Origin: Acidobacteriota bacterium | Lineage (GTDB): Bacteria > Acidobacteriota > Terriglobia > Bryobacterales > Bryobacteraceae | Direction: 5' to 3' | NCBI GenBank assembly: GCA_026394075.1 | Contig: JAPKYX010000048.1 | Coordinates: 1 to 43,005 of the forward strand | DNA length: 43,005 nucleotides | Shown: positions 1 through 43,005 of the stretch, one piece after another | Layout of the letters: every line of letters begins with the position of its first letter | Numbering within the stretch: position 1 is the stretch's first letter | Made by a program: the position numbers and the translations under genes | The notes under the pieces: generated by a model | The model's input: the letters and a program-made list of their open reading frames with translations, nothing else | The model's database searches: none | Told to the model about the DNA's origin: nothing

Positions 1-1201
1 AATCGGCGTTATTGCGGTCAAACGTGTAGTTGCCCGGAGCAAAGTAGTTGTTCTGGATCGTCCCGTCCAGGTTCGGGTTCGGGATCAGCGAAGTCATCTT
101 CACCGCCGCCGGGTCAAACAGTGCCGCCGGAATGCGCGAATCGGCAAACGGCAGCCGTCCGACGCCATTCACCGTGCCGGTGGATGGGTCGTAGATGGTC
201 GCGCCGGTGCCGTTAAAGTTGCCCTGCCGCAGCGCCGCCGTGGGCAGTGTCCGGAACGCCTGTGCATATTGACGGCGCGTGGTCCGCTCCCAGTTGGCAA
301 AGAAGAACAGCTTGTTCTTGATCACTGGGCCACCAAAAGTGCCGCCCACCTGATTCAAAAGATTCTTGGGCAGTTGTGCGCCGACAAAGAAGAAGTTCTT
401 GGCCTGCACCTTGCTGTTGGTGTGATACCAGTGCGCGCTGCCATGGTACTGGTTGGTGCCGGACTTGATGGATACGTTGATCGCCGAACCGCCCGCCATG
501 CCCTGTTCGGCGTCAAAGCTGTTCGACACCAGGTTGACCGTCTCGATTGCTTCCGCCGGCGGGACATAGGCAATGATGTGCGGAAGCCAAGGGTAGCTGA
601 CCGTCGCACCATCCAGACGCGTGTTGTTGTTCGAATAGGAAGCACCGTTGACATTGGTGCCCAGCGAACGCTGGGGATTACCCGCGTCGGAGTGCAATTC
701 AGTGGGCGGACTAAAGCCGGGAAGAATCTTATAAAGATTCTGGAAGTTGCGCCCCTGGTTGCCGGCAAATGGCAGGTTCTGTACTTGCGACTTGTCGATC
801 GAGTTGTTGATGTCGGCCCGGTCGGTCTGCAAGGAAAGCGCATTCGCCGAGACATTGATGGTCTCCGTCACCTGCGCCACTTGGACCTTGACGTCCAGAC
901 GCCGGATAGTGTTCACATCGATCGGAACATTCTCCTGGGTGACCGGGCTGAACGCCGCCGCGGCGATCGTTACTTTGTATCGACCCGCCTGCAAATCGTT
1001 GAACTGAAAGGATCCGCGGTCGTCGGTCGTCACCTGGCGCGTCACGCCAGTGTTCATATTGACGGCCTCCACCTTGGCCGCGGGCACCGCCGCGCCGGTG
1101 GGATCTGTTACGTTGCCGGTCAGTGAGCCGTAAAGGACCTGGGCGGCAGCTGGAAGGGTGAGCGCAAGCGCACACAGTAAAATGGTAAGTGTCTTCTTCA
1201 T
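1..1201 (-). CDS. TonB-dependent receptor with N-terminal carboxypeptidase-regulatory-like domain (partial)
   Basis: Outer-membrane receptor, N-terminal 400 residues only; the rest lies beyond the left edge. The ATG at 1201 opens a clear signal peptide (MKKTLTILLCALALTLPAAA, cut before Q). Residues of about 22-105 form a carboxypeptidase-regulatory/beta-sandwich domain (GSLTGNVTDPTGAAVPAAKV, then GRYKVTI). A plug-like region follows (LDGATVSYPW, AIETVNLVSNSFDAEQGMAGG, GGTFGGPVIKNKLFFFANWE). This architecture is typical of the large receptor families in Solibacter-like acidobacteria, which are thought to import oligosaccharides or other large ligands. The ligand cannot be told from this part. 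It is divergent from the radical SAM gene across about 317 bases. A weak promoter (TTGCGT, 17 bases, TAGACT on the minus strand) is possible upstream. Confidence 0.93.
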   Translation of the reverse strand, partial: MKKTLTILLCALALTLPAAAQVLYGSLTGNVTDPTGAAVPAAKVEAVNMNTGVTRQVTTDDRGSFQFNDLQAGRYKVTIAAAAFSPVTQENVPIDVNTIRRLDVKVQVAQVTETINVSANALSLQTDRADINNSIDKSQVQNLPFAGNQGRNFQNLYKILPGFSPPTELHSDAGNPQRSLGTNVNGASYSNNNTRLDGATVSYPWLPHIIAYVPPAEAIETVNLVSNSFDAEQGMAGGSAINVSIKSGTNQYHGSAHWYHTNSKVQAKNFFFVGAQLPKNLLNQVGGTFGGPVIKNKLFFFANWERTTRRQYAQAFRTLPTAALRQGNFNGTGATIYDPSTGTVNGVGRLPFADSRIPAALFDPAAVKMTSLIPNPNLDGTIQNNYFAPGNYTFDRNNAD

Positions 1202-1313
1202 GTAGACCCGTGTGGGACAAGTCTATCCGTAGCTCATACCGTACGCAAGAGAATTGTTGAGCAGGCGAGGTTGTGCCGCCGTCCGGCAACAGGTCACTCA
1301 TCTGGCCAAAACG

Positions 1314-1372
1314 TTGAATCGCTGGCGGTTCGCTTCCCTGGAGGCCCAAACTTGAATCGCTGGCGCTTCGCT
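1314..1372. repeat. Imperfect 21-base direct repeat in the TonB/radical-SAM intergenic region
   Basis: The 21 bases at 1314-1334 recur at 1352-1372 with one mismatch (TTGAATCGCTGGCG then G or C then TTCGCT), a period of 38 bases. A shorter related string (TTTCGCTGGCCC) follows near 1434. The spacer holds no convincing gene on either strand. The copies could be tandem operator half-sites or the scar of a small duplication. Confidence 0.55.
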
Positions 1373-1441
1373 GGGCCATCCCCCATTCGCGTCGATTTTT
1401 CCCCATCAGGCCAGAGTTTTCACCATTTCGCTGGCCCGTTC

Positions 1442-1492
1442 TCGACCCCTGTACGGAAACGTACTACACTTTTCGTTCGAGGCTAAAGCCTC
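1442..1492 (+). promoter_or_regulatory. Candidate promoter with two small hairpins upstream of the radical SAM gene
   Basis: TCGACC at 1442-1447 and TACACT at 1465-1470 are separated by 17 bases and match sigma-70-like boxes at four of six positions each. The spacer carries a perfect inverted repeat with a GAAA loop (GTACG 1451-1455, CGTAC 1460-1464), so a regulator could bind between the boxes. After the expected start site lies a second perfect stem (GAGGCT 1479-1484, AGCCTC 1487-1492) with a two-base gap. An AGGAGA follows at 1497-1502, unusually far (16 bases) from the ATG at 1519. No reporter or start-site evidence is available. Confidence 0.45.
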
Positions 1493-1518
1493 AACCAGGA
1501 GAATCAGGCAGACAAATT

Positions 1519-3615
<2,097 letters not shown>

Positions 3616-3642
3616 TTCGCCCGCGAGCTACTGATTCAAAAG

Positions 3643-3677
3643 ACCGCCCGGGCTTAGGCTCGGGCGGTTTTGCTTTT
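3643..3677 (+). terminator. Intrinsic terminator after the radical SAM gene
   Basis: Perfect 8-base stem (ACCGCCCG 3643-3650, CGGGCGGT 3661-3668) with a 10-base loop, followed by a T-rich tail (TTTTGCTTTTT). It starts 27 bases after the radical SAM stop codon. This is the clearest intrinsic terminator in the window. Confidence 0.85.
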
Positions 3678-3688
3678 TGGGGCTCAAG

Positions 3689-3835
3689 ATGCGACGGCTT
3701 GAAAACCGCTACGTCGATGCCGAGACAGAGGAGCGGCGCGCTCGAACCTTCGCCGTACTGGAAGCCAGCCGAGGGATCATGTCTGAGGAAGAAGGCAAGC
3801 AGCTGCAAGCCAACATTAGGAAGTGGCGCTCGTAG
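3689..3835 (+). CDS. Small hypothetical protein, 48 residues
   Basis: An ATG at 3689 opens a 48-residue charged frame (MRRLENRYVDAETEERRART, ending NIRKWRS) that stops 40 bases before the vapB-like start. Composition (many E, R and A, heptad-like leucines) is compatible with a short helical protein, and its position just ahead of a toxin-antitoxin pair suggests an antitoxin-like or remnant gene. No family was recognised. There is no strong ribosome-binding site (GGGGCTCAAG precedes the ATG). It may not be expressed. Confidence 0.4.
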   Translation: MRRLENRYVDAETEERRARTFAVLEASRGIMSEEEGKQLQANIRKWRS

Positions 3836-3850
3836 TTCTGGCACCAATGG

Positions 3851-3871
3851 CAAGTATACTTGCTATACTTG
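3851..3871 (+). promoter_or_regulatory. Operator/-10 region of the vapBC-like operon
   Basis: CAAGTATACTTG at 3851-3862 is a perfect 12-base palindrome. Its right half TATACTTG is repeated exactly at 3864-3871. TATACT at 3864-3869 is a good -10 box, and the ATG of the antitoxin lies six bases further on, with no ribosome-binding site. The antitoxin therefore probably represses its own promoter by binding the palindrome and half-site, and the transcript is probably leaderless. Both points are inferred from sequence. Confidence 0.6.
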
Positions 3872-3875
3872 CCCC

Positions 3876-4103
3876 ATGCCCCAGCTCAATTTCTACGTCC
3901 CCCAATCCACCGCCGACGAGTTGAAGCGCCGGGCGAAGGTGCGCAAGTTGCCGGTGTCGCGCTACATTGCTGAGATTGTGTCCAAGGACGTCAGAACGGG
4001 ATGGCCGCCGGGATACTTTGAGTCATTCGCGGGAAAGTGGATCGGCGACCTGGAACGGCCCGACCAGGGCGTACTCGAAGAGATCGAGCCGCTCAACCTA
4101 TGA
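3876..4103 (+). CDS. Antitoxin of a VapBC-type module (ribbon-helix-helix-like)
   Basis: 75 residues starting MPQLNFYVPQSTADELKRRA. The short N-terminal strand followed by two helices (ADELKRRAKVRKLPVSRYIA, then EIV) is typical of ribbon-helix-helix antitoxins, which bind DNA as dimers through the strand. The C-terminal part (GYFESFAGKW, then ERPDQGVLEEI) would be the toxin-binding segment. Its stop overlaps the toxin ATG by four bases (ATGA), so the two are translationally coupled. The ATG at 3876 is preferred over longer in-frame extensions because the homology-like part begins there and the operator lies just upstream. Confidence 0.8.
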   Translation: MPQLNFYVPQSTADELKRRAKVRKLPVSRYIAEIVSKDVRTGWPPGYFESFAGKWIGDLERPDQGVLEEIEPLNL

Positions 4104-4492
4104 GCTTCCTGCTCGATAGCGACTTTTGCGTGGGCTGCCTGCGGAGCCATCCAGACGCCCTCCGACGATTGGCCCAGTTCCGCCCGGATGAGGTGTTTGT
4201 GCCTGCGGTCACCCGGGCGGAGTTGATGACGGGAGCCTACAAGTCGGCCGCGCCAGCACAGAACGTCCAAACGACCCTCAATTTTCTGAGACCCATCGCC
4301 TCGCTACCCTTCGACGACCAAGCCGCCGACCACTATGGCCAGATCCGCGCCTCGCTCGAACAACAAGGCCAGAAGATCGGGCCCAACGACCTCATGATCG
4401 CCGCCATCGCCAGTACCCACGGGCTAACCGTCGTCACCCGCAACACCCGCGAGTTTCAGCGCGTTCCCGGCGTCTCGGTAGAGCCCTGGTAG
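4100..4492 (+). CDS. PIN-domain ribonuclease toxin, VapC-like
   Basis: 130 residues. PIN-domain acidic residues are visible: D6 in FLLDSD, E41 in TRAELMTG, D97 in GPNDLMIAA and E118 in RNTREF. The last position is often Asp in VapC toxins, so Glu is a mild variation. The family cleaves RNA, commonly initiator tRNA or rRNA, in a metal-dependent way, and is held inactive by the antitoxin encoded just upstream. Its stop codon abuts the end of the convergent haemoglobin gene with no gap, so no terminator separates them. Confidence 0.88.
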   Translation: MSFLLDSDFCVGCLRSHPDALRRLAQFRPDEVFVPAVTRAELMTGAYKSAAPAQNVQTTLNFLRPIASLPFDDQAADHYGQIRASLEQQGQKIGPNDLMIAAIASTHGLTVVTRNTREFQRVPGVSVEPW

Positions 4493-4924
4493 CTACTTCT
4501 CCGCGATCTCGGGCTTCAGCGCGTCCACCATCTTCAAAAACTCCGCCTTCTCCGTGCCCTTCACCTGAGCCTTGTCCAGCGCCGCCGCCATGTAGTCCAT
4601 GTTGGCTTGCCACTCCTGCGCGTTGATCCCCAAGCCGCCATGCACCGTCTTCATATCGCGGCCCACATACGTGCACGGACCACCGGCCATCGCGCAAAGT
4701 TGATCCTTCAGCAATTGCCGCCCACGCTTCAGCGAATCCGCGCCCCGTCCCGCAAAGCGCGCGAACTTGGGATCGGCCCGGAGGCCTTTCAGATACTCGT
4801 CCGCAATCACCGCAATGGTGTCGTAGCGGCCGACGCGCTCATAAAGAGAGGCGGGCTTGGGCTGCGCACGCACAGAGGAGCCACCCAGGGACATGACCGT
4901 CAGGAGAACGGCGACACACCGCAT
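4493..4924 (-). CDS. Group 1 truncated haemoglobin with signal peptide
   Basis: 143 residues. Residues 1-20 form a signal peptide (hydrophobic VAVLLTVMSL, then SVRAQ). The globin part begins LYERVGRYDTIAVIADEYLK. Features of group 1 truncated globins are the distal-side Tyr44 in DEYL, the block LCAMAGGPCTYVGRDM, and the proximal His95 in MKTVHGGLGI. Such proteins bind O2 or NO; periplasmic versions are less usual and their role is not clear. It is the second gene after the beta-lactamase-fold hydrolase, whose stop lies two bases upstream of this ATG, so they form one transcription unit. Confidence 0.88.
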   Translation of the reverse strand: MRCVAVLLTVMSLGGSSVRAQPKPASLYERVGRYDTIAVIADEYLKGLRADPKFARFAGRGADSLKRGRQLLKDQLCAMAGGPCTYVGRDMKTVHGGLGINAQEWQANMDYMAAALDKAQVKGTEKAEFLKMVDALKPEIAEK

Positions 4925-4926
4925 CG

Positions 4927-6102
4927 CTAGTCCACCAACGCCGAATAAGCGATATTCACGAACGCATTGCGCTCATCGCTGCCGCCTTCGCGGTGGATCA
5001 TGAAGATGCCGATCAGATTCTTCTTCGGGTCAATCAAGCAGTACGTGCCGTAGCGCCCGCCATGGCCATACGTGCCGATCGACAACGGTGCGGCCGCACC
5101 ATCCTTGGCCACCGCCCACGCCAATCCGTAGGCCATGCCCGGCCCATTCGTGTAGAGCTCGCCCGTGCCCACCTGCGTCATCGTCTCGATCGAATGCTTC
5201 GACAGGATGCGCACGCCGTTCAACTGGCCGCCGTTCAGCAGCATCTGGTAGAGCAAGAACAGATCGCTCGCGGTCGAATACAGGCCGCCTTCGGGCAGCG
5301 GATACTTCGCCCCATCGCGGAACTTCATCGCGCCCTCGCCCAGCGGATCCGCCGTGTACTTCAGCGGCTTGCCGTCCTTCAGGATGTAGGCCGTGGGCAT
5401 CCGGCCCCACTTCTCTTTCGGTGGGTAGATGAAGGTGTCTTTCATGCCCAGCGGCGCGAAGATCCGCTTCTCGAGAAACTGCTCAAACGGCATCCCGCCC
5501 AGCACTTCGACAATCCGCGCCAGTGACGCAATGCCGGTGTTGCTGTACTGCCACTTTGTCCCGGGCTCGAATTCCAGTGGCGCCTGCGAGATCACCAGCA
5601 CCACTTCGGCCAGCGTCTTGTGCAGCGCGCCATGCAGTTCGCCGATCCCAGCTGGTGGGTTCAGCGGCAGGCCGGAGGTATGCATCATCAGATCCCGCAC
5701 GGTGATCCGACGCGCCGGCTTCTTCAGCGTGTCGCCCACCAGCAACCGCTGCCCGCGGAACTCCGGCAGGTGCTTTTCCACCGGATCATTCAGCGCCAGC
5801 TTCCCCTCCTCCGCCAGCATCATCGCGGCCATCGCCACCACGGGCTTGGTCATGGAATGCAGCTGGAAGATGGCGTCGGTTTTGATCGGCTGCTTCGTCT
5901 CGATGTCGGTGTAGCCAGTGGCATGCAGCGCCGCCACTTTGCCGTGGCGGGCCACCAGTGTCACCGTTCCCGCCATCGTCCCGGCATCGACAAACTCCTT
6001 CATCCGGACCGGAATGCGCGACAGCCGCGCGGAATCAAGACCGGTCTGCGCGCTCAAGGCCGTCAGCAGGACAAACAAGGTGGTGAGTGTACGAATCAGC
6101 AT
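4927..6102 (-). CDS. Serine hydrolase, class C beta-lactamase / penicillin-binding-protein fold
   Basis: 391 residues with an N-terminal signal peptide (MLIRTLTTLFVLLTALSAQ). The three family motifs are present: SMTK at 83-86 (nucleophile S83, K86), YSN at 186-188, and HGG at 347-349. Members include class C beta-lactamases, D-aminopeptidases and many esterases (PF00144). The overall layout (FEQFLEKRIFAPLGMKDTF and FRDGAKYPLPEGGLYSTASD) is closer to the EstB-like/CubicO esterases than to true beta-lactamases. Substrate unknown. Exported to periplasm or surface. First gene of a two-gene unit with the truncated haemoglobin. Confidence 0.9.
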   Translation of the reverse strand: MLIRTLTTLFVLLTALSAQTGLDSARLSRIPVRMKEFVDAGTMAGTVTLVARHGKVAALHATGYTDIETKQPIKTDAIFQLHSMTKPVVAMAAMMLAEEGKLALNDPVEKHLPEFRGQRLLVGDTLKKPARRITVRDLMMHTSGLPLNPPAGIGELHGALHKTLAEVVLVISQAPLEFEPGTKWQYSNTGIASLARIVEVLGGMPFEQFLEKRIFAPLGMKDTFIYPPKEKWGRMPTAYILKDGKPLKYTADPLGEGAMKFRDGAKYPLPEGGLYSTASDLFLLYQMLLNGGQLNGVRILSKHSIETMTQVGTGELYTNGPGMAYGLAWAVAKDGAAAPLSIGTYGHGGRYGTYCLIDPKKNLIGIFMIHREGGSDERNAFVNIAYSALVD

Positions 6103-6286
6103 CGCGCTTATCGTATCGCGAAGCCAGAGGCCCGGCGCGCCTTCAAGCGCGGATGCAACGGAAGCGTCCAGCCGAACACAACTGTATTGAGGCGGCTAGG
6201 CTACTGGGCCTGAAAGTGTTAGGCTCAGCTCATTCAAAAACTCGGGGGGACCTCTCCCGGGGAAGCTGGCGTCTGGGGAGAATCTG

Positions 6287-9200
6287 ATGTCGATGTTTGG
6301 TCTGGGCAACTTGAGCAGCGGCTGGCGCGTAAGCGCGCGCCTGGTGGTGGCCATCCTCGTACCGGCCGCGATCGTCGGCTGGCTGCTGGTGAACGGAGCA
6401 TCCCAGAAGCGGGCGCTGGAAGAGCGCAACATGCGTTGGCTGGGACATATGGCCAACCAGATAGAGGCTCGGATCTCCAACTTCGACGAAGCCGTGGACC
6501 GCTGGGCCTACATCGGGGCCAAAGAGAAAACCAATAGCGCCTCGGTTGCCGCCAACAAGTTCGGCGTCGTGAATAATCTCGACACGGAGGACTGCCCTGC
6601 CGGCGGGACCAACTTTAGCGTCACCAAGGAAGCGGGCAAGCTGAAACTGCATTTCCGCCGGACAAAGAATGGGGATGCCTGCGCGTACTCCGATCTCGGT
6701 AAGGTGGTGGAACAATCGCTGCGGAAGGACGTCTTCTCGGCGGTTATATTGGCGGAACGAAACGGAACTGTTCTCTATCAGACGGACCAGGCAAAGATGA
6801 GGTTCACCGACCTCGACTTCCTCTTCAAGGCTGCTCCAGCCAAGGAAGCGCCCTCTCCGGCCAAGTCGGATGCCGCCCCCAAGGCCTCCGTTCCCGCAGG
6901 TCCCGGGCAACATGTGCCAACTGCCTCCACGCACTCCATCAAGTCGATTGGCGACCAGGAGTACTCGGTCTACGTACAGCCTCTTCGGCTCCGGTTGTCC
7001 GCGGCCAACGACACCGGCCAGGGCGATTGGTTTCTTGTCGGACTATCGGAAGCCAATACGCCTTGGGAGAGTTCGGGTCCCCAGGGTTTGCTTCTTGTCC
7101 TCCCCCTAGTGGTCCTGCTGGTGGCCCTGAGTTGGCCGCTGCCGCGGTTGTGGTTGATGTCCTCCGCCGAGCCACTGCGGCAAGGCTATCTGGTGATCGC
7201 CGCGGCTTGTTCGATGGGGATTGTGCTGGTGATGACCATCCTGGGTCTGTATTTCTTTATCCGCAGCTTCGCGGATGTGCGGACGGATGGGCGGCTGGCA
7301 ATCTTAGCCGAGGAGATTGGCTCCAATGTCAGTCATGAACTGAAACTGGCCTTGAAGCAACTTGAAATACTCGACAAACGGGCGTATGACAAGCGGCTGG
7401 AAACAGAAGAGGGTGACTCTTCGGCCGTCCGGCTACTCAGTGTCCTGAAGCCGAATGAGATCGTCTTCCCGTTTGAATACGCCGACTGGATCAATGCCAA
7501 CGGCCAAAAGGATTTCCGCTGGACGACATCAAAGGAGCCGGCCCGGCCGATCACAGTCAGTGATCGGCAGTATTTCCGGAATGTCATGGAAGACCACCTG
7601 CTCCCACCACTCACGGCGGGCGCCGGACCATTCGCGGTCGAGCGCGTACTCTCTCGAACCACCGGGCGCATGGTCACCATGCTGGCCGTAAGATCCAAGC
7701 TGGACCAGGAGCAGGTCAAGGAGCAGCGCTTGCCGGTGGCCAATCTGGCCGTGACACTCCCCTCCCTTGAGAGCCCGGTGCTGCCGGCGGAGTTCGGCTT
7801 TGCCGTAATCGACTCCGCGGGCAAGGTCTTGTTCCACTCTGAACCCAGCCGCGTCATGGTGGAGAACCTGTTTGAGGAGTGCCCGGAAGTGCCCGAGTTA
7901 GCCCAGGTGGTGGAACGGCGGGCGACAGCGTCCATCAGTACCAACTATTCCGGAGGCGCGCACCGGATGCTGGTCGCACCGCTGCCGGGGCTGGGACAGG
8001 TGCCCTGGACCCTGGTGGTGTACCGGAAGCTGGAACCCGTACGCGTGGTCCGCGCGCAGGCGATGGTTGGCGCACTGGCATTGTTTGTGTGTTACTCGGT
8101 CGCGGTGCTCGTCATCGCTGGGGGCGTGCTGTACCTATTGGGCCGCTGGAGGCGGCGGTTCATGCCGGCATTGCTGCTCGAAGCAGCTTGGTGGGCACCG
8201 CACGGATCCTGTTACCCGGTGCTGGCCGCCTTTGGCTTTGCCCTGATGTTGATCTATTGGCGCAGCTTGGACGGGGCGACCGGTTCAGTTACCTTCTACA
8301 GTTCGATTGCCGTCGCCGTGTCCTTTCTGACGCTCAGCGCGGTGGCGCTCCGGATCCCGCTGACCCGGCCCTGGCGAGGCATCAGCCTGGTTTGGCTGGT
8401 AACGGCGTCCGCCTGGCTGGCGGCCTTCGCCTGGATGATGAACGACTACTGGATGGTTGTGTTCGCGCCGGCCGGGCTGGCGGCGGCTCGATATGCGCAG
8501 TACCGCTGGAGAGGACGCGGGACGGGTCCGGCATGGCGGACTCCGCGCAGTTGGGTGTTATGGGCGGCGGAACTGGTGGTCTGCCTGGTCATCCTGCCAA
8601 CGTTCGGGCTGGGCAAGATGTCGTACGAGTATGAGGCCGGCCTGTATGCGCGCGAGCTGCAATCGGAGCTCAGCGAGGGCTTCACGCAACAGGGAGAAGC
8701 CCTCGCCCAAAGGCTGGCCGAACTGCCGGGAGCCACCGAATGCCGCCTTGTCCGCCAGCAGTTACTATCCGCCCTGCGGATCGGAGCAGTAACTACCTCA
8801 ACTTGTGCACCCACATACTTTTATGGCGGGGCCGGCTACAACACGCAGATCACCATCGCCGCGGCCCAACGGCATTTGGACAAAGGAGAGCAGCTGGCGC
8901 AGGAAGAGCGGATCAGGAAGGAACGGGAAGATTCTTACAACGCCAGACGTGAGGCGGCCGCGAGGCGATCACCAGAAGCCTATCAACAAGTAGATCAGAG
9001 CATACGCGCGGAGCAACAGCAGGCGGCGGCCGCCAAGCTCATTGAAACAAAGATAGCCGCCGAAGCCGCCCGGCTTGTCCGGGCATCGGAGACCTCAGCG
9101 GCGGCTTGGAAGGAAGAAGTCAAGGCGATTGAAGCCGAGAAGAGGCAAGCTGACGCCGCGAGACTGGCACGGGCCGCCGCGAAGTCCGGGTCGGCCCGGC

Positions 9201-10765
9201 TCGAAGAGGCGAAAGCCATCGCCGGGGAGCGGGCGCGGGAGGAGTCCGCCCGGATCGCGTACGTGAAGAGGATGCAGGGGGAGCAGGAGCAGACCTGCCC
9301 GTTGGCCCCCTGGAAGACGGAAACTCAGCTCGGCTGGCGCGAAGGCGAGCTCACCGGTTTGTTTCAACCAAAGGCCGTGGAGACGGGGGCCTCATGCGCG
9401 GACGAAGGAGGCCTACTGGACGATGCGGTGTTCATTGGATCGGACACCAGCCAAAGTCAGCCCAAGGCTCCCCAGCGCTTGTTCGACGAGGAACCACCCG
9501 CCATTCAGCGCGCCCTGAACAAGTTTCCGATCCTGGTACTGGCGCTGGTTGAATTGCCGTTTGATGCCCGCCAGGAGGGTTTCGAGATGAGGCTGAATCA
9601 GCTGCAACCGGGGGGCTCTCCACCACCTTGGGAGTGGCGTGTCCAAGGTGCCGAGAACGGCACCCACTATTTATGGCTGGCGCAAGATTCAGGAAAGGAC
9701 GACTATCAGGCCATTGCCCGCTCGAAACTCCCGGCCTTTATCCCCTGGAACCTATTCTCTGCGGGCCTCTGGACTGACCCCGACAAGTTGCCGACGCTGT
9801 GGATGGGCATCGAGTTCTGGCTCGGCATGATCGCCGCCGTCGTCGCCTTTCTGTGGTGGGGCCGGGCATTCCGGCAGCGCGTCCGCCTGGACGATCTCCA
9901 GATGCCAGCTTCGATCCCCTTATATCAGCCCGCCACCGTCTGGCAGGGGCGCTTCCTGATCCACATATCGCCCGGCTATCCGGATGCACCGTTGCTCGGC
10001 TATTGGGCCAAGCACTCGCGCATCGATCTGGCGTCTGTCGATGTGTCCTCGCCGCCGGCATTGCCTGAAGGCGGCATCCTGATCACCAATCTGCAAAGCT
10101 GCCTGGCCACGGCCAGCCAACGGAAGATGTGCCTGGACTTGATCGAGGGCGCGATGCGGACCCCCAGCCGTTCGGTGGTCGTCACCACGTCCATCGAGCC
10201 CTTGAGTTATCTGCAATCAGGGGGCGCGGGGGCCGCCGGTGAGCCTGCGGACACAGCCGAGTTGTCGCGCTGGAAGCGCATCACCCACTCGCTGGAATCC
10301 CGTCGCATGGATCCGCCCGAAGGTGTCGCTCCTCCCGAAGATGATGCGGTCTGGATGAGCTGCTCCGTGCACGAGAAGGCGATCCTCACCTACCTGGATC
10401 GCCACAAGCTGGTGGCTCCCACGGCCGGCCCGGTCGCCGCCCGGCTTCTGGGCCGCGGCTTGCTGCGCCGGCGGCCCGATGGCCGCATCGAATTCGCCTC
10501 ACCTCCGTTCCAGCGCTTTGTCAGTGCGCTGCAGGAAGCTCCCGATGAGGCCCTGCTGGCGTCCCAATCAGCCAGCAAGGGTATCTCTCCCTGGGCAATC
10601 GGGATCGTCCTGGTGGGCGTGGTGCTGTTCTTCTCGCAAGAAGAGCTCACCAGCCGTCTGCTGGGCTTCCTGACCAGCGTCGGCGCGGGCCTGGAGGTAT
10701 TGCGCAAACACTTGACCGCCAGCTCCGCCAGCAGCGGCGGCGCCTCTGGCAGTGCCAAGGGCTAA
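6287..10765 (+). CDS. Giant multi-domain membrane protein with Cache-like sensor regions
   Basis: 1492 residues; not assigned to a named family. A first membrane segment lies at about 17-36, followed by a 220-residue extracytoplasmic region. Two segments lie at about 263-326. Residues of about 330-590 look like a Cache/PDC sensor (YADWINANGQKDFRWTTS, SDRQYFRNV, FGFAVIDSAGKVLFHSEP). A cluster of membrane helices spans about 590-790. An alanine/glutamate-rich coiled coil spans about 860-1010. Another helix (about 1168-1195) leads to a cytoplasmic region of about 230 residues with alternating strands (GGILITNLQSC, SVVVTTSIEPLSYL) that recalls an AAA/STAND ATPase, but no P-loop is visible. A final helix lies near 1433-1455. 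GGGGAG just before the ATG is a good ribosome-binding site. Confidence 0.85.
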   Translation: MSMFGLGNLSSGWRVSARLVVAILVPAAIVGWLLVNGASQKRALEERNMRWLGHMANQIEARISNFDEAVDRWAYIGAKEKTNSASVAANKFGVVNNLDTEDCPAGGTNFSVTKEAGKLKLHFRRTKNGDACAYSDLGKVVEQSLRKDVFSAVILAERNGTVLYQTDQAKMRFTDLDFLFKAAPAKEAPSPAKSDAAPKASVPAGPGQHVPTASTHSIKSIGDQEYSVYVQPLRLRLSAANDTGQGDWFLVGLSEANTPWESSGPQGLLLVLPLVVLLVALSWPLPRLWLMSSAEPLRQGYLVIAAACSMGIVLVMTILGLYFFIRSFADVRTDGRLAILAEEIGSNVSHELKLALKQLEILDKRAYDKRLETEEGDSSAVRLLSVLKPNEIVFPFEYADWINANGQKDFRWTTSKEPARPITVSDRQYFRNVMEDHLLPPLTAGAGPFAVERVLSRTTGRMVTMLAVRSKLDQEQVKEQRLPVANLAVTLPSLESPVLPAEFGFAVIDSAGKVLFHSEPSRVMVENLFEECPEVPELAQVVERRATASISTNYSGGAHRMLVAPLPGLGQVPWTLVVYRKLEPVRVVRAQAMVGALALFVCYSVAVLVIAGGVLYLLGRWRRRFMPALLLEAAWWAPHGSCYPVLAAFGFALMLIYWRSLDGATGSVTFYSSIAVAVSFLTLSAVALRIPLTRPWRGISLVWLVTASAWLAAFAWMMNDYWMVVFAPAGLAAARYAQYRWRGRGTGPAWRTPRSWVLWAAELVVCLVILPTFGLGKMSYEYEAGLYARELQSELSEGFTQQGEALAQRLAELPGATECRLVRQQLLSALRIGAVTTSTCAPTYFYGGAGYNTQITIAAAQRHLDKGEQLAQEERIRKEREDSYNARREAAARRSPEAYQQVDQSIRAEQQQAAAAKLIETKIAAEAARLVRASETSAAAWKEEVKAIEAEKRQADAARLARAAAKSGSARLEEAKAIAGERAREESARIAYVKRMQGEQEQTCPLAPWKTETQLGWREGELTGLFQPKAVETGASCADEGGLLDDAVFIGSDTSQSQPKAPQRLFDEEPPAIQRALNKFPILVLALVELPFDARQEGFEMRLNQLQPGGSPPPWEWRVQGAENGTHYLWLAQDSGKDDYQAIARSKLPAFIPWNLFSAGLWTDPDKLPTLWMGIEFWLGMIAAVVAFLWWGRAFRQRVRLDDLQMPASIPLYQPATVWQGRFLIHISPGYPDAPLLGYWAKHSRIDLASVDVSSPPALPEGGILITNLQSCLATASQRKMCLDLIEGAMRTPSRSVVVTTSIEPLSYLQSGGAGAAGEPADTAELSRWKRITHSLESRRMDPPEGVAPPEDDAVWMSCSVHEKAILTYLDRHKLVAPTAGPVAARLLGRGLLRRRPDGRIEFASPPFQRFVSALQEAPDEALLASQSASKGISPWAIGIVLVGVVLFFSQEELTSRLLGFLTSVGAGLEVLRKHLTASSASSGGASGSAKG

Positions 10766-10780
10766 GCAGCACCCGCACTC

Positions 10781-12445
10781 TTAGCAGAGCGCCAGATACT
10801 CGTGCACCAGGCGCACCACCATGGAGCCTTCGCCCACCGCGGAGGCGACGCGGTTCATCGCCCCGGCGCGCAGATCCCCGGCGGCGAATACACCGGGCAC
10901 GCTGGTCTCTAGCGGCAGCGGTTCCCGCTTCTGCTTCCAGGTGCGGGAGTACGCATCATGAGTGGGCAGATCGCGACCGGTCAGCACGAAGCCCTTCTCG
11001 TCGCGCAGCACGGCGGCTGGAAGCCAGCCGCTCCGGGGGTGAGTGCCGATGAAGACGAACAACGCATCCGCCTCCACCGTCTCCTGGGACCCGCCATCGA
11101 GCGAGCTGAACACGACCCTCTGCAAGTGACCATCACCTTCAACGCGTTCAATCTCTGTCCGTGTCCGCAAGTGGATGTTTGGCGTGGCGGCGATCTGGTC
11201 GATCAAGTATTGAGACATCGTTTCGGCCAGGCCATCGCGCCGGACGACGATCTGGACGTCCTTGGCATGGCGGGCGAGATAAACCGCACCTTGTCCGGCG
11301 GAGTTGCCACCGCCGACCACAATCACCCGGCGATCACTGCACGCCTGGCCTTCTGTCGTAGCGGCGCCATAGTAAACCCCGGCCCCGGTATGTTCGGCGA
11401 CACCGGGCGCGGGATGCTCGCGATAGAACATGCCCGTAGCGGCCAGCAGCGCCCGGGTGACAATCTGCCGGCCGTCCGCCAGCGTCAGGTGCTTGTAGCC
11501 GCCATCAATCTCGACAGCGGTTACTTCCAGCGGCACCAGAAACTCCGCTCCCAAACGCTGCGCTTGCATCAGCGCCCGCCGCGTCAGCTCACTGCCACTG
11601 ACCCCAGCCGGGAAGCCGAGATAATTCTCGATCCGCGAACTGGTGCCGGCTTGTCCGCCTGGCGCATGGCGGTCGAGCAGCAACGTCCGCAATCCTTCCG
11701 ACGCCCCGTATACCGCGGCCGCCAAACCCGCCGGCCCCGCACCCACGATCACCAGATCGTAGACCTCCAGCGCAGCCTCCAGCGATCGCCCCAACCGCTC
11801 CGCCACCTGCCGCGGCTCCGGGTTGAGCAGTACCGGCGAGCCATCGTCAAAAAACAAAGCCGGCAGATCGTTGGCCCCGACACCGGCCGCATCCAGGAGC
11901 ACACGCGCCTCCGGATCCCGCGTCAGGTCCAGCCAGCGATAAGGGATGAGGTTGCTCGCGAGAAACGTCTTGATCTCATGCGACCGAGGCGACCATTGAT
12001 GCCCCACCAAGCGAAGCCCCGTCGCTTCCGGCAGGTAAGCCGCCTGCCAGGCATCCAGCAGATCATCGAGCACCGGGTAGAGGCGCTCCTCCGGCGGATC
12101 CCAGGGCTTGGACAGATAGTGGTCCAGGTGCGCTTCATTGATGGCGCGGACGGCGGCGCCAATGTCGGAGTAGGCGGTCAGCAGCACGCGCCGGGCCAGT
12201 GGATACCACTCGCGCGACCGTGCCAGTACTTCCACGCCCAGCATGCCGGGCATCCGCTGATCGCTGATGATCATGGCCAGTGCGTCGCCCCGGCTCTTGA
12301 GTTCGCGGATCGTGTCCAGCGCCTCCTGGCCCGAGGTCGCGCCCACCACCATGTAAGTTTCCCGGTAGCGGGCCCGGACGTCGCGCCGGACCGCGGCCAG
12401 GACTTGCGGATCGTCATCGACAATCAGCAGGAACGGTTTACTCAA
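10781..12445 (-). CDS. Response regulator fused to thioredoxin-like and thioredoxin-reductase-like flavoprotein domains
   Basis: 554 residues, TTG start at 12445 with GGGGGAAAG upstream. Residues 1-125 are a receiver domain (acidic D10-D12, phosphorylation site D62 in [10 protein letters not shown] in LLTAYSD, K in YLSKPW). About 140-225 resembles a glutaredoxin/thioredoxin fold ([24 protein letters not shown]) without active-site cysteines. About 232-554 is a two-nucleotide-domain flavoprotein: [13 protein letters not shown] for [18 protein letters not shown] for NAD(P)[12 protein letters not shown] for FAD. The place where thioredoxin reductase has CxxC reads YYGAATTEG. Only two cysteines occur in the whole protein, so classical disulfide exchange is excluded. 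It overlaps the kinase gene by four bases. Confidence 0.9.
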
Positions 12446-13860
12446 TTCTTTCCCCCATCATGAATCGGCCGCTCGATGGGCAGCGCGACGCGAAACTCCG
12501 TGCGGCCCGGCTTTGAATTGACGCAGATGTCGCCATGGTTGTGACGCACCAGGCGGCGCACGATATCGAGACCCAGTCCAGTGCCTTCGCCCATCGGTTT
12601 GGTGGTGAAGAAGGGGTCAAATATGCGCTTCTGGATCGATTCCGGAATGCCGCCGCCGTTGTCGATCACCTGGATCACCACTTTGTGCTCACCCTCCTGG
12701 TGCGCGCGCACTTCCACCAAACCCGATTGCGGCACGGCGTCCAGCGCGTTGTCGATCAGGTTCGCCCAGATCTGATTCAGCTCGCCCCCAAAGCCGCGGA
12801 CATGCGGCAGGCCGGGCTCAATCTCCACGGTCACTGCGACCGACTTGCCGCGCGCCTTCGACTTCAGCACCGCCACCGTGTTGGCCAGGCTGAGCCGCAC
12901 ATCGACAGGCTGCGCGACGTTTGCTTGATCCATGTGCGTGAAGCCCTTGATGGCCACCACCAGGCCCGAGATGCGCAAGGCCGCTTCCTGGATCTCAGTC
13001 GCCAAGCCCCTCACGGCGCAGCCGGAGGCCGCCCAACTGAGCACCGCTTCTAGCGCCGGACCCTGAACCGCCGCCGCCAGCCGGTCCAGCGCGTCCAGGG
13101 TGGCCGGTGTTTCGGCCAGCAGATCGGCCAGTCCAGCATCCAAGCCGTGGTCTCCCAGCCAATCGCTGATGGCATCTTCGCGTTCCGCCTGTTCCAGCGG
13201 AGACCGCACGCCCGGAATGTTTTGAGCCAGGCACGCCGTCCGGATGGCGTCCACGGCGGCCAGTTGAACATCGGACAGCCGCGCCGTCCCCAGTACCCGG
13301 GCGGCCCGCTCCGCATCGTTCAGCCGGTCTTCCAGCAAGGCGGCGCTGCGCTCGATGGCTGAGGCTGGGTTGTTCAGCTCGTGAGCGAGGCCCGCGGACA
13401 ACTTGCCGAGGGAAATCATCTTCTCGTTGTGCATACCGCTGGACGTAAAGTTCCGGGCGCGATCCACCAGGGTGCGCACCAGCAGCGCCGTTACTTCATG
13501 GCATTCGCGGATCATCTCGGTCAGATGATCGCGATGAATGGCGAGAATGACGGTAGGCTCCTGCGCCACGGACGCCGCTGGTGGGCTCACCAGGCGTGAG
13601 TAGGGGAGGACACCGGAGACGTCGCCGCCGCGCCATTCCATCAGCGTGGTCATGCCGGCACCTTGGTCGGCGGACATCGCCAGGTGTCCGGAGAGAATGA
13701 CGAACATACTCTCGACCGGTGCACCCGGAGAGCTGAGCACGTCGCCCGGGCTCAACTGGCGCACGACGCCATGTCCGGCTAGCCAAGCCAGCTCTTCAGG
13801 AGGGGCTGTGCCAAGGGTGCGATGTTGAGCCAGCTGTTCGTGCAGTTGGCTGTTGCTCAT
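12442..13860 (-). CDS. Sensor histidine kinase with N-terminal cyclic-nucleotide-binding-like domain
   Basis: 472 residues from the ATG at 13860; a GTG at 13914 would add 18 residues of unlikely sequence. Residues of about 15-130 form a CRP/cNMP-type beta barrel ([35 protein letters not shown]). There is no membrane segment, so it is cytosolic. The dimerisation/phosphoacceptor helix holds [20 protein letters not shown] with the H-box histidine at about 162. ATPase motifs follow: N-box [15 protein letters not shown]1 [11 protein letters not shown]-box region [12 protein letters not shown], and G2 [11 protein letters not shown]. The closely overlapping regulator-flavoprotein gene is the evident partner. 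The signal could be a cyclic nucleotide or another small ligand; key cNMP residues were not resolved. Confidence 0.9.
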
Positions 13861-14122
13861 CGGCCACGCCCGCGATGAGATGCCGAAGGCAGAGATGGCG
13901 CACCGGCCAGCCACAATTCAGAAACCGACATGACCCGCTCATCGTAACATTTGGCGCGCGGGGAACCGCCCCGCTCCCCCCCCCGTTGCGTTGGGTCGCG
14001 CTACCCGGCGTACGGACAAAACAGACCTTTTATGACCGCTTTCCGTCCTGCTGGAAATTCGCCTTCCATTCAGCGAAATTAAACGAAAAGGTGAGACGTT
14101 TAGTGATGCTTTGGGGCTAGTG

Positions 14123-14130
14123 GCCGATAG
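14123..14130 (+). promoter_or_regulatory. Sigma-28-like -10 element before the chemoreceptor gene
   Basis: GCCGATAG at 14123-14130 matches the FliA (sigma-28) -10 consensus GCCGATAA at seven of eight bases. It lies 18 bases before the GTG start, leaving room for the AAGGGGG ribosome-binding site. The -35 element is poor: only TTTAGTGATG-like sequence lies at the right distance. The call rests on the -10 match and on chemoreceptors being usual FliA targets. Confidence 0.4.
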
Positions 14131-14148
14131 CTTTCTGAAGGGGGCACC

Positions 14149-15666
14149 GTGACACTGGGAACAAAGATTGTGGTTGGCGCGTTGGCGGCCGTGGTGGTGA
14201 CGGCTGTCGCGGGAATTGTGGTGCAACGCACCGTGATCCGTGAGCAAGGAATCCAGATGACCCGCAACACCATGCGGACGGCAATTCTCGAGGCGGAGAA
14301 CGTCCGCGAGTCGATTTCCGGCCTCCGCCAGGCCAACGTGTTCAACCAGGAACGGATGCTAGAAGAGATCAAGACCACCTCCGATTTCCGGACCACCGGC
14401 GCTTATCAGACCGTGCCCGTGGTGGCCGCCTGGCGCGCCATCGAGAAGGTGGCCGCCCAAGAGGGCTACCAGTTCCGCATCCCCAAGAACAACCCGCGCA
14501 ACCCCAAGAATCAACCTACACCCGAGGAGGCAGCCTGGCTCAGCTCATTCGAATCGGGACGTCTGTCCGAGGTCTTTGAGGTGAACAGCGCCCGCAACGA
14601 AATCGTCTATGCGCGCCCGATCAAGCTGACGCCGGATTGCCTGAGCTGCCATGGCGAACCGGCGAACAGCACCACCAAGGACGGCCGTGACGTGCTGGGC
14701 TTTCAGATGGAGAACTGGAAGGCCGGAGAAGTGCATGGTGCCTTTGTGCTGAAGTCCAGCCTGGACCGCGTGGATGCTGTGGTGCAGGCCGGCATGCTGA
14801 AAACCGTGATGTGGGTGTTGCCGGTGACGGGTATGGTGTGCGCCGTGTTGATCTGGTTTAGCCGCCGCTCCATCATCGGCCCGCTTCGCAAGGCCCTGGT
14901 GGACGTGAAGCAGACCAGCAGTGAATCCACCAGCGCCTCGGGACAGATCTCGCAATCGAGTGAGTCGCTGGCCTCCGGCGCCACCCAGCAAGCCGCTTCG
15001 GCGGAAGAGACCGCCGCCGCTCTGGCTGAGATGCGGGTGGCGGTAGAGAAGGGCGCCGAACAGGCCTGCCAAGCGCAAGTCCTGGCCGGAGAGGCGCGCC
15101 AGTACGCGGAGTCCGCAGCCGAGCAGATGGAGCGGGCGCTCGCCGAGATCGAGGCGATTGAGGCCTCCAACAAGCGTGTCGCCCGCATCGTGAAGGAAGT
15201 GGAAGAAATCGCCTTCCAAACCAATCTGCTGGCTTTGAACGCCAGTGTGGAAGCCGCCCGGGCCGGCCAGTCCGGGGCCGGGTTTGCCGTGGTGGCTGAC
15301 GAAGTGCGCGCGCTGGCGACACGCTGCGCCACCGCCGCCAAAAGCACCGAAGAGATCGTCACCAAGTCGATCGGCGATTCCAAGAAAGGCGTGGCCTTAA
15401 GCCATCAGGTCCGCATGGAACTGGCGCAAATCGTCGACTACACCGAACGCGTCAGTAAGGCGATCAGCAATACGGTTGCGGAAGCCAAAAGCCAAAACTT
15501 GCGCATCGGCGGCGTCGATACGGCCATGCGCCAGATCAGCGTCGTCACCCAATCGATCGCCGCGCAATCAGAAGAAATGTCAGCCTCGTCGCAGGTGCTG
15601 GCGCAGCAGGCCCGAGTGCTGGACGGATCGGTGGAGAGCCTATCGTCCATGGTCGGCGGCTTCTAG
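14149..15666 (+). CDS. Methyl-accepting chemotaxis protein with c-type-haem-like sensor domain
   Basis: 505 residues, GTG start with AAGGGGG four bases upstream. Membrane helices at about 7-26 and 219-240 frame a periplasmic domain that looks like the DUF3365/Tll0287-like family: [20 protein letters not shown], followed by [19 protein letters not shown] at 164-168 is a covalent haem-binding motif, so it may sense redox state, oxygen or NO. A recognisable HAMP domain is missing; the cytoplasmic part starts with a helical linker. The signalling hairpin tip is clear ([20 protein letters not shown] at about 353-372). No CheA/CheW genes are nearby. It ends 10 bases from a convergent peptidase gene. 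Confidence 0.92.
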
Positions 15667-15676
15667 CCGGCAATGC

Positions 15677-17695
15677 CTATTTGACGTACTTCTCCATCCA
15701 GCCGAGGATGTGCTCGATCTTGGCGATCCGGTGGCTGGGGCTGGCGCCGCGGATTCCGTGCGGTTCGCGCGGAATCCGCACCAGCACTGTATCCACGTTG
15801 TTCATCTTCAGCCCGGCGTAGAACTCTTCGCTTTCGACGATCGGCGTGCGCCAATCTTCTTCACCCGTGATGAGCATGGTGGGCGTCTTCACCTTGTTGA
15901 CGAAGAAAACCGGCGAATGGTCCACATACGCCTTCAAGTTGTCCCACGGAGTGCCCTTCATCCAGCGCACCGTCGTCAGCGGAATGTCAGAAGAGCCAAA
16001 CTGCGTGATCCAGTTGGTGACCGGATACTGCGAAACCGCCGCCGCAAAGCGCGTGGTCTGCGTCACGATCCAGGCTGTCAGGATGCCGCCGCCGCTGCCG
16101 CCGGTGACGCAGAGCTTCTTGGGGTCCACGTAGCCCTTGGCCAGCACCGCATCGACACCGGCCATCAGGTCCTTGTAGTCGTCACCCGGATACTTGCCAT
16201 GGATGATGTCGCCAAAGGCTTCGCCATACCCCGTCGAGCCGCGCGGGTTGGTGTAGAGCACCACAAAGCCGCGGGCCGCGAAGATCTGCATCTGGTGGTT
16301 GAACTCAATGCCGTACATGGCATAGGGTCCGCCGTGGATGTCGAGAATCAGCGGGTACTTCTTTGCCGGGTCAAAGTTCGGCGGCTTGATGATCCAGCCC
16401 TGGATGTTCTTGCCATCAAAGCTGGGATAGTTGATCTCTTCCACCGCGCCAATCTCCCGGTCAGCCAGTAGACTGTCGTTCGAATACGTCAGCCGTGTCA
16501 GCTTACCCGGAGTGGCCGCGTTAAAGGCATACAGCTCCTTGGGCTCCGCCGGTGAGGTCCGCGAGATAGCAATCGTGCCGGTCTTGGAGACGGAGAAAGT
16601 ATCGAGGCTCGCGTAGGCGGTCGCGAAGCGGTAGTAGCCGGTGGTGATCGGCTTGGCGGGCGCATCGAGAGGAACCGCATGCACCTGGGCCTGCCCCTTG
16701 TCTTCGACCACCGCGAACAGCCCCTTGGAATCCGGCATCCAGCGCGGCGAGACGATGTTGCGATCGATATTCGTGGCCAATTGACGCGCGCCCGTACCAT
16801 CCAGATTCATCACATAGAGATTGGTGTTGTGGTTGGCCTGCCCCTTGTCGTCAAAGCCCAGATACGCAATGCGCCGGCCATCGGGCGAGACACTGGGTGC
16901 CAGGTCCGGTCCCTTGCGCGTCGTCAACTGCTTCACCGCACCCGTCTTCACATTGAAGCTGTAGATGTCGTCGGCGAACTGTTCCATGTCCGCGTTCGGC
17001 ACGCGTCGGCCCGAGACATACAGCATCGTGCCATCCGCAGACCACGCCGGCTCACCCGCATGCTGAAAGTCGCCGCTCGAGATCTGACGCGATGCGCCGC
17101 CGGTGGCCGGAACCACAAACACATGCGCGTATCCTTCGGGGGTCTTGCCATTGCCGCCCACGCCGTCGGCGCGCCAGTTCAGCTTAGTGACGATGGTGGG
17201 CGCGTCAGCCCACTTGGCTCCCGGAGGCGCGGCGGGCATCTTGATGCTCCACGATGACTTGCCCGGGACGCGCGCCAGATAAGCGATCGATTGCCCATCG
17301 GGCGACCAGGAGAGCGCTGACGGCGCAGTCTCAAGGTCAGTAATCTTGGCTTCCGCGCCCGTGTCCATCCACCGCACATAGATCTGTGGCCGCCCACCCT
17401 TGCTCGACACATAGGCCAGCCGCCCACCATCGGGCGACCAGCGCGGAGCAGCGTCACGATGCGAACCCACGCTGATCGGCCGGGCGTTCTTGCCATCCAC
17501 ATCCACGATCCACAAATTCGAGTAGAAGACATCCGCCATCTTGTCCTCGGTCTCCATCAAATAGGCCACCTTCTGGCCATCCGGTGAGACTTGCGGCGAA
17601 GACGGCGTCCGCCAATCAAACAGCGTCTCCGAATTCAGCACCGTCCGCGGAGCGGCGGCAAGCGAAACAGCAAAAAGGGCAACGGCCAAGCGCAT
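15677..17695 (-). CDS. S9 family prolyl-oligopeptidase-like peptidase, exported
   Basis: 672 residues from the ATG at 17695, which begins a short signal peptide (MRLAVALFAVSLAAA); an upstream in-frame extension is mainly Arg/Pro-rich and is rejected. The N-terminal half is a beta-propeller built from TolB/PD40-like blades (SPQVSPDGQKVAYL, APRWSPDGGRLAYVSS, LSWSPDGQSIAYLAR). The C-terminal alpha/beta-hydrolase domain holds GGSGGG with nucleophile S534, acid D614 (EDWRTP) and H646 (EPHGIRG). It is likely an acylaminoacyl-/dipeptidyl-peptidase of the S9C type used in peptide scavenging. Confidence 0.93.
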   Translation of the reverse strand: MRLAVALFAVSLAAAPRTVLNSETLFDWRTPSSPQVSPDGQKVAYLMETEDKMADVFYSNLWIVDVDGKNARPISVGSHRDAAPRWSPDGGRLAYVSSKGGRPQIYVRWMDTGAEAKITDLETAPSALSWSPDGQSIAYLARVPGKSSWSIKMPAAPPGAKWADAPTIVTKLNWRADGVGGNGKTPEGYAHVFVVPATGGASRQISSGDFQHAGEPAWSADGTMLYVSGRRVPNADMEQFADDIYSFNVKTGAVKQLTTRKGPDLAPSVSPDGRRIAYLGFDDKGQANHNTNLYVMNLDGTGARQLATNIDRNIVSPRWMPDSKGLFAVVEDKGQAQVHAVPLDAPAKPITTGYYRFATAYASLDTFSVSKTGTIAISRTSPAEPKELYAFNAATPGKLTRLTYSNDSLLADREIGAVEEINYPSFDGKNIQGWIIKPPNFDPAKKYPLILDIHGGPYAMYGIEFNHQMQIFAARGFVVLYTNPRGSTGYGEAFGDIIHGKYPGDDYKDLMAGVDAVLAKGYVDPKKLCVTGGSGGGILTAWIVTQTTRFAAAVSQYPVTNWITQFGSSDIPLTTVRWMKGTPWDNLKAYVDHSPVFFVNKVKTPTMLITGEEDWRTPIVESEEFYAGLKMNNVDTVLVRIPREPHGIRGASPSHRIAKIEHILGWMEKYVK

Positions 17696-17769
17696 GCGTA
17701 CAGGATAGCGCCCAGCGGCAGGAGGTTCGCAATGCAGTACAGGCTGGCGAAACCGGTTGAACAGAGCCG

Positions 17770-18042
17770 CTAAGCGGCGATACGCTGCTCTGGGATGGCT
17801 ATCTCGACGTAGGCAAATAGCAGGTCCTGGAACTCCGGATTCTGCAGGTGGCTCATAACGGGCTGCCCATCCGGGATGCGTTGTCCGCATTGGCGATACC
17901 CGTCAAGGTTCGCCTCGATCGCCTGAATGGCAGCTTCCTTCGCCGCCGCAATGCTGTCGCCACTGGTGATAATTGCCAGATCAGGCACTTGCACGGCGAA
18001 GCCAGCCTCGGTTTGCTCCAGCATAATCAGAAAGCGCTTCAT
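17770..18042 (-). CDS. hicB: HicB-like antitoxin (first HicAB module)
   Basis: 90 residues. Its N-terminal part (KRFLIMLEQTEAGFAVQVPD, then LAIITSGDSIAAAKEAAIQA) is the partial RNase-H-like fold of HicB antitoxins. The usual C-terminal DNA-binding domain is not evident; the tail (FAYVEIAIPEQRI) is short. The ATG overlaps the HicA stop by four bases (ATGA), with the toxin first, which is the common hicAB order. It lies 74 bases from the start of the S9 peptidase gene on the same strand. Confidence 0.8.
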   Translation of the reverse strand: MKRFLIMLEQTEAGFAVQVPDLAIITSGDSIAAAKEAAIQAIEANLDGYRQCGQRIPDGQPVMSHLQNPEFQDLLFAYVEIAIPEQRIAA

Positions 18043-18239
18043 CGTACCTCCAGTCTGATCTTCTTCACCGTATCAACCGCCCGGCCCACCGGCACATCCT
18101 TCTGTGGATGAACGATGGTGACGATAAACCGGCTGTCCGGATGCTTGAAGTTATGGTGATCGCCCTTGACGCTCACCAGCTGCCATCCAAAAACATCGGC
18201 CATCTTGAATAGCTCCCGGCTACTGTATCGCTTGGGCAT
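18039..18239 (-). CDS. hicA: HicA-like mRNA interferase toxin (first HicAB module)
   Basis: 66 residues from the ATG at 18239, chosen because GGGGGAAGCGGGACGG precedes it. Upstream in-frame ATGs lack a ribosome-binding site. The dsRBD-like fold is visible: RELFKMADVFGWQLVSVKGD, then HHNFKHP with the catalytic His at 28/29. Most HicA proteins have GSHH; here the Ser is Asp (KGDHH). HicA proteins are translation-independent mRNA interferases that are neutralised by HicB. Confidence 0.82.
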   Translation of the reverse strand: MPKRYSSRELFKMADVFGWQLVSVKGDHHNFKHPDSRFIVTIVHPQKDVPVGRAVDTVKKIRLEVR

Positions 18240-18324
18240 CCGTCCCGCTTCCCCCATTTTTACACGCGGTTCTGATCCCCAAGGCCAACGCCCCGCTTGC
18301 AACCGCATCCCCGTAGGAGCCAAG

Positions 18325-19473
18325 ATGTCATCCATGACCCCCAACATGCTCGGTGCCTACGGTGAGTGGGCCGCACAGTCCATGGCGGACCCGCCGCGTC
18401 TGTCGTTCCGGCAGCCGATGTTCAAAGATCCCGCCGCCTGGCGTCCCGTCGCCCGCGCCCGCTACCGCGAGCTGTTGATGGGGCCGGCCCCGTCGCCCAC
18501 CCCCGTCGCCACCGTACAGCATCACATCGAGTTCGACGGCCTGGCCATTGAGCATCTCCAGTGGCAGTTGCCCTACGGCCCACCCACGGAAGCCCTGTTG
18601 CTGAAGCCCGCCAAAGCTACCGGCAAACTGCCGGGCATCGTCGGGCTGCATGATCACGGCGGCAACAAGTATTTCGGCCTGCGCAAGATCACGCGCATGT
18701 CCAAGGACCCGCACCCGCTGATGCTGAAGCACCAGGATCAGTACTACAGCGGCCTCGCCTGGGCCAACGAACTGGCCAAGCGCGGCTATGCCGTGCTGGT
18801 GCACGATACCTTCACCTTCGGCAGCCGCCGCATGCGTCTGGCCGATCTGCCCGGCAATATTCGCAACAACATGGTGGAGGCCAACCCGGAAGCGCCCGAC
18901 GAGATCCTGCGCTACAACCAGTTCGCCGCCGCGCATGAGCATCTCGTCTCCAAAAGCCTCTTCAGCGCCGGTATCACCTGGCCCGGCGTCTTCGTCAATG
19001 ACGACCAGCGCGCGCTCGACTATCTGGCCTCTCGCCCCGATGTCGACGCGACGCGCCTGGGCTGCGCCGGCCTGTCCGGCGGCGGCCTGCGTACCGTGAT
19101 GCTCACCGGTGCCGATGAGCGCATCCGGTGCAGCTGCTGCGTCGGCATGATGACCACTTGGCGCGACTACGTGCTGAACAAGAGCCATACCCACACCTGG
19201 ATGTGCTACGTCCCGGGCCTGCCCAAAGACCTGGACTATCCCGAGATCCTGGGCCTGGGCGCACCCAACCCGGTGCTGGTGCTCAACAACCGCCAGGATG
19301 CGCTGTTCACCATGCCCGAGATGGAACGAGCGGACCGTATGCTAACGGAGGTCTACCAGAAAGCCGGCGCTCCGGACCGCTATAAGGGCAGCTTCTACGA
19401 CGGCCCGCACAAGTTCGATGCCGACATGCAAAAAGAAGCCTTCAACTGGTTTGACCGCTGGCTGAAGGCCTAA
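18325..19473 (+). CDS. Alpha/beta hydrolase (acetyl-xylan-esterase / dienelactone-hydrolase-like)
   Basis: 382 residues from the ATG at 18325, with TAGGAG upstream; the longer open frame back to 18166 runs into the HicA region and is not used. No signal peptide. The catalytic triad can be read as S251 in GLSGGG, D325 in NNRQDALF and H362 in DGPHKFD. An oxyanion-type HDHGG occurs in VGLHDHGGNK. Family members hydrolyse esters of sugars or small acids; the exact substrate is unknown. It ends three bases from a second hydrolase gene that converges on it. Confidence 0.88.
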   Translation: MSSMTPNMLGAYGEWAAQSMADPPRLSFRQPMFKDPAAWRPVARARYRELLMGPAPSPTPVATVQHHIEFDGLAIEHLQWQLPYGPPTEALLLKPAKATGKLPGIVGLHDHGGNKYFGLRKITRMSKDPHPLMLKHQDQYYSGLAWANELAKRGYAVLVHDTFTFGSRRMRLADLPGNIRNNMVEANPEAPDEILRYNQFAAAHEHLVSKSLFSAGITWPGVFVNDDQRALDYLASRPDVDATRLGCAGLSGGGLRTVMLTGADERIRCSCCVGMMTTWRDYVLNKSHTHTWMCYVPGLPKDLDYPEILGLGAPNPVLVLNNRQDALFTMPEMERADRMLTEVYQKAGAPDRYKGSFYDGPHKFDADMQKEAFNWFDRWLKA

Positions 19474-19476
19474 CCT

Positions 19477-20298
19477 TTACCGCCGCCGCAGCCAGTCTGA
19501 CAAGCGGGCGGGCCAGCTGGAGAGCGCAATGTCCGTGGCCGCCAAGCCCACACCGTGCGGACCCTTCTCGTAGATGTGCATCTCCACCGGCACGCCCGCC
19601 TTGCGGCACGCCATGTAGAACAGCACGCTATTCTCCGGCGGTACGCCCGTGTCCTCGTTGGTGTGGAACAGAAAGATGGGCGGCGTGTCGCGCGTCACCT
19701 GCAGCTCATTCGACATCTCTTCCTGCAGCTTCGCCTCCGGTGTGTCGCCCAGCAGGTTGCGCCGTGAGCCTTTGTGGACATACGGCTCATTGGTGAAGGT
19801 GATCACCGGGTAGCCCAAAATGGCGAAGTCCGGGCGCGTGCCGGGGCCGGAATGCGTGGCGACCGTGGCCGCCAGATGCCCGCCTGCGGAGAAGCCCATA
19901 ATGCCCACGCGGTCCGGGTTGATCTTGAACTCCGCCGCCCGCCGCCGCACGATCCGCAACGCCTGCTGCGCGTCCTGCAAGGGCGCCGGATGACGATAGC
20001 GTGGTCCCAGCCGGTACTTCAGCACGAACGCCGTGATGCCTTGCGAGTTCAGCCACTGCGCGATCTGCGTGCCCTCATGGTCCACCGCCAGTGCGCCATA
20101 GCCGCCACCGGGGCACACCAATACGGCCATGCCGTTGCCGTTCTTTGCGATCCAGGGCGTCAGCGACGGCTTGTCCACTTCCTCCGTGCCGGCAGCGCCG
20201 GGCGCGCCGTTGGGCCACAGCAGTTCGGCGGGCGGGATCTGCGGGCCGCGTTGCGCCCACAGGGCGCTGGCCATCGCAAAGACAAGAACAAGTCGCAT
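19477..20298 (-). CDS. Secreted alpha/beta hydrolase (xylan esterase / BD-FAE-like)
   Basis: 273 residues from the ATG at 20298, preceded by AGGA at eight bases; an ATG three codons upstream is less well placed. A signal peptide is present (MRLVLVFAMASALWAQ). The HGG-type loop reads CPGGGYGALAVDHEG. Triad: S137 in GFSAGGH, D216 in NEDTGV and H248 in GPHGVGL. Proteins of this type (often annotated xylanase or acetyl esterase) remove acetyl groups from plant polysaccharides. This would fit with the receptor at the window start, but no direct link is seen. It is convergent with the other hydrolase. Confidence 0.88.
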   Translation of the reverse strand: MRLVLVFAMASALWAQRGPQIPPAELLWPNGAPGAAGTEEVDKPSLTPWIAKNGNGMAVLVCPGGGYGALAVDHEGTQIAQWLNSQGITAFVLKYRLGPRYRHPAPLQDAQQALRIVRRRAAEFKINPDRVGIMGFSAGGHLAATVATHSGPGTRPDFAILGYPVITFTNEPYVHKGSRRNLLGDTPEAKLQEEMSNELQVTRDTPPIFLFHTNEDTGVPPENSVLFYMACRKAGVPVEMHIYEKGPHGVGLAATDIALSSWPARLSDWLRRR

Positions 20299-20326
20299 GT
20301 GAAGCATCCTAGCGCAGGTGCGGCCT

Positions 20327-20359
20327 GATTCGAGGTACAACTCTGGATTCGAGGTATAA
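20327..20359. repeat. Tandem 14-base direct repeat between divergent genes
   Basis: GATTCGAGGTACAA at 20327-20340 recurs at 20346-20359 with a single T/C change, a period of 19 bases. It lies between the divergent hydrolase (start 20298) and VWA gene (start 20369). The right copy ends in a -10-like TATAAA (20355-20360). Spacing close to two helical turns would suit a dimeric regulator acting on either gene. Confidence 0.6.
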
Positions 20360-20368
20360 AGGGGGCGG

Positions 20369-21307
20369 ATGCTCACCGCCCTCGCTTGCCTTGTGCTGGT
20401 GCAACAATTTGTGCTGGCGCAAGAAACCGTCACCTTCCGCGCCGACATCAACCAGGTGCGCTTGGACACCCTGGTTCTCGATGACGGCAAGCCGGTGGCC
20501 GGGCTCACCAAGGCGGACTTCCGGGTGCTGGACGAGAATGCGCCCATGCAGCTGAAGTATGTGGACTACGGCGCGCAACCCTTGGACCTGCTGCTCCTGC
20601 TCGACGTCAGCGGCAGCATGAAGCCCGCTATTCGCGAACTGGCGGGCGCGGCCGGGGATGCCATGCGCGTGATGAAGGAGGGCGACCGCATCGCCGTCGC
20701 CGTCTTCCGCGAGCGGCCCGATTTCGTCCTGCCGCCCGAAACCGATTTCTGGAAGGTCACCCAGTTCCTGCGCCAGTTAGTCGACCACGAGAAGTTCGAC
20801 GGCGGTACCGACATTGATGGCGCCCTGATCGGCGCGGCCCGCCACTTTCGAACCGATCCCGCCTACACCGGGCCCGAAAATCAACGGCGCCGGGCGATCC
20901 TGATCGTCACCGACAACGTAGCCGAATCGCGCACCACCGCCTCGCGGGTCACGCGGTCACTTTGGTCGGCCGACACGACGGTGAGTTCGCTGCTGATCCT
21001 GTCACCGCAAGCCAACGCCCGCCAAGGCTTCGCGCCGACGCGCGCCGTCAACTGGTCCGACGTCCGGCCCATCACCTACGCGACGGGTGGCGACTTTATG
21101 GACTGGGCCCCGGGCACGCCGGCGCTCGCCCAAGTGCTCGAACGCATCCGTCAACGCTACAGCCTGCAGTACGACGCCCCACCGGGCAAGACCGGCAAGG
21201 AGCGCAAAGTGAAGGTCGACCTAAGCCCCGAGGCGCGCGCCCGTTACCCGCAAGCCCGCGTCATCGCCCGCACCGGCTATCTCGCGGGCACGCCGCGCGT
21301 CGAATAG
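20369..21307 (+). CDS. VWFA-related acidobacterial domain protein, exported
   Basis: 312 residues with a signal peptide (MLTALACLVLVQQFVLAQE). An N-terminal beta-sandwich (ADINQVRLDTLVLDDGKPVA, then FRVLDEN) is followed by a von Willebrand A domain: MIDAS DVSGS at 79-83, a conserved Thr in GGTDIDGAL, and IVTDNVAES. The ending SLQYDAPPGKTGKERKVKVD matches the acidobacterial VWFA-related family, which is abundant in this phylum and of unknown role; metal-dependent protein binding is the family expectation. It is followed after 38 bases by the PSD1 gene on the same strand. Confidence 0.9.
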   Translation: MLTALACLVLVQQFVLAQETVTFRADINQVRLDTLVLDDGKPVAGLTKADFRVLDENAPMQLKYVDYGAQPLDLLLLLDVSGSMKPAIRELAGAAGDAMRVMKEGDRIAVAVFRERPDFVLPPETDFWKVTQFLRQLVDHEKFDGGTDIDGALIGAARHFRTDPAYTGPENQRRRAILIVTDNVAESRTTASRVTRSLWSADTTVSSLLILSPQANARQGFAPTRAVNWSDVRPITYATGGDFMDWAPGTPALAQVLERIRQRYSLQYDAPPGKTGKERKVKVDLSPEARARYPQARVIARTGYLAGTPRVE

Positions 21308-21345
21308 GCGGCTGGCATTACGCAACGGTGACATAATTAGGGCAA

Positions 21346-24186
21346 ATGCGACCCGGCAGCTTTGCAACACTTCTGTTCCTCTGTTCGTTCGCCGCTTCGG
21401 CCCAGAAAGTCGACTATGTGCGCGAAGTGCGGCCCATCTTGTCGGACCGCTGCTTTGCCTGCCACGGCCCCGACGAAGCCAACCGCAAAGCCAACCTGCG
21501 CCTCGACACCAAAGAAGGCATGGAAGCAGCGCTGGCCAAGATCGGCCCGCGCATCGCGCATGAGAAGAAGGCTCTGCGTATGCCGCCGCCGCAGTCCGGA
21601 GTTCTCACTGAGCCCCAGATCGCCACGCTCCAGAAATGGATCAGCCAAGGCGGCGAATGGAAGATGCACTGGAGCTATCTACCGCCCAAGCGAGCCGAAG
21701 CGCCCGCGGTGAAGAACACCGCCTGGGCCCAGACCAGCATTGACCGGTTCATCCTGGCGCGTCTCGAAAAAGAGAATCTCAAGCCCGCCCCGCGCACCGG
21801 CAAAGCCGCTCTGCTGCGCCGCGTCAGCCTGGACCTCACCGGCCTGCCCCCCACGCCTGCCGAAGTCACCGCATTCCTCAACGACACCTCCGCCACCGCC
21901 TACGAGAAAGTGGTGGACCGCCTGCTCGCCTCACCCCACTACGGTGAACGGATGGCGATGCCCTGGCTCGACTTGGCACGTTATGCCGACACGCACGGCT
22001 ACCACATCGATTCGCACCGCGACATGTCCGCCTGGCGCGATTGGGTGATCAATTCGTTCAACCAGAACCTGCCCTACGACAAGTTCACCGTCTGGCAATT
22101 GGCGGGCGACCTGTTGCCCAATCCCACCAAGGAGCAACTGCTGGCCACCGCCTTCAACCGCAACCACATGATCAACTACGAAGGCGGCGCGATCCCGGAG
22201 GAGTACCTCACCGAATATGTGATCGACCGCGTGGAAGCCACGGCCAACGTCTGGATGGGCATGACCATGGGCTGCGCGCGCTGTCACGACCACAAGTACG
22301 ACCCCATCCGCCAGAAAGAGTTCTACCGCTTCTTCGCCTTCTTCAACACCGTCCGCGAGAAGGGCCTGGATGGATCGCGCGGCAATGCCGAGCCGGTGCT
22401 GAAGCTGCCGGACACCTGGCAGCAGTCGCGCCTGGATGCAATCGCGAAGCGCACCACGGAGCTGGAAGCCTGGCTCGATGAACGCGACGTCGTCGCCCTG
22501 CGCGAAGGCTGGGAGTTCCAGCAGCCGAAGTTCCCTACGCCCCCCACAGCCAATGAGAAAGCCACCGCGGCCGCTTCGCTGCGCTTCAAGATGAGCTCCC
22601 GGCTGGACACGGTCGATAGCCTGCTGGTCGATCAGCCACACCTGAAGCTGTGGATCGATGGCGGCCAGGCAATTGGCCGCAACCGCCGCGGCTCCCGCCT
22701 CTACTTCCAGCAAGGCACTCAGGTCTGGCGGACCAAAGACAACTTCGTCACCGGCGATTGGCAGCACGCCGCGCTCAACTTGAGCGGCACCCCGGTGCTC
22801 TATCTCGACACCAAGCCCGTGACGCTGGAGCCCGCCCAAGCCACTGCTCCCAAGAACCCACCCAAGGGCTCCAAGGAAGACCTCCGCTTCTTCGACCGCG
22901 CCCTCACCGCCGGCGAGATCCGTATCCTGGCCATCGATGAGCCGGCCAAAGCGATCCTGGCCGTGGCCGCCGACAAGCGCAACAGCGAACAACGCCGCGC
23001 CCTGCTGGACTACTTCTTTGAGCACGGCGCCCCAGCCGGGGTCCGCGACGTCAACCGCGAACTCCGTGCGCTCTACCTCGAACGTGACGACCTGGACGCC
23101 GCCATCCCCTCCGCCATGGTGATGTCGGAAATGGCCATCCCGCGCGAGAGCAAAGTGCTCGCCCGTGGTGACTATCGCAACGGCACCGAAGTGGTGACGC
23201 CCGGTGTCCCCAGCTTCCTGCCGCCGCTCCCGTCCGGCGCGCCCCAGAACCGCCTGGGCTTGGCCCAATGGCTCACCTCCGGCCAGCACCCGCTCACCGC
23301 CCGCGTCGCCGTCAATCGCTTCTGGCAGATGTATTTCGGCACGGGCCTGGTGAAGACCGTCGAAGACTTCGGCAGCCAGGGCGAGTACCCCATGCACGTT
23401 GAACTGCTGGACTGGCTGGCCACCGAGTTTGTCCAATCCGGCTGGGACGTCCGCCACATGCAGAAGCTGATCGTCATGTCCGCCGCCTATCAGCAATCCT
23501 CCAAGGTCACACCCGAGCTTCACGAGAGGGACCCCGAGAATCGCCTAGTCGCCCGCGGCCCGCGTTTCCGCCTGCCGGCAGAGTTGGTGCGCGACAACGC
23601 GCTGGCCGTCAGCGGCTTGCTGAACGGCAAGATCGGTGGCGAAAGCGTGCTGCCGTATCATCCGCCGGGGGTCTGGGAAGACATCGCCTATGGCGACACC
23701 TTCTCCGCCCAGCGCTACGTGCAGGACCATGGCGACAAGCTCTACCGCCGCTCCATGTACTCGTTCTGGAAGCGGACCTCGCCGCCGGTGTCGCTGGCCA
23801 CTTTCGACGCGCCCGATCGCGAAAAGTGCATCGCCCGCCGCGCCACCACCAACACGCCACTACAGGCCCTGGTGCTGCTCAATGACCCGACATACATCGA
23901 AGCCGCCCGCGTGCTCGCCGCCCAAGCCATGGCCGCGCCCGATCCGCTGGCCTTCATGTTCCAACGGGCCGTCTCGCGTGCCCCTTCCGCGCAAGAAAGC
24001 ACCCTGCTGCGCGCGCAGTTGGCCAAGCAGGTGACCGTCTACCGCAACTGGAAAGAAGGCGTCGACAAGCTGCTGAAGGTGGGCGAAGCCCCCGTGCCCG
24101 CCGGGCGTGACCGCGTCCTGCTGGCCGCCTGGACCACCGTCGCCAGCACCATCCTCAACCTCGACCAAACAATCACCAAGGAATAG
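21346..24186 (+). CDS. Cytochrome-type DUF1549/DUF1553 (PSD1) protein with LamG-like insert
   Basis: 946 residues with a signal peptide ([20 protein letters not shown]). The haem motif CFACH (C36, C39, H40) starts a planctomycete-type cytochrome c domain. DUF1549 follows (about 120-330: [35 protein letters not shown]). About 395-545 carries a LamG-like beta region ([24 protein letters not shown]). DUF1553 lies at about 640-900 ([29 protein letters not shown]). This is the standard architecture of a family expanded in Planctomycetes and Acidobacteria whose function is not established; it is coupled to DUF1501 proteins, as here. Confidence 0.93.
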
Positions 24187-24202
24187 CCGCCAAGGAAACA
24201 CC

Positions 24203-25663
24203 ATGGACCTCCGCCAGCAATTTGAACTCGCGATGACCCGCCGGGCGCTCTTCTCCCGCGCCTCCACTGGTCTTGGTTTAGCCGCCTTAAACGCCTTGGG
24301 GATGGGCCAGGCCAGCGCCGCCTCCGGTGACAAGTCGCCCAACGGCGGCCTGCCCGGTCTGCCGCACTTTGCGGCCAAAGCGAAGCGCGTCATCTTCCTG
24401 CACCAATCCGGCGGCCCCGCGCAGCAGGATCTATTTGACTACAAGCCGCAGCTCGAAAAGCACCGCGGCATCGACCTTCCCGCCAGCGTCCGCATGGGCC
24501 AGCGCATCACCGGCATGACCTCCGGCCAAGCCACGTTCCCGGTGGCGCCGTCACTGTTCAAGTTTTCGCAGCATGGCCAGTCCGGCACCTGGATGTCGGA
24601 GCTTCTGCCGTGGACCTCGAAGATTGTCGACGACATCACCATCGTCAAGTCCGTCAACACCGACGCCATCAATCACGACCCCGCCATCACCTTCATCCAG
24701 ACCGGCAGCCAGCAACCCGGCCGACCCAGCCTGGGCAGTTGGGTCAGCTATGGCCTGGGCAGCGAGAACCAAAGCCTGCCCTCGTTTGTCGTGCTGGTCA
24801 GCCAATCGAGCGCCGTCAACATCGATCAGCCTCTGTTCAGCCGCCTCTGGTCCGCCGGCTTCCTGCCCTCCAATTACCAGGGCGTCAGCTTCCGCTCCTC
24901 CGGCGACCCGGTGCTGTTTCTATCCGATGCCCCCGGCATCGACCGCGAAACCCGCCGCCGCATGCTCGATTCCTTGAAGGCGATCAACGGCGCACACAGC
25001 GCCGAATTCGGCGACCCCGAAATCGAAACGCGCATTTCGCAATACGAGATGGCGTACCGCATGCAGACCTCGGTGCCGGAACTGATGGATATGTCGAAAG
25101 AGTCCGCCGCCACGCTCGACATGTACGGCCCGGACGCCCGCAAGCCCGGCACCTACGCCTCGCACTGCCTGCTCGCCCGGCGCTTGGTGGAACGCGGAGT
25201 GCGCTTCGTGCAGCTCTACAAACGCGGCTGGGATCAACACAACGACCTGCCTCGCGACCTCCGCCGCCAATGCGAAGCCGTCGATCAACCGTCAGCCGCT
25301 CTGGTGATGGACTTGAAGCAACGCGGTCTGCTCGATGACACCCTCGTCGTCTGGGGCGGCGAATTCGGCCGCACCGTCTATTCGCAAGGCCGCCTCACCG
25401 ACACCAACTACGGCCGCGATCACCACCCCCGTAACTTCGCCATGTGGTTCGCCGGCGGCGGCATGAAACGCGGAGTCTCCATCGGCGAGACCGACGACTT
25501 CAGCTACAACATCACCCAGGACCCCGTGCACATCCACGACATCCAAGCCACCATCATGCACTGCCTGGGCGTCAACCACAAAAAACTAACCTACCGCTTC
25601 CAAGGCCGCGATTTCAGGCTGACGGACGTGCACGGGAATGTGGTGGAGAAGATGCTGGCGTAG
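24203..25663 (+). CDS. DUF1501 protein with twin-arginine-type signal
   Basis: 486 residues from the ATG at 24203 (AAGGAAA upstream); the longer frame overlaps the previous gene and is shadow. [20 protein letters not shown] is a twin-arginine-like signal. DUF1501 features: [20 protein letters not shown], an [13 protein letters not shown] block, [10 protein letters not shown], and [17 protein letters not shown]. The family resembles alkaline-phosphatase/sulfatase folds and accompanies PSD1 cytochromes; the 16-base gap to the PSD1 gene shows one operon. The enzymatic role is unproven. Confidence 0.93.
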
Positions 25664-25668
25664 GCGCT

Positions 25669-25923
25669 ATGCATTGGGATGTGACTGAAGTCCGCGTGGA
25701 ATCTGCTCACGTCTTGTGGGTGAAGTTCAGGGATGGGATCACTGGACGGGTCCGTTTCGATCCGTCATTCTTCGTCGGCGTCTTCGCCCCAGTCAAAGCC
25801 CCGGATCGCTTCGAGCAGGTCTTCATTGACCGGGGCGCTTTGTCGTGGCCCGGCGATCTCAATTTGGCGCCTGACGCAATGTATCAGGAGATTCTCAATG
25901 CGGGCGAATGGACCTTGAACTGA
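25669..25923 (+). CDS. DUF2442 domain protein
   Basis: 84 residues from the ATG at 25669, five bases after the DUF1501 stop. Sequence MHWDVTEVRVESAHVLWVKF, GRVRFDPSFFVGVFAPVKAP and WPGDLNLAPDAMYQEIL is typical of DUF2442, a small fold often next to DUF4160 in gene pairs suspected to be toxin-antitoxin systems. No DUF4160 partner lies here, so it is an orphan. It marks the left end of an accessory patch. Confidence 0.85.
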   Translation: MHWDVTEVRVESAHVLWVKFRDGITGRVRFDPSFFVGVFAPVKAPDRFEQVFIDRGALSWPGDLNLAPDAMYQEILNAGEWTLN

Positions 25924-25970
25924 GCCGTCGCGTGATACGAATAGAGTTAATTCAGAGCGACTGGTCAGTG

Positions 25971-26558
25971 CTAAACCATCGTTTCGGGCTCGAGAGATTG
26001 AAGAATCTCCTCATTGATGGAGCGGCAAAAGAAGATGAATTGTGCAACGCCAGCGACGGCTCCCTCGAAGAAATGGTTAGTCAATTGATCAACGGATTTG
26101 GACTGACGCCATTCCTCAATCAGCGGGTACTCCTTCCTATTCGCGTGAGCCAAGTCCCCATAGAGCACGGTATTGATGATTTTCTCATTAGTTAACTCGA
26201 CACCGCGGAAAGTGAACCCGATCGGCGCGTCTCGCCATTGAAAATAATTTGCGAATGATTGCTTGATTTGCTCGGTGCGTGCAGCGGGTAGCTTCGAACG
26301 CAAATATAGTTCGAGCATTCCATCAAGCTTAATTCTGTCGCGATCTTGCACGAAGAACCTCAACGTAAGCGCGAACGCGTCGGTGGCCTCTTCGGTGGCA
26401 CCAATCCGTTCCACCGAAAGCGGCTGGTCTACGCTCCAGGTAATTGTGACGCTGTTTTGTCTCGCAAAGATCTGCTCTACAAAGCTTGACCGCAGCAGCT
26501 TGTCAGCCTTTTCATTGAACAAGCGGAGGCGGTGAAGATCGTCGTTTGATAAGCTCAC
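25971..26558 (-). CDS. Hypothetical protein, 195 residues, low-GC region
   Basis: No family was recognised. The predicted protein is soluble and mostly alpha/beta (SSFVEQIFARQNSVTITWSV, ALTLRFFVQDRDRIKLDGML, NRKEYPLIEEW) with no signal or membrane segment. Base composition is visibly lower in GC than the surroundings (27 of 60 bases in 25981-26040, against 37 of 60 in 25201-25260), and it is flanked by small orphan genes, which suggests recent acquisition. It is divergent from the DUF433 gene, with 29 bases between the starts. Confidence 0.7.
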   Translation of the reverse strand: MSLSNDDLHRLRLFNEKADKLLRSSFVEQIFARQNSVTITWSVDQPLSVERIGATEEATDAFALTLRFFVQDRDRIKLDGMLELYLRSKLPAARTEQIKQSFANYFQWRDAPIGFTFRGVELTNEKIINTVLYGDLAHANRKEYPLIEEWRQSKSVDQLTNHFFEGAVAGVAQFIFFCRSINEEILQSLEPETMV

Positions 26559-26587
26559 TGCTTTCAGTATGGATTGGATTCCTTGCC

Positions 26588-26815
26588 ATGAAAACCCTTG
26601 ACTGGTCCCAGTGCCCCGCCGTGGAAAGTATCCCCGGCAAAGTCAGCGGTGCCTGGGTGCTGCGCGGAACCCGCACACCAGTGAAAGTTCTGTTCGAGAA
26701 TCTCGAAGCGGGCCTCAGCCTAGACGAATTGATCGAACAGTTCCCCGTCACCCGTGAGCAACTCGAAAGTTTGATGGCGTTCGTGGCCCGCTCGCTCGAA
26801 AAGGAACCGGCGTAA
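26588..26815 (+). CDS. DUF433 protein (antitoxin-like), without visible toxin partner
   Basis: 75 residues from the ATG at 26588; an upstream in-frame extension is rejected. MKTLDWSQCPAVESIPGKVS, WVLRGTRTPVKVLFENLEAG, LSLDELIEQFPVTREQLES is a clear DUF433 winged-helix/VapB-like sequence. DUF433 proteins usually pair with a DUF5615 PIN-like toxin directly downstream. Here the next gene, 57 bases on, is an epimerase, so the toxin is missing. Confidence 0.85.
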   Translation: MKTLDWSQCPAVESIPGKVSGAWVLRGTRTPVKVLFENLEAGLSLDELIEQFPVTREQLESLMAFVARSLEKEPA

Positions 26816-26872
26816 CCGGATCGAGGTGAGTCTTGGTGCCGTCCGTGCAGCGGCGGTACACTAGCCTTTCCG

Positions 26873-28054
26873 ATGGACCAAACGGCCCGTATCACCCGCT
26901 ACCTCGCGTCGCTTGACGCTTCCACCAACTTCTGGCTCACCCATTCGCTCGACCGTGAGCATGGCGGCTACTTTACCTGCCTCACGCGCGAAGGCCAGGT
27001 CTACGACACCCGCAAGTATGTCTGGCTGATGGGCCGGGCGGTGTGGATGTTTTCGCGGCTTTATCGGGAGCGGGAAGCTCGCCCCGAATACCTGGAAGCG
27101 GCCAAGCTGAACCTCGATTTTCTGCGGCGCTATGCCCGGCGGGAAGATGGCGCGTACTACTTTGCGCTCTCACGCGACGGCGCGCCCGTGGCCTTCCAGC
27201 GCAAGCCCTACGGAGCCGTCTTTGTCTGCATCGGCTTGGCCGAATATGCCCGCGCCACCGCCGAGCAGCAGTATCTCGAGGAAGCAGTCGAGCTGTTCTG
27301 GAAGATCCGCCAGTGGATTGCGGACCCGGCGCTGCTGGGCCGGGCGCGGCATGGGCAGTCCCAACTGGCCGACGTGATGGTCACCATCTCCATGCTGCAG
27401 GAGCTGATGCCCTCGCATGACGACCCGCGCTATGCGGAACTGCTGAACCAGATGCTCGATGAAGCGCTGGCGCACCAGCATCCCGAACTGGGCGTCCTCA
27501 CGGAGAACATCCTCGCCGACGGCCTCCGTCGCGATGAGTCACTCCCCGGCGGACGCCTCTGGTGCCCCGGCCACAGCGCGGAGGTCAGCTGGTTTCTCCT
27601 GCGCATCCTGGACGAGTACCCCGATGCGGCAAAGAAGGCCCGCGTGCTGGATAACTTGGAACGTTCACTCGAACTCGGCTGGGACTCCGAACAGGAAGGT
27701 CTCTACTACTTCCTCGACACTCAAGGGCAGCCCATGCTGGAACTCGAATGGGACATGAAGCTCTGGTGGCCGCACACTGAGGCGATGCTCGCCCTGGCCC
27801 ATGCGTGGCGGCGGACGGGTGACACCAAGTGGCTCCGCTGGCTGGACCGGATGGACGACTACAGCTGGCGCACCTTTGTCGACGACCCCGGCGCGCCCTC
27901 GAAAGCCGTACCCGGTGCCCCATCCGGCGAATGGTTCGGCTACACCGACCGTTCCGGCCGCATCACGCACAACGCCAAAGGCAACCACTACAAAGGCTTC
28001 TTCCACGTGCCCCGCGCCCTGTGGCTGGCCTGCGGCGAACTGCGGGCGGGTTAG
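26873..28054 (+). CDS. AGE family epimerase/isomerase (N-acylglucosamine 2-epimerase-like)
   Basis: 393 residues forming an alpha/alpha barrel. Family histidines appear in place: H234 in CPGHSAEVSW, H301 in WWPHTEAM, H378 in GFFHVPRAL. Other marks are VYDTRKYVWLMGRAVWMFSR and WLRWLDRMDDYSWRTFVDDP. The family interconverts N-acyl-hexosamines or aldoses (glucosamine 2-epimerase, mannose isomerase, cellobiose 2-epimerase); which reaction applies here is not resolved. TACACT (26857-26862) lies 10 bases before the ATG with TTGGTG 18 bases further up, and no ribosome-binding site is visible. Confidence 0.9.
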   Translation: MDQTARITRYLASLDASTNFWLTHSLDREHGGYFTCLTREGQVYDTRKYVWLMGRAVWMFSRLYREREARPEYLEAAKLNLDFLRRYARREDGAYYFALSRDGAPVAFQRKPYGAVFVCIGLAEYARATAEQQYLEEAVELFWKIRQWIADPALLGRARHGQSQLADVMVTISMLQELMPSHDDPRYAELLNQMLDEALAHQHPELGVLTENILADGLRRDESLPGGRLWCPGHSAEVSWFLLRILDEYPDAAKKARVLDNLERSLELGWDSEQEGLYYFLDTQGQPMLELEWDMKLWWPHTEAMLALAHAWRRTGDTKWLRWLDRMDDYSWRTFVDDPGAPSKAVPGAPSGEWFGYTDRSGRITHNAKGNHYKGFFHVPRALWLACGELRAG

Positions 28055-28595
28055 CAACTCGTAGGCAATCTGCTCGCTGGGGCAACTCGACAACCCACCA
28101 ACGCTATCGAGCCGCGGGCGAATCCTACTGAGCCGCGCGCGCCAGCAAGCGGTGCACGAACTTTTACCGTCACCAGCATCGCTTGCGCCTATCCCGCCTA
28201 CGCACAACCGCTTACGCGCCGCCCTCGCCGCGCCAGCCACTACCAAATGCTATTCAGGGGTAAGGTAAGGCCGGAAGAAGAATGTCTCACTTTGTCCCAC
28301 CTTGTCCCGGAATCCCGAAAAAACGGAATTGCGGCCATGCGACCGGCCCGCCACCCCGTCACGACGTAACAGAAAGTCTATTTGCTTTTCTTTCAGCTAC
28401 TTGTGGAATGCCCACCGGCGGCGGCGCGGCAAGAGACGCGAGAATTCAGGCACGGAAAAGGGAATCCGGCCTGGCCTTTACTCCTCTTGCAGTAAATCCC
28501 CCAGCCCCCCTCCACGCCCCACCCGCTCAAATAGGAGCGAACCCTCTACCAACGGGCCGGATTCCCAAAAACCTACACCTTCCCCACCACACCAA
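28055..28595. other. Non-coding stretch of 541 bases
   Basis: No reading frame here looks like protein: the longest (28282-28599 plus) is Pro/Arg-rich and lacks the codon bias of real genes. Near 28292 the string TTTGTCCCACCTTGTCCC is a short tandem of GTCCC units. Near 28263 is GGTAAGGTAAGGCC. The notable content is the nested inverted repeat at 28460-28566, listed separately. No promoter can be placed with confidence. Confidence 0.5.
28460..28566. repeat. Nested inverted-repeat element (possible structured RNA)
   Basis: A perfect 12-base inverted repeat (GGGAATCCGGCC 28460-28471, GGCCGGATTCCC 28555-28566) encloses two further perfect stems: TTTACT/AGTAAA (28477-28482, 28491-28496, loop 8) and CGCTC/GAGCG (28524-28528, 28535-28539, loop 6). 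Together they can form a three-stem fold of 107 bases. On the minus strand the outer stem is followed by TTTTCC, so the minus-strand transcript may end in a terminator-like tail. No known RNA family was recognised. Confidence 0.5.
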
Positions 28596-28823
28596 CTAGA
28601 CCGAAGTTTTGGCCGCGCTGCCCGACGTCGTACTTGGGTTATGGCCCACTGTCCGGCCCGTCGCCGACAGCGAGGACCCGGCGCCCCGGCTGGCATCGAA
28701 CCGGCTGGCTTCCCGCGCCGCCTCAATCTCCTCATGTGTCCGCACGTCCGGTTCGGACACTTTCACCTTCGCTTTGGCGCGCGCCACCTGGCGCTTATGG
28801 CGCTTCTGCAGTATTTTGTTCAT
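28596..28823 (-). CDS. Small basic hypothetical protein, 75 residues
   Basis: MNKILQKRHKRQVARAKAKV is a strongly basic start, followed by an acidic helix (SEPDVRTHEEIEAAREAS) and a low-complexity Ser/Thr/Gly tail. The reading frame keeps a codon bias like nearby genes, and a GGGAGGTG stands 12 bases before the ATG, so it is probably real. No family was recognised. The basic N-terminus could bind nucleic acid; this is speculation. It is divergent from the yceD-rpmF-plsX unit. Confidence 0.55.
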   Translation of the reverse strand: MNKILQKRHKRQVARAKAKVKVSEPDVRTHEEIEAAREASRFDASRGAGSSLSATGRTVGHNPSTTSGSAAKTSV

Positions 28824-28977
28824 ACCTTAACGCTACACCTCCCAACGGATTCTGCCTAGTTGCTCGTGCAGCGTTCATCCGTGGAATCTCGCCGCATTCT
28901 CCCCCCGCGGCACAGTTCCTCTCCATCCTGGGCGCGGGCCGAACCCGGCGGCCGGGCCAGCAGAGCGGCGGAAACCC

Positions 28978-29007
28978 TTTACCCCGCGCCCAGCCTTGCG
29001 CTATACT
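28978..29007 (+). promoter_or_regulatory. Candidate sigma-70 promoter of yceD-rpmF-plsX
   Basis: TTTACC at 28978-28983 and TATACT at 29002-29007 are separated by 18 bases (four and five of six consensus matches). The start site would lie near 29014, leaving a leader of about 55 bases with the strong site GGGGGAGGTG at 29056-29065 before the ATG at 29069. Confidence 0.6.
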
Positions 29008-29068
29008 GTTGATTTGGCGTGACAGCGGGTGACCTATGCCCGTTTGTGTGCGGCCGGGGGAGGTGCGG

Positions 29069-29614
29069 ATGTTCTTGAATATCCGGGACATGGAAGTCCG
29101 GCCCATTATTTTTGACCTCACCTACGCTCCGGGAGAGATCGAGTTTCTGGAAGCTGGTTTGCGGCAACGCACGGACCTGAAAGTGGAAGGCCGGGCGGAA
29201 TGGCTGGAATTGGTCGAGGAAATTCACCTGAAGGGTTCGTTTTCCGTCGAAATGGAATCGGACTGCGAGCGGTGCCTGGAACTAGCCGTGATGCCGGTCC
29301 AGCGGGGATTTGATCTCTACTACCGTTCGGCGAATTCTCCGGCGGGTGGCGGTGAAGTGGCCCTGAAAGAAGGGGAAGTCGAAATGGGCTTCTTCGAGGG
29401 CAAGGGTTTAGAGTTGCTGGAAGTTTTGCGGGAACAGGTTCTACTGGCGCTGCCGATGCAGCGTGTGTGCGAATCAGCTTGCCACGGTTTGTGCCCAGCA
29501 TGCGGCATCAACCGGAACCGGGAGCAATGTTCTTGCGTGAGTGAATTGGTGGATGAGCGGTGGGCCGCCCTCAAGGGTTTTGCCGTGCCCGCGCCGTCCA
29601 CACCGGAAAAGTAA
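29069..29614 (+). CDS. yceD: YceD/DUF177 family protein
   Basis: 181 residues from the ATG at 29069, chosen over an ATG at 29036 because GGGGGAGGTG lies just upstream. The family lies upstream of rpmF in most bacteria and is thought to act in rRNA/ribosome assembly. Sequence marks: LKGSFSVEMESDCERCLELA with its CxxC, then LREQVLLALPMQRVCESACH and CPACGINRNREQCSC, giving cysteine sets that may bind zinc. It is followed by rpmF after 16 bases and by plsX. Confidence 0.88.
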   Translation: MFLNIRDMEVRPIIFDLTYAPGEIEFLEAGLRQRTDLKVEGRAEWLELVEEIHLKGSFSVEMESDCERCLELAVMPVQRGFDLYYRSANSPAGGGEVALKEGEVEMGFFEGKGLELLEVLREQVLLALPMQRVCESACHGLCPACGINRNREQCSCVSELVDERWAALKGFAVPAPSTPEK

Positions 29615-29630
29615 CTGAGAGGGAAGTGAG

Positions 29631-29813
29631 ATGCCAAATCCAAAACGCCGCCACTCGAAGCGCCGCACGTCAACCCGCCGCGCCCACGACTTTTTGAAGT
29701 CGTACAATATCTCCGAGTGCTCCAACTGCAACGAGCCCAAGGTGCCGCATCGCGCCTGCCCTTACTGTGGGCACTACAAGGGCCGCGAAGTCATCGAAGT
29801 CGCCGCCCAATAG
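29631..29813 (+). CDS. rpmF: 50S ribosomal protein L32
   Basis: 60 residues: MPNPKRRHSKRRTSTRRAHD is the conserved start of L32. Zinc-ribbon cysteines C30, C33, C43 and C46 are all present, so this is the zinc-binding (C+) form. GAGAGGGAAGTGAG precedes the ATG. The yceD-rpmF-plsX order is the classic link between ribosome and fatty-acid/phospholipid genes; here no fabH follows. Confidence 0.98.
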   Translation: MPNPKRRHSKRRTSTRRAHDFLKSYNISECSNCNEPKVPHRACPYCGHYKGREVIEVAAQ

Positions 29814-29834
29814 CGGCCACCTCTGCCTTTCTCC

Positions 29835-30869
29835 ATGCTCACCATCGCGCTTGACGCCATGGGTGGCGACCACGCACCCAAAGCGGAAGTGGAAGGCGCC
29901 ATCCGTGCGGCTCGCCAACTGGGAGTGCGCGTCATCCTGGTCGGTCAGGAAGAAGTGGTGCGGCGGGAGCTGAGTCAGCATGAGCATGCTGGCCTGCCCA
30001 TTGAGATCCATCACGCCAGTGAAGTGATCACCATGGAGGATTCCGCCGCGAAAGCGATGCGGACCAAGCGGGACAGCTCCGTTCGTGTCGCCTGCCGGCT
30101 GGTGCGCGAAGGCAAAGCCGACGGCATTGTCTCCGCTGGCAACACCGGCGCGGTGATGGCCACCTCCAAGATGGTGCAGGGGATGGTGCGCGGTGTCGAA
30201 CGCCCGGCGTTGGCATCAGCCTTTCCCACGCTGAAAGGCACGCCTGCCGTCATGGTGGATGTCGGTGCCAACGTCGATTGCTCCCCGCAAATGCTGGCCC
30301 AGTTCGCCCTGATGGGCGAAGTCTATTCCCGTGTCATCTTCCACACCAAGAACCCCCGTGTCGGCCTTCTTTCCATCGGCGAAGAGGAGCACAAGGGCAA
30401 CGACCTCACCAAGTTGGTGACGCCGCTGCTCAAGAGCCTGCCCATCAACTTCATCGGGAACGTGGAAGGCCGTGACGTCTACACCGGACACGCGGACGTC
30501 ATCGTGTGTGACGGCTTTGTGGGCAACGTCGCGCTGAAGGTAAGCGAAGGCATCGTGGACGTCATCAAGCAGATGCTGAAAGAGTCCCTCGAAGCCTCGA
30601 TCACCCGCAAGATCGGTGCGGCGCTCGCCCGCAATGCCTTCTCTGACTTTAAGCGCCGCATGGACTACTCCGAATACGGTGGCGCTCCGCTGTTGGGCGT
30701 CAAAGGCGGCACCATCATCTGCCACGGACGCTCCAACGCCAATGCCATCAAGAACGCCATCCGGGTGGCGGCGGAATTCGCGGGGGGCGGCACTAACCAG
30801 CGGATTGAGCAGGAATTGGCGGTCTGGCACGAATCGGCCCGCCCGGCCCGCGCATCTACTGCCGAGTAG
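29835..30869 (+). CDS. plsX: Phosphate acyltransferase PlsX
   Basis: 344 residues, normal length for the family. PlsX converts acyl-ACP to acyl-phosphate, the donor for PlsY in phospholipid synthesis, at the inner face of the membrane. Family marks are [54 protein letters not shown] and [18 protein letters not shown]. It follows rpmF by 21 bases. The ATG lacks a clear ribosome-binding site (CTGCCTTTCTCC), so expression may depend on coupling. Confidence 0.97.
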
Positions 30870-30886
30870 TCCTTACACTAAATCCT

Positions 30887-32758
30887 ATGCGTAGTTTGGC
30901 GATCGCCTTTTTCGCCGCCCTCCCCCTGGTCTGGGCGCAAGCACCCGCGGCTCCGGCCAAGAAGATGGACCCCATCCAATGGTCAGCGACAGCCGCCGCG
31001 CCCACTGTTGACGGCAAGTTCCTGGTCACGCTGAAAGCCACTTCTGAAGCCGGCTGGCATCTCTATTCGATGACTACGCCGCGCCCGCCCATCGCCACTT
31101 CAGCCAAAGTGGAGGGTGTCGAAGGAGTGGAAGTCTTCCAGCCCGCGCCCATCCGCAAGCTCGACAAAAACTTTGAGGCGGAGACCGAGACCTTTGAAGG
31201 CGAGACCGTCTTTTATGTGCAAGGCCAGCTGCCCACCGGGACCAAGCTGACCACGGTGAACGTCCGCTACCAGGCCTGTGACGATCGCCAGTGCCTGCCC
31301 CCCCGCAAGAAGGCCGTCGAGATCGCCGCCGGAGCCGCTGCGGTGATTCCGGCCAACTACGCCAAGGTGGCTTCACCCGCCGCGGCGTCGCCCACTACCG
31401 CCACCTCGCCTACACCGGCGGCACCCAAACCGGGTACTGAGGATCTGGGCCAGTTTCTGCTGATTGCCTTCGGCTTCGGGTTGGCGGCGCTGTTTACGCC
31501 GTGCGTTTTTCCGATGATCCCGATCACGATGTCGTTCTTCCTGGGGCAGTCGGAAGGCCGGTCCCGGGGGCAGCAGATCGTTCAAGCGGCGATCTTTTGC
31601 CTGGGTATCGTCTTTCTGTTCACGCTGCTCGGTTTCAGCTTGACGGCCATCATGGGTCCGTTTGGCGTGGTGCAGATCGCCAGCAATCCGTGGGTGAATT
31701 CCGTCATTGCGGCCGTATTCATGGCGCTGGCCTTCAGCCTGTTTGGCGCCTATGAGATCACGCTGCCCTCGGGCCTGCTGACCAAGTTGAACGCGGCCTC
31801 CAACGGCGGCGGCACCATTGGCACGCTGCTGATGGGGCTGACGTTCTCGCTCACCTCGTTCGCCTGCGTGGGCCCATTTGTCGGCACGCTACTGGCGGCC
31901 TCGGTTTCGGGCAACAAGCTACAACCGGTGCTGGGGATGATGGCGTTTTCCTCCGGCTTGGCGCTGCCATTCTTCTTTCTCGCGATCTTCCCGTCATTCC
32001 TGGCCAAGCTGCCGCGGTCCGGCATGTGGATGGTCCGGATCAAGATCGTCTTTGGCTTTGTGATTCTGGCGGCGGCGCTGAAGTATCTAGGCAACGTCGA
32101 TCAGGTGCTGCAATGGAACTTCCTCACACGGGAGCGGTTCATCGCCGCCTGGTTTGTCCTGTTCACGCTGCCGGGGCTTTATCTGCTGGGCATGCTGCCG
32201 ATGGAAGGCATCAAGCGCGATGAGCCGGTGGGCGTGGGTCGATTGCTGACCGGTGCCTTCTTTGTGATCTTTGCCTTCAGCCTACTGCCCGGGATGTTAG
32301 GTGCCAAGCTGGGTGAGCTTGATGCCTTTGTGCCGCTAGCGCAGGAGCAGGCGGGCGGCGGGGCGGCGTCATCCAGCAGCCTGCCCTGGATGAAGAATGA
32401 CCTGAAGGGGGCACTGGCCAAGGCCAAGGCCGAAGGCAAACAGGTGTTCGTCAACTTCACCGGCTACGCTTGCACAAACTGCCACTGGATGAAGGCGAAC
32501 ATGTTCCCACGGCCCGAGATTCGCGAGGCTCTCTCGAAGTACGTGCTGCTGGAACTCTACACCGACGGCACCGACGCGGCCAGTGAAGAGAACCAGAAAT
32601 ACCAGGAAGCCCATTTCCAGACGGTGGCCATTCCGCTCTACGCCATCATCGATGCGGACGAGAAACAGTTGGCCGTCTTCCCCGGCATCACCAAGAGCCC
32701 GCAGGAATACTTAGCCTTTCTGAACCAGAGCGCTCCGGCTCAGCTGGCTTCGCGGTAA
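30887..32758 (+). CDS. dsbD: DsbD-like thiol:disulfide interchange protein
   Basis: 623 residues with all three DsbD parts. A signal peptide (MRSLAIAFFAALPLVWAQ) leads to the periplasmic N-domain with C131 and C136 (CDDRQC). The membrane domain starts near 185 and holds the cysteines in TPCVFPMIP and SFACVGPFVG. The C-terminal thioredoxin domain has C529 and C532 (YACTNCHWMK). DsbD carries electrons from cytosolic thioredoxin to periplasmic reductases. TACACT lies seven bases before the ATG and there is no ribosome-binding site, so it may have its own leaderless transcript. Its last 19 bases overlap the end of the convergent fliJ. Confidence 0.93.
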   Translation: MRSLAIAFFAALPLVWAQAPAAPAKKMDPIQWSATAAAPTVDGKFLVTLKATSEAGWHLYSMTTPRPPIATSAKVEGVEGVEVFQPAPIRKLDKNFEAETETFEGETVFYVQGQLPTGTKLTTVNVRYQACDDRQCLPPRKKAVEIAAGAAAVIPANYAKVASPAAASPTTATSPTPAAPKPGTEDLGQFLLIAFGFGLAALFTPCVFPMIPITMSFFLGQSEGRSRGQQIVQAAIFCLGIVFLFTLLGFSLTAIMGPFGVVQIASNPWVNSVIAAVFMALAFSLFGAYEITLPSGLLTKLNAASNGGGTIGTLLMGLTFSLTSFACVGPFVGTLLAASVSGNKLQPVLGMMAFSSGLALPFFFLAIFPSFLAKLPRSGMWMVRIKIVFGFVILAAALKYLGNVDQVLQWNFLTRERFIAAWFVLFTLPGLYLLGMLPMEGIKRDEPVGVGRLLTGAFFVIFAFSLLPGMLGAKLGELDAFVPLAQEQAGGGAASSSSLPWMKNDLKGALAKAKAEGKQVFVNFTGYACTNCHWMKANMFPRPEIREALSKYVLLELYTDGTDAASEENQKYQEAHFQTVAIPLYAIIDADEKQLAVFPGITKSPQEYLAFLNQSAPAQLASR

Positions 32759-33207
32759 CTGCGGCGGATCTCAGCGGCGGACCGGGCGCGGAAGGCGTCC
32801 GAGGCCAGTTCTTCCAGCTCCCGCTGCATTTCGGCGGTCCATTCCTCCAGACGTTTCCCGCGTAGCTTTTCCAGTAGTTCGCACTTCCGGCGAGCTTCCA
32901 TGAAGTGCTGGCGTTGGCGGGTAATGGCCGCTTCCAAGTTATTCAGCAGGCCCTGCAGTTTGCTTTTTTCGCGAGAAAGGAAGCCGTGAAAAGTCTCGCG
33001 GGCCGCCAGTTGTTGCGGGATGATCGCAGTGCCGGGTGCCAGGTCTTCGCGATTGTGCGATTCATGCCGCTGCCGCATCAGGTCCGCAATCTGCCGCACC
33101 AGCGTCGCCCGCTCAATGCCCAATGATTCCAGCTTGCGCCGCTCCATTTCGGCCTGAGTACGACGAAAGTTCAACACCCGGTCCAGCGAGAACTCAAAAC
33201 GCTTCAT
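32740..33207 (-). CDS. fliJ: Flagellar export chaperone/coiled-coil protein FliJ
   Basis: 155 residues, nearly all helical coiled coil (FEFSLDRVLNFRRTQAEMER, LLNNLEAAITRQRQHFMEAR, KCELLEKLRGKRLEEWTAEM). FliJ is a stalk inside the FliI ATPase ring and escorts export chaperones. Primary sequence is poorly conserved; the start KRFEFSLDRVLNFR and the position right after fliI make the call. It is the last gene of the flagellar unit and overlaps dsbD tail to tail. Confidence 0.85.
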   Translation of the reverse strand: MKRFEFSLDRVLNFRRTQAEMERRKLESLGIERATLVRQIADLMRQRHESHNREDLAPGTAIIPQQLAARETFHGFLSREKSKLQGLLNNLEAAITRQRQHFMEARRKCELLEKLRGKRLEEWTAEMQRELEELASDAFRARSAAEIRRSYREAS

Positions 33208-33268
33208 GTCATCCTCCGCCTTGGCTTGGCTCGCCCTGTTTCCTTCTCAAGTGGACAATTCTGTTCCC

Positions 33269-34615
33269 TTAGACGCCGCCGGCGGCGTCAAGTTGCGAAG
33301 ACAAGTGCCGCATCCGTTGATTCGTATCGGCCAGTTCCGTGCGTTCCGCCGAATCTTGCCGCAAAAACTGTTGCAGGTCGTTCTTCAGCCGGATCGCCGA
33401 ATCCAGCTTGGGATTGCTGCCGGACACATACGCCCCCAGATTGATCAAATCCGCGGCATGGCGGTACTCGGCCATCGCCTCCCGCAGTTGCCGCGCCGCT
33501 TGCTTCTCTCCTGGTAGATGCAGCTTCCCGGCCAACCGCGAGACAGAATTTAGCACGTCAATCGCAGGGTAATGTCCGGCGACACCGAGGCTGCGGTCCA
33601 GAATGATGTGACCGTCCAGAATCGAGCGGACGTTATCGCAGATTGGCTCATTGAAGTCGTCGCCATCCACCAGTACGGTAAAGAAGCCCGTAATGGAGCC
33701 CTTCTCAAACGCCCCCGCGCGCTCGCAGATCTTCGGCAACAAATTGAACACACTGGGCGTGTAGCCCTTTTGCGACGGCGGCTCGCCCGCTGCCAGGCCG
33801 ATCTCGCGTTGAGCCATCGCCAGACGCGTCACCGAATCCATCACCAGCAGGACATCCTTGCCTTGATCCCGGAAGTATTCCGACACCGCCAACGCCACAA
33901 ACGCCGCCCGCAACTTCAGTGGCGCCTCCTGGTCGGATGTCGAACAGACCACCACGGAGCGCTTCAGGCCTTCCTCGCTCAACTCGCGGAGGAAATCCGG
34001 CACCTCGCGGTTGCGCTCACCAATCAGAGCGATCACCGCCACATCGCAGGCGCTATTGCGCACCATCGTGCCCATCAGCGTACTTTTGCCCACGCCGGAC
34101 CCGCCAAACAGCCCGATCCGCTGGCCTTTGCCGGTGGGCAACAGGCCGTCGATCACGCGAATTCCGGTTACCAGTTGCTGGTTGATCTCGCCCCGCTGCA
34201 GTGGCCCGGGCGGGGCACTATGCAGGTCATAGAAGGCGTCCGGCTGGATCGGCGGCCCGTCATCCATCGGCTGGCCGAACCCATCCAGCACCCGGCCCAG
34301 CAACCCCGGCCCGCAGGCCACTTTTGAGGCCTCGCGCCGGGCGACGATGGTGGCGCCCAGTGGCAACCCGTTGGTCCGTTCCAGCGGCATCGACAGCACG
34401 CGCCCATCGCGAAAGCCCACCACCTGCGCGCGGATCGCCTTGGTGCCCGGCACCATCACTTCGCAGAAATCGCCAATCGAGGCCGCCGGACCTTGGCTTT
34501 CGATCAGCAGTCCCACTTGATCAGTTACCTGGCCGGACCAGCGCAACGGGTCAATGCGGTCCAGCGCCGACAGGTACGGTGCCGCCGACCAACCAGACGG
34601 AATCGGAGTCGTCAT
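33269..34615 (-). CDS. fliI: Flagellum-specific export ATPase FliI
   Basis: 448 residues from the ATG at 34615, preceded by TAGGAGAG at seven bases. A GTG nine codons upstream overlaps the fliH stop (GTGA) and is the alternative start. Walker A is GGSGVGKS at 171-178 (K177) and Walker B lies in DVLLVMDSVTRLA. FliI energises entry of substrates to the flagellar type III export gate; the N-terminal barrel and C-terminal helices are of normal length. It is coupled to fliH and fliJ. Confidence 0.97.
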   Translation of the reverse strand: MTTPIPSGWSAAPYLSALDRIDPLRWSGQVTDQVGLLIESQGPAASIGDFCEVMVPGTKAIRAQVVGFRDGRVLSMPLERTNGLPLGATIVARREASKVACGPGLLGRVLDGFGQPMDDGPPIQPDAFYDLHSAPPGPLQRGEINQQLVTGIRVIDGLLPTGKGQRIGLFGGSGVGKSTLMGTMVRNSACDVAVIALIGERNREVPDFLRELSEEGLKRSVVVCSTSDQEAPLKLRAAFVALAVSEYFRDQGKDVLLVMDSVTRLAMAQREIGLAAGEPPSQKGYTPSVFNLLPKICERAGAFEKGSITGFFTVLVDGDDFNEPICDNVRSILDGHIILDRSLGVAGHYPAIDVLNSVSRLAGKLHLPGEKQAARQLREAMAEYRHAADLINLGAYVSGSNPKLDSAIRLKNDLQQFLRQDSAERTELADTNQRMRHLSSQLDAAGGV

Positions 34616-34638
34616 CAGGTTCTCTCCTATCGGGGAAC

Positions 34639-35313
34639 TCACGGGCGGCGGCCCACCAAGTCGGCCAAGCCGCGATCAATCTCATCCAGCTGCGTATTGA
34701 TCGAGGAATCGAGAGTGCCGCGGGAGGTCTCAAACACCGCCGCGCCGCGCTCGAGCGACGGATCGGCGTACACCTCGATCGACCGCGGCAGCGACCGGCG
34801 GGCCAGTTCCGCCTCCACGGCCGCCTTGTCCGTGGGGGCGACCCGCAGTCGATGAATCTCGCGAGCTTCCAGCCGGTCCAGCGCCGAACGCACCAAGCCC
34901 AGAATCGCCTCCGGGTCCACCGACAGCTCACGGTTCAAGATACGGCGGGCGATGGCCAGCGCCATGCGCACGACATCGGCTTCGGCTTCCCGGCGCAAGC
35001 CCCGCTGCGTGCCCGCCAAGTCCGTCACGGTTGCCGCCAAGCGGGCCTGCAGCGGCTCCAATAGTTTGGCGGCGCGTCGTTCGCCCTCTTGGATCCCTTC
35101 GGTCATCCCTTGGCGGTAACGGAGATCACCCTGCTTGATGACGTCCTGTTCCAGCGTCGCGATCCGCTCCAGTAGCTCCCGGGGAGGCTCCGGTGGCGGA
35201 GGTGGCGGCGCTTCTTCCTCCACGGCCTCCACATCCTCCTCCAGTTCGCCGCCCAGCGGCAGCCAGATCAACCGTTCCGCTGTTTGGGCCGAGCCGAGGA
35301 TCTTAGACGACAT
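34639..35313 (-). CDS. fliH: Flagellar assembly protein FliH
   Basis: 224 residues from the ATG at 35313, which lies inside the last codons of fliG (11-base overlap); a start six codons earlier is less likely. The N-terminus has a proline run (EEAPPPPPPEPPRELLERIA) and a long helical stalk with glycines at repeating positions (GMTEGIQEGERR). The C-terminal domain (IARRILNRELSVDPEAILGL, VRSALDRLE) matches FliH/YscL. FliH regulates and anchors FliI. Confidence 0.9.
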   Translation of the reverse strand: MSSKILGSAQTAERLIWLPLGGELEEDVEAVEEEAPPPPPPEPPRELLERIATLEQDVIKQGDLRYRQGMTEGIQEGERRAAKLLEPLQARLAATVTDLAGTQRGLRREAEADVVRMALAIARRILNRELSVDPEAILGLVRSALDRLEAREIHRLRVAPTDKAAVEAELARRSLPRSIEVYADPSLERGAAVFETSRGTLDSSINTQLDEIDRGLADLVGRRP

Positions 35314-36268
35314 ACTGTTCGCCCACCGCACCCTTCAGGCTGACCACGCCTTCGGCTTCCAATTGGCGCACGACGGCAATGATCTGCTGCTGCGAGCTTT
35401 CCACTTCCTTGATCTTGATGGGGCCCATCGCGTCCATGTCTTCGCGCAACATGTCGGCACCGCGTTGCGACATCGAGGCCATGAAATGATCCTTCAGCTT
35501 GTCGGAAGTCCCCTTCAAGGCGACGGTGAGAATCTTGCGGTCCACGCGGCCCAACACTTCCTTGATGCCGTTGGGGTCCAGCAGCATCAGGTCCTCGAAG
35601 ACAAACATCAGGTGCCGGATCTGCTCCACCAGTTTGGCGTCGGAGTGCTCGATCTTGTCCAGCAGTTCCTTGGTAGTGGTGGAATCCAAACGGTTGAACA
35701 TCTCCGCCACCGCCTTGATGCCGCCCGTCGATTCGCGGCTGACTTCGCCAATCTCCTTGATGCGGATGCCGATGATGTTGGCGATCTTGCCGATGATCTC
35801 GGGGGAGATCTGGTCCAGGTTGGCCATGCGGAGCGCGACATCGGCGCGCAGTTCCGGTGGCAGCCAGAACAACATGCCGGCGGCTTGCTGGGAGTTCAAG
35901 TGCGACAGGATCAGCGCGATCGTTTGTGGATGCTCGCTGTGGATGAACTTGGCCAGCGTCTGCGGATCGGCCTTTTGCAGGGTGTCGAAGCTGAGGTTCT
36001 CGCCACCCAGTTGCTTCAACATGCGGTCCACAATTTTGCGGCCCTGATCGGGTCCAAAGGCGGCCACCAGCACCTTGCGCGCGTACTCGACACCGCCCTT
36101 CAGGACGTAGTCGCGCGCCAACTGCATGTTGTAGAAGGCTTCATCCTCGGTGAGGTTCTTCAGCACCTGCGCCGAGACGTCTTCACCCAGGGTGATCAGA
36201 AGAATGGCCGCCTTCTTGGCGCCCAGGATCTGGACTGCTTGCTTGGTATCGGCGCTGTTGTTGATCAT
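35303..36268 (-). CDS. fliG: Flagellar motor switch protein FliG
   Basis: 321 residues, slightly shorter than usual. Hallmarks: KKAAILLITLGEDVSAQVLK at the N-terminus (FliF binding), the EHPQTIALILSHL motif at 112-124, and the C-terminal charged torque helix region (VDRKILTVALKGTSDKLKDH, then FMASMSQRGADMLREDMDAM, GPIKIKEVE). FliG transmits torque from the stator to the rotor. It follows fliF after 34 bases. Confidence 0.97.
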   Translation of the reverse strand: MINNSADTKQAVQILGAKKAAILLITLGEDVSAQVLKNLTEDEAFYNMQLARDYVLKGGVEYARKVLVAAFGPDQGRKIVDRMLKQLGGENLSFDTLQKADPQTLAKFIHSEHPQTIALILSHLNSQQAAGMLFWLPPELRADVALRMANLDQISPEIIGKIANIIGIRIKEIGEVSRESTGGIKAVAEMFNRLDSTTTKELLDKIEHSDAKLVEQIRHLMFVFEDLMLLDPNGIKEVLGRVDRKILTVALKGTSDKLKDHFMASMSQRGADMLREDMDAMGPIKIKEVESSQQQIIAVVRQLEAEGVVSLKGAVGEQYVV

Positions 36269-36302
36269 TGGGGGCTCCTATCGATGGCCATACCGCGCGT
36301 CA

Positions 36303-38105
36303 CTAGCGCGCCAGATCATCCTGCTCCAACCAGTTGCGGAGAATATAGGCCACGCCGGCCGGGTCCTTCTTGGCTTCTTCGGTGAGGTGTCGCGTCAATA
36401 CCTCGGTCTTGTTTGTGGTCGGTGCTTGAAGCATGGGCAGGCGGACCTGCTGTGCCGCATCAAGCACTGCCCGGCGTTCCGCCAGTTGCTCACTGATGGA
36501 CTTGTTCGGATCGTTGGGATCGATGGCGTTGGGGTCAATGTCCTTCGCCACGTCCAGCGCCGCCGGAGCGCCCTCGGCGGCCGCGGCCGACAGCGCGGCA
36601 GCCGCCGCCGCCTTCGCTTTCACGGCCTTCTTCTTCGCCTTCAACCGCAGGACCACGAACGCGATGGCTCCGATTAACACGAGCAGTAAGGCGACGGCCA
36701 CCATCAGCAGAATCTTGGTGTCGCGCAGCGGTCCAGGCACCCAAGCCGGCAACGGCAGCACGGGCAGCTGAATACCAAATAGAGCGTTGGGATTGGGCGC
36801 ACCCTGCGCGCCCGGCGTACCTGGCGTGGCCGCCACCGGCGGAGGCGGCGGGGCGGGCGGAGGCTCCTGTTGTAGCGTCGCTTCAAACGGCAGCGCCAGT
36901 ACCGAGATCGTGTCACCCCGCTGCAGCGAGACACCCGCCGTGGCCGCCACTAGTTCCTTGATTGTGTTCAGCGTCTCCGGGGTCGGCGGTTCCAGGATGC
37001 GCTTGGCCTTCGGACCCGCGCCCTCCCACCGCAAGTTGTGGTCCACCAGCACCGAGACCGACAACCGCTTGATCGACCCCAGTGGCATATTCAACCGCCG
37101 GATTGTGCGGGAGGACTGGTAGTTGGTGGTCTCATTCCGGCGCGAGGCGTTTTTGCCTGTCTCGCCCGGGCGCGAGGACGGCCGCGGCAGATTCGATGGC
37201 GTACCCGGGACTCCGGACGGCGCGGTTGACCCGCTGAAATCCTCGCTGCGCTGCTGGTTGGTCATGACGGAGCGTTCCGGGTCAAACCGTTCTTCGCTCT
37301 GTTCGCCACTGGAGAAATCAATCTCGGCGCTCACACCCGCCCGGTAATGGTCCGATCCCAACTTGGCGAGTTGGTCATTCACCTTCACCAGCAGGTCATC
37401 TTCGATCTTGGTCCGGTAGCGGATCTGCGCTTCATCGGGCTCCGGAATGCTGGGCTGGCCTGGCTTCTTGGGCTTGGCCAGGAGGTTGCCGTGCATGTCA
37501 ACCACGGTGATGTTCTCCGGCTGTAAACCTTCGACGGCGCCAGCGGTGAGATGCAAGATGGCCTGCGCGCTTTGCGGGGCCAGGGTTTCGCCGGTCTTCA
37601 GCTTCACCATGATGCTGGCCTTGGCCGCCTGGCGCTGGTCAGCGAACATCGATTCCTTGGCCAGTGATAAGTGGACCCGGGCCGATTCCACCGAACCCAG
37701 TGCCCCGATGGTGCGGGCCAGTTCACCTTCCGTCGCGCGGCGGTGGTTTACCTTCTCGGTAAAGTCCGTGACGCCCAGGTTGGGCTTATCGAACAGCTCA
37801 TACCCGATGCCCGACTTGGGGACGCCTTCCGCCGCCAGATTGATCCGCAGCTCATAGACTTTCTCGGAAGGCACCAGGATCGTGCCCCCGTTCTCCAGCT
37901 TGTACTCTACGTTCTGTTCCTTCAGGCGAGCTAACACGCCCGAGGCTTCGGTGTCGGTCAGCTTGGCAAACAGAACCTTGTAGTTGCGGGCGGTGTTCCA
38001 GTTGCCGACGAAATACATCCCACCGGCAATCACCAGGACCGCCACCACAATGGAGATCTTCTGGCGTAGCGAGAGTTTGTCGAGGAGCCGTCGGAGCTGG
38101 TCCAT
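36303..38105 (-). CDS. fliF: Flagellar MS-ring protein FliF
   Basis: 600 residues. Membrane helices at about 17-35 and 464-485 flank the large periplasmic ring-building part (YKVLFAKLTDTEASGVLARL, GIGYELFDKPNLGVTDFTEK, VESARVHLSLAKES). A proline-rich linker (PPPAPPPPPVAATPG) precedes the second helix. The C-terminal tail (VAYILRNWLEQDD) binds FliG. FliF is the base on which the rod, switch and export gate assemble. The 63-base gap between fliE and fliF is the longest inside the operon. Confidence 0.97.
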   Translation of the reverse strand: MDQLRRLLDKLSLRQKISIVVAVLVIAGGMYFVGNWNTARNYKVLFAKLTDTEASGVLARLKEQNVEYKLENGGTILVPSEKVYELRINLAAEGVPKSGIGYELFDKPNLGVTDFTEKVNHRRATEGELARTIGALGSVESARVHLSLAKESMFADQRQAAKASIMVKLKTGETLAPQSAQAILHLTAGAVEGLQPENITVVDMHGNLLAKPKKPGQPSIPEPDEAQIRYRTKIEDDLLVKVNDQLAKLGSDHYRAGVSAEIDFSSGEQSEERFDPERSVMTNQQRSEDFSGSTAPSGVPGTPSNLPRPSSRPGETGKNASRRNETTNYQSSRTIRRLNMPLGSIKRLSVSVLVDHNLRWEGAGPKAKRILEPPTPETLNTIKELVAATAGVSLQRGDTISVLALPFEATLQQEPPPAPPPPPVAATPGTPGAQGAPNPNALFGIQLPVLPLPAWVPGPLRDTKILLMVAVALLLVLIGAIAFVVLRLKAKKKAVKAKAAAAAALSAAAAEGAPAALDVAKDIDPNAIDPNDPNKSISEQLAERRAVLDAAQQVRLPMLQAPTTNKTEVLTRHLTEEAKKDPAGVAYILRNWLEQDDLAR

Positions 38106-38168
38106 GGCAATAGTTCGCGTCTCATGTCACCCCGGCCAGGCCATCCCTGGACGGTGCTTGCAATAAGA

Positions 38169-38486
38169 CTAGAGCTGCATCCTCATAACTTCCTGGTAGG
38201 CCGACACCACCTTGTTCCTGACCTGCATGAACAGATCAAACGACAGTTCGGCCTTTTGCATGGCCAGCGCCACCTGATGTAGTTCCTCACCTTCGCCGTT
38301 CAAGAACCGCTCGGTCGACTGGCTGGCGGCCTGGCCGACTGCTTCCACCGAGTTGATCGAAGCTTTCAGATACGAACCAAAGTCGCCGGAGGTAGCCGCC
38401 TGGGCCTCGCCGGCGCCCTTGATGGCATCTAGAGCGGGGGCCTTGATGGTGTCGATGACATGGCGGATGGGGGAGATGGGATTCAT
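38169..38486 (-). CDS. fliE: Flagellar hook-basal body protein FliE
   Basis: 105 residues. The family C-terminus is clear: LHQVALAMQKAELSFDLFMQ followed by VRNKVVSAYQEVMRMQL. FliE links the MS ring to the proximal rod and is exported by the flagellar type III system, so no cleavable signal is expected. It starts seven bases after flgC. Confidence 0.93.
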   Translation of the reverse strand: MNPISPIRHVIDTIKAPALDAIKGAGEAQAATSGDFGSYLKASINSVEAVGQAASQSTERFLNGEGEELHQVALAMQKAELSFDLFMQVRNKVVSAYQEVMRMQL

Positions 38487-38493
38487 GGCGCGG

Positions 38494-38934
38494 TTACTTC
38501 ATCAGGTCAATCGACCGCAGAATCATGTCACGGGCAGCGGTAAAGGCGGCGGCATTGGCCTGATAACCACGGTTGGCGTTCATCAGGTCCACCATTTCTT
38601 CGGCCGGGTTCAGGCGCGGAAACGCCACATAACCCGATTCATCCGCGTCCGGATGCCCAGGCACATAGCGCCGTTCGGGTTCGCGGTTGTCCGTGATGAT
38701 GTCGGCAATTTTGACGCCCTGCGGGCCGGACGCTTCCAGATTTTCGGCATAGACCGCCGAAAAGGGCGTCGTCTGCTCGGCACTCTCAAAGATCACGTCG
38801 CGGCGGCGGTACGGTCCGCCATCGGGCGTCCGGGTGGTTTCGGCGTTGGCGAGATTCTCCACCAGCACTTCGGCGCGCTGCCGCTGGGCCGACATACCGG
38901 AGCCGGAAACGGACAGCAGTTGAAATAAGCTCAT
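38494..38934 (-). CDS. flgC: Flagellar basal-body rod protein FlgC
   Basis: 146 residues. Rod-protein marks: MSAQRQRAEVLVENLANAET near the start, the FlgC-specific TPFSAVYAENLEASGPQGV, and the C-terminal helix MVDLMNANRGYQANAAAFTA. Its ATG overlaps the flgB stop by one base (TAATG), giving tight coupling. Confidence 0.96.
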   Translation of the reverse strand: MSLFQLLSVSGSGMSAQRQRAEVLVENLANAETTRTPDGGPYRRRDVIFESAEQTTPFSAVYAENLEASGPQGVKIADIITDNREPERRYVPGHPDADESGYVAFPRLNPAEEMVDLMNANRGYQANAAAFTAARDMILRSIDLMK

Positions 38935-39269
38935 TAGCCACGTCCCTCCTGGATAGCGGACTTGATGGCGCGGAACTGCCCCTTCAGCAGCGTCTGTGCC
39001 GCGTTGAAGCGTAGTCCGGTTTCCGACAGCAGCCGAGCCTCGCGGTCCAGGCTGACATTGTTGCCGTCATTCTTGACCGCCAGCCCTTGCACCTCAATCA
39101 CATCCGCCTTCGAGCCTTCCAGCGCCGACAGATACTCAAACTGAAAATCGACGTCCTTCGTCTTGTAGCCGGGCGTGTCGACGTTGGCGATGTTGGAGGC
39201 CACCAGCTTCTGGCGGCTGCTCAACAGGTCCATATAATGCGCGAGTTTTCCAGCGAGAGGGTCTAGCAT
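38934..39269 (-). CDS. flgB: Flagellar basal-body rod protein FlgB
   Basis: 111 residues from the ATG at 39269 (GGACGGA seven bases upstream); a TTG at 39287 would add six residues. FlgB marks: RQKLVASNIANVDTPGYKTK and DVDFQFE near the N-terminus, LLSETGLRFNAAQTLLKGQF at the C-terminus. It is the first gene of the operon flgB-flgC-fliE-fliF-fliG-fliH-fliI-fliJ. Confidence 0.95.
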   Translation of the reverse strand: MLDPLAGKLAHYMDLLSSRQKLVASNIANVDTPGYKTKDVDFQFEYLSALEGSKADVIEVQGLAVKNDGNNVSLDREARLLSETGLRFNAAQTLLKGQFRAIKSAIQEGRG

Positions 39270-39291
39270 GGCAAATCCGTCCAACAAATCC

Positions 39292-39323
39292 GAGCCACAA
39301 AAATCAGAGCCGCAGAGTGGCTC
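39292..39323 (-). promoter_or_regulatory. Overlapping hairpins in the flgB leader
   Basis: Read on the minus strand, GAGCC (39323-39319) can pair with GGCTC (39311-39307) and is followed by TGATTTTT, a terminator-like shape. Alternatively GAGCCAC (39323-39317) can pair with GTGGCTC (39298-39292). The two folds exclude each other. The palindrome GCTCATGAGC (39320-39329) overlaps the 5' arm. This may be an attenuator, an operator or a 5'-stabilising stem. Confidence 0.45.
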
Positions 39324-39331
39324 ATGAGCTT

Positions 39332-39359
39332 GTATCGGCGAACGGGGTACTGGGCTTTA
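39332..39359 (-). promoter_or_regulatory. Candidate sigma-28 (FliA) promoter of the flagellar operon
   Basis: On the minus strand TAAAGCCC (39359-39352) and GCCGATAC (39339-39332) are separated by 12 bases. The consensus is TAAAGTTT, 11 bases, GCCGATAA, so the match is five of eight and seven of eight with one extra spacer base. The transcript would start near 39325, about 56 bases before flgB, right at the leader hairpins. Confidence 0.6.
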
Positions 39360-39506
39360 GAAGGAGTTTTGCCTTAAGGTGCGATGGCTGATTGACCTAG
39401 GCGGGATCGCACCCGCCTGCCTGGGGCAGACCTCGGGCTTTGTGGGCAAGAACCGGTGAGTGGAGTTCGGCGAACGATCCAGCAGACGGTACAATTCTCC
39501 TGAGGG

Positions 39507-39701
39507 ATGAAAGTTCGCGACCTCATCAGAACTGTCGAGAGTGACGGCTGGAGGCATGTGAAAACCAAGGGCAGTCATCGTCAATACAAGCATCCTCGAA
39601 AACCAGGGCGTGTCACGATCCCTGGACATGCCGGGGATGACGTTCATCCCGATACGCTCAAGAGCATACTGACCCAAGCTGGCTTAAGGGGGAAACCGTG
39701 A
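39507..39701 (+). CDS. hicA: HicA-like mRNA interferase toxin (second HicAB module)
   Basis: 64 residues: MKVRDLIRTVESDGWRHVKT followed by KGSHRQYKHP with the catalytic-type His24. This is the usual short dsRBD-like HicA. The leader CTCCTGAGGG provides a ribosome-binding site just upstream. The first module (18039-18239) has a different active-site flank (GDHH), so the two are not recent copies. The stop overlaps the start of hicB. Confidence 0.9.
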   Translation: MKVRDLIRTVESDGWRHVKTKGSHRQYKHPRKPGRVTIPGHAGDDVHPDTLKSILTQAGLRGKP

Positions 39702-39916
39702 AACGATACGCCGTCATTATCGAAAGCGGCCCGCACAACCTTTCGGCCTATGTTCCGGACCTTCCGGGGTGCATCACCACCGGGCGGACGATCGAAGAGA
39801 TCGAGCAAAACATTCGAGAGGCCATCGAGCTGCATCTGGAAGGGATGATGGAGGACGGCGAACCGATTCCCGAGCCCACCACCTCGGTCTCGTACGTGGA
39901 ATCGCAGGTCGCGTAA
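39698..39916 (+). CDS. hicB: HicB-like antitoxin (second HicAB module)
   Basis: 72 residues with a GTG start overlapping the toxin stop (GTGA). MKRYAVIIESGPHNLSAYVP, DLPGCITTGRTIEEIEQNIR and EAIELHLEGMMEDGEPIPEP are the standard HicB fold. As in many short HicB proteins, no separate DNA-binding domain is present. It neutralises HicA by direct binding. Confidence 0.92.
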   Translation: MKRYAVIIESGPHNLSAYVPDLPGCITTGRTIEEIEQNIREAIELHLEGMMEDGEPIPEPTTSVSYVESQVA

Positions 39917-40022
39917 CGGGTTCCAGAAAGACGTTTCCGCTTCTACAAGTCAGAGCCGGAGAGTTGGTGATCTATTGGCAGATCGGTTTCCATGAACCGG
40001 GCCAAAGGGCTAAACTGCGTTT

Positions 40023-41054
40023 GTGCTTGCCACAATCTTCCTAGTCAGCCTCGCAGCCGCCGATTATGACCAACGGGTCAGCGCCGTCACTGGTACACCG
40101 GGATTTGCCGCGCTCTGGGATTTCGTCAAGCGTGATCCGGCGGACCAGCGCTTCGACGCCTGGAAAAGCTCCGGCGATCATACTGACCTTCGCCTGGACG
40201 TGGTGAACTACGTCAAGGACTATTGGGGCGAAGGGCGCGCCGCCACCTATGCCGATGTTCCGGTGCTGAATGAAGGGCCCTTTGGGAAGGCCATCCACCT
40301 GCCCACCCAAACCGACCCCACTTTCCGGCCCCTGCTGATGGTGCCCCGGAATCGCCTGCGCGGCAGCCGCATTGATGTCCACGGCCCCGGCCGCAGCGTC
40401 ACGCTGGTGGTCTGGCTGAAGCGCCTGGCGGACAGCGGGAACCATGCCGTGGCTGGGATCTGGCATGAAGGGACCGATCTGCGCGAACGCGGTCCGGAGG
40501 CCAAGCGGGTGGAACGAGGCCAGCGCCAGTACGCCATCTTCAGCGGCTTGGCCGCCAACAATGGAGCCAGTGCGGCCCACGTCTCAGAGAACGGTGCCAG
40601 TTCCTTTGGCGACAAGTTCGCCCGCAACATCAGCGTCACGCCGGAGAAGATCCCGGTGGGCGATTGGACGGCCGTTGCTCTGGTGTTCGACAACCGGAAA
40701 GACACCGTCACCTCCTACGTGGACGGCAAGGCCACCGAGTATTGGGTCCCCGATCCGGCCGCTCACCCGTTCTTCCAGTGGCCGGCCGGCGCGTGGGCGC
40801 GTGGTGAGTACCGTCCACCCAAGGGGTTCGTCCGGACAGAGAAAGGCAAGCTCAAGGCGCTGAAGGCGAACCCGTTCTGGTTCCCGCATGATCTCTATAC
40901 GCCTGCAGCGGACGCGGGCGGTCCGTTCACGATTGGCCGCGTCATCCACATCGGCCGCAACGGCACCTCGCCGGGCCTGATCGGCGGCGTGGCTGTATTT
41001 GACCGCGCGCTGAGCCCACGCCAGATTCGCCGGTTGAGTGAGTTGGCACGGTAA
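40023..41054 (+). CDS. LamG/concanavalin-like exported protein
   Basis: 343 residues with a GTG start and a short signal peptide (MLATIFLVSLAAADYD). A jelly-roll of the LamG type is suggested by GRSVTLVVWLKRLADSGNHA, WTAVALVFDNRKDTVTSYVD and the ending GLIGGVAVFDRALSPRQIRR. Such domains bind sugars or proteins in surface or secreted proteins; similar acidobacterial and planctomycete proteins have no assigned role. TAAACT lies six bases before the GTG and there is no ribosome-binding site. It ends nine bases from a convergent gene. Confidence 0.85.
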   Translation: MLATIFLVSLAAADYDQRVSAVTGTPGFAALWDFVKRDPADQRFDAWKSSGDHTDLRLDVVNYVKDYWGEGRAATYADVPVLNEGPFGKAIHLPTQTDPTFRPLLMVPRNRLRGSRIDVHGPGRSVTLVVWLKRLADSGNHAVAGIWHEGTDLRERGPEAKRVERGQRQYAIFSGLAANNGASAAHVSENGASSFGDKFARNISVTPEKIPVGDWTAVALVFDNRKDTVTSYVDGKATEYWVPDPAAHPFFQWPAGAWARGEYRPPKGFVRTEKGKLKALKANPFWFPHDLYTPAADAGGPFTIGRVIHIGRNGTSPGLIGGVAVFDRALSPRQIRRLSELAR

Positions 41055-41063
41055 AGGTTCGGG

Positions 41064-41486
41064 CTAGTAGAAGCCCGGGTACGCGGTGGTCATCTCGGAG
41101 GCCTGCTCCAGTGCCGTGCCGATCTGGATCAACTCGCCTTTTCCAATGCCCGGACAGAAGGACGCCGTTTTGCGCCACTCCTTCCGGTCACCCACCAGTT
41201 CCGGCCAGAACGGAAACAGGCGGCACTGAACGGGCTTCACCGGATGGATGGAGCAGCCGCCATCTTTCAGGAAGTGGCACTGTCCTTTGCCCCTGGGCTT
41301 CCGCATCCGGCGCTGGTGCGCTGTGCGGTAGATGTACTGCTTCTCGAACGCGGCTTTGGCGACGCCAAGAAATCGAGCGGCGTTGCGGATGTCCGCCTCC
41401 GTGAAGTAGACGTAACCCGTCACTTCGCAGCACTTGGTACAGCCCGGCTGGCAGGTGAACTGGATGGTTCCGCTGGTGGCGGCCAC
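41064..41486 (-). CDS. YkgJ family cysteine-cluster protein
   Basis: 140 residues from the GTG at 41486; the longer upstream frame overlaps the isomerase gene and is shadow. Cysteines cluster in CQPGCTKCCEVTG (12, 16, 19, 20), GQCHFLKDGGCSIHPVKPVQC and SFCPGIGKGE, the pattern of the YkgJ/UPF0153-type zinc- or iron-cluster family of unknown function. The GTG lies two bases after the isomerase stop, so translation is coupled. Confidence 0.88.
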   Translation of the reverse strand: MAATSGTIQFTCQPGCTKCCEVTGYVYFTEADIRNAARFLGVAKAAFEKQYIYRTAHQRRMRKPRGKGQCHFLKDGGCSIHPVKPVQCRLFPFWPELVGDRKEWRKTASFCPGIGKGELIQIGTALEQASEMTTAYPGFY

Positions 41487-41488
41487 GC

Positions 41489-42406
41489 CTACATCTCGCC
41501 GGCCAGTTCCAGCATCCGCTTCATGGAACGGTGTGAGGCGGGCAGGTTGATCGCCTGGGGCTTCAGGGTGTGGGTCTCCAAGCCGATCATTCCGGAGAAA
41601 TTGTCCTTCTCGAGCGCCCGGAAAATCCCTTCCCAATTCACCAGCTTGGCTTCCTTGTCGCCACCCCAATCCTTGCCGAGCAGTCCTTCGGCCTTCACCT
41701 GGACATTCAGCAAACGCGCCTTGGGGATCTTGGCGTAGCCGTTGGGGAAGACGTCCATCTCGCCCAAGCCCACTGAGTTCTGGGGGTCCCAGTTCAGCAT
41801 CAACCCCGGCACTTTGTCGAGTAGGGCCACCGTTTCGGCAGTGGTGCCGGTGTTGGTGGAATATTCGTTTTCAAAGATGGTGATGCCCGCGTTGGCGGCC
41901 ATGTTCACCATCCCGGTGTAGGCTTCCACCAGCTTCGGCAGCATGGTGGCGGGCTGCGCCACCCGCCAGAAGGAGAACCCGCGCACTTTGCGGACATTCA
42001 ACGCCTGGGCGGCTTCAATGGTCTGGCTCAAGACATCGTTGCGCTGGGCGTAGAGCTTGGCGGGGGTCAGGCCTTCCTTGGCGTAGAGGTTCTCATAGAA
42101 GTCCTCCTTGGCGATGGCTACCGTGCCCGGCATGGTGAACTTCAGCAGCGCGGAGTTATAGAAGGAGACGCCCAAGCCGGCATCATCCAGCTTCTTCCTC
42201 ATCTCCTTGAGCTGCGCCGTGGAGAACGGCCGGTAGGCGCGCACTTCCAGCCACTTCAGCTTGTACTGGTGGGCGAAGGCGATCGCCTCATCGAGCGTGC
42301 CCACCTCATCGGTGAGAACGCTCAGCCGCTCCCGCGTGAGGCGCATCGAAGCCCCGCGCAACGTCAAGGCGCCCAGCGCCGCCGCTAACAAGTCCCGTCT
42401 TCTCAC
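41489..42406 (-). CDS. Sugar phosphate isomerase/epimerase-like TIM-barrel protein
   Basis: 305 residues, GTG start. MRRRDLLAAALGALTLRGAS is a twin-arginine-like signal, so it is probably exported folded. The xylose-isomerase-like (AP endonuclease 2) barrel shows possible metal ligands in TIFENEYST, LMLNWDPQNS and MIGLETHT. Exact reaction unknown; many planctomycete and acidobacterial members accompany sugar oxidoreductases, but none lies here. TATACT sits seven bases before the GTG and no ribosome-binding site is seen. Confidence 0.87.
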   Translation of the reverse strand: MRRRDLLAAALGALTLRGASMRLTRERLSVLTDEVGTLDEAIAFAHQYKLKWLEVRAYRPFSTAQLKEMRKKLDDAGLGVSFYNSALLKFTMPGTVAIAKEDFYENLYAKEGLTPAKLYAQRNDVLSQTIEAAQALNVRKVRGFSFWRVAQPATMLPKLVEAYTGMVNMAANAGITIFENEYSTNTGTTAETVALLDKVPGLMLNWDPQNSVGLGEMDVFPNGYAKIPKARLLNVQVKAEGLLGKDWGGDKEAKLVNWEGIFRALEKDNFSGMIGLETHTLKPQAINLPASHRSMKRMLELAGEM

Positions 42407-42423
42407 GGGATCTAGTATAGCTT

Positions 42424-42440
42424 CGGTTCGGTGAGCGAAC
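42424..42440 (-). terminator. Small hairpin after clpB
   Basis: A perfect 6-base stem (GGTTCG/CGAACC) with a 5-base loop lies three bases after the clpB stop. The U-tract is absent (AAGCTATACTAG follows), so it may be a weak terminator or mRNA end protector. It directly precedes the TATACT box of the isomerase gene. Confidence 0.4.
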
Positions 42441-42443
42441 CGG

Positions 42444-43005
42444 CTACACGACGACGGGCACCGCCGCAGCGGGCTGAGAGGTGAAGCTCAGCCCGCCAGT
42501 GGAGCGGTCGTAATCGACGTTGACGCTTTCGCCATCCCGGACGATCCCCGCCAGTAGCCGTTTGGCGATGGCGGTTTCGATCTCTTTCTGGATCGCGCGC
42601 TTCAGCGGGCGGGCACCGTAGGTCGGGTCGTTACCGAGCCGCACTAGGTGCTGGCGAGCCGCGTCGGTGAGCGTGAGTTCGATCTTGCGCTCCGCCAGGC
42701 GTTTGCGCAAGCCGCCCAGTTGGATTTCGACGATCTGCTTCAAGTGCTCTTCCGAGAGAGCGTGGAAGACGATGGTTTCGTCCACCCGGTTCAGGAACTC
42801 CGGCCGGAAGAACTTGCGGAGTTCTTCCATCACGGCCAGCTTCATCATCTCGAACTGACTGCCGGCGTAGTCACCGCGGTAGTCGAGAATGCGGGCGCTG
42901 CCTAAGTTCGAGGTCATGGCGATGATGGTGTTCTTGAAGTCCACCATGCGGCCCTGGCCATCGGTGAGGCGGCCGTCGTCCAGGATCTGGAGCAGCACAT
43001 TGAAG
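42444..43005 (-). CDS. clpB: ATP-dependent chaperone ClpB (C-terminal part)
   Basis: About 187 C-terminal residues; the frame runs open through the right edge. The sequence covers the second AAA module: [20 protein letters not shown], the sensor-1 region [12 protein letters not shown], the arginine-finger region [18 protein letters not shown], and sensor 2 [15 protein letters not shown]. ClpB rescues aggregated proteins with DnaK. The tail ([12 protein letters not shown]) is normal. ClpA/ClpC are less likely because of the [20 protein letters not shown] spacing, although the distinction is not absolute. Confidence 0.93.

Follow-up and report, generated by a model that had tools for sequence, protein, structure and literature searches.

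A histidine kinase and a response regulator, encoded by overlapping genes in a genome of the Acidobacteriota, form a pair in which the regulator joins a receiver to a glutaredoxin-like domain and a flavoprotein core of the thioredoxin reductase (TrxR) fold. The active-site CxxC of that core was found in none of 120 aligned family members (95 receiver-type and 25 cNMP-fused). Taken by itself, the anatomy of the two proteins is close to certain as read from their sequences. We interpret the regulator as an NAD(P)H:flavin oxidoreductase that is gated by phosphorylation and gives electrons to an external acceptor, which would make it a response regulator whose output is an enzyme and not a DNA binder; for this full chain our confidence falls a little short of even.

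The pair lies in the window, by which we mean the whole stretch of 43,005 nucleotides that was analysed, and its features are collected in Table 1. The longer kinase ORF, 12442-13914(-), encodes 490 aa and has an in-frame ATG at 13860, the position at which a preliminary description of this DNA had ended its interval for the gene pair. The 4-bp overlap between the kinase stop and the regulator start makes translational coupling likely. A 501-aa ORF on the + strand (10958-12463) is antisense to the real genes.

Table 1. Features of the kinase and regulator genes (window coordinates; residue numbers refer to the encoded protein)
Feature	Position	Strand	Basis or remark
Histidine kinase gene	12442..13860	(-)	ATG at 13860; alternative start GTG at 13914
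cNMP_binding-fold sensor domain of kinase	13504..13761	(-)	Pfam PF00027, 38.0 bits, cut-off 27.5; residues 52-137
GxLP[FY]SR motif (GVLPYSR), presumed phosphate-binding cassette	13594..13614	(-)	kinase alignment
H178, presumed phosphorylated histidine (LAHELNNP)	13381..13383	(-)	74/74 distinct aligned kinases
HATPase_c domain of kinase	12472..12780	(-)	Pfam PF02518; residues 379-481
Kinase stop/regulator start overlap, 4 bp (TTGA)	12442..12445	(-)	ORF coordinates
Response regulator with glutaredoxin-like domain and TrxR-fold flavoprotein output	10781..12445	(-)	554 aa, TTG start
Receiver domain	12092..12427	(-)	Pfam PF00072, 57.8 bits
D62, presumed phospho-acceptor	12260..12262	(-)	alignment conservation
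Glutaredoxin/mycoredoxin-like domain, residues 138-226	11768..12034	(-)	Mrx1 profile match, model, fold matches
S152-P-R-S155 replacing glutaredoxin CxxC	11981..11992	(-)	aligned with Mrx1 CxxC
TrxR-fold FAD/NAD(P)-binding core, residues 229-551	10793..11761	(-)	Pfam, profile and fold matches
A361-A-T-T364 replacing CxxC	11354..11365	(-)	alignments with TrxR
E365, invariant acid at the position of TrxR's post-CxxC Asp	11351..11353	(-)	120/120
C369, commonest cysteine, not invariant	11339..11341	(-)	Cys in 92/120
C554, C-terminal cysteine	10784..10786	(-)	sequence

Domain anatomy and the missing cysteine pairs

Pfam analysis of the regulator assigned Response_reg to residues 7-118 and Pyr_redox_2 to residues 229-540, and found no output domain besides the flavoprotein part. 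The receiver has a complete residue set, with D10, D11, D62, T90 and K113 each kept in 93-94 of the 95 receiver-type members. Between these two parts lies a domain that the preliminary description had called thioredoxin-like and free of cysteines; the second point holds, and the domain is better named glutaredoxin/mycoredoxin-like. Its closest solved sequence relative in a profile search was Mrx1 (2lqo, E 3.2e-7), and the Pfam Glutaredoxin model scored 18.4 bits on the window domain, below its cut-off of 22.9, and with an E-value limit of 1 it matched 25 of 35 members. An AlphaFold2 (AF2) model of the separate domain (pLDDT 89.0) matched the fold of the glutaredoxin 7c12 (Z 11.6, 1.5 Å over 73 residues) and that of 2lqo (Z 8.8, 3.1 Å over 80 residues). 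The site that replaces its CxxC is usually SPxS across the family, the S152 column being Ser in 92 of 95 receiver-type members; one Cys lies near this site in 12 of 120 members, and two in none.

The FAD- and NAD(P)-binding motifs of the core are well kept: GxGxxG occurs in 119 and GDxR in all 120 aligned members, and the GGGxSA motif of the TrxR fold is also present. When the core is aligned with the TrxRs of Staphylococcus aureus and of the same genome (contig C123), the first and second active-site Cys of those enzymes fall on G360 and T364, which are one residue further apart than the Cys of CxxC. The earlier claims that AATT stands in place of CxxC and that the 554 residues contain only two cysteines, C369 and C554, are both correct. 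Across the 120 aligned members, a CxxC outside the active site occurs in six, two carry Cys at column 355, ahead of the motif, and five, L041 among them, contain a single Cys in the whole protein (columns 369, 369, 448, 454 and 515). Since the active-site CxxC is missing throughout and some members have one Cys only, there is no conserved dithiol, and the alignment indicates that the cysteine loss is fixed across the family. The site that has taken the place of CxxC is conserved in turn: Y359, E365, N381, G384, Q385, R402, M410, S411 and W474 are invariant (120/120). E365 occupies the position of the Asp that follows CxxC, and in E. coli TrxR this Asp serves as acid catalyst.

The AF2 model of the regulator was built without FAD from 42 sequences (best of five, pLDDT 84.9), and residues 261-282, at the FAD site, have pLDDT below 50. 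Fold comparison of this model covered residues 225-554, the glutaredoxin-like domain having been modelled separately. Of two structures of the Lactococcus lactis TrxR, the one labelled FR (5mh4; Z 31.8, 1.9 Å over 295 residues) was matched far more closely than the one labelled FO (5mjk; Z 28.1, 7.4 Å over 291 residues). The fit to the E. coli TrxR-thioredoxin complex 1f6m (2.5 Å over 306) was also much better than that to 5mjk, and further matches were 8c16 (FNR2, Z 26.1) and 7a76 (Bdr, Z 24.9). The FR-like pose of the model would fit NAD(P)H on the flavin with no dithiol needing to swing in, which is suggestive only.

In the kinase, the sensor domain carries GxLP[FY]SR as its presumed phosphate-binding cassette. 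The canonical cNMP cassette reads GE...R-[ST]-A, with Glu and Arg, and R107 could be the cassette Arg of the window kinase. The kinase alignment has 75 rows, one of which (L001) is the window's own kinase again, and the entire motif is present in 73 of the 74 distinct near-relative sequences. Beyond these near relatives it was found in four of 12 testable partner kinases (L096, L121, L122 and L123) and was absent from the other eight (L093, L094, L095, L097, L105, L110, L113 and L128), so the sensor ligand may differ between subgroups. The partner of the regulator's own-genome paralogue reads GEISML in its cNMP part instead. On these alignments the cassette is unusual, being common to the near-relative kinases and not general. 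This motif, the SPxS site, and the sister form and zinc-finger partner described below are all additions to the preliminary description.

Family distribution, gene neighbours and the cNMP-fused sister form

At least 583 relatives were found among at least 592 stretches in genome_contigs, of which the best 80 were kept. A first family alignment (n=92) combined these 80 with the own-genome paralogue, the window protein and 10 plasmid sequences, and was later extended to n=120. Relatives occur in Bacteroidota, Balneolota, Actinomycetota, Cyanobacteriota, Deinococcota and Pseudomonadota, as had been predicted for similar fusions in other phyla. The paralogue, encoded on contig C149, is 54% identical to the window regulator. 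The pairing of kinase and regulator proposed earlier is also common, in that a kinase homologue including the cNMP part lies on the same strand within 1.5 kb of the flavoprotein gene at 73 of the 80 loci. The seven exceptions are two loci with only the C-terminal part of a kinase at a contig edge (L011 and L016), two with <200 nt upstream (L070 and L084) and three with no kinase within the stretch covered (L019, L024 and L029). One truncated member of 468 aa (L013) is accompanied by a short kinase ORF.

A sister form of the flavoprotein has a cNMP domain in place of the receiver and retains the same core with the same invariant residues. A further 38 stretches comprised that of the own paralogue, 17 from plasmids and 20 acidobacterial ones, with flanks mostly of 2-5 kb; in these, a window-type kinase (BLAST, >45 bits) adjoins 13 of 14 receiver-type genes and none of 24 cNMP-fused genes; by the same measure, no kinase was found in the stretch covered at the locus L127. 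Judged by this distribution, the receiver looks like the part through which the kinase acts on an output common to both forms. In the phylogenetic tree, a minimum of two label changes is needed for 'receiver' and three for 'cNMP', and 0% of 200 bootstrap trees recover 'receiver' as one split. A group of four cNMP-fused rows (100/96) is joined to L127 (99/90) within a 35-row set (100/99) made up otherwise of receiver forms. With a long outgroup branch in the tree, the direction of the swap is unsure. From architecture, the two input modules appear to be exchangeable on one output core.

A second frequent neighbour is a gene for a zinc finger of the ubiquitin-binding type (zf-UBP), which is on the same strand within 3 kb at 33 of the 80 loci. 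At 45 of the 80 no zf-UBP gene lies in the fetched stretch; among the genomes behind 33 of those 45 loci, 21 carry zf-UBP elsewhere and 12 are without it. The window genome has one, on contig C149, beside the regulator's paralogue. Of 197 genomes of Acidobacteriota, 39 encode the flavoprotein core, and 30 of these also have zf-UBP, against 16 of the 158 that lack the core (Fisher p 3.4e-16, phylogeny ignored), where the 39 include one genome with a borderline match (G019; 5.2e-61, residues 228-551). When family f2 is left out, the figures are 13 of 21 and 15 of 155 (p 2.3e-7, phylogeny otherwise ignored). A PF02148 control was positive in 2 of 14 named genomes. Plasmids of Streptomyces and Tsukamurella carry the genes for flavoprotein, kinase and zf-UBP in that order, overlapping by 4 bp, and on four actinobacterial plasmids clpB-trxA-zfUBP is followed by the cNMP-fused form.

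The zf-UBP proteins of the family match bacterial 2ida (E 2.7e-34), HDAC6 (1e-6) and USP49 (8e-6). Compared with HDAC6 and USP49 they are bacterial and stand-alone, with CCDSS where HDAC6 has CGRY. The distribution indicates that zf-UBP is a frequent, non-universal accessory, perhaps serving as the acceptor or as a recruiter. A C-terminal Gly-Gly tag on the kinase or flavoprotein was considered as its ligand and rejected; the commonest C-termini are EV, EI, EN and DG, NG.

Candidate mechanism and alternative explanations

In the favoured chain we infer the ligand, phosphotransfer, cofactor, reaction and acceptor, whereas the anatomy is read directly from the sequence. Binding of a ligand by the cNMP-fold domain would set the activity of the kinase, which would phosphorylate D62 of the regulator. 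This would shift the packing or dimerisation of the receiver and the glutaredoxin-like domain, the latter serving as a docking or gating domain, and so open or close access to the flavin. NAD(P)H would reduce the FAD of the core, and at the AAxTE face the reduced flavin would pass its electrons directly to an acceptor outside the protein, bypassing the kind of relay through internal dithiols that TrxR and AhpF use. The fused cNMP domain of the sister form would stand in for kinase and receiver.

An unusual disulfide or thiol reductase, in which the flavin, perhaps with C369 or a bound low-molecular-weight thiol, reduces thioredoxin or a disulfide directly, has a modest chance of being correct; such a thiol would perhaps sit in the glutaredoxin-like domain. 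The evidence here comes from ATII-TrxR, a cNMP-fused Crp-TrxB fusion that is 87% identical to a C. metallidurans protein. It is reported to bind FAD at 1.87 mol/mol, to reduce DTNB when supplied with either NADPH or NADH and to reduce a thioredoxin when supplied with NADPH, and was proposed to use the Cys pairs 206-223 and 376-467 (PMC6544261). In the homologue encoded on the megaplasmid of C. metallidurans CH34, ASPV replaces CxxC, and the residues C234, C251 and C404 correspond to three of the four named ATII cysteines (206, 223 and 376) at one offset of 28, C467 being unmatched (a comparison that uses the ATII positions given in PMC6544261 only). This shared offset, with ASPV in the CH34 protein, suggests that the protein assayed was probably a relative that lacks the cysteine motif, and by domain order and cysteine spacing ATII-TrxR is probably a relative of the window family. 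Its reported activity counts against the favoured reading and against the suggestion in the preliminary description of a reaction other than disulfide reduction.

The reductase explanation also gains from the four actinobacterial plasmid operons, in which trxA lies two genes upstream of the gene for the cNMP-fused protein. Against it, the Cys pairs proposed in PMC6544261 are not conserved in the family: the columns of ATII 206, 223 and 376 hold Cys in 17, 12 and 92 of 120 members, and in the first two the window protein reads F and R. The third falls on the C369 column, where 18 of 95 receiver-type members have Phe, and the five single-Cys members carry their Cys at differing columns.

The architecture is silent on direction, and the flavin could instead be a sensor. 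The redox state of the flavin, or occupancy by NAD(P)H or NAD(P)+, would then alter phosphorylation or dephosphorylation of the receiver or its choice of partner. This explanation, unlikely but with a real chance, fits the strong conservation of the flavin and nucleotide sites despite loss of the catalytic Cys pairs, the lack of any other output domain in the Pfam search of the regulator, and a zf-UBP neighbour that has no obvious catalytic role. It fits less well with the substrate turnover reported for the probable relative (PMC6544261), or with the cNMP-fused form, whose retention of the same core without a receiver argues against a core specialised for acting on one.

A simple NAD(P)H oxidase or quinone or metal reductase, phospho-controlled and with no protein partner, would account for a protein that has no dithiol yet keeps the motifs for flavin and NAD(P)H, but the conserved glutaredoxin-like domain and the frequent zf-UBP gene suggest a specific partner, and we consider this quite unlikely. 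A decaying TrxR, a pseudoenzyme by drift, would explain why both Cys pairs are lost but is extremely improbable and was rejected, because conservation is too high: identity to the 37 more distant members of one alignment (A1) is 51-58%, nine core residues are invariant and the gene pair is conserved.

A wider proposal that we judge unlikely is that these proteins are a new class of signalling output, a Cys-less glutaredoxin-TrxR flavoprotein switched either directly, by a ligand of its fused cNMP domain, or via a phosphorelay that starts from a sensor of that kind, and using NAD(P)H on, or reading, a partner held by zf-UBP. If true, this would be a redox-plus-protein-quality-control switch, as the clpB-trxA-zfUBP operons would suggest; we know of no counterpart. 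The family brings a ubiquitin-type zinc finger together with two-component signalling whose output is a flavin enzyme, three elements that are seldom combined in bacteria. It spans many phyla, and several records of its cNMP-fused form carry the name of thioredoxin-disulfide reductase though the defining cysteines are absent. The receiver/cNMP swap offers two natural forms for testing the output, and the single-Cys members a clean test of disulfide chemistry.

Comparison with known systems

The combination of a receiver with a TrxR-like module in one protein, as in the window protein, is already in print (PMC5847659); the excerpts of that text, compared by description only, mention neither cysteine loss nor a glutaredoxin-like domain, a partner kinase or zf-UBP. 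Among the open-access PMC matches listed, no paper described the cysteine-less receiver form or its link to zf-UBP, and the part of a work on Deinococcus thiol reductases considered here names no receiver- or cNMP-fused form (PMC8945050). The earlier judgement of a widespread but uncharacterised architecture therefore stands for its spread and, among those matches, for the receiver form, and fails for the REC+TrxR combination as such (PMC5847659, in excerpt).

The plasmid proteins recorded as 'cyclic nucleotide-binding domain-containing thioredoxin-disulfide reductase' share the glutaredoxin-like domain and TrxR-fold core of the window protein and likewise have no active-site CxxC. They differ in having a fused cNMP domain for the receiver and kinase, and their name claims a disulfide reduction that the sequence does not support. 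Low-Mr thioredoxin reductase has the same fold and the same FAD and NAD(P)H motifs, whereas the window protein is without CxxC and scores 215.8 bits against the TIGR01292 cut-off of 343.45. AhpF also places a thioredoxin-fold domain ahead of a TrxR-like core, but the window protein has one Cys-less glutaredoxin-like domain and no core CxxC, and reaches 139.5 of the 502.9 bits required by TIGR03140.

Ferredoxin/flavodoxin reductases of the TrxR type (FNRs) have the TrxR fold without CxxC and pass flavin electrons to a partner; their features, in the part of the source considered here, are a FAD-stacking residue on a C-terminal helix and the reduction of ferredoxin or flavodoxin (PMC10294844). 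The window protein shares this fold without CxxC, but FNRs are more distant from it by sequence (FNR 3ab1, E 2.7e-19; TrxR 4gcm, E 2e-44). To our knowledge, receiver and glutaredoxin-like domains are not part of FNRs. Mycoredoxin-1 (Rv3198.1, 2lqo) is related to the middle domain, but the window family has SPxS at the site of its CxxC, which we take to read CGYC.

Genes flanking the pair and a paralogue locus with a split kinase

Two genes border the flavoprotein-kinase pair in the window, a 1492-aa ORF adjoining the regulator, for which a Pfam search returned no matches at E-values up to 0.001, and a chemoreceptor oriented divergently to the kinase. The same genome carries a paralogue locus (L092, contig C149) in which the kinase is broken across frames, its cNMP and HATPase parts forming two ORFs; this could be either a true frameshift or an assembly error.

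Coordinates of flanking genes and the paralogue kinase
Feature	Contig	Positions	Strand	Description
1492-aa ORF	window	6287-10765	+	opposite strand to regulator
Chemoreceptor	window	14149-15666	+	Tll0287-like domain
Paralogue kinase	C149 (L092)	2488-3808		broken across frames

Relatives and their neighbourhoods

One acidobacterial-type member within the window's clade (L015, 69% identical) lies in a MAG titled Bifidobacterium breve, which is probably mislabelled or contaminated. Several Bacteroidota loci (e.g. L071 and L077) feature genes resembling those for ergothioneine synthesis (EgtB/EgtD) approximately 2-4 kb upstream of the module, and this may be a lineage effect. Two cyanobacterial plasmids (L097 and L105) share glgX and an AGE-family epimerase gene immediately upstream of the flavoprotein-kinase pair. 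Four actinobacterial plasmid loci (L099, L104, L106 and L107) encode a clpB-trxA-zfUBP-cNMP flavoprotein cassette, which suggests a tie to protein-damage stress.
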